64,000 nt of DNA. It comes from Thermophagus xiamenensis (GTDB taxonomy: Bacteria > Bacteroidota > Bacteroidia > Bacteroidales > Marinilabiliaceae). Under the pieces are notes generated by a model. The model made no database searches. It saw nothing but the letters and a program-made list of their open reading frames with translations, and had not been told where the DNA came from. Positions 1 to 64,000 of the stretch are shown here, one piece after another. The position numbers and the translations under genes are program-made. Numbering within the stretch: position 1 is the stretch's first letter; the number at the start of each line of letters is the position of its first letter. The DNA lies in contig NZ_FONA01000010.1 of the NCBI RefSeq assembly GCF_900112795.1, positions 62,001-126,000 of the forward strand. The letters run 5' to 3'.

Positions 1-179
1 TGGAAAAACTGATGGCCAATCGTACATCCATAGTGATAGCTCACCGACTCTCTACTGTTAGAAATGCCGATTGCATCTACGTTTTCCAGGATGGAGAAAT
101 TGTAGAAACTGGAAATCATGTAGAATTAATAGAAAAAGGTGGCGTTTATAAAAAACTACACCAATTACAAATGGGGTAA
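1..179 (+). CDS. ABC transporter ATP-binding protein, C-terminal end (partial)
   Basis: The reading frame is open from base 3 to the TAA at 177-179 and starts before the window. The visible 58 residues contain the H-loop ([10 protein letters not shown]) and the typical end of an ABC ATPase ([17 protein letters not shown]). In this superfamily the H-loop histidine contacts the ATP gamma phosphate. The wording of this tail is most like exporter-type proteins with a fused membrane domain (MsbA-like), but the membrane part is outside the window, so the substrate cannot be named. The gene converges on the LutA-like gene, 20 bases away. Confidence 0.85.
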
Positions 180-199
180 TGTTGGGTTAAGGTTCATGT

Positions 200-919
200 T
201 CAGAATCTGGCCAGTATATCGGCAATATGAATGGTTTTTATGGGTAAGTCGTGTTTCCGGATATAACTTTGAATGTTCAGTAGACATGATGCTTCTGTTG
301 AAACAATATATTCGGCTCCGGTTGATAAGGCATTTTCAACTTTTTGTTCAACCATTGCGGTGGAAACAGGTACGAATTTGACCATAAATGTACCTCCAAA
401 TCCGCAGCAAGTGGTATTTTCAGGTAATTCTTTAAATTCAAGACCTTCTACATGCGATAATAACCGACGCGGTTCATCTTTGATACCATATTCACGAAGC
501 GCTGAACATGCATCGTGATAGGTTACTTTATGGTGAAAACTGGCTTCAAAATTCTCTTTCTTTAAATGGTTAACTAAAAAATCGGTTAATTCTACCACAT
601 TTTTACAAACCCTGTTCACTTCGTCCTGCATTGAAGCGTCATCTTTGAATAATTTAGGGTAGTGATTGCGGATATATCCTGCACATGAAGCCGAAGGGAC
701 AACAATGGGGCGGTCATTGGAAAAATCGCGGATAAACTTTTGGGCTATTTTTCTTGATTCTTTCCAGTATCCACTATTGAATGTGGGTTGACCACAACAT
801 GTTTGCCGGGAATTATAGTTTACTTCAACACCCGCTTTTTCAAGAATTTTTACCACATTCCAGGCGGTATCAGGATATAGCTGATCGATGAAACAAGGAA
901 TAAATAAATCTACTGTCAT
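200..919 (-). CDS. lutA: LutA/YkgE-type (Fe-S)-binding oxidoreductase subunit
   Basis: This 239-residue protein has the two cysteine-rich CCG modules of the LutA/GlpC/HdrB family: TCCGQP at about residues 40-45 and TCCGFGG in the second half, each following a conserved preceding cysteine region. In LutABC the protein forms part of the cytoplasmic L-lactate oxidation complex and its CCG modules bind iron-sulfur clusters. The length matches LutA. The usual partners lutB and lutC are not next to it: upstream on the same strand lies a plus-strand gene, and downstream is the end of an ABC transporter. The assignment to the family is firm. The lactate role is inferred from the family, and the missing partners must be elsewhere or absent. 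Confidence 0.8.
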   Translation of the reverse strand: MTVDLFIPCFIDQLYPDTAWNVVKILEKAGVEVNYNSRQTCCGQPTFNSGYWKESRKIAQKFIRDFSNDRPIVVPSASCAGYIRNHYPKLFKDDASMQDEVNRVCKNVVELTDFLVNHLKKENFEASFHHKVTYHDACSALREYGIKDEPRRLLSHVEGLEFKELPENTTCCGFGGTFMVKFVPVSTAMVEQKVENALSTGAEYIVSTEASCLLNIQSYIRKHDLPIKTIHIADILARF

Positions 920-1153
920 GTTATTTTTTATTTATTGCAAATTTAAGGTTTCATCAGTAATTGACACCTTTTATGGTGATGATATTTTGATGGGTTATTA
1001 AGTTTTGCAACCAATGCGTTTGTTACATAAATAAGGTTTTGAAATTAGGCTTTCCTTTCTGATGTAAAAACATAATTCTGATTTTTAATGGTTTAAGTTT
1101 GGTGGTTTTTAAAAGGTTTTCTAATTTAACGGCAAAATTTTAAAGTTGTGCGG

Positions 1154-1687
1154 ATGAAGAAATTTTACCTGGGAATGTTTTTATTGGTTCTTTCTGTTAA
1201 TCTTTTCGGTTTCAATGTTGTATACGACGATGTCACTTTGAAATCGAAGGGATGTATTAATGGTGTGGATGATTGTTTTTCAGGCCAGACCATTGAATTT
1301 ATAGAATCCGACGAACATAAGGGTGCTTTGAGGCAACTAAAAAATGATCTGTTTTTTTATCATGCAGAAGATGTTTTCGGGAATAATATTTTATCAACCA
1401 ATGAGGACTTCGATTTTATTTCTTTAAGTGAGAAAATGGACCAATCTACTTTTAAGATTTGGTATAGTAAAAATGATAATCAAATTGTTGTAACGACTAA
1501 GGAAAATATTAGGTTTTCAGGAGTTCTTTTTGATATTACCGGCACAATTGTATCAGACCAACGTAAAAAATTTGTTGAAGAGAGATTGATTTTTCAAACT
1601 TCTGGGTTAAAAAGAGGCATCTATGTTGTGACTTTATATGGCCCGGGAGGTACTGTTTTAGTTATTTCTAAGATCGTAGTAAATTGA
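1154..1687 (+). CDS. Small secreted protein with possible T9SS type A sorting domain
   Basis: This protein of about 177 residues is not recognised as a known enzyme. It starts with a clear signal peptide (KKFYLGMFLLVLSVNLFGF). Its last 60 residues resemble the type IX secretion C-terminal domain: a beta-rich stretch, then LKRGIYVVTLYG and a final KIVVN, similar to the usual L-x-x-G-I-Y pattern and lysine-containing end. The ATG at 1154 is preferred over the GTG at 1148 because it gives a standard MKK signal start. There is no obvious catalytic motif between the two ends. It stands alone between divergent and convergent neighbours. The export signal is convincing, the T9SS call is tentative, and function is unknown. 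Confidence 0.6.
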   Translation: MKKFYLGMFLLVLSVNLFGFNVVYDDVTLKSKGCINGVDDCFSGQTIEFIESDEHKGALRQLKNDLFFYHAEDVFGNNILSTNEDFDFISLSEKMDQSTFKIWYSKNDNQIVVTTKENIRFSGVLFDITGTIVSDQRKKFVEERLIFQTSGLKRGIYVVTLYGPGGTVLVISKIVVN

Positions 1688-1747
1688 TTCTTCTTTTTAC
1701 CGGAATGGATAGCAGGCATAGATATGTAATGATAGCCCAAGTGATAA

Positions 1748-1791
1748 ATCCCGGCAGAAAATTATTCCTTTTTTAAGGAATCTGCCGGGAT
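1748..1791. terminator. Hairpin between convergent genes, overlapping the msrB stop
   Basis: ATCCCGGCAGA at 1748-1758 pairs perfectly with TCTGCCGGGAT at 1781-1791, an 11-bp stem. The loop holds a second small palindrome (ATTCC, T-run, GGAAT). It lies where the plus-strand secreted-protein gene and minus-strand msrB converge, and its right arm lies inside the last codons of msrB. No long T-run follows either arm, so it may be a bidirectional stop or transcript-end protection hairpin. Confidence 0.55.
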
Positions 1792-2211
1792 GAAATTTAA
1801 AGAGATACTATTCACACAATGGCGAGTGTTTTTTGGGGTGAAACCTTCGCCTGTAAAGACATGCCCTAAATGGCCACCGCATTTGGCACAGATAATTTCG
1901 GTACGTCGTCCGTCGGCATCGGGAACTCGCTTTACAGCCCCTTCTATTTCATCATCAAAACTGGGCCATCCACAACGGGCATCAAACTTATCGTTACTTC
2001 TGTAAAGGTGCGCTCCGCAACGTTTGCAGGTATATATCCCTGCTTCTTCATGTTGGTAGTATTTTCCGGTAAAAGGGAGTTCGGTGCCTTTATGTACAAT
2101 CACATATTCTTCTTCGGGTGTTAATTGCTGAAACTGAAATGCAGTGCTATCTTTTTGTGCCATAACATTAAAGGTGATGATAATTAAAATTAAATGGAAT
2201 AAATATTTCAT
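1762..2211 (-). CDS. msrB: Peptide-methionine (R)-S-oxide reductase, exported
   Basis: MsrB reduces the R-epimer of methionine sulfoxide in proteins. This 149-residue copy shows the zinc-binding pairs CxxC at residues 62/65 and 108/111, the GWPSF motif at 81-85 and the catalytic cysteine at 132 in RHCVNS. Residues 1-18 form a signal peptide ([15 protein letters not shown]), so it should act in the periplasm on exported proteins. The length fits a stand-alone MsrB with signal peptide and no fused MsrA. The gene is monocistronic, and its stop codon lies inside the hairpin at 1748-1791. Confidence 0.95.
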
Positions 2212-2300
2212 AATATGTCGGTTAACCGTATTTTGCTAATGGCTCATCTTTGTGTCTTTTGTTATTACTTGAAATAGATGTTCTTTTGTGATTTAAGTCG

Positions 2301-2660
2301 CCATGCTCGTTTCATCAGTATAAATTTTTTTAAGTTATTGGTCTGATGGAACTCGCATGACCAAAGAGTTTAAAGTGAATAGTTTTTTGTTGTCGGATGT
2401 TTTAGTTACAATAATCACCTACAGCCTAACGGCCTATTGGCCTAATAGCCTAATCTGGCCATGCTCGTTCATTCGTATAAAGTTTACTTACTTTATTGAT
2501 ATATTGCTTCTTAAAAGTAGTTGTTAGTCAATAGTCATTAGTGGTTAGTTAATTGTCTATCTTACCAAACTCTTCAAGCCATTCAATCTCATCATCTAAC
2601 AACAAAATATCCTATTGGCCTAATGGCCTATCGGCCTTTTCTGCCAGTGCACTTCTGCCT
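2301..2660 (-). repeat. Dispersed intergenic element, copy 1 (minus orientation)
   Basis: This is a 360-bp stretch whose reverse complement matches 12063-12411 almost base for base, including distinctive phrases such as GTTAGATGATGAGATTG and ACATCCGACAACAAAAA. It contains two blocks of the 8-bp GGCCTAAT-type repeat and one of the 7-bp ACTAATG type. It fills most of the 504-bp gap between msrB and the copper chaperone gene. Shorter pieces occur near 18130-18245, 19270-19320, 31762-31868 and 49090-49190. It encodes no credible protein. Confidence 0.8.
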
Positions 2661-2715
2661 GGGTCGTTTATACATGTCTTTAATGTGACAAATCTTTTAG
2701 GTCACGTTCCTTTCC

Positions 2716-2925
2716 TTAATTAATTATTTCTGCAGAGTAGCCGGCATCTTTAAGTAATTGAATGATTTCCTCTGCATCCCCGTCGGTCTCAACTGATAAA
2801 ATTCGGTCGGGTGTCTCTAAATCAACGTTCCATCGGGCGATATTGTTCGATTTCTCCAGAAAAGGTGTGATGGCTTTAATACATCCGTTGCACTTGACAT
2901 TTGTTTTGAATTTCAGAGTTTTCAT
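2716..2925 (-). CDS. Copper chaperone-like HMA domain protein
   Basis: This 69-residue protein is a single heavy-metal-associated domain with the metal-binding CxxC in VKCNGCI near its start and a beta-alpha-beta pattern ending in LLKDAGYSAEIIN. Such proteins carry Cu(I) in the cytoplasm and hand it to P-type ATPases. I chose the ATG at 2925, which gives the standard MKTLKFKTNV beginning. A longer frame to 2985 would overlap copA and adds a non-conserved leader. It lies 56 bases downstream of copA on the same strand, so the two are probably co-transcribed. Confidence 0.85.
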   Translation of the reverse strand: MKTLKFKTNVKCNGCIKAITPFLEKSNNIARWNVDLETPDRILSVETDGDAEEIIQLLKDAGYSAEIIN

Positions 2926-2981
2926 GGTTATTACTTTTAGTTTAATTTTTGCGAAAGTTTTGAATGATTTATTGGTGTTTA

Positions 2982-5423
2982 TCACTTGTTTCTTTTAAAT
3001 GAACCTTTTAAGCGAAGACTGTTACTGACTACCGATACCGAGCTGAAAGCCATAGCTGCTCCCGCAATCATCGGATTAAGTAAAAATCCCGTAAAAGGAT
3101 AGAGGATTCCTGCAGCAATGGGTATGGCAACAACATTATAGAAAAAAGCCCAGAAAAGATTTTGTTTTATGGTTCTAACCGTTTTATGTGAAAGTGTTAT
3201 GGCTTCCGGTATTTTATTTAAGTCTGATGTCATAATGGTTAAATCTGCCACATCCATAGCGATGTCCGAACCTTTACCCATAGCCATGGAAACGTCAGCC
3301 AGCGCCAGTGCTTCCGAGTCATTTATGCCGTCGCCAACCATTGCAACAACATTGTATTGTTTTTGAAGGGTTTTAATAAACTGAGCTTTGTCTGCGGGTA
3401 GAACATTTGCACGGTATTGCATGATTCCGGTTTCCTGAGCTACCGCTTTGGCAGTTTGTTCATTGTCGCCGGTCAATAAATATTGTTTGATGCCTAGATT
3501 TTGTAATATATTAACCGCTTTTTTGGAAGAGGTTTTAATTCGGTCGGATACTGCCACAATTGCTGCCGGCGTTTTATTAATTGCCATCCAAATCACCGTT
3601 TGGGCCTTTTCTTGCCATTTTTCTGAAACTTTATATAATTCCTGAGAGATTTCAATCCCTTGAGACTTCATAAATTGTATGTTGCCGATGAGGATTTTGT
3701 CACCTTTAATTGTTGCTTTGAGGCCATGCCCGGCCATGTTCTGAAAATCCGAAACTTGATAGTTTTGTATTTCCTTAGTTTCTTTCAAATAACTGGTGAT
3801 GGCCGGGGCTATGGGATGGTCTGAGCGACTTTCGACAGAATAAAGGAATGAAAGGACTTGGTTTTCCTTTTCTGTTCCGGTAATTAATTTTAGGTCGGTA
3901 ACTTCGGGTGAACCTACAGTGATGGTTCCTGTTTTGTCGAAAACCATTGCTTTAATTTGTCTGGCTTTTTCTAAAGCAGAAGCGTTTTTAATGAGAATTC
4001 CCTTTGTAGCGCCAATACCAATGCCTACCATAATAGCAGTGGGGGTTGCCAGCCCCAGTGCACAAGGACAGGCTATTATCAGAACCGAAACTGTTGCCAG
4101 TAGAGCCTGGGAAAGATAAGTGGTGCCACCGAAAATAACCCATATTAAAAACGTAAGTAAGGCTATGGAAAGGACAGATGGTACAAAGATGCCCGCTACT
4201 TTGTCGGCAAGCTGTTGAACCGGAGCTTTACTCGCCTGTGCTTCTTTTACAGTTTTGATAATTTGTGCCAGTAATGTTTCGTTCCCGATTTTTAATGCTT
4301 TAACAGTAAAGGTTCCCGACTGATTTATGGTACCTGAAAAGACCTTGCTTCCGTTATTTTTTTCAACCGGCATCGGCTCGCCGGTTATCATACTTTCGTC
4401 CACAAATGAGTTGCCGTCAACAACTTCGCCATCTACAGGAATTTTGTTGCCGGGTTTTACAAGCAAACAGTCGCCTGTCGCAACATCGCGGATATCTGTT
4501 TCTTGCCACGAACCATCTGACTGAAGTTTTATTACAGTTTTGGGTTGCAAGCCTGCCAGTTTTTTTATGGCAGAAGAAGTACGTTCTTTTGCTCGTTCTT
4601 CCAGCCATTTCCCTAACATGATAAAGACAATGATTACAGCCGATGCCTCAAAATAGACATGTGCCTCCAATCCTCTGGTGGTCCAGACTTTCGGGAATAG
4701 TGTGTTAAAGCAGCTAAAGAGATAAGCTATTCCGGTACTTATGGCCACTAGGGTATCCATATTGGCACTGCCATGTTTTGCCTGTTTTATTGCATTTATA
4801 AAAAAATGACGGCCAAAAACAAACAAAACAGGTGTCGTCAAAACCCACATAATGTAATTGGCCATTGGAATGTGATTCCAAAACATACCAACAAGGAATA
4901 CAGGAAAGGCCAGCAATCCGGCCCATATCAACCGTATTTTAGTTTGCCGGCTTTTTTTTCGTCGGGATTCTTCGAGCAGCTGCTCACTATTTTCATCATC
5001 ATCCACTATCAGGTTATAACCGATTGAACGTATGGATTTTTGCATTTGGTATACATCGATATTTTCCGGCAGCCAGGTGACATGTACGCTATTTCCCGCC
5101 AGGTTTACATTGGCCTCGATTATGCCGGGCAGTGATTGCAACATACTTTCCACACTTCCGGCACATGCAGCACATGACATGCCGTCGACGGGTAGTATTT
5201 TTTCTTTTACCAAAGGTTTTAAACCGGCTTTTTTTAAGCGGTCAATTATTTCCAATATGGCTTTTCGGTTTTGGGTGATAACCACAATACGTTGATTGTT
5301 GACCTCCCAACTCCAGTGCTCTATTTCATTTGCTTCCTTGAAAATTTTGGCTATTAGCGATTCTTGTACATCACTGCTGGTGCTATCGATGGAAATATAC
5401 CATTTTTGTTTTTTCGATGCCAT
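2982..5423 (-). CDS. copA: Copper-translocating P-type ATPase
   Basis: This is an 813-residue P1B ATPase that exports Cu(I) or similar soft metals across the inner membrane. Visible in order: an unusual N-terminal domain of about 75 residues without CxxC, an HMA domain with CAAC at residues 84-87, about eight membrane segments, the transmembrane CPC metal site at 452-454, the phosphorylated aspartate of DKTGT at 496, and the hinge GDGIND further on. The length is typical for CopA. It heads a minus-strand group with the HMA chaperone downstream. The AraC-type regulator with its own CxxC lies just upstream, so the whole set looks like one copper-resistance unit. Confidence 0.95.
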   Translation of the reverse strand: MASKKQKWYISIDSTSSDVQESLIAKIFKEANEIEHWSWEVNNQRIVVITQNRKAILEIIDRLKKAGLKPLVKEKILPVDGMSCAACAGSVESMLQSLPGIIEANVNLAGNSVHVTWLPENIDVYQMQKSIRSIGYNLIVDDDENSEQLLEESRRKKSRQTKIRLIWAGLLAFPVFLVGMFWNHIPMANYIMWVLTTPVLFVFGRHFFINAIKQAKHGSANMDTLVAISTGIAYLFSCFNTLFPKVWTTRGLEAHVYFEASAVIIVFIMLGKWLEERAKERTSSAIKKLAGLQPKTVIKLQSDGSWQETDIRDVATGDCLLVKPGNKIPVDGEVVDGNSFVDESMITGEPMPVEKNNGSKVFSGTINQSGTFTVKALKIGNETLLAQIIKTVKEAQASKAPVQQLADKVAGIFVPSVLSIALLTFLIWVIFGGTTYLSQALLATVSVLIIACPCALGLATPTAIMVGIGIGATKGILIKNASALEKARQIKAMVFDKTGTITVGSPEVTDLKLITGTEKENQVLSFLYSVESRSDHPIAPAITSYLKETKEIQNYQVSDFQNMAGHGLKATIKGDKILIGNIQFMKSQGIEISQELYKVSEKWQEKAQTVIWMAINKTPAAIVAVSDRIKTSSKKAVNILQNLGIKQYLLTGDNEQTAKAVAQETGIMQYRANVLPADKAQFIKTLQKQYNVVAMVGDGINDSEALALADVSMAMGKGSDIAMDVADLTIMTSDLNKIPEAITLSHKTVRTIKQNLFWAFFYNVVAIPIAAGILYPFTGFLLNPMIAGAAMAFSSVSVVSNSLRLKGSFKRNK

Positions 5424-5515
5424 AACGATACCTTTTGTTACAAAGGTAACTTAGCATCCTTCTTATTTTTTGCATTATTTTCGGAAATACTTACACGCCG
5501 GATTTAAGGAGTAAC

Positions 5516-5576
5516 CACTAATGACTAAATCACTAATCACTAAATCACTAATCACTAATTCACTAATGACTAAATA
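5516..5576. repeat. 7-bp tandem repeat (ACTAATC/ACTAAAT type)
   Basis: About eight imperfect copies of a 7-bp unit such as CACTAAT and GACTAAA lie between copA and the AraC gene. The array begins at the regulator's stop codon, whose TAG is itself part of the repeat pattern. Confidence 0.85.
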
Positions 5577-6136
5577 CTATCAATGCTGTTTCTTTGGGGT
5601 TTACGTAATTGTTTGAATTGGCGAGGGGTCATCCCAGTAATTTTTTTGAATTGATTGGACATATGAGCCGGACTGCTATATCCTAGTGCGTAGGCAATTT
5701 CAGAAAAGTTCATTTCGCCGTATGCGATGAGTTCTTTAACTTTTTCAATCTTTTGCTTGATGATAAACTGCTCGATGGTAATTCCTTCCATCCCCGAAAA
5801 GAGTTGACTAATAAATCGGTAATCGTGATTGATTTGTTGAGCGAGCCACGACGACCAGTTAAAGCCCTGTTCCGGGCTTTGATGATGAATTTGTTTGATG
5901 ATGAGTGTTTTTATGTTATCAACCAGTTGCTTATCACGGTTTTCAATTCGTTCGAAGCCTATTTCGTGAAGCTTTTGGTCTATTTCCTGCATCTTGTCAG
6001 TGGAAATCTCCTCTTCCCGGATTTCTGCAATTCCCAATTCAACAGATATGGGATGAAGTCCGGCTTCGGTTAATATTTTTTTCACCGCCATTATGCAACG
6101 CGGGCAAACCATATTTTTGATGTGAAGCGTTGTCAT
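5570..6136 (-). CDS. AraC-type regulator with N-terminal HMA-like metal sensor
   Basis: This 188-residue protein starts with an HMA-like region carrying CxxC at residues 11 and 14 (MVCPRC) and ends with a two-helix-turn-helix AraC DNA-binding domain (residues about 90-180, with FSEIAYALGYSSPAHMSNQFKK and the closing TGMTPRQFK). The combination is well known next to copper ATPases in Bacteroidota. I infer that metal binding at the CxxC controls transcription of the adjacent copA and chaperone genes. The ATG at 6136 was chosen over 6295 because the longer frame would overlap the dcp gene and lose the conserved start. The stop codon lies in a 7-bp repeat array. Confidence 0.85.
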   Translation of the reverse strand: MTTLHIKNMVCPRCIMAVKKILTEAGLHPISVELGIAEIREEEISTDKMQEIDQKLHEIGFERIENRDKQLVDNIKTLIIKQIHHQSPEQGFNWSSWLAQQINHDYRFISQLFSGMEGITIEQFIIKQKIEKVKELIAYGEMNFSEIAYALGYSSPAHMSNQFKKITGMTPRQFKQLRKPQRNSIDSI

Positions 6137-6276
6137 GACATCAATATTATTAAGGTTTGAAGGGCAGAAGACAGAAACGGAATTGGCCCAAATTAAATGA
6201 TAGGTTCCTGTTAAAACGCCCAAAATCCTGAGATATTTCGCGATTTCAATTACCGCTTCTGCCTTCCGGTCTTTTC

Positions 6277-8394
6277 CTAATTTTTTAATCCGCATCTTAT
6301 CAGTAAGGCATCAATGGATGGCTCTTCACCTCTAAATGCAATGTATAGCTCCATGGGGTCCTTGGTGCCGCCTTTTTCCAAAATATTTTCACGAAAGGCT
6401 TGTGCTGTTTTTCTATCAAAGATACCGTTTTGTTTAAACAATTGAAAGGCATGTGCATCCAATACTTCCGCCCATTTATAGCCATAATATCCGGCGGCAT
6501 AGCCACCATTAAAGATATGACTAAAGGCAGTACTCATGCAGGTTCCTTCAACATCCGGGAAAAGTTCGGTGGGTTGCATTGCCGACTTTTCGAAATTGGT
6601 AACGTCGGTAGCGATTGGTTCTTCAAGGGTATGCCATGCCATATCATTCAATCCGAAACTGATTTGACGTACTGTTGCATATCCGCTTTGGAAATTCCCC
6701 GCAGCTACTATTTTGTCAACTAATTCATCGGGAATGGTTTCTCCCGTTTCGTAGTGTTTGGCGACCATATGTAACCACTCTTTCTGTTGGGCCCAGTTTT
6801 CCATGATTTGAGAGGGTAGTTCTACAAAATCACGGAATACCGATGTCCCCGATAACGATTCATAGGTGACGCGACTCAACATTCCATGTAAGGCATGGCC
6901 GAATTCGTGCAGAAAAGTGGTGACCTCGTTAAACGTTAACAATGATGGTTTTGATTCTGTGGGGCGGGTGAAATTGGTGACTACCGAAATATGCGGACGT
7001 ATATCCTTTCCATTTTCAATATGCTGGTCAAGATATGAGGTCATCCAGGCACCTCCCTGCTTCCCTTCTCTCGGAAAGAAGTCGAGATACAAAACAGCCA
7101 GAAATGAACCATCGGCATCATAGGCCTCATAAGCTTCTACTTCGTCATGGTAAACCGGTATGTCGGAATTTCTTTTAAAAGTAATTCCGTAAAGGCGGTT
7201 GGTTAAGTCGAAAATTCCTTCTTTGACCTTTTCCAGCTGGAAGTAGGGTTTGGTCATTTCATCACTAATATTATACCTGGCGGTTTTTAACTTTTCGGAA
7301 TAATAAGCAAAGTCCCATCTTTGCAGAGTGTCCTTAAATCCCGTCTTACGTGCAAAATCTTCCACTTCTTTAACCTCTTTTTGGGCGAAAGGAAGCGAGG
7401 CTTCGAGAAGTTCCTGCAAAAAACGGTTTACGCGGTCGGGCGTTTTGGCCATCCTTTCCGACAAAACATATTCTGCGTGATTATTGTATCCCAGTAGTTT
7501 TGCTTTTTCGAGACGCAGGGCTACAATTTTTTTTATGATTTCTTTATTGTCGCGATTGTTACCTTTATTACCCCTTGTTGTGTAGGCCATGTACATTTTT
7601 TTTCGAAGTTCCCGGTTGTCGGCAAACTTCATGAAGGGGAAATAGCTTGGAAAATGGAGCGTAAAAATCCATCCTTCCAAATTTTCATTTTTTGCCTTCA
7701 GGGCAGCAGCATCAATTACGTCCTGAGGTAGTCCTGCCAGGTCTTCGGGATTGGTGATGTGAAGCTTGAAATCGTTGGTTTCGGCTAATACGTTTTCCCC
7801 AAATTGGAGAGAAAGTTTGGATAGTTCGGCCGATATTTCACGATATTTTTCTTTCTCGTCACCCGATAACAAAGCACCCCGGCGAGTGAAACTTTTATAG
7901 GTGTCTTCCAGTAACTTATGTTGTTCTTCCGTAAGTGCAGGGGAAGTATGATACTGGTCATAAACCGTCTTAACTTTTGCGAAAAGCTTTTCGTTGAGCC
8001 AAATATCATTTGAATATTCAGAAAGCATTGGAGATACTTCTCTGGCTATGCTTTGAATTTTTTCGTTGGTTTCGGCAGCATTGAGGTTGAAAAATATGTT
8101 ACTGATGCGGTCAAGTCGTTCCCCCGATTTTTCGAGGGCTTCTATTGTATTCTCGAAGGTTGGCGGTTCCGGATTGTTTATGATTGCAGCTATTTCATCT
8201 CTGCCTTCTTTCATGGCCAGTTCAAAGGCCGGCATGAAATGGTCTTCACTTATCTTATCGAAAGGTGCCGTTTGGTGCGGCGTATTAAATGGTTGCAATA
8301 GAGGATTGTTGTCATTCATATTTGTCTTGTTTTTACATGAATAATTTGCTGTAATAATGAAAAACAGCAACAAAGTTAATAGGTTTAGTCTCAT
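6277..8394 (-). CDS. dcp: Peptidyl-dipeptidase Dcp (M3 metallopeptidase), lipoprotein
   Basis: This 705-residue M3 peptidase removes dipeptides from the C-termini of short peptides. The zinc site HEFGH is at residues 496-500 with the downstream helix (ELPSQIMENW) that carries the third ligand. The N-terminus is a lipoprotein signal with lipobox ending at Cys20 (TANYSC), so the enzyme should be anchored in the envelope, unlike the cytoplasmic E. coli Dcp. Length and ending (DALLIRCGL) match the Dcp subfamily. It is followed by the AraC gene after 140 bases; no functional link to copper handling is evident. Confidence 0.93.
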   Translation of the reverse strand: MRLNLLTLLLFFIITANYSCKNKTNMNDNNPLLQPFNTPHQTAPFDKISEDHFMPAFELAMKEGRDEIAAIINNPEPPTFENTIEALEKSGERLDRISNIFFNLNAAETNEKIQSIAREVSPMLSEYSNDIWLNEKLFAKVKTVYDQYHTSPALTEEQHKLLEDTYKSFTRRGALLSGDEKEKYREISAELSKLSLQFGENVLAETNDFKLHITNPEDLAGLPQDVIDAAALKAKNENLEGWIFTLHFPSYFPFMKFADNRELRKKMYMAYTTRGNKGNNRDNKEIIKKIVALRLEKAKLLGYNNHAEYVLSERMAKTPDRVNRFLQELLEASLPFAQKEVKEVEDFARKTGFKDTLQRWDFAYYSEKLKTARYNISDEMTKPYFQLEKVKEGIFDLTNRLYGITFKRNSDIPVYHDEVEAYEAYDADGSFLAVLYLDFFPREGKQGGAWMTSYLDQHIENGKDIRPHISVVTNFTRPTESKPSLLTFNEVTTFLHEFGHALHGMLSRVTYESLSGTSVFRDFVELPSQIMENWAQQKEWLHMVAKHYETGETIPDELVDKIVAAGNFQSGYATVRQISFGLNDMAWHTLEEPIATDVTNFEKSAMQPTELFPDVEGTCMSTAFSHIFNGGYAAGYYGYKWAEVLDAHAFQLFKQNGIFDRKTAQAFRENILEKGGTKDPMELYIAFRGEEPSIDALLIRCGLKN

Positions 8395-8587
8395 GGTTGG
8401 AAAAATTTATTGAAACATATTTTAAGTTATAGAATTGCCAAAATTTTCAGAATGGCCAAAAGTACCATTCGTTTTTTGAATGTGGAATGATTTTGATTGG
8501 TTTTATATTTTATGGCGAAGAGATTTTTGAAAAAGCAAACAAAATGGCTGTTTAATTGCTATATAAGATGGAATAATTACCGGGGCC

Positions 8588-9577
8588 ATGAAAAAGAAAT
8601 TGTTTGCTATAGTATTTTTTTTGTCGATATTTTTAGTTGGAAATTTATGGGGTCAGCAAGACTCTGTTTTTTTGCTTTCGGCAGATGACGTGTATTTGAA
8701 GTACGGGAAAAAGCTTAAAAAGGTCGAAAAGAAAATCAGGCAAGGGGAATATTTTTATATGAAATCAGACCGCCTGAAAGAGGAGATAGACGAACTAAAA
8801 TCTTCGGCTGATGAAAAGCCAATGCGCCTGGCTCAAATGGAGGAGCGGATGTACAGGCTTCAACTGAAAGCTTCTACTTACTATGAAGATGCCAATAAAA
8901 TGCAGTTACGAATATTGAAAAAGTACATGCAAAAGGAGTATCCGACCAAATTTAAAGAAATTGAAGATGAAGTGAAGTACCAATTTCGGCAAGGTTACGT
9001 TATAAGGGAGAGGGGGGTAAGTATGCTTCCCGGCCAATCGCCCTTGAGCTTTGCTGAAGAAGCCTACAGAATAGAGTCGAAAGCATTGCAGGATTTGACT
9101 GCCTTAATGGTGCCGGAAAAGAATGACCAGACTGATGAAAAGGAAAAGCCCGTTGCAGAAGTGAAGGATAATAGTGACGTTGATGAGGCTGATGATGAAC
9201 CAGAAAAGCCTGAAATAGTTTCAGAAACTTTAAAAAATGTGAAACCGAATAGTTTAGGTAACGTAGAAAAAAACATTTTGCAAAACAAAGAGAAGGAAGT
9301 CGGAAACAAAGAACCCGGTATATATTTTTCCATCCAGTTTTTGGCTACCAAAAAAAAGGTTAACAATCAACAAGTAAAAGATATTTATAGCGGACCTTTA
9401 CCTGTGATTGAAGTTAAGGATGGTGTATGGTACAAATTTTCGGCCGGACGGTTTAATACTACCGGAGCGGCAATCCGGAAAATGAAGGAAGAAGGAATTT
9501 ATGGTTTTATCGTTGCTTTTGAAGGAAATCGGAGAATTAGTTTAACAATGGCCCGACGTCTTTTGCAAAAACAGTGA
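8588..9577 (+). CDS. Periplasmic coiled-coil protein with SPOR-like C-terminus
   Basis: This 329-residue protein has a signal peptide (FAIVFFLSIFLVGNLWGQ), a long charged coiled-coil region at about residues 30-150, a low-complexity Glu/Lys/Pro linker (about 175-240) and a C-terminal domain of about 85 residues beginning YFSIQFLATKK. That domain resembles SPOR in layout: IQ start, VWYKFSAGRF core and a late GFIVAF strand. SPOR domains bind denuded peptidoglycan. It is followed at 54 bases by the DUF6588 gene on the same strand, probably in one transcript. An envelope role is inferred; I cannot name it more closely. Confidence 0.65.
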   Translation: MKKKLFAIVFFLSIFLVGNLWGQQDSVFLLSADDVYLKYGKKLKKVEKKIRQGEYFYMKSDRLKEEIDELKSSADEKPMRLAQMEERMYRLQLKASTYYEDANKMQLRILKKYMQKEYPTKFKEIEDEVKYQFRQGYVIRERGVSMLPGQSPLSFAEEAYRIESKALQDLTALMVPEKNDQTDEKEKPVAEVKDNSDVDEADDEPEKPEIVSETLKNVKPNSLGNVEKNILQNKEKEVGNKEPGIYFSIQFLATKKKVNNQQVKDIYSGPLPVIEVKDGVWYKFSAGRFNTTGAAIRKMKEEGIYGFIVAFEGNRRISLTMARRLLQKQ

Positions 9578-9631
9578 TTATATTTAGATAGAGTTTAGAT
9601 TAATAGAGGAATTAACCAAAACTTGGATCAC

Positions 9632-10615
9632 ATGAATTTAAAAAAGTGTTTTATTGTTTTTTCTGTCCTGATGATCAGCCATATTGGTTTTTCACAGGAA
9701 GCATTGAGAGATTTTTTTCAGGCTGGACAACAAAATGCCGAGATATTAACCAAAGCTTATTTACGGCCTTATGGAGAAATGCTTGGTACCGCCCTCAATG
9801 CCGGATGGTACAATAGTGCTAAGGTTCATAAATTTGGGGGATTTGACCTTACTGTGAGTGTGATGAATGCTGTGGCACCTGCTTCTGCTAAAACTTTCGA
9901 TGTAAATAGCCTGGGGATGGAGGGAGTTAATGTTAGTGGCGACGGCATTGCCCCAACCATTGCCGGGGAGATGGATACCCGGCCTTCAATTTCACCTGAT
10001 GGCACCGGTGATTTTGTAAGCTTTGAGCTGCCTAACGGTTCGGGCAATGACAAACTTCCCATACCTATGGTACAGGCCGCTGTGGGGCTGCCCTTTAATA
10101 CCGAAATTATGGCACGAGTGGTTCCTTCCATGGATTTCGGTGATGCCGGCGAAGTGAGCGTGCTGGGCTTTGGAGTGAAACACAGTTTAAAAAATTATAT
10201 TCCTTTTGTTAAAAGAGTACCCTTTTTGCAGATGTCTGTGCTTGCCGGTTATACTAAATTTGATTCTTCTTACGGCATTGAAAGCAGTGAGCAAGTAACT
10301 GTAACAGATGGTGAACTGGGCATTTCATCGGGTGCTTTTACCACCCGGCTGTTGTTGGGAGCCAATTTCCCGGTAGTGGCGATTTATACCGGGATGGGCT
10401 ATGGCTCTACCAACAGTGATTTTGATGTGAAGGGCACATATTATGTTAAGGATTTGTCCGAAGAACTAGATCCTTTTTCATTGAATTACAAGACATCGGG
10501 TTTTGATTTTAACGCCGGTTTACGTCTCCGTCTTGGTTTTCTGGCCATTCATGCCGATTATACGGTAGGCGATTATTCGGTGTTGACTGCCGGCGTGGGT
10601 ATTAATATCCGTTAA
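9632..10615 (+). CDS. DUF6588 family outer-membrane-like protein
   Basis: This protein of 327 residues has a signal peptide (FIVFSVLMISHIGFSQ) and the typical opening of the DUF6588 family, with FFQAGQQNAEILTKAYL and LGTALNAGWYNSAKVH. The second half alternates short beta strands with Gly-rich turns and ends HADYTVGDYSVLTAGVGINIR, as in outer-membrane beta-barrels. The function of the family is unknown. The ATG at 9632 was preferred to the TTG at 9623. It follows the SPOR-like gene closely, and its 3' end overlaps the convergent nitroreductase gene by 14 bases. Confidence 0.8.
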   Translation: MNLKKCFIVFSVLMISHIGFSQEALRDFFQAGQQNAEILTKAYLRPYGEMLGTALNAGWYNSAKVHKFGGFDLTVSVMNAVAPASAKTFDVNSLGMEGVNVSGDGIAPTIAGEMDTRPSISPDGTGDFVSFELPNGSGNDKLPIPMVQAAVGLPFNTEIMARVVPSMDFGDAGEVSVLGFGVKHSLKNYIPFVKRVPFLQMSVLAGYTKFDSSYGIESSEQVTVTDGELGISSGAFTTRLLLGANFPVVAIYTGMGYGSTNSDFDVKGTYYVKDLSEELDPFSLNYKTSGFDFNAGLRLRLGFLAIHADYTVGDYSVLTAGVGINIR

Positions 10616-11117
10616 ACCTAACCAGTTCAGAAAGCGGTTTTCTCTTTTTAATGGGTGCTTCAACCTCTTCGGGACGACCAATCGGCAATAACACTGTCGG
10701 TTCTATGTGCCCGGGGAGGTTGAGTGCTTTTGATACTTTGCCCGGATCAAAATTACATACCCAACAGGTGCCAAGACCCAGTTCCGTGGCCCGAAGCGTC
10801 ATATGGTCCGTTGCAATGGCTACGTCAATATCGGCATGGTCTTTCCCATCGTGACCTCTTTTCCATGAAGCCGAGTGGTCGCTACAAATTACTATAACTT
10901 GAGGCGCTTTGGCAAACCACTCGCGGGGATATGCTTCATACAACGCTTTGAGTTTTTCCGGGTCATTGATGACAATAAATACAAATGGTTGATAGTTTAC
11001 TGCTGTAGGAGCCATACGACCGGCTTCTAACACCTCATTTAGCAGTTCTTCTGAGAGCCTTTCAGGTTTGTATTTCCTTACTGAATAGCGGGTTGTGATG
11101 AGTGATTTAAATTCCAT
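10602..11117 (-). CDS. Nitroreductase family FMN oxidoreductase
   Basis: This 171-residue protein has the nitroreductase FMN-binding start (TTRYSVRKYK), the AGRMAPTAVNYQPFVFIV segment and the LGLGTCWVCNFDP region. Family members use NAD(P)H to reduce nitroaromatics, quinones or flavins. The length fits the short subgroup. It is a single minus-strand gene and the substrate cannot be deduced. Its 3' end overlaps the DUF6588 gene by 14 bases, tail to tail. Confidence 0.9.
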   Translation of the reverse strand: MEFKSLITTRYSVRKYKPERLSEELLNEVLEAGRMAPTAVNYQPFVFIVINDPEKLKALYEAYPREWFAKAPQVIVICSDHSASWKRGHDGKDHADIDVAIATDHMTLRATELGLGTCWVCNFDPGKVSKALNLPGHIEPTVLLPIGRPEEVEAPIKKRKPLSELVRFNGY

Positions 11118-11242
11118 AATATTTTCCTTTTAGTTTATGGCAAAATTAATACTTTAGAAGCGATTATGCATTGGTTATCTTTCATGACTAAGTCAATAGA
11201 TGGAGATAACCATGAAATAAACAGTACCATAAATCTAAACCT

Positions 11243-12055
11243 ATGTTTTTTATCTTATCCAGGTTATTAAGTGTCTTTTTATCCCCCTTAATATGGATTA
11301 TTATACTGTTATTTTTATCCATAGTTTATAAGAAAAAGTTGAGGCGTTCACTGTTTACCTTGGCAATGGCATTACTATTGATTTTTTCAAATGGTGCTAT
11401 ATTTCATTTTGTTGCGTCGTTATGGGAGACGCCTCAAAAGTCAGTGACCTCTCTCGACGCTTCCTGTCGTACGGTTGTGGTCCTGGGGGGGATGGCTTCA
11501 GAGAACAGAAGTAATGGTTTGCCCCGATTTATGCAAAGTTCTGATCGGTTGTGGCAGGCTTTATGGTTATTACAAACAGGTGTTGCCGATACAATGGTTA
11601 TTTCCGGTGGAAAGGGAACTTTATTCGACAAGCAGCGTTCTGAGGGATTGTTATTGGTAGATTATTTGGAGGATATTAAAGTTATGGATGAGCGGATTTT
11701 AGTGGAGGCAAAATCCCGAAATACCTATGAAAATGCGGTTAAAACCTCGGAATTGTTTACGAGAAGAGGTATGTCAAAAAAGATAATTTTGGTAACATCG
11801 GCATTTCATATGCCTCGTGCTGCCAGGTGTTTTAAAAGTCAGGGATTTCAGGTAGAGACTTATCCTGCCGACCCCCTGTCAGGCGTCAGACCTTTACAAT
11901 GGAATGATTATGTTATCCCATCTGCCGGAACCCTGGAATCATGGGAAATTCTCTTTAGAGAATGGGTCGGATTTGTAATGTATCGAATTAATGGTTATTT
12001 TAAAGAACAAAACCAGCATGACCAAAATGGTTTGGCGCAAAAAGAACATGTATAA
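11243..12055 (+). CDS. YdcF/ElyC family (DUF218) membrane protein
   Basis: This 270-residue protein has two N-terminal membrane helices (about residues 8-27 and 35-56), then a DUF218 domain: VVVLGGM, the MVISGGKG motif, SRNTYENAVKT and the LVTSAFHMPRA segment. The layout matches ElyC/YdcF proteins, of which ElyC is linked to envelope polymer synthesis at the lipid-carrier step. A specific role here is not provable. The 3' end abuts copy 2 of the dispersed element, which begins within about 10 bases of the stop. Confidence 0.87.
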   Translation: MFFILSRLLSVFLSPLIWIIILLFLSIVYKKKLRRSLFTLAMALLLIFSNGAIFHFVASLWETPQKSVTSLDASCRTVVVLGGMASENRSNGLPRFMQSSDRLWQALWLLQTGVADTMVISGGKGTLFDKQRSEGLLLVDYLEDIKVMDERILVEAKSRNTYENAVKTSELFTRRGMSKKIILVTSAFHMPRAARCFKSQGFQVETYPADPLSGVRPLQWNDYVIPSAGTLESWEILFREWVGFVMYRINGYFKEQNQHDQNGLAQKEHV

Positions 12056-12062
12056 AACTTAG

Positions 12063-12411
12063 AGGCAGAAGTGCACAGGCAGAAAAGGCCGATAGGCCAT
12101 TAGGTCAATAGGCCAATAGGTTATTTTGTTGTTAGATGATGAGATTGAATGGCTTGAAGAGTTTGGTAAGATAGACAATTAACTAACCACTAATGGCTGC
12201 TTATAAGAAACAATATATCAATGAAGTAAGTAAATTTTATACGGATGAAACGAGCATGGCCAAATTAGGCTATTAGGCCAATAGGCCGTTAGGCTGTAGG
12301 TGATTATTGTAACTAAAACATCCGACAACAAAAAACTATTCACTTTAAACTCTTTGGTCATGAGAGTTCCATCAGACCAATGAATTAAATAAATTATATA
12401 CTAATGAAACC
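12063..12411 (+). repeat. Dispersed intergenic element, copy 2 (plus orientation)
   Basis: This copy is nearly identical over about 350 bp to the reverse complement of 2301-2660. Order: a GGCAGAAGTGCAC end, an 8-bp repeat block, unique sequence around GATGAGATTGAATGG, a 7-bp repeat trace, an AT-rich part with AAGTAAGTAAATTTTATAC, a second 8-bp block, then TCATGAGAGTTCCATCAG and TATACTAATGAAAC. Its right end runs into the start codon of the next gene at 12404. Confidence 0.8.
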
Positions 12412-13201
12412 AGGTGTATTATATTTCGTTTTGCTGTTGCTGTTGAGCATTTTTACCTCGTGCGATGAAATCTTTAATGTCGATATTGTGGGGGATGGTA
12501 ACTTAAAAACAGAGAGCAGGGCAAACGAAATTGGTAATTTTCAGGGGATTTATTTAGATGCCGGTTTCGAGTTGCATATTAGCCAATCGTTAGCCAATGA
12601 CCTGGTAATTGAGACCGACTCCAATTTAATGACTTACATTGTGACGGAAGTAAATAATGGCATCTTGGAAATTAGTGAAAAAAATAATTTTTCCATTATT
12701 TCTCGAAAGTCGGTTCAAATTTTTCTGACTGTTGCTTCCGAATTGTCGTTAATTGAAGTTTTAAACGGTGGAAAAGTTATCATCGATACCATTCAATCGC
12801 CACAATTGGACATTAATGTTTATGATGTTTCTCAGGTTAAGGGAGCTTATATTGATTGCAAAGAATTTAACGTGTTTGCCGAAGGTAGTACTAATTTACA
12901 ACTCAATGGTAACTTCGGCCAATTGCTGGTTCATCAGGTGGGATCCGGCAATCTGTATATAAACGGTTTGGCCGGCAATGGGAACGTTGTACTCGAAGGT
13001 TCCGGAAAAATTTCTGCCCGGGAATTGATGATGACCGATGGTGATGTGCGTCTTTACGGTTCCGGGTTGGTTTTTTGCAGAGTGTCAGGTTTGCTGGAAA
13101 CATTGATTGTAGGCAACGGCCGGATTTATTATTATGGAAAGCCGGAAAATGTGATTAAAAATATTTCCGGAGAGGGTTTGGTTCTGCCCGCTGACGATTA
13201 A
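12404..13201 (+). CDS. DUF2807 (GIN domain) lipoprotein
   Basis: This 265-residue protein is a lipoprotein with signal [14 protein letters not shown] (lipobox Cys near residue 20) and one or two GIN/DUF2807 beta-helix domains: [17 protein letters not shown], then repeated strand-turn units such as [11 protein letters not shown] and [11 protein letters not shown]. These proteins are common in Bacteroidota envelopes and of unknown function. A second one is at 18411. The start codon lies at the end of a dispersed repeat element, so the leader sequence may come from that element. Confidence 0.85.
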
Positions 13202-13204
13202 TCA

Positions 13205-13349
13205 AACCCGGGAATTCCTGATCCCGGGTGTTATCAAAAATAAACACAGGAATTACCGGTCGTCCAGATTGAACGGCATGATACTGGGCAGGGTTGTCGT
13301 GCAGACGAAGGTCATTCCGAAACCAATAAATAACCGGTTTAATTGGCAT
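13205..13349 (-). pseudogene. Truncated photolyase/cryptochrome N-terminus
   Basis: About 48 residues match the start of the DNA photolyase family: [17 protein letters not shown] followed by [10 protein letters not shown]. Full photolyases are 430-500 residues and need the C-terminal FAD domain, none of which is present nearby. The frame runs on through the GC-rich hairpin at 13207-13228 into sequence antisense to the DUF2807 gene, where homology ends. It starts 3 bases past the stop of the DJ-1/PfpI gene, so it was probably a second cistron. The remnant cannot be an active enzyme. Confidence 0.75.
13207..13228. terminator. GC-rich hairpin between convergent genes
   Basis: CCCGGGA at 13207-13213 pairs with TCCCGGG at 13222-13228, right after the DUF2807 stop codon. 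It has an 8-base loop and no strong T-run. It may act on both strands. Confidence 0.6.
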
Positions 13350-13351
13350 GA

Positions 13352-13918
13352 TTAATAATGGTCTGCCAGTGGGGGAACCACCATTTTATTCCGTAATTCT
13401 GAAGCTTTTTGAGCTCCCAGCAGATTACCTGCTATTTCAATGGCGAACTCCATGGCAGCACCAACACCACGACCTGTTATGATGTGACCATCGGTGATGG
13501 CCGGTACAGGATAATGATGTGCATCTTTCAAATGGTGTTCGTAGCCCGGATAGCAGGTTGCCTTACGACCTTTTAGAAATCCCAGTTCTCCAAGAATCAT
13601 GGGGGCAGCGCAAATGGCACCGATCCACTTTTTTCGATTATGGTAATCTTTTAAAAGTTGAGTTAGTGGTTCGTAAGCTTGCAAATTTTTGGTACCGGGC
13701 ATGCCTCCCGGAAGAATAAGAATATCCTTTTCTTCGATGGGTTTCCCTTGAAAAACTCTATCACATACAATGGTGACACCGTGAGAGCTGGTAACGTTTT
13801 TTTCTTCGGTAATAGATATCAGCTCTACATCGGCTCCTGCTCGTACCAGTGCATCTGCCGGGGTAAGGGCTTCTACTTCTTCAAACCCCGGTGCAATAAA
13901 TATAGCGGCTTTTTTCAT
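13352..13918 (-). CDS. DJ-1/PfpI family protein (YajL-like)
   Basis: This 188-residue protein belongs to the DJ-1/ThiJ/PfpI superfamily: [18 protein letters not shown] at the start, the [11 protein letters not shown] strand-loop, and the nucleophile elbow GAICAAP with Cys103. Glu14 or Glu16 in GFEEVE supplies the partner acid. YajL-type members act as cytoplasmic chaperones or glyoxalase/deglycase-like enzymes; which one applies here is unresolved. The ATG at 13918 gives the conserved MKKAAIF start; an upstream ATG at 13966 adds 16 non-conserved residues. A truncated photolyase follows directly. Confidence 0.9.
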
Positions 13919-14109
13919 ATTGCTTTGATTATTATTACTGGTTAAACATTTTGAGTCTCCCGGCAAATTAAATGTGCAACGATTATTCTTTCCCGGAAGT
14001 CCAAAAGTTAGTAAGATTTACCCTAAATGCAAAGCTTTCAAAGCCGTTTCACATAAGTTAAATTTGCTTAATTCGTTTGTTGTTAGTGATTTGTTTTTAG
14101 TAAGTAATT

Positions 14110-16587
14110 TTAACGGGGAAAGCCGGGTTCATTGATTTTATACTGAATTTTGTTTTTTACTTTAACGGTTAATGTTTCGTAGCTTTCTTTTCCCGGATAT
14201 ATAGGCTCAAGGAATTCAACGTCCACTTTTTTGAACGGTTTGGGAAATTTGCTTCCTTTAGGCAGGGCTTTGTGGGCTCCTTTAATGGATACGGGGACAA
14301 TCGGAACGTTTAGTTCCCTGCTTAATATGGCAAAGGTTTTTTTGAAGGGGCCCAAATGTCCTGATTTACTTCTTGTTCCTTCCGGAAAGATGATAAGGTT
14401 TCTATTTCGTTTGAGCACTTCAGCCATTTTCTGGATCGATGTTTTGAGGTCTTTATTCAGATCCATAATGATGATGTTGTTTCTGTTGGCCAGAAACTTC
14501 AGCCATCGTTGTCTGATGTGCTTTTCCTTGGCATAAAAGTAGGTCTTCCGTAATTGCCTGGACTTCAGATAAGATGCCACGAATAGCCCGTCGAAAAAAC
14601 TTTGATGGTTCGGCGTAATGATACACGGACCTTCCGGAATATTCTTAACCCCTTTGGCACGAAATCGGAAGTAGATATGAAAGAAAAATTTAGATAAACG
14701 CACAAACAGACTCCCGGTAATCCATGTTTTGGGAAGATTAATATGAACTTTTTCCTTCAGAATTTCCTTCCAGTTAATTTTCTGTTCGGTTATCTTGGTT
14801 TTAACGGTCCTTATATGTTCAGATAACAATAGTATATTGTTAAATTTAAGCATCTCGGTGGGTTCCATCTTCACACCGAAGGTCTGGTCCAAATAGGTTT
14901 GAAAGGCCACTTTATCCAACGAATCAAGGCCGAGGTCCATCTCTATATGGTGATGTGGTGATACTGTCCGGTTCTTCTCTTTTGAAAGATAGGAGGCTAT
15001 CATTTTGTATTCTTCAAATTCCGGGGCAGAAGTTTTTTCCCGGGTTTCACCGGTATCCCTGACTAAATCTTTTAGTTTATAGCGTTGCAGTTTCGAAAGG
15101 CGTGTTCGGGGTAATTCCTGATCGGTAAGATAAAAGCGCATAATTTTTTTATAGGAAGATACTTCCTTGTTGTAGGTATCAATGACTTCCCACCGGATAA
15201 TATCTTCTAGATTATCAGTTTCGCCGGCTTCCATTAATGCACTTTTCTCGGGAACGATAATCGCCTGAAGCATATCATCTTTAAAGAAAACCCCGCATTC
15301 GCGTACTAAGGGCGAGGTCTCAATTTTTTGTTCCAACCCGGCAGGATTGACATTTTTCCCGTTGGAGAGAACGATGATTTCCTTTTTTCGCCCGGTAATA
15401 AATAAGAAACCCTCTTCAGAAAGGTAACCCAAATCGCCGGTATGGAGACGACCATCTTTTAATACTTCTGCGGTTTCTTCCGGACGGTTGTAGTAACCCT
15501 TCATAATCTGTCGGCCCGAGGCCGTTATCTCACCATCAATGATTTCTATTTTGGTTCCGGGAAGGGCTTCACCGGGTGAACCACTTTTAAATCGACCCGG
15601 TCGGGTAAAGGTTATCATAGGGGCCGACTCCGTCATCCCATAACCTTCCAGTACTTCAAACCCCAATGTCTTAAAGACTTGGGCTACTTCCGGGTCTAAG
15701 GCTGCTCCTCCTGAAACAAGATAGGTCAATGCGCCACCCATTTTTTTATGAAGGGAAGAAAAAATTAGACGAGAAAACCGTTTGTTGTTTATTTTGGAAG
15801 ACAACCGAAATAGAAATTTAGCAATTTTATTTGCATCGATTTTGTCTCGTATCCCTTTGCCAATGGCAGAATACAGTCGTGGTACACCTATCAGCAGATT
15901 TATTTTGCTGTTTCGAAGGGTGCTTAAAATTTCTTCTGATGCCATGGAGGGGCATATGGATATAGTGCCTCCTACATAAAGGGGAATAATCATCGTGCCC
16001 ATTAAAGGGAAAATATGATGCAACGGTAGAAGCATCATGGTTCTGGTTTCGTGCGAGTAGATTTTAATTTTATGAGCTACTCCCTCAATATTGGCCAGAA
16101 GGTTATCAAATGAAAGCATGACCCCTTTGGGACTGCCTGTTGTCCCCGATGTGTATATTATTACTGCAGTATCTGTTGCTTCCGGTTTGGGAAAATGGTA
16201 TTGGGGGGCGCCAGACCGATTTTCATTCGAAAGGGAATCAACATCGATGATTTGCGTGGTCAGGCCGGCTATTTCAATAGCTTTAAGCAGAGTTTCGCGG
16301 TTGTTTTTGGAAGTAAAAACAATCTCGGGACGACAGTCGTTAAGAATATAGGCTACTTCATCGGCAGTGGCCAGATGATCAATGGGAACGGGTATCCCCT
16401 GATTTTTCCAAATGGCGTAAAATGAGTATACCCATTCCGGTCGGTTCTCAAAAAAGAGTGCGGCGGTTCCACTTTTCTCTATTTTGAAAGAAGCGGCATA
16501 TTGACCAATGTGTTTTAGTAAACCGCTATAACTAATGGAATCATTTCCATAAATAATGGCCGCTTTTCGGCCCATGTTTTTTAACAT
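14110..16587 (-). CDS. Fused AMP-dependent acyl synthetase, acyl carrier and PlsC acyltransferase
   Basis: About 825 residues in three parts. Residues 1 to about 520 form an acyl-adenylating enzyme with IYTSGTTGSPKGV, the GYGMTESAP motif and the GDLGYLSEEGFLFITGRKKE segment. Next comes an acyl carrier domain with phosphopantetheine site Ser556 in DLGLDSL. The C-terminal part is a PlsC-type acyltransferase with NHxxxxD at 660-666 and FPEGTRSKSG. The protein could activate a free fatty acid, hold it on its own carrier and transfer it to a lysophospholipid, comparable to E. coli Aas with an extra carrier. The start at 16587 (MLKNMGRKAAIIYG) is preferred to the ATG at 16614, whose nine extra residues look non-coding. 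Confidence 0.9.
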   Translation of the reverse strand: MLKNMGRKAAIIYGNDSISYSGLLKHIGQYAASFKIEKSGTAALFFENRPEWVYSFYAIWKNQGIPVPIDHLATADEVAYILNDCRPEIVFTSKNNRETLLKAIEIAGLTTQIIDVDSLSNENRSGAPQYHFPKPEATDTAVIIYTSGTTGSPKGVMLSFDNLLANIEGVAHKIKIYSHETRTMMLLPLHHIFPLMGTMIIPLYVGGTISICPSMASEEILSTLRNSKINLLIGVPRLYSAIGKGIRDKIDANKIAKFLFRLSSKINNKRFSRLIFSSLHKKMGGALTYLVSGGAALDPEVAQVFKTLGFEVLEGYGMTESAPMITFTRPGRFKSGSPGEALPGTKIEIIDGEITASGRQIMKGYYNRPEETAEVLKDGRLHTGDLGYLSEEGFLFITGRKKEIIVLSNGKNVNPAGLEQKIETSPLVRECGVFFKDDMLQAIIVPEKSALMEAGETDNLEDIIRWEVIDTYNKEVSSYKKIMRFYLTDQELPRTRLSKLQRYKLKDLVRDTGETREKTSAPEFEEYKMIASYLSKEKNRTVSPHHHIEMDLGLDSLDKVAFQTYLDQTFGVKMEPTEMLKFNNILLLSEHIRTVKTKITEQKINWKEILKEKVHINLPKTWITGSLFVRLSKFFFHIYFRFRAKGVKNIPEGPCIITPNHQSFFDGLFVASYLKSRQLRKTYFYAKEKHIRQRWLKFLANRNNIIIMDLNKDLKTSIQKMAEVLKRNRNLIIFPEGTRSKSGHLGPFKKTFAILSRELNVPIVPVSIKGAHKALPKGSKFPKPFKKVDVEFLEPIYPGKESYETLTVKVKNKIQYKINEPGFPR

Positions 16588-16736
16588 ATTCAAGTAGTAA
16601 AAATAAAGCCACAAAAATAAGCTTTTGTGGCCTAATTAACCAATAAGATTTGACGGGCCGGAAAATAAAAGCCACTCCTAAACCGTTAAATCTGTATGTA
16701 TATAACAATTAATAAAAGAGATTGTTTTTCTGTTAG

Positions 16737-17945
16737 TTACTTTTTTATTTTTATGGGTTTTGATTTATCCGGCAAGATTAAATTGAGGATAACTCCTGTG
16801 ACAGCCGACAAGCCTATCCCTGCCAGTGAAAAATTGCCAAACTGAATAATGGCGCCACCTACGCCAACGGTCAGGATGACCGATATTATGACCTGGTTCC
16901 GTGTTTTGTTGAGATTGGTTTTTGAATCGATGAGCGTTTTAATACCAACCGATGCAATGGTTCCAAATAACAAAAGCATAATGCCTCCTAACACGGCTCC
17001 GGGAATAGATTCCAAAAAACCACTTATTTTCCCCAATACCGAAAACAAAATGGCTGTGATGGCCGAAATCCTTAATACAAACGGATCCGCTACTTTGGTA
17101 AGCGATATGGCGCCCGTAACTTCCGAATAAGTGGTGTTGGGAACACTACCCATACTTCCGGCAAGGGCGGTGGCCAATCCGTCACCCAACATGGTACGGT
17201 GCAATCCGGGCTCTTTAACGAAGTTTTTGTCGGCCACAGCACCTACTGCATACATGTCACCTATATGTTCGATTAGCGGTGCTATGGCTACGGGTATCAT
17301 ATAGATTATGGCCCCCCAGCTGAAGTGTGGTATCTGAAAATCCGGAAGCGACAACCATGCAGCTTCCTGAATGGGGGTAAAATCAACTTCTCCAATTACG
17401 ACAGCAACTATATAGCCTGTCAATATTCCCATAAATATAGGGATTAGTTTTATCATCCCTTTGGTAAATACAACAATTATTATGGCGGTGGCTAAAGATA
17501 TCAGCGCTAAAAGCCAGTTTTCCTTGGCCATGTCTACCCCTACCGGAGCCAGTGACAACCCTATGACCATTATTACCGGACCTACAACTATTGATGGAAA
17601 TACTTTATCTATAATTGCCAGGCCTCGCCATTTTACTATCGCCGACATTATGCTATATACCAAACCTACAGCTATTATGCCTGAGAGCATGCCGGCATAG
17701 CCAAACAGCCGGGTAGCCTCTATGATGGGTGCTATAAATGCAAAACTACTCCCTAAAAATACCGGAACTTTTCCTTTGGTGATTAAATGAAAAAGTAACG
17801 TTCCTATGCCTGCCGTGAACAACGCTATGGAGGGATTAATACCTACCAGTAGCGGAACCAATACTGTGGCACCAAAGGCTACAAATAAAAACTGAACCCC
17901 TATAATAATTTTTTTGGGAAATGATAATGTTGAAGGTTGTTTCAT
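16737..17945 (-). CDS. uraA: Uracil permease, NCS2 family
   Basis: This 402-residue membrane protein has about 14 hydrophobic segments and the NCS2 nucleobase transporter pattern: GVQFLFVAFGATVLVPLL at the start, FLGSSFAFIAP in the half-helix region, IAPLIEHIGDMYAVG with the substrate-binding glutamate, and GSMGSVPNTTYSEVTGAI. The last segment with its NTTYSE motif indicates the uracil branch (UraA) rather than xanthine permeases. Uptake is proton-coupled in the family. Downstream genes on the strand are unrelated. Confidence 0.92.
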   Translation of the reverse strand: MKQPSTLSFPKKIIIGVQFLFVAFGATVLVPLLVGINPSIALFTAGIGTLLFHLITKGKVPVFLGSSFAFIAPIIEATRLFGYAGMLSGIIAVGLVYSIMSAIVKWRGLAIIDKVFPSIVVGPVIMVIGLSLAPVGVDMAKENWLLALISLATAIIIVVFTKGMIKLIPIFMGILTGYIVAVVIGEVDFTPIQEAAWLSLPDFQIPHFSWGAIIYMIPVAIAPLIEHIGDMYAVGAVADKNFVKEPGLHRTMLGDGLATALAGSMGSVPNTTYSEVTGAISLTKVADPFVLRISAITAILFSVLGKISGFLESIPGAVLGGIMLLLFGTIASVGIKTLIDSKTNLNKTRNQVIISVILTVGVGGAIIQFGNFSLAGIGLSAVTGVILNLILPDKSKPIKIKK

Positions 17946-18410
17946 CAGTATATAATTTACATAATTTATTGACCGGATGGAAAATTAGTCATTAGTTCAT
18001 AGTTCTTTAGGTAACCAAATCTGATGGCTATTGACTAACTACTTAAAATTTGGATTGTTTTAATAAATTTTTCCGGGGGCGAAAATATAAACAATTGTTA
18101 AAAGTACCGCATACCTAATTAAAATTTCTTCTTCTGCCTTCTGCCTGTGCACTTCTGCCTTAGTTTTTATACATGTTCTTATTGTGGAAAACCTTTTTCC
18201 CATGCTCGTTTCATTCCTACAATAACCCGGATAAATTTTATGCGAATGATTGAATATCATGATATTTTGATTTACATTGCTTTTGCTCGGAGCTTTAAAT
18301 CAATATCCCGGTAGAAAAAAAGTATATGTGAATGCCCTGTAACTAAATCGGTATTTTAGGCGTCTTAACCATTAAGTTTTATTCAATCAGATTTTAAAAA
18401 TATTTCAAAC
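17946..18410. repeat. Intergenic region with dispersed-element remnant
   Basis: No gene is visible in these 465 bases. About 18130-18245 matches, in minus orientation, the end modules of the dispersed element (CTGTGCACTTCTGCCT, TTTATACATG, CCCATGCTCGTTTCATT). A short 7-bp repeat trace (AGTCATTAGTTCATAG) sits near 17986-18010. The AT-rich 18250-18410 part should hold the promoter of the DUF2807 gene. Confidence 0.65.
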
Positions 18411-19127
18411 ATGAGGATTACATCTTTTAAATTCATCGGACTACTTGGTCTGTTCGTCATTGCTTTTGGCTTTGAAGGATATGCAGATAATCGTGAAAAA
18501 CGAGCGGTAAACGGGCAATTTAATGAAATTGCTGTTTCCTCCGGCATTGATTTAATTATTAGTCAGGGAGAGCCAACTGAGATTTTTGTGGAAGGAGATG
18601 ATGATATTTTAAATAAGATAAAAACTGAAGTCAAGGGAAATAGGTTGAATATTTATTTTGATTCCAATTTTCTTTCGTGGGCTTTTAACTTTAAGGAAGC
18701 TAAGGTTTATGTTACTACCAATGATATCCAAAAACTGATAGCATCGGCTGGTTCAAATATAAAATGTATTGGAGAAATAAATGGTGAAAGTTTGGTGGTA
18801 ACAGCTTCGGGAGGTGCCGATATTAATATAAGCCTCAAAGCTAAAGATATTATTTTTAATGCCAGCGGTGGGGCTGATATTTGGGTTGAGGGAGAAGCAG
18901 ATAATGTTGAAGCTCGTGCCAGTGGTGGTTCCGACATCATGGCTCGTAAATTGATTGCTCAACGGGTTAAGGCTGTTGCCTCGGGTGGCGCCGATGTGGT
19001 TGTGTTTGCGGAACAAGAGATTGAAGCTTCGGCCAGCGGTGGTGCCGATGTTGATTATTATGGTTCTCCCAATGCTGTGCGGATTAATGAATCGGGGGGA
19101 GGTGAGGTTAATCGTCACTCCAATTGA
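18411..19127 (+). CDS. DUF2807 (GIN domain) exported protein
   Basis: This 238-residue protein carries a signal peptide (FKFIGLLGLFVIAFGFEGYA) and a GIN/DUF2807 domain: FNEIAVSSGIDLIISQGEP, then at least six Ser-Gly-Gly-rich beta-helix turns (ASGGADINI, ASGGADIWV, ASGGSDIMA, ASGGADVVV, ASGGADVDYYG). The repeat period is about 20 residues, one coil per turn. No lipobox is seen, unlike the paralogue at 12404. The family role is unknown. Confidence 0.87.
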   Translation: MRITSFKFIGLLGLFVIAFGFEGYADNREKRAVNGQFNEIAVSSGIDLIISQGEPTEIFVEGDDDILNKIKTEVKGNRLNIYFDSNFLSWAFNFKEAKVYVTTNDIQKLIASAGSNIKCIGEINGESLVVTASGGADINISLKAKDIIFNASGGADIWVEGEADNVEARASGGSDIMARKLIAQRVKAVASGGADVVVFAEQEIEASASGGADVDYYGSPNAVRINESGGGEVNRHSN

Positions 19128-19438
19128 TGGATAATAAAAAAAAGATGTCTAAAATGAACTGATTATGAAGATCCTGTAGAACAATAACCAATAAAGAACA
19201 CAATTAAATATGATCAATATAGCATTGTTGATTTTTTAGACACCCTTTAGATTTTGGGGAAGGGTTTACATCAGTATGAAATTTACTTATTTTATTGAAC
19301 TATTGGTTCTTAAAAATAGTCAATAGTGGTTAGTCGTTAGTCATTAGTTTTTCGACACTAACCACTAATGACTGTTGACTAATGACTAATCACTAATGAC
19401 TAACCACTAATGACTAACCACTAATGACTATTTTTAGA
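19128..19438. repeat. Intergenic region with 7-bp tandem repeats
   Basis: About 19270-19318 carries, in minus orientation, the ATTTACTTATTTTATTGA module of the dispersed element. From about 19322 to 19436 it is almost pure 7-bp repeat: AGTCATTAGT-type then its complement ACTAATGACTAACC-type, so the array changes strand in the middle. It ends just before the gdhA stop codon. Confidence 0.85.
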
Positions 19439-20797
19439 TTAAACCACACCCTGGGCTAACATGGCATTGGCTACTTTTATGAAACCACTGATGTTGGCAC
19501 CTTTCACATAATTAATGTAATTGCCTTCTTCGCGTCCATATTTGACACAAGTGGCGTGAATATTTTTCATTATTGATTTTAGTTTTTGATCTACTTCTTC
19601 ACGCGTCCAGGTTAAACGTATCGAATTCTGGGTCATTTCCAGACCTGATACGGCTACTCCGCCGGCATTGGCTGCTTTACCCGGACCAAAAAGTATTTTA
19701 TTTTTATGGAAAATATCGATGGCTTCCGGTGTGGATGGCATATTGGCTCCTTCTGAAACGCATATACATCCATTTTCAACCAATGTTTGGGCATCCTCGC
19801 CGTTCAGCTCATTTTGGGTGGCCGCAGGTATGGCTATGTCACATTTTACTTTCCACGGTGTTTCGTCCTCATAATATTCCACATCCGGATATTTCTCTGC
19901 ATATTCTCTAATGCGCCCGCGAATGGCATTCTTCAGTAGTTTGACATATTCCAGTTTTTCCTGGTCAATTCCGTTCGGATCATAAATGTATCCATTTGAA
20001 TCGGACAAGGTAACAGGCTTGCCCCCCAGTTGAAGCACTTTTTCTACCGCATATTGAGCCACATTGCCCGAACCACTGATCACTACCGTTTTTCCATTGA
20101 TCTTTTCACCTCTGGTGGCCAGCATCTCCTGAGCAAAATAGACCGCACCATAGCCTGTGGCTTCCGGTCGAAGCGGACTGCCGCCCCATTCCAATCCTTT
20201 TCCGGTAAAGGTGCCCTGAAAGGCATTGGACAATCGTTTATATTGTCCGAAAATATAGCCAATCTCTCGGCCGCCAACACCAATATCTCCCGCAGGAATA
20301 TCCGTGTTAGGGCCTACGTGGCGCTCCAGTTCAGTCACAAATGACTGACAAAACTTCATGACTTCCTGATCCGACTTCCCCTTAGGATTAAAGTCTGACC
20401 CTCCTTTCCCGCCTCCCATAGGCAGAGAGGTTAAACTATTCTTTAGTACCTGTTCAAAGGCCAAAAACTTTAATATGCTCTGATTGACCGATGGGTGAAA
20501 CCTTAAGCCCCCCTTATATGGGCCAATGGCACTATTCATTTGTACACGATAACCCCTGTTGATCTGTATCTCCCCCTGATCGTCGATCCACGGTACACGA
20601 AAGCTGATGATTCGCTCCGGTTCGGTCATCCTTTCCAGGATTTTGTTTTTTATGAAAACAGGATTTTCCAAAATAAAAGCAGCAAGACTGTCAACTACTT
20701 CATATACAGCCTGATGAAACTCGGGTTCGTTGGGATTTTTGGCTTTAACATTGGCCATAAAATCCTCAACGTACTTGAGGACTCTTGAATCGTTCAT
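19439..20797 (-). CDS. gdhA: NADP-type glutamate dehydrogenase
   Basis: This 452-residue enzyme converts 2-oxoglutarate and ammonia to glutamate. Family motifs: YKGGLRFHP, the catalytic region LPMGGGKGGSDFNPKGKSD, GPNTDIPAGDIGVGGREIGY, and the nucleotide-binding SGSGNVAQYAVEKV. Length and sequence match the hexameric 450-residue group (E. coli GdhA-like), mostly NADP-dependent; cofactor choice is inferred from the family. It is monocistronic, with 7-bp repeats directly downstream. Confidence 0.95.
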   Translation of the reverse strand: MNDSRVLKYVEDFMANVKAKNPNEPEFHQAVYEVVDSLAAFILENPVFIKNKILERMTEPERIISFRVPWIDDQGEIQINRGYRVQMNSAIGPYKGGLRFHPSVNQSILKFLAFEQVLKNSLTSLPMGGGKGGSDFNPKGKSDQEVMKFCQSFVTELERHVGPNTDIPAGDIGVGGREIGYIFGQYKRLSNAFQGTFTGKGLEWGGSPLRPEATGYGAVYFAQEMLATRGEKINGKTVVISGSGNVAQYAVEKVLQLGGKPVTLSDSNGYIYDPNGIDQEKLEYVKLLKNAIRGRIREYAEKYPDVEYYEDETPWKVKCDIAIPAATQNELNGEDAQTLVENGCICVSEGANMPSTPEAIDIFHKNKILFGPGKAANAGGVAVSGLEMTQNSIRLTWTREEVDQKLKSIMKNIHATCVKYGREEGNYINYVKGANISGFIKVANAMLAQGVV

Positions 20798-21318
20798 AAA
20801 TTAAATTGTTAGAGGTTTTGACTTTTGAGGTGTGCAAATGTAATAAAAATTGTCATTTTACTTATGAAGAGGAAGAATTAATTGATTTTTTTTAATAATT
20901 TGTTGGAGCATCGTGCCTGAAATAAAATGTTAATTCGATGGTTGTATAATGTTGATTTTTAATGCAATGGTTTGATTTTCTTGATTTTTTATGGGATAGG
21001 TCATAACTTTTTGTGTAAATTATTTTTTATGTTAAAATTGATGTGCTTGCAAATTACTGTTAAATAGCTTCTTTGGGTATGTTTTTTGAAGAAATAATTT
21101 TTACTTTTGACGCTCTGGAAGGGCCCTTGAAAATCCCGGTCATAAAAGAGGAGAGATTTAGCGCATCCACAGAGGGAAGAGGGGATAAGCATTTTTATTG
21201 ATGGTTTCAGAAAACTATATTGACATAGGAGAGGCGAGCTAGGGTTCTCAGCTCTTGAAGTCAGTAACTTAAATTATTTTTAGGCCAAATATATTAATCG
21301 GTATACAGGGATAGAAAG
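20798..21318. other. Intergenic region without recognised content
   Basis: These 521 bases separate two divergent genes, gdhA and the TauE/SafE-like gene. They are AT-rich and must contain both promoters. A 63-codon frame at 21001-21192 (minus) has no signal, motif or plausible composition and is not called. None of the short tandem repeat families seen elsewhere occurs here. Confidence 0.6.
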
Positions 21319-22065
21319 ATGAGTGAACTTACAGCACTATTGTTAGTATTAAGTGGGGTGGTGATACTGATGTCATCACTATTGAAAGGGATGACCGGTT
21401 TTGGTTTTGCCTTGATAGCTATACCATTTCTGTCGATGATTTATCCAATAAAGGTATTGGTGCCGGCCATGACCATATTTAATCTGGTTTCGAGTGTTAT
21501 GTTACTTCTTAAGATACGGGAACGTATCTCCTGGAAATATTTCATTCCGATGTTTTTAGCGAGTTTAGGGGGTATCCCTCTGGGCATCTATCTGTTGGAT
21601 TATTTGAATGAGGAAGTTTTGCGGATTATTATAGGAGCGGTTTTGGTCTTTGTCTCTTTAAAGATGTTATCCGGAATTCCTATTGCGAAACGTTATTTGG
21701 ATAAACCGATTGTATTTGCCGGTTTTTTAAGTGGTATTTTATCGGGTAGTATATCGTTGGGCGGACCGCCACTGGTTATTGCCATGAATAGAAAGAACTA
21801 CAGCAAAGAGCTCTTTCGGGGTGTTTTTGCCTGGTTTAGTACCTTTAGTTCATTTTTTGCCCTGGGTGCCCTTTATGTGGAAAAGTTAATTCCGCCCGAC
21901 TCACTGAAACTGGCTTTGTACTATACCCCTTTGTTGTTGGTAGGTGCTTCGCTCGGAAACCGATTGGCTGCTTTGGTCAATGCCGAAAAATTCAAAAGAG
22001 TGGTAATCCTTGTCAATGTGTTTACCGGCATTTTCACCGTTGTCTCTGCCATTCTTGCATTGTAA
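21319..22065 (+). CDS. TSUP/TauE-SafE family permease
   Basis: This 248-residue membrane protein has about eight hydrophobic segments and the TSUP pattern: LKGMTGFGFALIAIPFL near the start and the repeat-related ILSGSISLGGPPLVIAM in the second half. Family members export or import sulfite, sulfoacetate, other organosulfur compounds or similar small anions. The neighbours (cupin, C92-type peptidase) do not reveal the substrate. Confidence 0.88.
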   Translation: MSELTALLLVLSGVVILMSSLLKGMTGFGFALIAIPFLSMIYPIKVLVPAMTIFNLVSSVMLLLKIRERISWKYFIPMFLASLGGIPLGIYLLDYLNEEVLRIIIGAVLVFVSLKMLSGIPIAKRYLDKPIVFAGFLSGILSGSISLGGPPLVIAMNRKNYSKELFRGVFAWFSTFSSFFALGALYVEKLIPPDSLKLALYYTPLLLVGASLGNRLAALVNAEKFKRVVILVNVFTGIFTVVSAILAL

Positions 22066-22126
22066 TATTGAAATGGTTTTATAGTGAAGATTTATATATT
22101 GATTTAATTTTAAAAGCTTCTTGCAA

Positions 22127-22447
22127 ATGTTTTTTAAATACAAAGATATACCTGTCGAACCTCTGGGAAAAGGGGTGTCCCGACGTATTTTAGGTCATGA
22201 CACGGATATCATGATGGTTCAGGTAAACTTTGAAAAAGGTGCCATTGGTGAGGCGCACCGGCATCCGCATCGTCAAACATCATATGTGGTTTCGGGAGTA
22301 TTTGAAGTCACCATTGGTGATGAAACCCAAATTTTGGAAGCCGGCGATGCTTTTTATGTGGAACCTGACCAATTGCATGGTGTCGTTTGTCTGGAAAAAG
22401 GAACACTGGTTGATGTTTTTAATCCTGCCAGGGAAGATTTTCTTTAA
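22127..22447 (+). CDS. Cupin domain protein
   Basis: A 106-residue single cupin barrel. Motif 1 is the GEAHRHPHRQTSYVVSGVFEV stretch (shared His and Glu/Gln ligands) and motif 2 is DAFYVEPDQLHGVVCLE. Such small cupins bind a metal and act as enzymes or sensors; no substrate can be named. The ATG at 22127 is taken instead of the TTG at 22121. It lies 6 bases upstream of the next gene, so the two are likely co-translated. Confidence 0.85.
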   Translation: MFFKYKDIPVEPLGKGVSRRILGHDTDIMMVQVNFEKGAIGEAHRHPHRQTSYVVSGVFEVTIGDETQILEAGDAFYVEPDQLHGVVCLEKGTLVDVFNPAREDFL

Positions 22448-22453
22448 ATTGTT

Positions 22454-23104
22454 ATGTCAAAATTTATTCATATTTTTCTTTTACTGCTGGCTGCAACTGC
22501 TGTGGGATGTCAATCCTTTGATAAAAATAGCCTACAAACAGGTGATCTGCTTTTCATGGGAAAAGCGGCATCAGAGCTTTCCGATGCTATTGATGCCGTG
22601 ACCAATCAAGGGGAGGGCGACCATTTTACCCATGTGGGGATGGTCGAAATCGTCGGGGATTCAATTTATGTAATCCATGCCGATGATAAATTGGGGGTCT
22701 GCAAACAGCCGTTAGATTCTTTTTTGGTGGATGATAAAGGGCGAAAACGCCATGTTGTAGCTTTTCGATTAAAAGATGAATTTAAAGGAAGCATTGAAGA
22801 AGCGGTCAGACGCGTCAATTCTGTGCTTGGTCAGCCCTATAATAGAACATATGTTATTGAGGATTCGGGCTACTATTGCAGTGAACTCATCTGGTGGGCT
22901 TTTGCTCCCGATTCTGTCTTTTCGTTGGCGCCTATGACCTTTAAAGATCCCGAAACCGGTGTTTTTCATAAAGGCTGGGAAGAACACTATCAAAAACTGG
23001 GCGTGCCCATTCCCGAAGGTAAACCAGGATGTAATCCCAACGGAATGGCTGCTTCCCGGGCTATCTTCCGGTTAGGGGTATTAAGGTGGCAGGATAAAAA
23101 ATAA
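22454..23104 (+). CDS. YiiX/YebB-like C92 cysteine peptidase, lipoprotein
   Basis: This 216-residue protein has lipobox AVGC (Cys19) and then an NlpC/P60-related permuted papain-like fold of the YiiX_YebB_C92 type: TGDLLFMGK, the histidine in HFTHVGMVE, and the cysteine in YYCSELIWWAF. Members are thought to be amidases or peptidases acting on envelope substrates. The neighbouring cupin gene shares the transcript. The TAA stop is fused to a 7-bp repeat array. Confidence 0.85.
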   Translation: MSKFIHIFLLLLAATAVGCQSFDKNSLQTGDLLFMGKAASELSDAIDAVTNQGEGDHFTHVGMVEIVGDSIYVIHADDKLGVCKQPLDSFLVDDKGRKRHVVAFRLKDEFKGSIEEAVRRVNSVLGQPYNRTYVIEDSGYYCSELIWWAFAPDSVFSLAPMTFKDPETGVFHKGWEEHYQKLGVPIPEGKPGCNPNGMAASRAIFRLGVLRWQDKK

Positions 23105-23290
23105 GTCATTAGTATTTTAGTCATTAGTGAATTAGTCATTAGTGATTTAGTAATTAGTCAATAGTCATTTGTAATTAGTTATTAGTGTTGGTTACATAAA
23201 GAGCTAATCACTAACCACTAACGACTAACCACTAACCACTAACGACTAACCACTAATCACTAACCACTAACGACTAACCACTAACCACTA
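23104..23290. repeat. 7-bp tandem repeat filling the whole gap between two converging genes
   Basis: The entire 183-bp space is built of AGTCATTAGT-type units on the left and ACTAACCACTAACG-type units on the right, with a short non-repeat centre (GTTGGTTACATAAAGAGC). The left stop (TAA) and the right stop (TAG, minus strand) both sit at the array edges. Confidence 0.9.
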
Positions 23291-24736
23291 TTTCCCTTCG
23301 TCTACCGGAATAAGCCGAAATATCACACCGGGATTTTCCACACCAATGTACAGGTATCCGTCAGGTCCTGTCTCTACTGAGCGTACCCTGCCCGCTTCGC
23401 GAAGCATTATTTCGTGTTTCTGTACCTGGTTCCCCTTGAGAACGGTACGCACCAGATAACGAAAGCTGAGTGACCCCGAGAAAATATTATTGCCCCATTC
23501 CGGATAAACCCCGGAATCGGCGAATGCCATTCCGCATGGCGCTATCGAGGGAGTCCAGTGTATTATCGGTTGTTCCATTCCCGCTTTGGCGGTATCGCGT
23601 GTAATAATGGTCCCATCGTAATTGATGCCATAGGTGATTTCCGGCCACCCGTAGTTGGCACCTTTTTTTATGATGTTCAGTTCATCACCCCCTTTGGGGC
23701 CATGCTCGGTTTCCCATAGTTCGCCGGTCACAGGATGAAACGCCAAACCCTGCGGATTGCGATGACCATATGACCAAATGGAGGGGATGGCGCCGGGTGT
23801 GTCTACAAAGGGATTGTCTTCCGGAATTTTCCCGTCATCATGTATGCGGTGTATTTTGCCACTATGATTTGTGAGGTCCTGCGCATTGGAGGGATTACCC
23901 CGTTCCCCTACCGAAAAGTAGAGATAGTGATCTTTGTCAAAAGCCATTCTGCAACCAAAGTGAACACCGCTACGCGTATTGGGCGTGGCTTTAAAAATTT
24001 TTTCCCGGTCAACCAGTTGGTCATCTTTAAGGCGTGCCCTCATTATTGCCGTGTTACCACCATTGCCTTCAGGTTCTGAATATGCCAGATATATCCACCC
24101 GTTGTTTTCATAATCGGGATGGAGTTCAATGTCGAGGAGTCCACCCTGACCGTTGGCATATACCTGAGGCACTTCTTCTATTCTGGCGGCAAAGGTCTTG
24201 CCACGGAAACGAAAGAGTTCTCCACTTCTTTCCGTTACCAGCATGTCACCGTTTGGAAGCCATGCCATGGCCCACGGTATCCCGAGTCCGGTTGCTATCG
24301 TATCGATACGGAACGACAGCTCTTCTGTTTTCACCACCTCCGGAAATCCCGGCCGGTAGTCGTGAGACCCGGCTTTCTTTTTTATATCCGTTAGAATGTA
24401 ACGTGCTACGCCTTCTATTTCTGTTTGAGAGAAAACATTGCCAAAAGCGGGCATGCCCGTTTCATAGTCCCCGTCCCTGATGATCCTTTCCATTTCGCTT
24501 TGAGACCTCGCAAACAGAGCGTTACGGTCTTCACCCGCAAATCGTTCCATATAAGGCCCGTGACAACTTGCGCAATAATTGGTGTATAACTGCCCGGGTG
24601 AACGTGGTGCCTGAGCATCGCCACCCGACGTCTGGCCCGAACAACCTATCGAGGAGGTGGAGGTCAATAAGGCCCACAGCAAAATTATTAAAACCGAAAA
24701 CAAGCCGGTTATTGTTATATGCTTTTTGTTAAACAT
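23288..24736 (-). CDS. Cytochrome c-fused soluble aldose/sorbosone dehydrogenase (PQQ-type propeller)
   Basis: This 482-residue protein starts with a lipoprotein-like signal (Cys32 in SSIGC). A cytochrome c domain follows with CASCH at residues 55-59 and a methionine in the GMPAFG segment. About residues 125-482 form a GSDH six-bladed propeller: LGIPWAMAWLPNGDMLVTER, LHPDYENNGWIYLAYS, WSYGHRNPQGLAFHP and ETEHGPKGGDELN. Such fusions oxidise sugars in the periplasm and pass electrons to the attached haem. The order haem-then-propeller is less common than the reverse. Its TAG stop abuts a 7-bp array. Confidence 0.9.
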   Translation of the reverse strand: MFNKKHITITGLFSVLIILLWALLTSTSSIGCSGQTSGGDAQAPRSPGQLYTNYCASCHGPYMERFAGEDRNALFARSQSEMERIIRDGDYETGMPAFGNVFSQTEIEGVARYILTDIKKKAGSHDYRPGFPEVVKTEELSFRIDTIATGLGIPWAMAWLPNGDMLVTERSGELFRFRGKTFAARIEEVPQVYANGQGGLLDIELHPDYENNGWIYLAYSEPEGNGGNTAIMRARLKDDQLVDREKIFKATPNTRSGVHFGCRMAFDKDHYLYFSVGERGNPSNAQDLTNHSGKIHRIHDDGKIPEDNPFVDTPGAIPSIWSYGHRNPQGLAFHPVTGELWETEHGPKGGDELNIIKKGANYGWPEITYGINYDGTIITRDTAKAGMEQPIIHWTPSIAPCGMAFADSGVYPEWGNNIFSGSLSFRYLVRTVLKGNQVQKHEIMLREAGRVRSVETGPDGYLYIGVENPGVIFRLIPVDEGK

Positions 24737-25217
24737 AGCTCTTGAGGATTGTGGTGTTTTTTGATGAAGCTTTTCAATTGCAATGGTTTTATTAAATTTC
24801 TTCCTGGTTTATAAAGCTTAATATTAAACATTTATCTCGAAAAAATGTTTAGTGCCTTTACTTTAGTGAATTGAACAATTGATATGTTAATAACGTTCTT
24901 TTATGTGTCAGTGTTACACCTGAAGATTGAGGGATTGACGGGGTAATGTGCTAATGTGCTAATGTGCTAATGAGTTGATTTGCTAATGTTCTGATATTGA
25001 GTTGTATGTTTCTGTAGAATATTTATCTTAAATCTTAAATCTAAAAATCTAAAAATCTATTTTTTAATGTGCTGATGTGCTAATGAGTTGATGTGCTGAT
25101 GAGTTGATTTGCTAATGTGCTGATATTGAGTTGTATGTTCCTGTAAAATATTTATCTTAAATCTTAAATCTAAAAATCTAAAAATCTAATAATCTAATAA
25201 TCTAAAAATTACTCATT
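24737..25217. repeat. Intergenic region with two copies of a 95-bp unit of 8-bp repeats
   Basis: About 24958-25060 and 25098-25192 are near-identical: GTGCTAAT/GAGTTGAT units, then GAGTTGTATGTT and TATTTATCTTAAATC, then several AAAATCTA units. The left part (24737-24900) is ordinary AT-rich DNA that should contain the promoter of the sugar dehydrogenase gene. Related blocks recur at 52440-52640. Confidence 0.8.
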
Positions 25218-25562
25218 ATGGAAAATAGAGAAAAACTTGTGGTTTTATGGACCAGCGCTGATAAAGAGGTTGCCGAAAAAGTTGTATTGATGTATTGCCA
25301 GGGTGCAAAAATGAAAAACTGGTTTCAGGAAGTGGTATTGGTGGTTTGGGGACCCTCAACTAAATTGTTGGCGTCAGACAGTACCCTGCAGGATAAAATT
25401 AAGGGGTTGAAGGAAATTGGTATCAGGGTGCAGGCTTGCAGCGTTTGTGCCGGCGATTATGGAGTTGTGGATGAACTTGAGAAACTGGGGTTAGAAGTTA
25501 TTCCAATGGGAGAACCTTTGACCAATTATTTGAAAGATGACTGGAAAGTGTTGAGCTTTTAA
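25218..25562 (+). CDS. DsrE-like family protein
   Basis: This 114-residue protein has the DsrE fold signature: LVVLWTSADKEVAEKVVLMY, then VVLVVWGPSTKLLA and a cysteine-containing VQACSVCAGDYGV segment. DsrE-like proteins carry sulfur in sulfur-relay systems through conserved cysteines; here Cys residues sit in ACSVCAG. The call as a sulfur carrier is inferred. It stands alone with repeat arrays directly upstream. Confidence 0.75.
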   Translation: MENREKLVVLWTSADKEVAEKVVLMYCQGAKMKNWFQEVVLVVWGPSTKLLASDSTLQDKIKGLKEIGIRVQACSVCAGDYGVVDELEKLGLEVIPMGEPLTNYLKDDWKVLSF

Positions 25563-25950
25563 AATTTGTTGGTTTAAATCGAAAAAACGGGTATGGCGTA
25601 AAGGACATGGTTAAAAAGTAAATTTCAGAGGTAAAAGTGCACTGTCAGAAGTGGAATTTTTCTTCAATGTCAGTTTCCCATTAAGGGTAAGATTTTTTTT
25701 TGATATTCTAATCTAATGGTTGTAAATTACACTTCGCAATATTTCAATTGGTTAGGTTAGGGTATGAGGGTAATGTCTGTGTTGTTTTTAATGTTGAATT
25801 AAGAGGCCTGGAAACGTCTGGTAATAATGACAAACTTCTTCCAAAAGTCTTTTAGCGTTCAAAAATGAGCAGTTTTATCTTATCCATATTTGACAAAAGA
25901 ATATTTCAAACACTCAATAATAAATCCGGGTATAATTTAAATTTCTGTTT
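25563..25950. other. Intergenic region, short element remnant only
   Basis: These 388 bases hold no gene. A short AAAAGTGCACTGTCAGAAG piece near 25632-25650 looks like the end module of the dispersed element. The remaining AT-rich DNA should contain the promoter of the S9 peptidase gene. Confidence 0.5.
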
Positions 25951-27882
25951 ATGAAAAAGAAACGTTATTCTTTTATTGTCATGCTGTTTGTTATGGCAAT
26001 CACTTTAATCGGTAGTGGTTGTCAGCAAAAAACAACAGTTGAAAGAGCACCCCTCATCCCGATGGAAGATTTTTTCCGCAATCCGGAAAAAACAGCTTAT
26101 CAGATTTCGCCCGACGGAAAATATTTTTCCTTCATGGCACCCTATGAAAGCCGCCTTAATATCTTTGTTCAGGCCGTTGACGGCAGCGATTCTGCCGTGC
26201 GCGTAACTTCCGAAACAGAACGCGATATCGCAGGATATTTCTGGGGCAATAATAACCGATTGCTTTTCCTTAAAGACAGCGGAGGCGACGAAAACTACTC
26301 ACTCTATGGTGTCGACAAGGATGGGGCCAACATGAAGGACCTTACTGAATTTCCTGATGTCAGAACCCTCATTATTGATGACTTGCGGGATATTGATGAC
26401 GAAGTTATCGTGGGCCTTAATAAGAGAGACCCGCGTGTTTTTGACCCATACCGGCTTAACATTGAAACCGGTGAATTGACCATGCTTGCACAAAATCCGG
26501 GAAACATACAATACTGGCTTACCGACCATGAAGGAAAACTGAGAGTCGCTGTCGCCATTGATGGCGGAGTAAATACTACTCTGTTATACCGGAAGACCGA
26601 AGATGAGGAGTTTAAACCCATTCTTCAGACCAACTTTAAAGATGAGCTTAATCCCTATTTCTTTACCTTCGATAATGAAAAATTATATGCCGTATCGAAT
26701 CTTGGAAGGGATAAAAAAGCACCGGTCATTTTCAACCCCGAAACCGCCGAGGTGGAAGACGTGTTGTACGAAAATGACCAATTTGATGTGGAGGGTCTGA
26801 GCTATTCCAGAAAAAGAAACGTCTTGACTACAGCTTCTTATGTTTCCTGGAAGCGGGAACGGCACTTCTTTGATGAAGAGGCACGAATGCTTTTCGAACG
26901 CCTGGAACGTGACCTGGGAGATTATGAAGTGGCAATTACCGATATGAATAAAGAGGAGACCCGATTCATAGTACGTACCTATAGCGACCGTTCGCGCGGT
27001 TCTTATTATTTCTATGATAAGGAATCGGACGAATTAAAGAAAATTGCTGATGTGAGTCCCTGGATTGATGAAGACAATATGGCCAAAATGTTACCCATTC
27101 AATATCAATCGCGAGATAGTTTAACCATTCATGGGTATCTTACCTTACCTAAAGGATATGATTTAGAGACAGCCCAAAATCTGCCGGTCGTGGTTAATCC
27201 GCACGGAGGACCATGGGCCCGCGACTCATGGGGGTTTAACCCCGAAGTTCAGTTCCTTGCTAACCGCGGATACGCCGTCCTTCAAATGAATTTCCGGGGT
27301 TCTACGGGATATGGCAAAAAGTTTTGGGAAATGTCCTTCGGACAATGGGGGCTCTCTATGCAAGACGATATTACGGATGGTGTGAAATGGCTTATTAATA
27401 AAGGTATTGCCGACCCCGACCGGGTTGCCATTTATGGTGGTAGTTACGGTGGTTATGCCACCCTGGCCGGTATGACCTTTACGCCCGATTTGTATGCCGC
27501 AGGTGTTGACTACGTCGGAGTCTCCAATCTCTTTACATTTATGAATACCATACCGCCTTACTGGAAACCCATGCTCGATATGTTTTACGAAATGGTGGGG
27601 AATCCCCAAACCGACAGCCTTAGGTTAAGACAAACCTCACCGGTATTTCATGCCGATAAAATTAAAGCACCTCTGTTTATTGCTCAGGGTGCAAATGACC
27701 CACGGGTGAATAAAGATGAATCCGACCAAATGGTGGAAGCCCTCAGAAACAGAGGTGTCGAAGTTCAATACATGGTGAAGGATAACGAAGGCCACGGCTT
27801 CAGAAACGAAGAAAACCGTTTCGATTTTTATGGAGCAATGGAACAATTCCTCGCCGAGCATATTGGCGATAAGGAGGAATAA
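25951..27882 (+). CDS. S9 family (prolyl oligopeptidase-like) serine peptidase, lipoprotein
   Basis: This 643-residue protein has a lipoprotein signal (ITLIGSGC), a beta-propeller in the first 380 residues (ISPDGKYFSFMAPY and similar blades) and a C-terminal alpha/beta hydrolase. The nucleophile is Ser498 in GGSYGGYA; the acid is in the GANDPRV segment and the base is the histidine in DNEGHGF. The layout matches the acylaminoacyl peptidase/S9C branch. It should degrade oligopeptides in the periplasm or at the outer membrane. Confidence 0.92.
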   Translation: MKKKRYSFIVMLFVMAITLIGSGCQQKTTVERAPLIPMEDFFRNPEKTAYQISPDGKYFSFMAPYESRLNIFVQAVDGSDSAVRVTSETERDIAGYFWGNNNRLLFLKDSGGDENYSLYGVDKDGANMKDLTEFPDVRTLIIDDLRDIDDEVIVGLNKRDPRVFDPYRLNIETGELTMLAQNPGNIQYWLTDHEGKLRVAVAIDGGVNTTLLYRKTEDEEFKPILQTNFKDELNPYFFTFDNEKLYAVSNLGRDKKAPVIFNPETAEVEDVLYENDQFDVEGLSYSRKRNVLTTASYVSWKRERHFFDEEARMLFERLERDLGDYEVAITDMNKEETRFIVRTYSDRSRGSYYFYDKESDELKKIADVSPWIDEDNMAKMLPIQYQSRDSLTIHGYLTLPKGYDLETAQNLPVVVNPHGGPWARDSWGFNPEVQFLANRGYAVLQMNFRGSTGYGKKFWEMSFGQWGLSMQDDITDGVKWLINKGIADPDRVAIYGGSYGGYATLAGMTFTPDLYAAGVDYVGVSNLFTFMNTIPPYWKPMLDMFYEMVGNPQTDSLRLRQTSPVFHADKIKAPLFIAQGANDPRVNKDESDQMVEALRNRGVEVQYMVKDNEGHGFRNEENRFDFYGAMEQFLAEHIGDKEE

Positions 27883-28117
27883 TTGTGCTAAGGTTCTCTT
27901 TGTCCACGGGTTACCCTTTATAATTCCGAAATAGGATGGAATATTCTGTCCGTTATCAGGTCTGTCTCTGAAGTTTTGTTGTTGAATCCTTTTTCGGGGA
28001 TGTTTCCGTTAACATGGAAGCTCAGCAGAAAGCTTTGGAGGCAGATTTTTTTAATACAGGATTTTGTGTTGATGCCAGGGATTTTAGATACTTTGAAAAG
28101 AAAGAAGCAAAAGGATT

Positions 28118-28178
28118 AAAAAAAAACCGCATTTACGGTAATGCGGCCAACCAGGTCCTTTACTCATCTGAGTAATGA
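28118..28178 (-). ncRNA. Candidate small RNA with own promoter and terminator
   Basis: On the minus strand a TATTTTTG box at 28192-28185 fits the Bacteroidota TAnnTTTG element, with TTTA 19 bases upstream in place of TTTG. About 7 bases further starts a roughly 60-base stretch with hairpin TTACTC-AGAT-GAGTAA (28160-28175), the single-stranded AGGACCTGGTTGG, and stem CCGCATT/AATGCGG (28127-28146) followed by nine U. No open reading frame or start codon context is visible inside. No known RNA family was recognised. Confidence 0.55.
28127..28146 (-). terminator. Rho-independent terminator on the minus strand
   Basis: A perfect 7-bp stem CCGCATT/AATGCGG with a 6-base loop is followed, reading leftward, by nine T on the minus strand. 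No minus-strand protein gene lies upstream for several hundred bases, which is why an RNA gene is suspected. Confidence 0.8.
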
Positions 28179-28490
28179 CAATTACAAAAATATTCCCTTT
28201 TGTGCAATTTGTAAATTATTTGTAGTTAAATAATGTTAATAAGATTGGTGGGGTTAATATGGTTTATTTCACAAGCATTGGCAGTAAAATGAAGACCTAC
28301 AAAAAATAGCACATCAATCCCTTCAATCTCATCAATCCCCTCAATCTCTTCAATCCCCTCAATCTCTTCAATCCCCTCAACCTCACACCTGACAGCCTGC
28401 CGGCCTAATACCCATCCTGCTAAAATTCCTGCTAATCCTAAAAAAAATAGTATTTTAGCACTGTCATAAACTTAAAAGTCTTCAGTAAGC

Positions 28491-29159
28491 ATGACCTTAC
28501 CTGCAATAGAAACAGAATCTTCTCTTCTTCAGCAATTACCGGAATTAAAGTTAGGAGTTCTCACTTCTGATGTGGAAGTTGCTGAAGCCGATGAAACCTT
28601 AAGGCAGGAGATGGATAAACTTTTGAATGAGTTGTCGCCTCGCCTCGACGCCGGGATTATCCGTAACATGCCGGCGGTGAAAGCCGCTAAAGATGCCTAC
28701 CGACGGTTAGGGAAAGACCCCAACCGGTACCGCCCTTCGGCCGAGGCTTTGTTACGCCGGGTTAGTAAAGGGAAGGGGTTGTATTATGTCAACAATGTGG
28801 TAGACTGCCTGAATATGGTCTCGGTCAAAACCGGTTATTCCATTTGCGGATACGATGTCGATAAAATTGTTGGCACCATAAAACTCGGAATTGGAAAACC
28901 CGGCGAACCCTATCAGGGAATTGGACGAGGAGAACTTAACATTGAAAATCTGCCCGTTTTTCGTGACGACACAGGTCCTTTTGGTACCCCCACCAGCGAT
29001 TCGGTGCGTACCTCGATAGATGAGAATACCTCTTCAGTACTAATGATTATACCGGCCTTCGACGGTAACCAAACGGAATTGAATAATGCCCTGGAGACGC
29101 TGGCTGAGCTGCTTAACAAATTTGTGAATAAATCTTCTTCTCAATTCAAGATATTATAA
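28491..29159 (+). CDS. B3/B4 tRNA-binding domain protein
   Basis: This 222-residue protein consists mainly of the B3/B4 domain found in the beta subunit of phenylalanyl-tRNA synthetase and in stand-alone editing-like proteins: AAKDAYRRLGKDPNRYRPSAEALLRR, KGKGLYYVNNVVDCLNMVSV, GYSICGYDVDKI. The conserved D-x-x-N-x-x-S segment is at DCLNMVS. The stand-alone form may hydrolyse mischarged tRNA or bind an amino acid; that is a family-level guess. The next gene follows after 6 bases on the same strand, so they probably form an operon. Confidence 0.85.
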   Translation: MTLPAIETESSLLQQLPELKLGVLTSDVEVAEADETLRQEMDKLLNELSPRLDAGIIRNMPAVKAAKDAYRRLGKDPNRYRPSAEALLRRVSKGKGLYYVNNVVDCLNMVSVKTGYSICGYDVDKIVGTIKLGIGKPGEPYQGIGRGELNIENLPVFRDDTGPFGTPTSDSVRTSIDENTSSVLMIIPAFDGNQTELNNALETLAELLNKFVNKSSSQFKIL

Positions 29160-29165
29160 ATAAAG

Positions 29166-29945
29166 ATGATAGAAATATGTGCCCTGGCATCAGGGAGTAA
29201 CGGAAATTGTTATTATGTTGGTAATCAAAATGACGCCATTCTGGTGGATGCAGGAATCAGCCGGCGTCAGATAATGAAAAGAATTAAAGAGCGGCAGTTG
29301 GATGCCTCAAAAATCAGGGCCGTTTTTATTTCTCATGAGCATGCCGACCATTTTCGCGGTGTTAGGGTTTTAAGCAAATGCCTCAATATTCCGGTATATA
29401 TCACCGAGTCTACATATAAAAAAAGTTGGCCGCAGCATCGACCCGAAAAAATCAGAAATTTTTCACCCGGCGATGTGGTACGGATAGGGGAGATGTGCGT
29501 TCATACCTTTCTTAAGAATCACGATGCAGCGCAACCCTGCAGTTTTCGTATCGAACATAACGGTATTAGCGTGGGGGTTATGACCGATATTGGTGAGCCT
29601 TGCCAAAATGTGATTCGTCATTTTTCGCTTTGCAATGCCGTATTCCTCGAATCCAATTACGATGAGGATATGCTCTGGAGTGGTCCTTATCCCTATTATT
29701 TGAAAAAAAGGGTGGCCTCGGCTTATGGCCATTTGTCCAATCGTCAGGCTTTTGAGTTGTTAAAGCAGTATGGTTCCGATGAACTGGAGGTTGTATTTCT
29801 TTCGCATTTGTCGGCCGAAAATAACCGCCCCGATATCGCCATGGAGGCTTTTAAAGAATTAGCGGATAAATATTCGGTGCGACTCACCAACCGTTATGCT
29901 CCGGCCGAAATTTACAGAATTAAGGAGAAAAAGCTTGTTTCCTGA
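29166..29945 (+). CDS. MBL-fold metallohydrolase, YycJ/WalJ-like
   Basis: This 259-residue protein is a metallo-beta-lactamase-fold hydrolase with ALASGSNGNCYYVG at the start, the metal motif SHEHADHFRG (HxHxDH form), further histidines in LKNHDAAQPC, and the HLSNRQAFELL motif. The pattern is that of YycJ/WalJ, implicated in cell-wall control or DNA repair in Firmicutes; its role in Bacteroidota is not established. It forms a two-gene unit with the B3/B4 gene. Confidence 0.88.
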   Translation: MIEICALASGSNGNCYYVGNQNDAILVDAGISRRQIMKRIKERQLDASKIRAVFISHEHADHFRGVRVLSKCLNIPVYITESTYKKSWPQHRPEKIRNFSPGDVVRIGEMCVHTFLKNHDAAQPCSFRIEHNGISVGVMTDIGEPCQNVIRHFSLCNAVFLESNYDEDMLWSGPYPYYLKKRVASAYGHLSNRQAFELLKQYGSDELEVVFLSHLSAENNRPDIAMEAFKELADKYSVRLTNRYAPAEIYRIKEKKLVS

Positions 29946-30070
29946 GGATTTTGCTACTGCAGCCTTTCATCGCCCGGAAATGTTTTCCAACCGGCAGCAT
30001 GGCATCTGCAGGCTTATTGGGATTTTTAAGCCATGCCTGAAATATTCTTATAAATGATGCAGAAAAAATA

Positions 30071-30173
30071 GTTGAGGATGCCTGATTTTAAACCACTTTA
30101 CCCTGTGCCTGCGAAATGTTGCAAGAGCGTTGGCACTTATTCAGGGTATCATAATTTGTCAGGCATCCTCAAC
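30071..30173. other. 103-base nested inverted repeat (structured element)
   Basis: GTTGAGGATGCCTGA at 30071-30085 pairs perfectly with TCAGGCATCCTCAAC at 30159-30173 (15 bp). Inside lie a second stem ACCCTG (30100-30105) with CAGGGT (30142-30147) and an inner GTGCC/GGCAC pair. It sits between two convergent genes and is followed by CTTTTTG on the plus strand. It could be a terminator-like RNA, a short mobile element with 15-bp ends (no target duplication seen), or a cruciform. No coding potential. Confidence 0.6.
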
Positions 30174-30236
30174 CTTTTTGCCGAACTGTTACCACCGCTT
30201 TAATTCACCTTATTGCTGACATCCTCTTTCCCAAGG

Positions 30237-30890
30237 TTATTCACTGCGCACCAGCAATCCTAATTTTTCGAGCAATTGGGGTTTATCCATTAAGGCCAGT
30301 TTGGCCACGTTCTTGTAAATGTTGACCCAGTCCTGCAACTCATCAATCTTTTTGTCTCGGTCAACCGTGGCCTGTTGCGCTTCGCCGGCTTCCCTCACCT
30401 GTTCACGCATCGCCTCTTCTATTGCATCCAATTCGGCCAGTCGCGAATCCAGATATTCGGTCGTAAAGCCCAATGGCGACATCCGGTTGAGCAATTCCTC
30501 ATGCTCTTTTATGTTGCTGTAAAAGTCGCGGGCTTTCCTCAACCATTCGCTTTTTCTGGTTTTACGACGGCCGGCCAAATGCAACATTTCCCAATAACCT
30601 GCTTCATCCTGAAACATGGCACGTGCCAAATCCCGGTGCAAGGCATAGGTCTCGTCAAAATTTTCTATCATTTCGTTAGCTTTCTGGGTGGCTTCATATT
30701 GTTCGGCATACTGTACGTTCTGGTCCTTATTCAAGGTTTCGGCTTCTTCCAATAACGTCAGGCCTTCATTAAGCTTTTCCGCATCATAACCATAAGCCGA
30801 AACCCGTCCCGAAATTTCCCCATCGCTGATGCTGTTGCGAATGAGGATATCGCTGTTATGCAAGAGGTCTGTTATTTGTTTGTTGTTCAT
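30237..30890 (-). CDS. Uncharacterised helical protein
   Basis: I do not recognise a family with certainty. The 217 residues are almost all alpha-helical by composition, rich in Glu, Ala and Leu, with no signal peptide, membrane segment or cysteine. Features are LAGRRKTRKSEWLRKARDFY, a region around residues 135-170 likely to form a coiled coil, and a helical end (LALMDKPQLLEKLGLLV). It looks cytoplasmic and structural. The gene is alone, and the plus-strand neighbour converges on it across the nested hairpin. Confidence 0.65.
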   Translation of the reverse strand: MNNKQITDLLHNSDILIRNSISDGEISGRVSAYGYDAEKLNEGLTLLEEAETLNKDQNVQYAEQYEATQKANEMIENFDETYALHRDLARAMFQDEAGYWEMLHLAGRRKTRKSEWLRKARDFYSNIKEHEELLNRMSPLGFTTEYLDSRLAELDAIEEAMREQVREAGEAQQATVDRDKKIDELQDWVNIYKNVAKLALMDKPQLLEKLGLLVRSE

Positions 30891-31063
30891 AGTTATTCGG
30901 GTTTACGGTTTCAGCATTTGTTTTATTTAGCAACATCAAGTATCATTTTTTCAGCCTACAGTTCTTTGCGGATAACCTTCATGGCGAATAAACAATTCGT
31001 TTGCCGTTTAATGGGCTCATTATCAATGCTGATAATCGCCCCCCGGAGCATCACCTACGGAAA

Positions 31064-31121
31064 CGGGCCGGAAAGTAATGGGTACGGGAAATTGCAGCCA
31101 CTTATTGACCTTTCCGGCCCG
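31064..31121. other. 12-bp perfect hairpin flanking the 20-bp repeat array
   Basis: CGGGCCGGAAAG (31064-31075) and CTTTCCGGCCCG (31110-31121) are perfect complements around a 34-base loop. A T-rich tail (ATTGTTTTTTT) follows on the plus strand, so it may stop plus-strand transcription or mark the edge of the repeat array that starts 40 bases later. Confidence 0.55.
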
Positions 31122-31160
31122 TAACTATTGTTTTTTTGCGAATAACATCTTGATATTTCC

Positions 31161-31580
31161 GGTGAAAACGAAAATTTTCCGGTGAAAGTCAAAATTTGCC
31201 GGTGAAAATGAAAATTTCGCGGTGAACATGAAAATTTGAAGGGGAATGTCAAAAATTCGTGGTGAAAATGAAAATTTTGCGGTGAAAACGAAAATTTTCC
31301 GGTGAAAGTCAAAATTTGCCGGTGAAAATGAAAATTTCGCGGTGAACATGAAAATTTGAAGGGGAATGTCAAAAATTCGTGGTGAAATTGAAAATTTTCC
31401 GGTGAAAACGAAAATTTCTCGGTGAAAGTCAAAATTTGACGGTGAAAATGAAAATTTCGTGGTGAATATGAAAATTTGAAGGGGAATGTCAAAAATTCAC
31501 GGTGAAAATGAAAATTCTTAGGTGAATTCAATATATTAAAGAGAAATTCAAATTTTTTCCGGTAATCGCGAAAATATTGC
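31161..31580. repeat. 20-bp tandem array with phased A-tracts
   Basis: Twenty-one units of exactly 20 bp, each built as GGTG-AAAA-tg-AAAATTT plus three variable bases, run without a single insertion or deletion; the last three are degenerate. There is higher-order order: 31161-31260 and 31281-31380 are identical, a 120-bp period of six units. A-tracts recur every 10 bases, one helical turn. The array is stop-free in several frames only because the unit lacks stop triplets in any phase. Confidence 0.9.
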
Positions 31581-31669
31581 GGTAATGACAATAAAAACCT
31601 CACCGCCCGTTTGAGGGCCTGCTTTATTCGTCGTTTCACCTGATTATGGATAAGATAGCTCTTCATGGT

Positions 31670-33400
31670 TTGGTTTATAACTATGATTCAGTTTTACATT
31701 GTTTATAAACCACAGAACATTCGCAACTCATCCAACCGGTTATCTAATCTGATTTTTCCCGGATGAAACGAGCATGACAATGAGAGATTTTCACAAAAGA
31801 GAATGTATAAAACTCTTTGTCATGCGAGTTCCATCAGGCCAATGAATTAGATAAATTTTATACTGATGAACATACCCTTCTTCTCACACATAAACAGATG
31901 AACGTTTTCGGGACTTGCTTTAATCAAATAATGGATGTGCTCTTTGGCTCATCCCCTTCGGCGCCCCTGACCGTAAGAAAATGTTATTGGTGTTTTATTA
32001 TGAAAAGTTTAATATGACCTTAATCTTTATCAACCATTCGATAGAATGTATAATCCAAATAATTTTTTTTAAACCTCATTTATTTGAATATCAGCATTTG
32101 CAGTCGTGAAATTAATAATGATTTTAAAATTTGTCAAGAGTCAATATTATATTTTTTTTGGCCTTATTTCAACTTTTGGGTTTGGTTGCATTATTTGATG
32201 ATATTTTTGGCCGGAAGTCAGAAGCCAGAGGTCAGAAGCCAGAAGCCAGAGGCCAGAAGCCAGAAATATAAAAAGGATATAATTTGAAATAAATAGAAAT
32301 AAAGTAGATATAAATAGATTGGTTTTTAATTAGTTAGAGATGTGTTAATTCTAGCAACCTATTGGCCTATCGGCCTAATGACCTAGTGGCCTAAAAGTGT
32401 TAGCCGCGGAGCGGCGACAGACCGGTAACAAGGATGTAACTACTATCCATCAGAGCCCCGGAGGGGCGGCAGAATGCTCACCGGAGTTAATTACCACGAA
32501 CAACTCTAGTCTTATATCTAATAATCTTACATCTAACAATCTAACATATTACACTGTGAAACTCTGTGTATCCACTGTGTAACACTGTGAAAAAAAGAAC
32601 ACAGAGAGCCACAGAGGCCGGAAGCCGGAAATCAGAAGCCAGAGGCCAGAAGCCAGACGCTAGAAGCTAGAAATGATTAAAGGATATAATTTGAAATAAA
32701 TAGAAATAAAGTAGATATAAATAGTCACGCCTCTAATTGTTAAATGCTTTAAAATTGTGGTCGCCGGAGCGTTAGGCATTGATACTCTGTGATACACTGT
32801 GCATCCACTGTGAAACACTGTGTAAAAAATGAACACAGAGGCCGGATGTCAGAAGCTAGAAGCTGGAAGCTAGAAGCCGGAAGCCAGAAGCCAGAGGTCA
32901 GAAGCTTGAAATATAAAAAGATATAATTTGAAATAAATAGAAATAAAGTAGATATAAATAGATACCGGTAGCCATAAGATGGATATAAATTGCGTGCAAA
33001 AAAATTAGCCTAACATTCTATTGCCTAATAGCCTAACAGCCTAACCCCCTATTGGCCTAATGGCCCAATGACCTAATAGCCTAACCGCCTAATAGCCTAA
33101 TAACCTAACCGCCTAGCGGCCTATTGGCCTATCCGCCTAATAGCCTATTAGCCTGACAACCACCAACAACTTTTGACTTATATCTAATAATCTTATATCT
33201 AACCATCCTACATCTTCACATTTATCTTGCTCTGTGCCTAAAATGGGAATAAGGAAACCCACAACGACGGGGTTACTGAGAACTAAGCAGAAAATCTATT
33301 GAGGATGCTAGTGGGGTAACCCTTTTATTTACATTGCATTAGGATGTTTTGTCTTTTTTTGTAAATTTATGTGTCTTTTTGGTCTGTTTTTGAACAAACA
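31670..33400. repeat. Repeat-rich non-coding island upstream of the CRISPR locus
   Basis: No convincing gene. Contents in order: a partial dispersed element (31762-31868, GATGAAACGAGCATG to TTTTATACTGATGAA), 7-bp AGAAGCC-type array (about 32212-32265), 8-bp array (about 32352-32395), REP-like hairpins GCCGC/GCGGC (32403-32415) and GCCCC/GGGGC (32455-32467), ATCTAATA-type repeats, two blocks of AGAAGCC units (about 32615-32675 and 32840-32905), repeated CACTGTGAAACTCTGTG phrases, and a long 8-bp CCTAATRG array (about 33005-33165). Near 33270-33322 GGGTTAC and GTAACCC pair, followed by TTTTATTT, a possible plus-strand terminator. Confidence 0.8.
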
Positions 33401-33412
33401 AGGCTTGTATTA

Positions 33413-33497
33413 GTAAAAAAAAGCGAGGCCATGTAGACCCCGCTTTAAATGTTTTCACAACGGAATAATCCTTATTGTGAATTGCTTCAAAATGTAA
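33413..33497 (-). ncRNA. tracrRNA of the type II-C CRISPR-Cas system
   Basis: On the minus strand, 33496-33475 reads TACATTTTGAAGCAATTCA and on to CAA, complementary to the first 24 bases of the crRNA-sense CRISPR repeat with one bulged base. It is followed by a second segment around GGATTATTCCGTTGTGAAAA and an intrinsic terminator: stem 33438-33446 with 33420-33428 (one G-U pair) and eight U (33415-33422). A TATAATTG box with TTTG about 20 bases upstream on the minus strand fits a promoter. Length would be about 85 bases. It is divergent from cas9. Confidence 0.88.
33420..33446 (-). terminator. Intrinsic terminator of the tracrRNA
   Basis: AAAGCGGGG and CCTCGCTTT (minus-strand reading) form a 9-bp stem with a 9-base loop, directly followed by a run of eight T on the minus strand. 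Confidence 0.85.
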
Positions 33498-33562
33498 AGC
33501 AATTATATAAAGAAAAATTCGGAAAAACAAATCAAGTTGATAACTCTATAATATATGGATTT

Positions 33563-36500
33563 ATGAAACGAATTTTAGGACTTGACCTGGGAACTAACTC
33601 AATTGGGTGGGCTCTGGTTGAAAACGATGAAAATGATAGAAAAGGAAAGATAATAGGAATGGGGAGTAGAATAATTCCCATGGATATGAGTGAATTAGAT
33701 AACTTTAATAAGGGAGCCAGCATTTCCAAAACAGCAGAGCGAACACGATTACGGATGACACGCAGACTAAGGGAGCGGCATCTTTTAAGGCGTGCCCGAT
33801 TGCATCGAATACTAAACATTATGGGTTTTCTGCCCGAGCATTATAGAAATTCGATTGATTTTATTGATAAAAAAGGTTGCTTTTTTGAGGGACAAGAACC
33901 CAAGATTGCCTATAAACCGGATAAAAATAGTGAGCAATTTTGCTTTTTATTTACTAGTTCCTTTCATGAAATGCTAGAAGATTTTCGGAAGTTTCAACCT
34001 GAATTGATACAAAACCGAAAAAAAGTTCCCTATGACTGGACTATTTACTATTTGCGGAAAAAAGCTCTTACTCAAAAGATATCTAAAGAAGAACTGGCTT
34101 GGATAATTTTAAACTTTAATACCAAAAGAGGTTATTATCACCTGAGGGGAGAGGATGAGGACAATCAAGACAATAAGAAGATTAAGGAATTCCGAGCTTT
34201 GAAGGTTGTTAATGTTACAGAGCGTGAAGGTGCCAATTCTTCAGGGAAAAAATGGTATGATATGGAGTTGGAAAATGGATGGGTGTATTCCAGACAAAGC
34301 AATTTACCGCCTAACCTTGAAGGAAAGACCATTGAGTTAATTGTTTCTTATACTCTGGACAATAATGGGAATATTAAAAAAGACAAGAATGGTAAAGAAA
34401 AGTATTCTTTAAGTATGCCGGGGGAAGAGGACTGGAATCTTGTGAAAATAAAAACTGAAAATGATTTAAAAACTAGCAAAAAGAGCGTGGGAGAATATAT
34501 TTATGACCATTTATTAAAGAATCCCGATCAGAAGATTCGTGGAAAACTTATTAGTACCATCGAGCGTAAATTTTACAAAGAGGAGCTTAGCCGGATTTTA
34601 AAAACACAAATGAATTTTTATGAAGAATTGAAAAACAGGGAGCTTTACCAAAAATGTGTGGAGGAACTCTATCCTAATAATAAATCTCATCAACAAACCC
34701 TTTTACAAAAAGATTTTATCCATCTCATTGTTGAGGATATCATTTTTTATCAGCGGCCATTGAAAAGTAAACGTGCTTTTGTTAACAATTGTCCTCTGGA
34801 ATATAGGGTATATGTGGATAAAAAAAGTGGTGAGCTGATAAAATCGGGTGTAAAATGTATTCCTAAATCGCATCCTCTTTTTCAGGAATTTCGTTTGTGG
34901 CAATATGTCCGGAATTTAAGAATATACGAGAGAGAGCGGATGGTTAATGGACGATTAATGGTGAATGTTGATGTCACCAATGAGTTACTCCCTGATGAAG
35001 AGCATATTGTTAGATTGTTTGATTTATTAAATGATCGCAAGAGCTTTAAACAAGATGATGTTTTAAGATTTGTTGGAATTAAGTCACCTAAGGACCGAAA
35101 AAGATATAGCTGGAATTATCCTGAAGATAAAGAACTTCCTGGCAATGAGACTCGTCACTTGATTCTTGCTTGGTTGAAAAAAGTGGATGGAGTCCCTGAA
35201 GACTGGTTAGACCCCGAAAAATTGAAAGCATTGTGGCATTTGCTATATTCGGTTACTGACAGGGAAGAGATAATAAAAGGACTTCATTCTTTTGCAAAAA
35301 AATATGAACTTCCGGACACCTTTGTCGAGCATTTTAAAAAAATTCCCCGACTGGAACGCGAATATGGTTCCTTTTCGGAGAAAGCCATAAAAAAATTATT
35401 ACCCTTGATGAGAATGGGTAAGTATTGGAAAGCTGAAGAAATTCCGGCCGACCTGTTGGAAAAAGCTCAAAAAATTATAGATGCAGAAGCTGATGATCGG
35501 ATTAGTGACGAGGTTAGAGAAAAACTACTGCATTTAAAGGATATTTCTCAGCTGAAAGGACTTCCCTTGTGGCAAGCATCCTATTTGGTTTATGGACGAC
35601 ATTCTGAGACAGGAGAAGTGGTGAAATGGAGAACTTCTGAAGACCTTGAAAAATATATTTTACAATTTAAGCAACACTCTTTGCGAAACCCCGTTGTTGA
35701 ACAGGTCATTTTAGAGGCCTTACGGGTTGTTAAGGATATTTGGGAGCATTACGGGGAAGGAAAGGAAGGATTCTTTAATGAAATTCATGTGGAAATAGGC
35801 CGGGAATTAAAAAATCCGGCTGATAAGAGAAAGAAAATAACCAGTCAAATTCAGGAGAATGAAAATACCAATTTAAGAATAAAGGCTCTGTTGGAGGAAT
35901 TGTTTAATGATCCTTCCGTTAAAAATGTCAGGCCATATTCTCCTGCCCAACAAGAAATTTTAAGAATATACGAAGATGGAGTCCTTAATGGGCAAAAGGA
36001 GATCCCAGATGATATTCTTAAAATTTCAAAAATGGCCAGGCCAAGTAAAAGTCAGCTGGTTAAATATAAGTTATGGCTTGAACAAAAATACCGTTCGCCA
36101 TATACCGGCGAAATAATTCCTCTAAGCCAATTATTTACTTCTGCATATGAAATTGAGCATATTATTCCACAGGCTAGATATTTTGATGATTCTTTTAGTA
36201 ATAAAGTGATTTGTGAGGCTGAGGTTAATCGTGAAAAAGGACATCAGCTCGCTTTTGAATTTATCACTAAAAGGGGAGGTGATGAAATAGAACTTAATTT
36301 CGGGAAAAAGGTCACAATACTCAATGTTGAAGAGTATCAGAAATTCGTGAAAGATCATTATGGACGTAGTCTTCGATCTCTTTCAAAAATGAGAAAATTG
36401 TTGATGGAGGATATTCCCGATGATTTTATTGACCGACAGCTAAATGATAGCCGGTATATTAGCAAGGTGGTACGTAATCTTCTTTCAAATATAGTAAGAG

Positions 36501-38107
36501 CGGAAGATGAAAATAGTCTTGTTTCTAAACATTTAATTACCTGTACGGGGGGAGTAACAACCAGACTTAAGCATGAATGGGGCCTAAATGATGTGTGGAA
36601 TGAGTTAATTACACCTCGTTTTGTAAGATTAAATAAGATGGGCAAGGAAAAATTTGGAGAGTGGATTAATAAAAAGGGTAAGCAGGTCTTTCAAATTCAA
36701 ATGCCGCTTGAGCTTCAGAAAGGTTTTAACAAAAAGCGAATTGACCATCGACATCATGCCCTGGATGCTTTAGTGGTTGCTTGTGCTTCCCGAAGCCATG
36801 TTAATTATTTGAATAATGATTCGGCCAGGGCAAATGCTTCAGAAACACGCTATGATTTGAGGAATAAATTGTGCTATAAAGACAAAACAGATTCGAACGG
36901 AAATTATAGGTGGAAGTTTTATAAACCCTGGGAATCTTTTACTGAAGAGGCTAAAAATAGGCTGGCCGGTACAGTGGTTAGCTTTAAATCCAATCGCCGA
37001 ATAATGACCAGGTCATCAAACAGATATTTTAAATGGGTAGATACCTCTGAAGGTAAGAAAAAGAAATTGGTTCGCCAGATTAAAGGAGACAATCAGGCTA
37101 TAAGGAAACCTTTGCATAAGGATACGGTGCTTGGAAAAGTTTCTTTGAGAAAAGAAAAAAAAGTATCGCTTTCCAAGGCCATTGATTTATGGGAAAGCAT
37201 CGTTGACAAACCTTTAAAGAAACGGATTCAATCGTTAAGAGAGCAGGGCTATGATAAAAAGCTATTGTTAAAGTATTTCAAAGACCGTAATAATCAATTT
37301 AACGGTCAGGATATTTCCAGGGTTAATATCTATTTTTTTGATAATAATCTGGCTGCGCGCCGCGTCACCCTGGATGCTTCTTTTAATAGCGAAAAACGAA
37401 TTGATGGAATTACTGATTCGGGTATCAAAAAAATTCTTTATGCTCATCTTCAAAATGAAAAGTATCACGGCAAAAAGGATGAAAAGGGGAATGAAATATC
37501 CCCCTATGAGTTGGCTTTTTCGCCCGAGGGACTGGAAGAGATGAATGCAAATATTAAGAAACTAAATGGAGGTAAACCGCATTGTCCGATTTATAAAGTA
37601 AGGTTGGCGGAGACAATTGGCGAAAAATTTAAGTTGGGTGAAAAAGGTAATAAGAATAAAAAATATGTGGAAGCGGCCAAAGGAACTAATTTATTTTTTG
37701 CCGTTTACGTCGATGAAAAGGGAGTAAGGAGCTTTGAAACCATTCCTTTTTCAGTGGCATTGGAACGCAGGAAACAAAAATTGGCAGTAGTCCCTGAAGA
37801 AAATGAAAATAAGGAAAAATTGTTGTTTTATCTTTCGCCCAATGATTTGGTTTATGTCCCCGACGAAGATGAAAAACTGATAGATTATCGTCAATTATCG
37901 ATTAATCCGACTAGAATTTATAAAATGGTATCTTCTTCTGGAACACAATGCTTTTTTATTCCTCATTTTGTGGCAAGTCCCATTGTTCAAACTATGGAGC
38001 TTGGGCCCAACAACAAGTCCGAACGTGCCTGGGATGGGCAAATGATAAAAAATGTTTGTTATAAACTCTCTGTGGATCGATTAGGTAATGTCAAAATAGA
38101 AAAGTAA
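33563..38107 (+). CDS. cas9: CRISPR-associated endonuclease Cas9, type II-C
   Basis: This 1514-residue nuclease has RuvC-I with Asp8 (GLDLGTNSIGWA), an Arg-rich bridge helix (TRRLRERHLLRRARLHRIL), RuvC-II with Glu744 (IHVEIGREL), the HNH domain with His866 (EIEHIIPQ) and Asn889, and RuvC-III with His1065 and Asp1068 (HHALDAL). All catalytic residues are present, so both strands of target DNA should be cut. The first ATG after the tracrRNA gene (33563) gives the RuvC start; an in-frame extension to 33449 is only antisense tracrRNA. Size is at the large end for II-C but usual in Bacteroidota. cas1 and cas2 follow; csn2 and cas4 are missing, which defines II-C. Confidence 0.97.
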   Translation: MKRILGLDLGTNSIGWALVENDENDRKGKIIGMGSRIIPMDMSELDNFNKGASISKTAERTRLRMTRRLRERHLLRRARLHRILNIMGFLPEHYRNSIDFIDKKGCFFEGQEPKIAYKPDKNSEQFCFLFTSSFHEMLEDFRKFQPELIQNRKKVPYDWTIYYLRKKALTQKISKEELAWIILNFNTKRGYYHLRGEDEDNQDNKKIKEFRALKVVNVTEREGANSSGKKWYDMELENGWVYSRQSNLPPNLEGKTIELIVSYTLDNNGNIKKDKNGKEKYSLSMPGEEDWNLVKIKTENDLKTSKKSVGEYIYDHLLKNPDQKIRGKLISTIERKFYKEELSRILKTQMNFYEELKNRELYQKCVEELYPNNKSHQQTLLQKDFIHLIVEDIIFYQRPLKSKRAFVNNCPLEYRVYVDKKSGELIKSGVKCIPKSHPLFQEFRLWQYVRNLRIYERERMVNGRLMVNVDVTNELLPDEEHIVRLFDLLNDRKSFKQDDVLRFVGIKSPKDRKRYSWNYPEDKELPGNETRHLILAWLKKVDGVPEDWLDPEKLKALWHLLYSVTDREEIIKGLHSFAKKYELPDTFVEHFKKIPRLEREYGSFSEKAIKKLLPLMRMGKYWKAEEIPADLLEKAQKIIDAEADDRISDEVREKLLHLKDISQLKGLPLWQASYLVYGRHSETGEVVKWRTSEDLEKYILQFKQHSLRNPVVEQVILEALRVVKDIWEHYGEGKEGFFNEIHVEIGRELKNPADKRKKITSQIQENENTNLRIKALLEELFNDPSVKNVRPYSPAQQEILRIYEDGVLNGQKEIPDDILKISKMARPSKSQLVKYKLWLEQKYRSPYTGEIIPLSQLFTSAYEIEHIIPQARYFDDSFSNKVICEAEVNREKGHQLAFEFITKRGGDEIELNFGKKVTILNVEEYQKFVKDHYGRSLRSLSKMRKLLMEDIPDDFIDRQLNDSRYISKVVRNLLSNIVRAEDENSLVSKHLITCTGGVTTRLKHEWGLNDVWNELITPRFVRLNKMGKEKFGEWINKKGKQVFQIQMPLELQKGFNKKRIDHRHHALDALVVACASRSHVNYLNNDSARANASETRYDLRNKLCYKDKTDSNGNYRWKFYKPWESFTEEAKNRLAGTVVSFKSNRRIMTRSSNRYFKWVDTSEGKKKKLVRQIKGDNQAIRKPLHKDTVLGKVSLRKEKKVSLSKAIDLWESIVDKPLKKRIQSLREQGYDKKLLLKYFKDRNNQFNGQDISRVNIYFFDNNLAARRVTLDASFNSEKRIDGITDSGIKKILYAHLQNEKYHGKKDEKGNEISPYELAFSPEGLEEMNANIKKLNGGKPHCPIYKVRLAETIGEKFKLGEKGNKNKKYVEAAKGTNLFFAVYVDEKGVRSFETIPFSVALERRKQKLAVVPEENENKEKLLFYLSPNDLVYVPDEDEKLIDYRQLSINPTRIYKMVSSSGTQCFFIPHFVASPIVQTMELGPNNKSERAWDGQMIKNVCYKLSVDRLGNVKIEK

Positions 38108-38176
38108 TAATTATAAAAAGAGTGGGTTTAAAGTGAAAAGGCTTGGATGGGTCTGGGGTTTTAATTCAGAATCATT

Positions 38177-39431
<1,255 letters not shown>

Positions 39432-39435
39432 AAAA

Positions 39436-39457
39436 AAAGCCCGGGAAACCGGGCTTT
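39436..39457 (+). terminator. Intrinsic terminator of the cas operon
   Basis: AAAGCCCGG (39436-39444) pairs with CCGGGCTTT (39449-39457) around a GAAA tetraloop and is followed by further T. It starts 5 bases after the cas2 stop and precedes the CRISPR array, separating operon and array transcription. Confidence 0.9.
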
Positions 39458-39535
39458 TTAATGTTTTTAATAGCCATTTTTTAATTCTAAATTTCAAGAT
39501 AAATAATTGAAATTCAAGTTTTAATGGCGTGGTAT

Positions 39536-41549
39536 GCTGTCAGCAATACTACAAAAATACATTTTGAAAGCAATTCACAACACAAGTATTATGATTCTAA
39601 TTATAAAGCATGCTGTCAGCAATACTACAAAAATACATTTTGAAAGCAATTCACAACACAAACAATAACATTAGGTTTATATCTTTGGCTGTCAGCAATA
39701 CTACAAAAATACATTTTGAAAGCAATTCACAACTTCTTTTGCGGCGGGCATATGGTCCAAAACGCTGTCAGCAATACTACAAAAATACATTTTGAAAGCA
39801 ATTCACAACCCTTTTTAGTACTGTGAGACGCTAAAATCCGCTGTCAGCAATACTACAAAAATACATTTTGAAAGCAATTCACAACTATGCAATGTCTAAA
39901 TTTTAATACCATGAAGCTGTCAGCAATACTACAAAAATACATTTTGAAAGCAATTCACAACTAAACACAGGTAAAATAAAATATTATGAATGCTGTCAGC
40001 AATACTACAAAAATACATTTTGAAAGCAATTCACAACCTAAAAAAACTGATGATTATGTGTGGAAAGGCTGTCAGCAATACTACAAAAATACATTTTGAA
40101 AGCAATTCACAACAGTGGCACTCATTGTTCCAATACCTACATTGCTGTCAGCAATACTACAAAAATACATTTTGAAAGCAATTCACAACTACCTAAAACC
40201 TTTTTCCTAATTTTTTCTGCTGTCAGCAATACTACAAAAATACATTTTGAAAGCAATTCACAACACCTCCTTTGCTACTACTGATTTCTTTGTTGCTGTC
40301 AGCAATACTACAAAAATACATTTTGAAAGCAATTCACAACCCAACTCGAACCACCATTTGTAGTCTTTTGGCTGTCAGCAATACTACAAAAATACATTTT
40401 GAAAGCAATTCACAACATTATGGAAAATAAAAGAAAATGCGTTTAGCTGTCAGCAATACTACAAAAATACATTTTGAAAGCAATTCACAACCTTCAGCTG
40501 TTACATCCTCATACAAAAGGCCGCTGTCAGCAATACTACAAAAATACATTTTGAAAGCAATTCACAACTCAGTTCCCAACCAAGTGCCTTCGTAATATGC
40601 TGTCAGCAATACTACAAAAATACATTTTGAAAGCAATTCACAACGGTGGAATGAAGTTGAGCGTGTAAAAATAGCTGTCAGCAATACTACAAAAATACAT
40701 TTTGAAAGCAATTCACAACATTTCTGGGTCTTTTAAATCTGGTGGCTCTGCTGTCAGCAATACTACAAAAATACATTTTGAAAGCAATTCACAACTATAA
40801 TTAAATCAGTTAATCTTTTTGAGTAGCTGTCAGCAATACTACAAAAATACATTTTGAAAGCAATTCACAACTATTGGTAATGCCATAATCAATTGCCCTC
40901 CGCTGTCAGCAATACTACAAAAATACATTTTGAAAGCAATTCACAACCTGCCTTATGCGCTGATTGCGGTTGGTGGGGCTGTCAGCAATACTACAAAAAT
41001 ACATTTTGAAAGCAATTCACAACAGGTTCTCCGGATAGTCACCTGTATATTCAGCTGTCAGCAATACTACAAAAATACATTTTGAAAGCAATTCACAACT
41101 AGTAGCCGTAACTCCGCTTTCAGTTATTAGCTGTCAGCAATACTACAAAAATACATTTTGAAAGCAATTCACAACCAAGTCTCGCCAGCTCTGTTTGAAG
41201 TTCTAGCTGTCAGCAATACTACAAAAATACATTTTGAAAGCAATTCACAACTTATTTCTTGCACATCTCCATGAACTACCTGCTGTCAGCAATACTACAA
41301 AAATACATTTTGAAAGCAATTCACAACTTTTAACCCGCAGCGTATGCTCCCAACTTTGCTGTCAGCAATACTACAAAAATACATTTTGAAAGCAATTCAC
41401 AACTTTTAACCCGCAGCGTATGCTCCCAACTTTGCTGTCAGCAATACTACAAAAATACATTTTGAAAGCAATTCACAACACGAGCAGATAAACGGAAATA
41501 TAAGGACAGGCTGTCAGCAATACTACAAAAATACATTTTGAAAGCAATT
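39536..41549 (-). CRISPR. CRISPR array: 27 repeats of 46 bp, 26 spacers
   Basis: Repeats start at 39536 and every 76 bases; spacers are 30 bases except numbers 9, 12 and 15 (29) and 13 (31), counted from the left. The plus-strand repeat starts GCTGTCAGCAATACTAC and ends AGCAATTCACAAC. The tracrRNA anti-repeat shows that crRNA sense is the minus strand, where the repeat begins GTTGTGAATTGC. The last repeat at the right (41510) keeps only the first 40 bases and runs into an ATCTAAAA satellite. Spacers 24 (41328-41357) and 25 (41404-41433) are identical. The AT-rich left flank (39458-39535) is a possible leader. Confidence 0.98.
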
Positions 41550-42765
41550 ATCTAAAAATCTTACATCTAAAAATCTAAAATCTATATCTCTAACATTTCT
41601 CTGTGAAACTCTGTGTGCCCACTGTGTAACACTGTGAAAAAATGAACACAGAGAGCCACAGAGATAAAAATCATAATTTTCGAAATGAGATAAAATGTGT
41701 CACACCTACGGCGTTTCGATTCCATCTGCAATCAAAGTCTACCATAATCAGGCACCTAATGGCGCCAAATAAGGATATAGGTTGAAATAAATTGAAATAA
41801 TGTAGATACAGGTAGCCATAAGATGGATGTTAATTTCGTGCAAAAAAATTAGCCTAACATTTTATTGCCTAATAGCCTAACTGCCCAATGGCCTAATAGT
41901 CTATTGGCCTGTCATCAGGCACCTGACGGCGCCAAATATTGGGCATAAAGTAAGCTTGATTGTGAATTTTTTTTAATGCCGTTAGGCATGAAATTTTGGT
42001 AGAAAGCGGTTAACAATATTCAGGAAATGCCGTAGGCATGACATTTAGGGTAGGATGGTGAGATGGTTGAATGGTCGGAAGGTAGCCGCAGAGCGGCGGA
42101 AGAATTTAGGCCATTAGGTCATTAGGAAAATAGGCCAATAGGAGATTGATTAGAAGGGTGAGGGCAGTTGTAAGTCCCTTACGCTCACCCCCCAACCCCC
42201 TGAAGGGGGTGCGCCGGCGCGCGGAAGCCGGAAGCCAGAGGTCAGAGGCCAGAGGCTGGAAATCAGAAGTCAGAAGCCAGAGGCTAGACGCCAGAAGCTG
42301 GAAATGATTAAAGGATATAAGTTGAAATAAATAGAAATAAAGTAGATATAAATAGATATAGGTAGATATATGATGGATATAAGATTGTGTTGCCAAATTA
42401 GCCTAACATTCTACTGCCTAATGGCCTAATGGTCTTATTGCCTAGCAGCCTAATAGCCTAACCGCCTAATGGCCTATTGGCCTTGAATTTTAGCCCCGGA
42501 GGGGCGGCAGAGTGGTCACCCGGAACAAATTGCCACGAACAACTCTAGTCTTATATCTAATAATCTTACATCTAGCTTTCTCTATGAAGCAATTTATCAA
42601 AAATATTCTGCCGGTTATTATTTGTCTGTCATTTATGATTTTTTATGTATCTTCGTTATGTTAAAATATTTACAATATTGTTTTTATTGACTTGTAAAGG
42701 AATTAAACGTTAAAAGGAAGTATATACCTTAGCAAGCAATAAGAATAAACATAGTAAGTAAAATA
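41550..42765. repeat. Repeat island right of the CRISPR array, including direct-repeat copy A
   Basis: No gene is visible. 41550-41590 is an ATCTAAAA-type satellite fused to the last CRISPR repeat. 41601-42231 is copy A of a direct repeat also found at 45868-46524. REP-like palindromes ATGCC-GTTA-GGCAT (41976-41989), ATGCC-GTA-GGCAT (42027-42039), GCCGC/GCGGC (42085-42097) and GCCCC/GGGGC (42493-42505) are embedded. AGAAGCC-type (about 42225-42305) and 8-bp CCTAATRG arrays (about 42405-42482) follow. The last 150 bases are AT-rich and should hold the promoter of the next gene. Confidence 0.85.
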
Positions 42766-44025
42766 ATGGAAACAAAGATTAAAGAAAGTATTGATAATCC
42801 GGAGCAACTTGAAAAATTGTATCGAGCTGACAAGAAGAATTTCGAAAAATCATTCTTTTGCATTTATCCGGAAATTGCAGATTCTAAAATAGCTGATTTT
42901 TGGAAAGTAAGATTAGAATTTGATGCTCGGAGTGAAGCCAAATCGGGAACCAGAAAGACGGATGTTTATTTTCTGATAATTACTTGTTTCGTCACCGGTT
43001 TTTTAATCAAAATACCTCAAATATTTAATGTAGAACTGAACGACTATTTCTTCTATGAAAAAAATGCCGGGTTAATATTGTTTTTGGGATTGTCGGCGTA
43101 TACATTTCTTACAAAAATGCAGATTAATTATAAGCACCAAATAACATCAATTATAGTCTTTGGTTTATCTGCTATATACATCAATTTATTGCCCTCCAAT
43201 CGAGACAGTGATTCAATAAATTTAGCCTATTTACATTTACCTTTGTTTTTATGGTGTTTTTATGGTTTGATTTTTATTGACTTTGATATAAAGGACAAAA
43301 CAAAAAGGATTGATTACATTAAGTACAATGGCGATATAGCTATTCTGACAGCCATAATCTTGGTGGCCGGCGGCATATTAACCGTCATAACTATTGGCTT
43401 ATTTTCGGCCATCGATTTAAATATTGAGGAATTTTATTTCGAGAATATCGTGATTATTGGGGCTGTTTCATCTCCTATTGTTGCAACGTATATCGTTAAA
43501 AATTTCCCTTCAGTAACCAATAAGCTTGCTCCAATAATTGCGACTATTTTTAGTCCTTTGGTTCTTATTACTCTAATTATCTACCTGATTACTGTCGTCA
43601 ATACAGGGAAAGACCCCTATAATGACAGAGACTTTCTTGTTGTTTTCAATATAATGCTTTTAGGTGTTATGGGAATCATTGTATTCTCGGTATCTGAGGC
43701 ATCGGAAAATAGGAGACGGAGTTTTAATGAGTTGACACTATTTATCTTGTCAATAGTCACGCTGATAATAGATTTAATAGCGCTGTCAGCCATACTTTAC
43801 AGATTGGGAGAATTTGGTTTTACGCCAAATAGAACTGCGGTTTTAGGTTCCAATCTATTGATATTTGGACATCTGGTTTTAATAATGCTTGATTTGTATA
43901 AGGTTGGATTTAAGGAGAATGACATTAAAACAGTAGAATTGACAATTTCCAAATATTTACCTGTATATGCCGTTTGGACCATCTTTGTGACTTTTGTTTT
44001 GCCGTTTATATTTGAATTAAAATAG
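42766..44025 (+). CDS. DUF4153-like integral membrane protein
   Basis: This 419-residue protein has a soluble N-terminus of about 65 residues (ending SGTRKTDVY) and then about ten membrane helices. Pattern and order resemble the DUF4153 family: a first helix after KTDVYFLI, a QINYKHQ loop and a later PSVTNKLAPIIATIFSPL segment. No catalytic motif is seen and the function is unknown. It is flanked on both sides by repeat islands and has no operon partner. Confidence 0.6.
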   Translation: METKIKESIDNPEQLEKLYRADKKNFEKSFFCIYPEIADSKIADFWKVRLEFDARSEAKSGTRKTDVYFLIITCFVTGFLIKIPQIFNVELNDYFFYEKNAGLILFLGLSAYTFLTKMQINYKHQITSIIVFGLSAIYINLLPSNRDSDSINLAYLHLPLFLWCFYGLIFIDFDIKDKTKRIDYIKYNGDIAILTAIILVAGGILTVITIGLFSAIDLNIEEFYFENIVIIGAVSSPIVATYIVKNFPSVTNKLAPIIATIFSPLVLITLIIYLITVVNTGKDPYNDRDFLVVFNIMLLGVMGIIVFSVSEASENRRRSFNELTLFILSIVTLIIDLIALSAILYRLGEFGFTPNRTAVLGSNLLIFGHLVLIMLDLYKVGFKENDIKTVELTISKYLPVYAVWTIFVTFVLPFIFELK

Positions 44026-44511
44026 TAATTACGCGTACTAACCGTATGCGAGAGCGATAGGTAGATAGGCTATTTGTATATTAGAAGCCGGAAGTCAGAA
44101 GCCAGAGGCCAGAGGCCGGAAATTAGAAGCCAGATGCCAGAAGCCAGAAGCTAGAAATATAAGTTGAAATAAATAGAAATAAAGTAGATATAAATAGATA
44201 TATGATAGATGTAAATTAAGTGTTACCAAATTAGCCTAACATTCTATTGCCTAGCGGCCTAATGGCCCAATGGCCTATTGGCCTATTATCTGGCACCTGA
44301 CGGTGCCGAACATTGTTCTATGAAAATGCTTTCACAGGAATTTTAAATGCCGTTAGGCATGATACTTTTGTAGAAAAAAATTGTGAGTAGCATTTCAACA
44401 GTTTATTCTTAAATTAAAGGTTTAAAATTCCACTAAGGTCGTTGTTAAGGATTCGGAAATTCCTAACACGGGGGTTGGTTATGTATTTTACAACGTAAAA
44501 GGGGTAAAACA
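44026..44511. repeat. Repeat-rich intergenic region before rsgA
   Basis: Contains an AGAAGCC-type 7-bp array (about 44085-44155), a GAAATAAATAGAAATAAAG block, an 8-bp array (about 44225-44285), and REP-like palindromes GGCACC-TGAC-GGTGCC (44292-44307) and ATGCC-GTTA-GGCAT (44347-44360). The last 100 bases are ordinary and lead into rsgA. Confidence 0.8.
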
Positions 44512-45567
44512 ATGATTAATTTAAATTTGTATGGTTGGAATGAAAAGTTAAAGCAACTTAAAAAAGAATCCATGCACCGTGAGCTTCCTCATGGTCGAAT
44601 ATCCATTGTGCACCGGACCTGCTACGATGTTGTTTCCGAAAACGGTCTTTTCCAGTGCGAACTGACGGGAAATATGATGTATGGGAAATCGGATTTTGAA
44701 TTACCCTGTACAGGTGATTGGGTTATTTTTCAACCATTTGATGAAAATAAAGGGATTATAGTTGATATACTACCACGTGAACGAACTTTGTATCGTAAGA
44801 AAAGTGGGAGCGTTTCCGGAAAACAAGCCATTGCTTCATATGTTGATAAGGCATTTATTGTACAAAGCCTTGATAATAATTTCAATGTTCGGAGAGCTGA
44901 GCGCTTCATGGTTCAAATACTGGAAGCCAACATCAATCCCATTTTGGTACTCAATAAAGTCGATTTGGGGGCTGATAGAGAAAAAATAAATGAATCCATA
45001 AAAAATTTAGCTCGTCAAATGCCTGTGATTTACACGAGTATTCATCAACCCCAAACCATTTTGCAACTGCGGGAATATATAACAATGGGTGAAACGGTTG
45101 TTTTTGTTGGTTCTTCAGGGGTCGGGAAAAGTTCATTGATAAATGCACTTTGCGAAAAATCGTTATTGGTCACATCCGCCATCAGCCAATCAACGGGAAA
45201 AGGGAGGCACACCTCGACGCGTAGGGAAATGATTTTGATGGACGGTTCAGGCGTTTTAATCGACACACCGGGTGTTCGTGAATTTGGTTTGGCTGTAGAC
45301 AATCCTGATTCGGTTGGAGAGGCTCTGGAAATATCCTTCTATGCTAAAGGGTGTCGTTTCAATGATTGTGAACATATCAATGAACCCGGATGTGCAGTAT
45401 TAGAAGCAGTAAACAAGGGCAAGTTAGACAAGAAAGTTTATGACAGCTATCTAAAGCTTCGCCGTGAAGCATGGCATTTTTCTACATCGGAACATGAAAA
45501 ACGTAAAAAAGGGAAATCGCTGGCAAAAATGGTTAAAGAAGTAAAGAAACGTAAAACGAATTTCTAA
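44512..45567 (+). CDS. rsgA: Ribosome small subunit GTPase RsgA
   Basis: This 351-residue protein is a circularly permuted GTPase that helps 30S ribosome maturation. Visible: an OB-fold N-terminus (about 1-90), the G4 motif LNKVDL before G1, G1 GSSGVGKSSLINAL at residues 200-213, G3 DTPGVREFG, and the zinc-binding Cys/His region GCRFNDCEHINEPGC. The Lys-rich end is common in Bacteroidota copies. It is single and flanked by repeats. Confidence 0.95.
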   Translation: MINLNLYGWNEKLKQLKKESMHRELPHGRISIVHRTCYDVVSENGLFQCELTGNMMYGKSDFELPCTGDWVIFQPFDENKGIIVDILPRERTLYRKKSGSVSGKQAIASYVDKAFIVQSLDNNFNVRRAERFMVQILEANINPILVLNKVDLGADREKINESIKNLARQMPVIYTSIHQPQTILQLREYITMGETVVFVGSSGVGKSSLINALCEKSLLVTSAISQSTGKGRHTSTRREMILMDGSGVLIDTPGVREFGLAVDNPDSVGEALEISFYAKGCRFNDCEHINEPGCAVLEAVNKGKLDKKVYDSYLKLRREAWHFSTSEHEKRKKGKSLAKMVKEVKKRKTNF

Positions 45568-46894
45568 TTTTAATCGTATAGCCTGTCCCGGCAACCCTAA
45601 CACCTAAAAAACAGATAAATTATAATGGCCCACCGCAAAAACGCCTTCCGATTTCGGCCAAAACAAAAAATAGAAAAACCCAAATTAACTTTTTTTGTGC
45701 GTCCCCTTTCGGGGGTTCATGATGGAACAAACTTTTTTCTAAAGATATTTGACCTTTTCGAGGTCAGCGTGTTATGGTTGCAGTTTAAAGGCTTTACGGA
45801 TTAAAGTCCATGGGTGCAACCGGTATTGATAAGAATTTCTGCAAAGTAATCCAATCCAAAAATAACACTGTGAAACTCTGTGTACCCACTGTGTAACACT
45901 GTGAAATAATGAACAGAGAGAGACAAAGAGATAAAAATCATAATTTTCGAAATGAGATAAAATGTGTCACACCTACGGCGTTTCGATACCATCTGCAATC
46001 AAAATCTACCATAATCTGGCACCTGACGGAGCCAAATAAAGATATAGGTTGAAATAAATAGAAATAATGTAGATATAGGTAGCCATAAGATGGATGTTAA
46101 TTGCGTGCAAAAAAAATTAGCCTAACAGCCTAACCCCCTATTGGCCTAATGGCCCAATGGCCCAATGGCCTAGCAGCCTAATAGCCTAACCGCCCAATGG
46201 CCTAATAGTCTATTGGCCTATCATCAGGCACCTGACGGCGCCAAATATTGGGCATAAAGTAAGCTTGATTGTGAATTTTTTTTAATGCCGTTAGGCATGA
46301 TATTTTGGTAGAAAGGGGTTAACAATATTCAGGAAATGCCGTAGGCATGACATTTAGAGTAGGATGGTGAGATGGTTGGATGGTCGGAAGGTAGCCGCAG
46401 AGCGGCGGAAGAATATAGGTCATTAGGCCAATAGGCGATTGATTAGAAGTGTGAGGGCAGTTGTAAGTCTCTTACGCTCACCCCCCAACCCCCTGAAGGG
46501 AGAGCGCCGGCGCGCGGAAGCCGGAAGACAGAAGCCAGAGGCTAGATGCCAGAAGCTGGAAATGATTAAAGGATATAATTTGAAATAAATAGAAATAAAG
46601 TAGATATAAATAGCCACGGCTCTAATTGTCTAATGCTTTAAAAATGTGGTCGCGAAGCGATAGGCATTTATACACTGTGAAACACTGTGTATCCACTGTG
46701 TAACACTGTGAAATAATGAACAGAGAGTGGCACAGAAGCCAGAAATCAGAAGCCGGAAATTAGAAGCCAGATGCCAGAAGCTAGAATTATAAAAAAGATA
46801 TAAGTTGAAATATATAGATATATGATGGATATAAATTGCGTGCAAAAAAATTAGCCTAACATTCTACTGCCTAATGGCCTAATGGCCCAATGGC
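45568..46894. repeat. Repeat island including direct-repeat copy B
   Basis: The first 270 bases are non-repetitive and hold no gene. 45868-46524 is copy B of the direct repeat (copy A 41601-42231) with the same order of CACTGTGAAACTCTGTG phrases, an ACCTACGGCGTTTCG phrase, 8-bp array, ATGCC/GGCAT palindromes at 46285-46298 and 46336-46348, and a CGCCGGCGCGCGG end. Then follow AGAAGCC-type arrays (about 46515-46565, 46735-46790) and an 8-bp array (about 46850-46900) running into the ablB stop codon. Confidence 0.85.
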
Positions 46895-47743
46895 CTAACA
46901 GCCTAACCGCCTTATTTGGTTTTTATACCAAACATTCATGCTTTCAATTTGTCCTGCAATTTGTGTGTTGTTGACCAGAGTTCCGGCATAGGAATAATTT
47001 AGGTTCATGAAGGTTTTGTTCATGGATGGTGAATTTAGTCGGGCGATGGTATAGAAAGTCAGATATCCCTTTTCAATCAGGAATTGTTCCATTGCGCGCA
47101 GCAGGTGTGATGCAATTTTTTTCCCTCGTTGTGATGTGAGGACGGCGAAATCGGTCATTTCGGCATTTTTATATTTGGGGTTGCATTCAGCCGAGCTGAT
47201 GGCCACCAACTCAGAATTATGAAAGACACCAAAATAAACGGTGTTTGCAGTCATTTCATGTCTTAAAAAGGATGGGTCAAAAACAGGGAAGGGGTAACTC
47301 TCAAAGACTTGAGAAAAGAGTTCGGCCATTTGGTGTGCATCATCCTTTGTCAGAAGTTTTAGTTGATACGAAGCATCTAAAGGATGAATATCCGTGTTTC
47401 CCTTTGATAACAGCAGCTTTTGAAAGCGTTTCAGCTCGTTTGAGGTTAGCCTGCGGCGTAACGGGTCAAAATATTTGGCCATAAAAAGTGCGTCCTCTTG
47501 TCCGCTGTAAAATTTGGGTACCACCGCTTCGGTTTCATAACCTGCCTGCAGAAAAAGGGGCGAATAATGGGCCGGTATCTTAACAAAAGATTTGCCGTAG
47601 CCGTTATCTTCTGCTAAAACATCCATTTCATGAATGATATCGGGAAAATCGGCGGGCGAGAAATCCATCAGATAGATACGGTTACTACCCTTTCCGTGTT
47701 GAATGATTGACTGCCCGATTTTTTCACTTTTGTCCATGCTCAT
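46895..47743 (-). CDS. ablB: Beta-lysine N-acetyltransferase
   Basis: This protein of about 282 residues is a GNAT acetyltransferase of the AblB/YodP type, with [19 protein letters not shown] at the start, the acetyl-CoA binding part [18 protein letters not shown] and the [11 protein letters not shown] segment near the end. Paired with KamA it makes N-epsilon-acetyl-beta-lysine, a compatible solute. The start at 47743 or 47737 overlaps the end of kamA by 14-20 bases, indicating translational coupling. The last residues (RRLGC) and the stop are encoded in an 8-bp repeat array, so the natural C-terminus may have been changed. Confidence 0.9.
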
Positions 47744-49046
47744 CTCTTCGTTGAATGCGTTCATTATCTGACGGGATGAGAGATATGGCATCGTCATAAT
47801 CGGAAAGGAGCTTTTCAATGCCAATGGCATTGTCTTCGCATCCCTCATCCAGGTCGAGGTCCAGATTACATTGGCTGCAATTGAGATGACAGGTTGCGGT
47901 ATGGTAATGTTCCGGCTCTTGATAGGATGTTATCACCCCTTCGTAATTTCGAAGAATCACTTTGTTGGTTGACCATGAAATAATATAATTGGGCATGACG
48001 GGAATTTTACCGCCGCCACCCGGAGCATCGATGACGTAGGTAGGGATGGCAAAGCCGCTGGTGTGACCAATTAAACTTTCAATAATTTCAATACCTTTTC
48101 CTACCGGGGTGCGGAAGTGAGAAAGACCTTCGGACAGGTCGCACTGATACAAATAATAGGGACGAACCCTGTTGGCCACCAGCTTGTGTACAAGGTCCTT
48201 CATGATTCGCGGGCAATCGTTAACATCAGCCAATAAAACCGACTGATTGCCAAGAGGAATGCCGGCATCGGCCAATTTTCGCAGGGCTTCCTTCGAAGAG
48301 GAGGTAATCTCTCTGGGATGGTTAAAATGTGTATTTATCCACAGCGGATGATGCTTTTTCAGCATATTTACTAAATTATCGGTGATGCGATAAGGTAAAA
48401 CTACCGGCGTACGGGTGCCTATTCGCACTACCTGTACATGTTCAATGTTTTGTAGCTCAGTGAGTATCCAATCCAGGTAATCGTCGGATAGGAGGAAAGG
48501 GTCGCCGCCCGAGAGCAGGACATCTCTGACCTGAGGCGTATTGCGAATGTAATCGAGTCCCAATTGTATTTGAGACCTGTCGGGTACGAAATCTTTATCG
48601 CCAACTTTTCGTTTTCGGGTACAGTGACGACAATACATGGCGCACACATTGCTGACATGAAACAACACTCTGTCGGGGTATCGGTGTGTGAGACCCGGAA
48701 CGGGGCTGTCGCGGTCTTCGGACAAAGGGTCGCCCATTTCGTATTGGGTGATGTTTAACTCTCTTTGGTCGAGGAAGGCTTGTTTATAGATTGGGTCGTT
48801 ACGAAAATTTTCTTTTTTGATGAGCGACAAATAGTAAGGTGTAATGGACAGAGGGAATTTGTTTTTGGTATTTTCCAGCTGTTGTTTTTCTTCATCAGAA
48901 AATTTAATGCCGGTTAATTCTTCAAACTTCTCAATGGTACGTATGGAATGTTTTAGGTGCCATCGCCAGTCGCGCCAATTTGATAGTTCTGAAGATGAAT
49001 CAATTTTGTTGGCAATGCGTTGTTGTTTGGCTGTAAAAATAGACAT
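47724..49046 (-). CDS. kamA: L-lysine 2,3-aminomutase
   Basis: This 440-residue radical SAM/PLP enzyme converts L-lysine to L-beta-lysine. The CxxxCxxC cluster motif is CAMYCRHC at residues 135-142; the PLP region lies around [18 protein letters not shown], and a Cys-rich tail ([19 protein letters not shown]) probably binds zinc. Coupled with ablB downstream it forms the first step of acetyl-beta-lysine osmolyte synthesis, known from methanogens and salt-tolerant bacteria. This suggests a saline habitat. Confidence 0.95.
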
Positions 49047-49905
49047 ATGATTATGGAATTGGTTTGCATGACGGCTAATCTTTGGATGAAACGAATATGA
49101 ACAGGAATGCTTGTCAAAATAAAAGCATTTATAAATTTTAGGTCAAGCGAGTTGCATTCGGCCAATTACTTAAATTAATTTTATATTTATGAAGCTCAGA
49201 TTGTCTTTTATAATACAAATATAATAAAAATTTATGAATTGTTGTCGTGTTTTATTTTAATTACAATATGTATATTATTGAAAAGTAGGTTGTTGTGTGT
49301 TGGTTGATAGTGATTGGTTAATAGTGATTAGTTAATAGTCATTAGTCATTAGTGATTAGTTTATAGTGATTTGTGTGAGGTATTCAATTGCATTAATATA
49401 TTCTGAAGTTTTTAATTTCTTAACTTCCGGCTTCCGGTTTTAGCCGGCCGGAAAAAGGCCTAAATTTTGTGTCGTTCTTTTGCAGTTTTTTACGTATGCC
49501 GATTTTTTTTCAGATATTTGCAACAGGATGTTAGGCCAATAGGCCAATAGGTTGTTAGGCCAATAGGCCAATAGGTTGATAGGCCAATAGGCCAATAGGT
49601 TGTTAGGTCAATAGGTTATTAGGTCGATAGGTTGATAGGTCAATAGGTTGTTAGGCCGATAGGTTATTAGGTTATTAGGCCAATAGGTTGATAGGTTGTT
49701 AGGCCAATAGGCTAATAGGTTGATAGGCCGATAGGTTGTTAGGCAAATAGGCCAATAGGTTATTAGGTCGATAGGTTGATAGGTTATTAGGCTGATAGAC
49801 TTTAGGCTGATAGGTTTGGGGGAGAAGAAGCGAGGAAGGTCGGCAGATTAACTATCCACTAACCACTAATGATGGACTACTATATAAACCAAAAAAACGA
49901 AATAA
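49047..49905. repeat. Long gap with dispersed-element part and a 300-bp 8-bp array
   Basis: 49090-49190 is a diverged dispersed-element piece (GATGAAACGAATATG to TTTTATATTTATGAA) just upstream of kamA, likely including its promoter. 49305-49370 is a 7-bp array. About 49525-49815 is one of the longest 8-bp arrays in the window: GGCCAATA, GGTTGATA and GGTTGTTA units, roughly 36 copies with few indels. No gene. Confidence 0.85.
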
Positions 49906-50367
49906 ATGATTATTGATACTTTCGAGAATGCCGCACGGTATTATATGATTCATCCGGCGTTGGAAATAGTTTTAGATTACCTTGAGAATTTTGATATTTC
50001 CGAATTTAAAGAAGGAAAAATTGAGCTTAAGGGTGATGATGTGTTCGTGAATGCTATTGAACAATCCACAATGGCGGAATCGGAAGCGGTGTGGGAATCG
50101 CATCAGCGATATATCGACGTTCACTACTTGTTGGAAGGTGAGGAGATTATAAAATATGCCGAAGAGAATAAAATGAAAGTAAAAGTGCCCTATGATGCTG
50201 AAAAAGATTGCACTTTCTTTGAAGATGGGGAAGGTATGAAAGTAAATTATCCCAAAGGAGGTTTTGTGATTTTCTTCCCTGAGGAAATTCATAAAGCCAT
50301 GGTAGCTGTTGAGGGAAAACCCTCTACGGTCAAAAAATTGGTGGCAAAAATAAAGGTGGATGCTTAA
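49906..50367 (+). CDS. YhcH/YjgK/YiaL family (DUF386) protein
   Basis: This 153-residue cupin-like protein has the DUF386 pattern: FDISEFKEGKIELKGDDVFV, the metal/ligand motif WESHQRYIDVHYLLEGEE and the late FPEEIHKAMVA segment. Relatives sit in sialic acid and sugar-acid gene clusters and may be anomerases or sugar isomerases; no such cluster is seen here. Predicted cytoplasmic. Confidence 0.9.
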   Translation: MIIDTFENAARYYMIHPALEIVLDYLENFDISEFKEGKIELKGDDVFVNAIEQSTMAESEAVWESHQRYIDVHYLLEGEEIIKYAEENKMKVKVPYDAEKDCTFFEDGEGMKVNYPKGGFVIFFPEEIHKAMVAVEGKPSTVKKLVAKIKVDA

Positions 50368-50430
50368 AAAGCTCAATCCACCTGCAGAACATAAACTCAC
50401 ACCAATGATGGTGTGGCACAAAAACAAAAG

Positions 50431-59710: not shown

Positions 59711-60820
59711 CTATTTATTCACACCAAAGACCATGACCGTTTTTGTGTTGTATGTTTCACCAGGATTGAGAATGGTGGAAGGGAAATTATCATGGTTTGG
59801 GGAATCGGGAAAATGCTGCGTTTCCAGGCAAAGAGCCGAGTACTGTTCAAAGACGAAATTGCCGGAACGAATGGATCCATCAAGGAAATTTCCGGAATAG
59901 AACTGTAATCCAGGTTCCTGAGTATAAATTTCCATGGTACGTCCTGTTTGTGGATCTTCCAGTCGGGCTGCAAACTTCAAACCTTCTTTGCTGCTTTCGT
60001 TTAACACAAAATTGTGATCATATCCTCCCGGAACCTGATCGATACGTGCACCTATTTCATAAGGTTTGGTGAAGTCGAAAGGAGTTCCATGTACAGGAGC
60101 AATTTCGCCGGTAGGAATCAATGTAGAATCGACAGGGGTATAATGGTCGGCATTAATTGTCAGAATATGATCCAGAATGAGGCCTTCAGCACCCAGATTA
60201 TAAAAGGCATGGTTGGTAAGATTTACCGGAGTAGGCTTGTCGGTGGTAGCAGTGTACTCAATAAACAGACTGTCGCCTTTCAGTGTGTAAATAACCGTAA
60301 CTTCCAGGTTTCCGGGATAACCTTCTTCACCATCCCTGCTAAAATAACTGAGCTTTAGGGCCGGTGCTTGGGGATTGTTAATGGGTTGGGCTTTCCAAAG
60401 TTTCTGATCAAAACCGTTGGTACCACCATGAAGGTGATTAACACCGTCATTTATTGATAGCTGATAGGTGCTGTCATTAAGGGTAAATTGTCCTTTGTCT
60501 ATGCGATTGCCATAGCGACCAATTAATGCTCCGAAGAAATTACGACCTCTTAAATAGGGTTCAATGGAATCAAAACCTAAGACCACATTTTTTTTGATGC
60601 CGTTTTTGTCGGGTGCATTAATGGCCGTTATGATTCCACCGAAATTGGAAATTTTTACTTCGAGACCTGTAGTACTGGTAAGTTTAAATAAATCGACAGG
60701 TTCTCCGTTGGGGAGTTTGCCCCAGCTTTGCTGTTCAATGCCCGATTGTGTCGGAGCTTGACAACTAAAGATGCCAAGCGTGAGAATCCAGGTAATGGAA
60801 AAAAGAAGATAGTGCTTCAT
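59711..60820 (-). CDS. galM: Aldose 1-epimerase (galactose mutarotase), lipoprotein
   Basis: This 369-residue protein has a lipobox (FSC, Cys20) and the mutarotase domain: ITAINAPDKNGIKKNVVLGFD, GRYGNRIDKGQF, the histidine in VNLTNHAFYNLG and the glutamate in YSALCLETQHFPDSPNH. It interconverts alpha and beta anomers of aldoses. The lipoprotein signal places it in the periplasm, where it could serve the GH43 enzyme encoded 110 bases upstream on the same strand. Confidence 0.95.
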   Translation of the reverse strand: MKHYLLFSITWILTLGIFSCQAPTQSGIEQQSWGKLPNGEPVDLFKLTSTTGLEVKISNFGGIITAINAPDKNGIKKNVVLGFDSIEPYLRGRNFFGALIGRYGNRIDKGQFTLNDSTYQLSINDGVNHLHGGTNGFDQKLWKAQPINNPQAPALKLSYFSRDGEEGYPGNLEVTVIYTLKGDSLFIEYTATTDKPTPVNLTNHAFYNLGAEGLILDHILTINADHYTPVDSTLIPTGEIAPVHGTPFDFTKPYEIGARIDQVPGGYDHNFVLNESSKEGLKFAARLEDPQTGRTMEIYTQEPGLQFYSGNFLDGSIRSGNFVFEQYSALCLETQHFPDSPNHDNFPSTILNPGETYNTKTVMVFGVNK

Positions 60821-60930
60821 AATGTTAAAAATTTATAGTAATTAAAATGAAACAATACTATTAGAAACAAACTACTTAGCTTGTATGAACAAAGAATGCC
60901 AATTATGAGTAAATTTTACTTTTCAAAGCA

Positions 60931-62418
60931 CTAATTTATCTTTTTTCCCCAAAAAGAGAACCCATTTTCAGAAATTCCTGAAAAAAGAATGGTAGTTTTT
61001 TTATTTTCCCAATCCCACCCACGGAAAATGGCATGAGGATAGTTGTTGATATAAAGGATATTATTTTTAATTCGCCACGATTTGTATAAGTGTGAGGTAG
61101 TAGAGCCATTAGTCAGAAATTTAACTGTATCGGCCAGGTTAAAAGCCTTAGGGGTGTATCTCCATCCTCCGGGCGGAATTTGCCCCTGCCATAGGTCTGA
61201 TATAGGAGCTCTTTCATCAAGTTGAATAATTTCCCATTGTCCAGGGATTTCGCGGCTTGATATTTTTTTTAGATCCGTACCGGCATATCGTTGGGGTGAT
61301 ACTACCGGCCAACCATCAGGAAGCCAAAATATTTCCCGGACATGTAAAAGCATCATCAAATTGGAGGGTGCCAACCTTCCCTGGTGAACCATATAAAATT
61401 TTCCGTTATCGTTAAGAATGCCGCAGTGTCCGTTGCCCGACCAACCAGGATGATTGCCAAATCGGTAGCTATGTGTCAAAACTGGAAAATTATCGGTAGT
61501 ATCACTTAAATTTTTTCCAAAGTAATCGAAATAGGGTCCCTGAGGCTGGTCTGCCCGACCAACTCGAACATTGTAATAAGTGAACAAAGCGTCATAAGAA
61601 ACAAAGAGGTAATATTTCTCATTTTTCGGATTATATATTACTTCAGGAGCCTCAAGGTTGTGCGTTTTTAGATTTGCTCTCGAAGCAACCAGATGTCCTT
61701 TATCTCCTTCATGTTTGATGAATCCGGTTTGTGGATCCAGCTCTACACAATATAGGCCTCCAAAAAAGGAGCCATAATGCATCCACATTCTACCATTTTT
61801 GGCATCGGTAACTACAGAAGGATCGATGGCATTCATCTTGTCATTAGGTGTGGTTTTAATCACACATCCCTTGTGTTTCCATGGTCCCAGTGGATGAGGT
61901 GCCGTTGCCAATCCAATATAGGATGAATTGGTTCCAAACGCAGATACGGAATAATACATTCTGAATTCATTACCTACCTTTTTGACATGAGGTGCCCAAA
62001 TGTTCGTGGCCCCTTCACCCTTATTGTGTTTACGGACATGGATTACCGCCTCTTGGGGAATTTCCGGAAGTGCCCAACCCTCAAAATTCCAATTTATCAG
62101 GTCATGGGAGCTTCTCATTTGGATATTTCCCGGACGGATAGTATCATCATTGAATTTAATTCCGCGAGGTCGGTAGATGGCATCGGTTGAATATAAATAA
62201 TAAGTGTTGTTATGTTTGATTATTGAAGGATCGTGCACATTGTAAGGACCCCATTTATGTCGATTACTGAGGGAAGTATATGAAGAATAATCATCTTCAT
62301 ATGGGTTATTGCCTACGGTAGGGAAAGGATTATTTTTTTTAATGTTTGAAGAACAGCCTGCAATTACGAAAATAAAAATAACTACTGTAACAGACGAAAA
62401 AAATGAAGTTAATCTCAT
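60931..62418 (-). CDS. GH43 arabinan endo-1,5-alpha-L-arabinosidase-like lipoprotein
   Basis: This 495-residue protein has a lipobox (IAGC, Cys22) and a GH43 five-bladed propeller: VHDPSIIKHNNTYYLYST with the general base Asp, NAIDPSVVTDAKNGRMWMHYGS, and the acid in EAPEVIYNPKNEKYYLFVSY. The segments WSGNGHCGI and REIFWLPDGWPV are typical of endo-arabinanases. A C-terminal domain of about 100 residues follows. It should cut arabinan in the periplasm or at the surface. It is divergent from the hybrid sensor at 62787, the likely regulator. Confidence 0.88.
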   Translation of the reverse strand: MRLTSFFSSVTVVIFIFVIAGCSSNIKKNNPFPTVGNNPYEDDYSSYTSLSNRHKWGPYNVHDPSIIKHNNTYYLYSTDAIYRPRGIKFNDDTIRPGNIQMRSSHDLINWNFEGWALPEIPQEAVIHVRKHNKGEGATNIWAPHVKKVGNEFRMYYSVSAFGTNSSYIGLATAPHPLGPWKHKGCVIKTTPNDKMNAIDPSVVTDAKNGRMWMHYGSFFGGLYCVELDPQTGFIKHEGDKGHLVASRANLKTHNLEAPEVIYNPKNEKYYLFVSYDALFTYYNVRVGRADQPQGPYFDYFGKNLSDTTDNFPVLTHSYRFGNHPGWSGNGHCGILNDNGKFYMVHQGRLAPSNLMMLLHVREIFWLPDGWPVVSPQRYAGTDLKKISSREIPGQWEIIQLDERAPISDLWQGQIPPGGWRYTPKAFNLADTVKFLTNGSTTSHLYKSWRIKNNILYINNYPHAIFRGWDWENKKTTILFSGISENGFSFWGKKIN

Positions 62419-62786
62419 TTGTGTAAAATTTGGGGGTTATGTAAATTAATGAGTTTTTGAAAGAAATTCATTCCCTGCTGAAAACATCCTCCAACCGTGT
62501 GGTATATTACTTTTGGGTCTGTAATCTGCGAATTTTATCAATGACAAAACAATAGGATTCATTTGATCGATGGGGATAATTGAAAAATTTAAAGTCAAAT
62601 GTATTGTATCCATTTGTATATATAGCGGACAATTGTTTTCAAAAGGAAGACAATTGTTGAATTAAAAGGAGAATTCTCTTAAAAATGGATCAGATTTGTT
62701 TTCTTTGTATATAAAGAACTAAGAGTGATTTTTACTTTTTTTACATAAATAAAGAAGTTTGTGGAATTAGCAGTGTTTTTAGGGTA
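62419..62786. promoter_or_regulatory. Divergent control region between the arabinanase and sensor genes
   Basis: Two copies of GACAATTGTT lie at 62628-62637 and 62649-62658, starting 21 bases apart (two helical turns), each containing the palindrome ACAATTGT. This is a good candidate operator. No other repeat family is present. The region must hold both promoters. Confidence 0.5.
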
Positions 62787-64000
62787 ATGAATTTTCGGGT
62801 GAGAAACATATTAAGAATTGTCTTACTATGGACAGGCGTCCTGTTCTGTGGGAATGAAAATGTAGCGCAGAATGTCCGAAATAGTTTTTTCCCTTATCAC
62901 GTCAATTATATTACCAACGATGACGGACTTCCCCAAAATACTGTTAATGATATTTTGATTGATCCTTATGGATTTATATGGTTTGGAACAGGAAACGGAT
63001 TGGCTCGTTACGATGGTTATTCGTTTCAAATATATGGGAAGGATCAACTGCCTTCAAATTTAATCAAATCTTTGGATGCTACTTCTGATGGCTGTTTGTG
63101 GGTTGGGACCAATAAGGGGTTGGCGTGTGTGAATTTGGTTTCCGATAGTGTGTCCGTATTTTCTTTGGCCGCCAATTCTTTTGAAGTTGGAATAAACGAT
63201 ATACTGGTTGATTCGGCAGATAATGTTTGGATCGGGACTTTGTCGGATGGCTTGTATCAATTGAAAAAAGAAAATGGCAAATATAACGTATATCATTACA
63301 GTGTTTTGGTAAATAAGGTTCAAAATCCTTCCATTAATGCCTTGGAGATGATTGATCAAAATATCCTTTTGGGAGGAACCAGTCAGGGACTTTTTACTAT
63401 TGACATAGAGAGTGGTATTTCTGTTAGAAATGATTGGTTATCAATTGACTATCCAGGTGTTGTGATGGATGTAAGATCCTTATATTACAACAAGTCGGAA
63501 GGAGAATTATGGATCGGGACATTTTTCGGATTAATGAAATTTGATTTGCAGAATCGATCGGGACAATGGTATTTTCCCAATAATGAAAATGAACAATCCT
63601 TGGTTCACGGTACTGTTAATGATATTGTTAGTGATCAGTTTGGCACCATTTACATTGGAACTTTGGGAGGTTTGGAAATCTATGATCCAAACAGAAATGG
63701 GTTTATTCATTTTCCGCAGACAGGACCGGAGGATTTTAAATTAAATAACAGTTTTGTCAAAAGCCTTTTGGCTGATGACAAAGGAAATATATGGATAGGC
63801 ACCGAAAAGGGGGGAGTCAATCATTTTAATCTGTTCCAAAAATCTTTTTATTTTTTTACTCATGATGTTGAAAATGAAAATTCATTATCTGAAGGCCCTG
63901 TTAATTCCATATTACTGGATGATGAGCATTTGTGGGTGGGAACCGCCGGAGGCGGGTTAACGCGTATCAATCGTGAAAGCAATAGATTCACACATTTTCG
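62787..64000 (+). CDS. Hybrid two-component sensor, N-terminal periplasmic propeller (partial)
   Basis: The frame starts at the ATG at 62787 and stays open to the end of the window (404 codons). A signal-like helix (ILRIVLLWTGVLFCGN) is followed by repeated two-component propeller blades: DGLPQNTVNDILIDPYGFIW, FGTGNGLARYDGYSF, LWVGTNKGLACVN, VWIGTLSDGLYQL, LWIGTFFGLMKFD. This is the sensor half of HTCS-type proteins; kinase, receiver and AraC parts are outside the window. It sits divergently to the GH43 gene, so arabinan fragments are the likely signal. Confidence 0.9.
   Translation, partial: MNFRVRNILRIVLLWTGVLFCGNENVAQNVRNSFFPYHVNYITNDDGLPQNTVNDILIDPYGFIWFGTGNGLARYDGYSFQIYGKDQLPSNLIKSLDATSDGCLWVGTNKGLACVNLVSDSVSVFSLAANSFEVGINDILVDSADNVWIGTLSDGLYQLKKENGKYNVYHYSVLVNKVQNPSINALEMIDQNILLGGTSQGLFTIDIESGISVRNDWLSIDYPGVVMDVRSLYYNKSEGELWIGTFFGLMKFDLQNRSGQWYFPNNENEQSLVHGTVNDIVSDQFGTIYIGTLGGLEIYDPNRNGFIHFPQTGPEDFKLNNSFVKSLLADDKGNIWIGTEKGGVNHFNLFQKSFYFFTHDVENENSLSEGPVNSILLDDEHLWVGTAGGGLTRINRESNRFTHF

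Follow-up and report, generated by a model that had tools for sequence, protein, structure and literature searches.

A predicted primary-sigma promoter within each repeat of a type II-C CRISPR array of Thermophagus xiamenensis

How a type II-C CRISPR array of the Bacteroidota is transcribed, from its own repeats or from a promoter outside, is the question raised by a locus of Thermophagus xiamenensis. The matter is unsettled for this phylum, as two Flavobacterium papers propose a TTG repeat promoter and a Riemerella paper reports none in the repeat. The window, i.e., the whole stretch of 64,000 nucleotides that was analysed (positions 62,001 to 126,000 of contig NZ_FONA01000010.1), features the type II-C gene set of Cas9, a type II Cas1 and Cas2 in the order cas9-cas1-cas2-array, with a tracrRNA gene and its anti-repeat recognized by sequence and fold:

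33415..33507, minus strand: predicted tracrRNA gene, consisting of TTTG-N20-TATAATTG, anti-repeat and terminator-like hairpin
33563..38107, plus strand: cas9 (TIGR01865)
38177..39115, plus strand: cas1, type II (TIGR03639)
39090..39431, plus strand: cas2 (TIGR01573)
39434..39459, no single strand: terminator-like hairpin in the gap between cas2 and array; either strand folds (z -4.7 and -4.5) and provides a U tract
39536..41549, minus strand (crRNA sense): CRISPR array, 27 repeats of 46 nt and 26 spacers of 29-31 nt
39552..39559, minus strand: TATTTTTG box (crRNA-sense positions 23-30) of the repeat that comes first in plus-strand order
41510..41549, minus strand: leader-distal terminal repeat, crRNA-sense positions 1-6 gone, box and 3' part retained

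The cas9 reading frame starts at 33449, but its match to the family sets in at residue 42 of this long frame, close to the ATG at 33563, which lies outside the tracrRNA gene. The best named relatives of this Cas9 are found in Phocaeicola massiliensis (54% identity) and Prevotella nigrescens (48%). No fourth adaptation gene was detected, the other reading frames of at least 90 amino acids in 32000-42100 being antisense to cas9, cas1 or cas2. The box of the tracrRNA gene, TATAATTG, starts at 33507, deviates from TAnnTTTG in one position and is preceded by TTTG-N20 (spacing counted by eye); transcription is predicted to start at 33495, with a T-A step as in the window repeat (by eye). The anti-repeat (33496-33475, minus strand) matches repeat positions 2-24, and a hairpin with a U tract at about 33446-33420 ends the gene (fold z -5.5 for the stretch). 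A search of 30000-44000 against Rfam yielded no match at gathering scores. The crRNA strand of the array is fixed as the minus strand because of the polarity of this tracrRNA gene upstream of cas9. Besides, repetitive phrases (cagaagc..., cctaatagcc..., cacagagagccac...) flank the locus on both sides (32600-33240 and 41570-42060), and two neighbouring spacers near the leader-distal end (41328-41357 and 41404-41433) are identical, i.e., an internal duplication.

The exact TAnnTTTG which a sequence-only reading had reported for every repeat is indeed present at crRNA-sense positions 23-30 on the minus strand in 27/27 copies, always as TATTTTTG, and constitutes a promoter-like element as judged by sequence. 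It agrees with the consensus of the primary sigma factor of the Bacteroidota, described as TAnnTTTG at -7 and TTTG near -33 (PMC7366714); in the account given there, genome-wide analysis of Flavobacterium johnsoniae did not recover the -33 motif. The copies are exact in 26/27 cases, the leader-distal one being altered, and a single repeat forms no hairpin (fold z 0.19). The spacing of 18 bases proposed for the upstream GTTG was likewise recovered, with TTG at repeat positions 2-4 standing 18 bases before TA in 26/27 copies and missing from the terminal repeat. The earlier proposal that each spacer is placed under its own promoter is probably right: conservation, strand and a control at tracrRNA genes, all drawn from sequence, make it likely that each 46-nt repeat acts as a promoter for the primary sigma factor of the phylum, starting at A35 and transcribing its own spacer. 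Most tests able to set a promoter apart from chance or tracrRNA pairing favour it.

As one box copied 27 times represents a single event, chance has to be tested by comparison with other repeats. Cas9 was searched by TIGR01865 in 394 genomes of the phylum and 294 of the order, with 65 and 122, respectively, passing the cut-off, and the stretches around 157 of 177 listed Cas9 places were examined. Arrays were detected de novo from repeated 18-mers, blind to the box, and were present in 127/214 loci (short duplicates included). Orientation of the repeats by their 5' end, with 4/129 rows dropped, yielded 77 long and 34 short distinct repeats; after merging two pairs that agree over their first 43 bases and omitting one cut-off row, 75 long (44-49 nt) and 33 short repeats (36-37 nt) were counted, the window repeat being among the 75. 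A box was counted as an exact TAnnTTTG after repeat position 17, with 2,000 dinucleotide shuffles as the null. The Cas9 tree comprised 113 rows, and changes per column were counted on 74 long-repeat rows. Plasmid records added nine loci, six of them with an array by the same method.

The check that had been called for, i.e., conservation of the box in other Bacteroidota II-C repeats, turned out in favour of the proposal, as 50/75 long repeats contain the exact box (shuffles: mean 2.9, sd 1.7, maximum 9; about 0.04 expected per long repeat) and only 1/75 does on the opposite strand. Moreover, TAnnTTTG is the commonest of all gapped words of the form XYnnWXYZ in the long repeats. Among the 25/75 without an exact box, 21 match with one mismatch (shuffle mean 6.2, maximum 14), leaving four without a box even at this level. 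The short repeats feature an exact box in 4/33 cases, three of the four being close relatives, which is above the shuffles (mean 0.4, maximum 3 in 1,000), and a box with one mismatch in 7/33 (mean 4.4, maximum 11). The named relatives P. massiliensis and P. nigrescens carry TATCTTTG at position 24 of a 47-nt repeat, and the 36-nt repeat of Persicobacter shows TACCTTTC at 24 by eye, with one mismatch. No box was found on either strand of the 36-nt repeats of Pigmentibacter, Ilyobacter and Azospirillum, three plasmid-borne arrays which form the whole control from other phyla.

Counted along the Cas9 tree with the repeats anchored on the box, the columns of the motif changed as T6 A5 n13 n15 T1 T0 T7 G8, and the flanking columns 14-38 times. 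The six fixed columns thus total 27 changes. With the same anchoring, the lowest totals were 63 among 29 permuted motifs and 33 among 300 random ones; such anchoring biases the counts in favour of any motif used. A blind MAFFT alignment shows a less pronounced dip: the six box columns changed 5, 7, 4, 5, 14, and 14 times, the two free columns 12 and 17 times, the ten columns after the box 19-38 times and the five before it 9-21 times. The promoter reading gains support from TA and TTTG being conserved more tightly than nn, and from the restriction of the box to one strand. As a separate observation, seven long-repeat loci (L162, L165, L166, L168, L176, L212, and L220) form a clade nested within a short-repeat Cas9 clade, for which a swap of the array, a swap of Cas9 or convergence are candidate readings.

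A positive control is offered by the tracrRNA genes, for which 77 anti-repeats were available that lie close to cas9 and run antiparallel to the gene. Within 60 nt before the anti-repeat, TAnnTTTG occurs on the tracrRNA strand in 46/77 loci and on the other strand in 6/77, and in 35/45 rows listed the box begins 8-14 bases ahead of the anti-repeat. Both sets of boxes share a pyrimidine at +11 (85% of repeat boxes, 81% of tracrRNA boxes) and a purine at +12 (81% and 72%); the combination of a pyrimidine and A at these places was seen in 29/48 repeat boxes and 22/47 tracrRNA boxes, where column permutations gave means of 8.5 and 9.6, related rows not being independent. At +8 the two sets differ, as repeats favour A and tracrRNA boxes C or T. 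That the same box and the same pyrimidine-A step occur at tracrRNA genes further supports the promoter reading. The window repeat has T-A at +11/+12, and its start is therefore predicted at A35 (plus coordinate 39547 in the first copy). This is five bases past the box and within the last dozen repeat bases, where the start had been expected.

The upstream element is less easily assessed. The TTG at positions 2-4 sits in the pairing end and is present in 74/75 long repeats anyway, so that a -33 function cannot be judged from conservation. In the window, the candidate reads GTTG and not TTTG, with a spacing of 18 as opposed to 19-20 in 25/47 tracrRNA boxes, which are most of those that contain a TTG. 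The distance from TTG to TA is 18-23 in 48/50 long-box repeats and exactly 18 in 24/50. In four repeats (L088, L130, L137, and L167) the box is displaced toward the spacer, with GATCTTTG at 32 or 34, 20-22 bases from a second TTG at 9-11. Displaced GATCTTTG boxes were also observed in repeats from viral contigs (L237, L252, and L280).

It is quite unlikely that the mid-repeat TATCTTTG is kept not as a promoter but as a landmark for integration by Cas1-Cas2, or by descent. A fixed distance from box end to repeat end, as a landmark might use, is possible in view of the 16 bases in 30/50 and 13-17 bases in 48/50 long repeats; still, the displaced boxes end 7 or 5 bases before the repeat end, and the same box and start step are found at tracrRNA genes, which are not integration sites. 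Descent, for which the mere 2 changes of length class on the Cas9 tree could speak (the exact box changes 16 times), is opposed by the divergence of the flanks but not of TA and TTTG, and the motif fits the sigma consensus including the loose nn.

It is very unlikely that the repeat boxes are idle and a single promoter outside the array, at its leader-distal end (about 41.6 kb, minus strand), drives transcription. The minus strand contains no exact box between the array and 42605, about 1 kb away, which is the nearest one upstream; a promoter of another sigma factor would find room here, as the argument is based on motifs. A sigma-70 promoter scan gave 13 sites compared with 9.1 in shuffles (sd 3.1), i.e., no excess. 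Among 39 long-box arrays with at least 200 nt upstream, boxes within 250 nt upstream are not enriched (6/39 on the crRNA strand, 9/39 on the opposite strand), and a box within 200 nt upstream of long-repeat arrays (9/59) lies at scattered distances. External promoters may be used by some arrays with 36-nt repeats, since 8/32 short-repeat arrays show a box on the crRNA strand, all at 92-133 nt upstream, the repeats of these loci (L100, L101, L109, L112, L170, L174, L193, and L218) being themselves without a box. At the other end of the window array, the hairpin at 39434-39459, judged by its fold and U tracts, could stop both the cas transcripts and minus-strand array transcripts, as convergent transcription would need. 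A terminator pattern scan listed this hairpin on the plus strand only and found one site in total, with a shuffle mean of 1.9, so that the terminator count alone proves nothing. The lack of upstream enrichment together with the two-strand U-tract hairpin at the cas2 end adds to the support for promoters in the repeats.

The frequency of boxes near genes had also been considered as proof of their use. In a looser count, 250 sense and 269 antisense boxes upstream of genes in 725 regions showed no strand bias. A stricter count gave 66 sense vs 42 antisense boxes in 52 long-box loci (2.00 vs 1.27 per kb, with 0.76 in convergent gaps) and 136 vs 111 in all 154 loci, and the window alone, too small a sample, contributed three sense and two antisense boxes. 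The bias in the stricter count is modest. This argument was dropped and the tracrRNA control used instead.

That the box is kept for tracrRNA pairing in crRNA maturation is scarcely credible: pairing accounts for the strong conservation of the first 17 repeat positions, and the anti-repeat extends into TTTG or beyond in 4/36 long-box loci with an anti-repeat near cas9, but it covers the whole box in only one of them, and in 22/36 it stops 0-2 bases past the box start. Pairing, which ends at the box in most loci, therefore does not explain the box. In Flavobacterium psychrophilum, a 55-nt crRNA was described as sufficient in vitro (PMC12609912), corresponding to 30 spacer and 25 repeat bases by subtraction. 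Since such a crRNA is enough and pairing stops at the box, the box and the 3' part are seemingly not kept for the mature guide. Transcription in the opposite sense from a leader on the cas2 side, in line with the leader-driven mode described as usual outside II-C (PMC8092290), has next to no probability, as tracrRNA polarity fixes the crRNA strand and only 4/52 long-box arrays have a box on the leader side that points into them.

According to the reading with one promoter per repeat, TTG at 2-4 would serve as the -33 element, 18 bases ahead of the -7 element TATTTTTG at 23-30. The polymerase would start in each repeat, copy the last 12 repeat bases and the entire spacer, and run into the next repeat, whose transcribed 5' part would pair with the tracrRNA. 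Transcription would head to cas2 and the presumed spacer-acquisition end and would stop at the hairpin between cas2 and array (39434-39459). Spacers newly added at the cas2 end would in this case bring their own promoter, which, if true, would explain the immediate expression of a spacer added at the transcription-distal end.

Variation within arrays was surveyed in 854 inner copies from 55 arrays, omitting copies with N or more than eight mismatches. The distinct substitutions are too scarce to reveal constraint on the box: one in the six box columns, one in nn, 12 in the pairing part, four in the link and 10 after the box, and all listed copies changed in the box stretch stem from one degenerate array (L108). 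The leader-distal repeats of 81/83 arrays could be used (one was masked by N, one was not a repeat), 32 of them intact and 49 changed. Where the consensus box lies before position 31, 26/30 changed terminal repeats retain it; across these 30, positions 1-16 differ in 5-16 repeats each and the box columns in 0-2. This pattern fits selection on the promoter part, and plain decay of the outer end predicts the same, so that it is given little weight. Remnants further out, inspected by eye, kept the box in L087, L110, and L136 and lost it in L072, L076, L108, and L143, with 22 arrays too near an end to view.

Solitary repeats occur in viral contigs. Repeats acting singly as RNA anti-CRISPRs are known (PMC10651486, the main text of which does not use the term II-C). 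Here, 70 viral stretches match the 5' part of the repeat, 59 of them once only, counting recognizable copies; 15 of these 59, picked by eye, were inspected. Single, near full-length II-C repeats were seen in intergenic DNA, e.g., at L233:2306-2351, and also in L242, L245, L248, L252, L268, and L293. The repeat of L233 adjoins phage genes for exonuclease VIII and a NinB-like protein and fills the entire intergenic gap, following directly on the stop codon and overlapping the next ATG with its last two bases. A solitary viral repeat is a candidate for an RNA anti-CRISPR, a captured promoter, or both. Tentatively, and with considerable doubt, the 44-49-nt repeats of Bacteroidota II-C arrays in general might be self-contained promoter cassettes that include the start base as well as the -33 and -7 elements. 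The 10-11 bases by which they exceed the 36-nt class would then serve to place the start ahead of the spacer, the two lengths would reflect two modes of transcription, and bacteriophages would have taken single copies into intergenic regions, maybe as promoters of the next gene, as tracrRNA decoys or as both.

Promoters embedded in repeats also occur in Campylobacter, and in Neisseria a sigma-70-type -10 lies at the 3' end of a 36-nt repeat. For Neisseria meningitidis, repeat-embedded promoters in type II-C arrays are described in PMC5006608 and cited in PMC8092290 and PMC10309648. Common to Neisseria and the window are a Cas9-Cas1-Cas2 locus with tracrRNA, one promoter per repeat (predicted for the window) and, as proposed here, crRNA transcription toward the acquisition end. 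The analogy drawn earlier, with a different sigma consensus, stands: the window has TAnnTTTG in the middle of a 46-nt repeat (23-30) and no embedded promoter of the Neisseria type, and in contrast to Neisseria its start would lie inside the repeat, the whole spacer being copied.

Within the phylum, arrays differ in what has been described. In the parts of PMC5006608 dealing with CRISPR1 of Riemerella anatipestifer (47-nt repeat), no promoter is reported in the repeats, and leader promoters are predicted with the BDGP neural-network tool. This locus shares its plan with the window and has a 107-bp leader and a 16-nt anti-repeat upstream of cas9 (PMC5006608); the contrast in promoters is one of descriptions. 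For the II-C arrays of Bacteroides fragilis, the leader could not be assigned according to PMC5704556. The Flavobacterium arrays resemble the window in that a repeat-encoded promoter is proposed (PMC8092290, PMC10309648). The F. columnare array, with 36-nt repeats, was described as transcribed toward the leader on the basis of eight reads, with TTG named as -33 (PMC8092290). For F. psychrophilum, RNA-seq of the array is presented, the 46-bp repeat places a TTG 35 bp ahead of each spacer, and TAnnTTTG is assigned to the promoter of cas9 and not to the repeat (PMC10309648). Within the repeats, only the TTG (-33) is named in these accounts. A literature search outside supplements and most subscription journals returned no paper that places TAnnTTTG (-7) in a CRISPR repeat. 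The present comparison supplies the -7 element, the start base and the spacing, tied to the long-repeat class; while repeat promoters are known elsewhere, this version, its conservation in relatives and the predicted start base look new.
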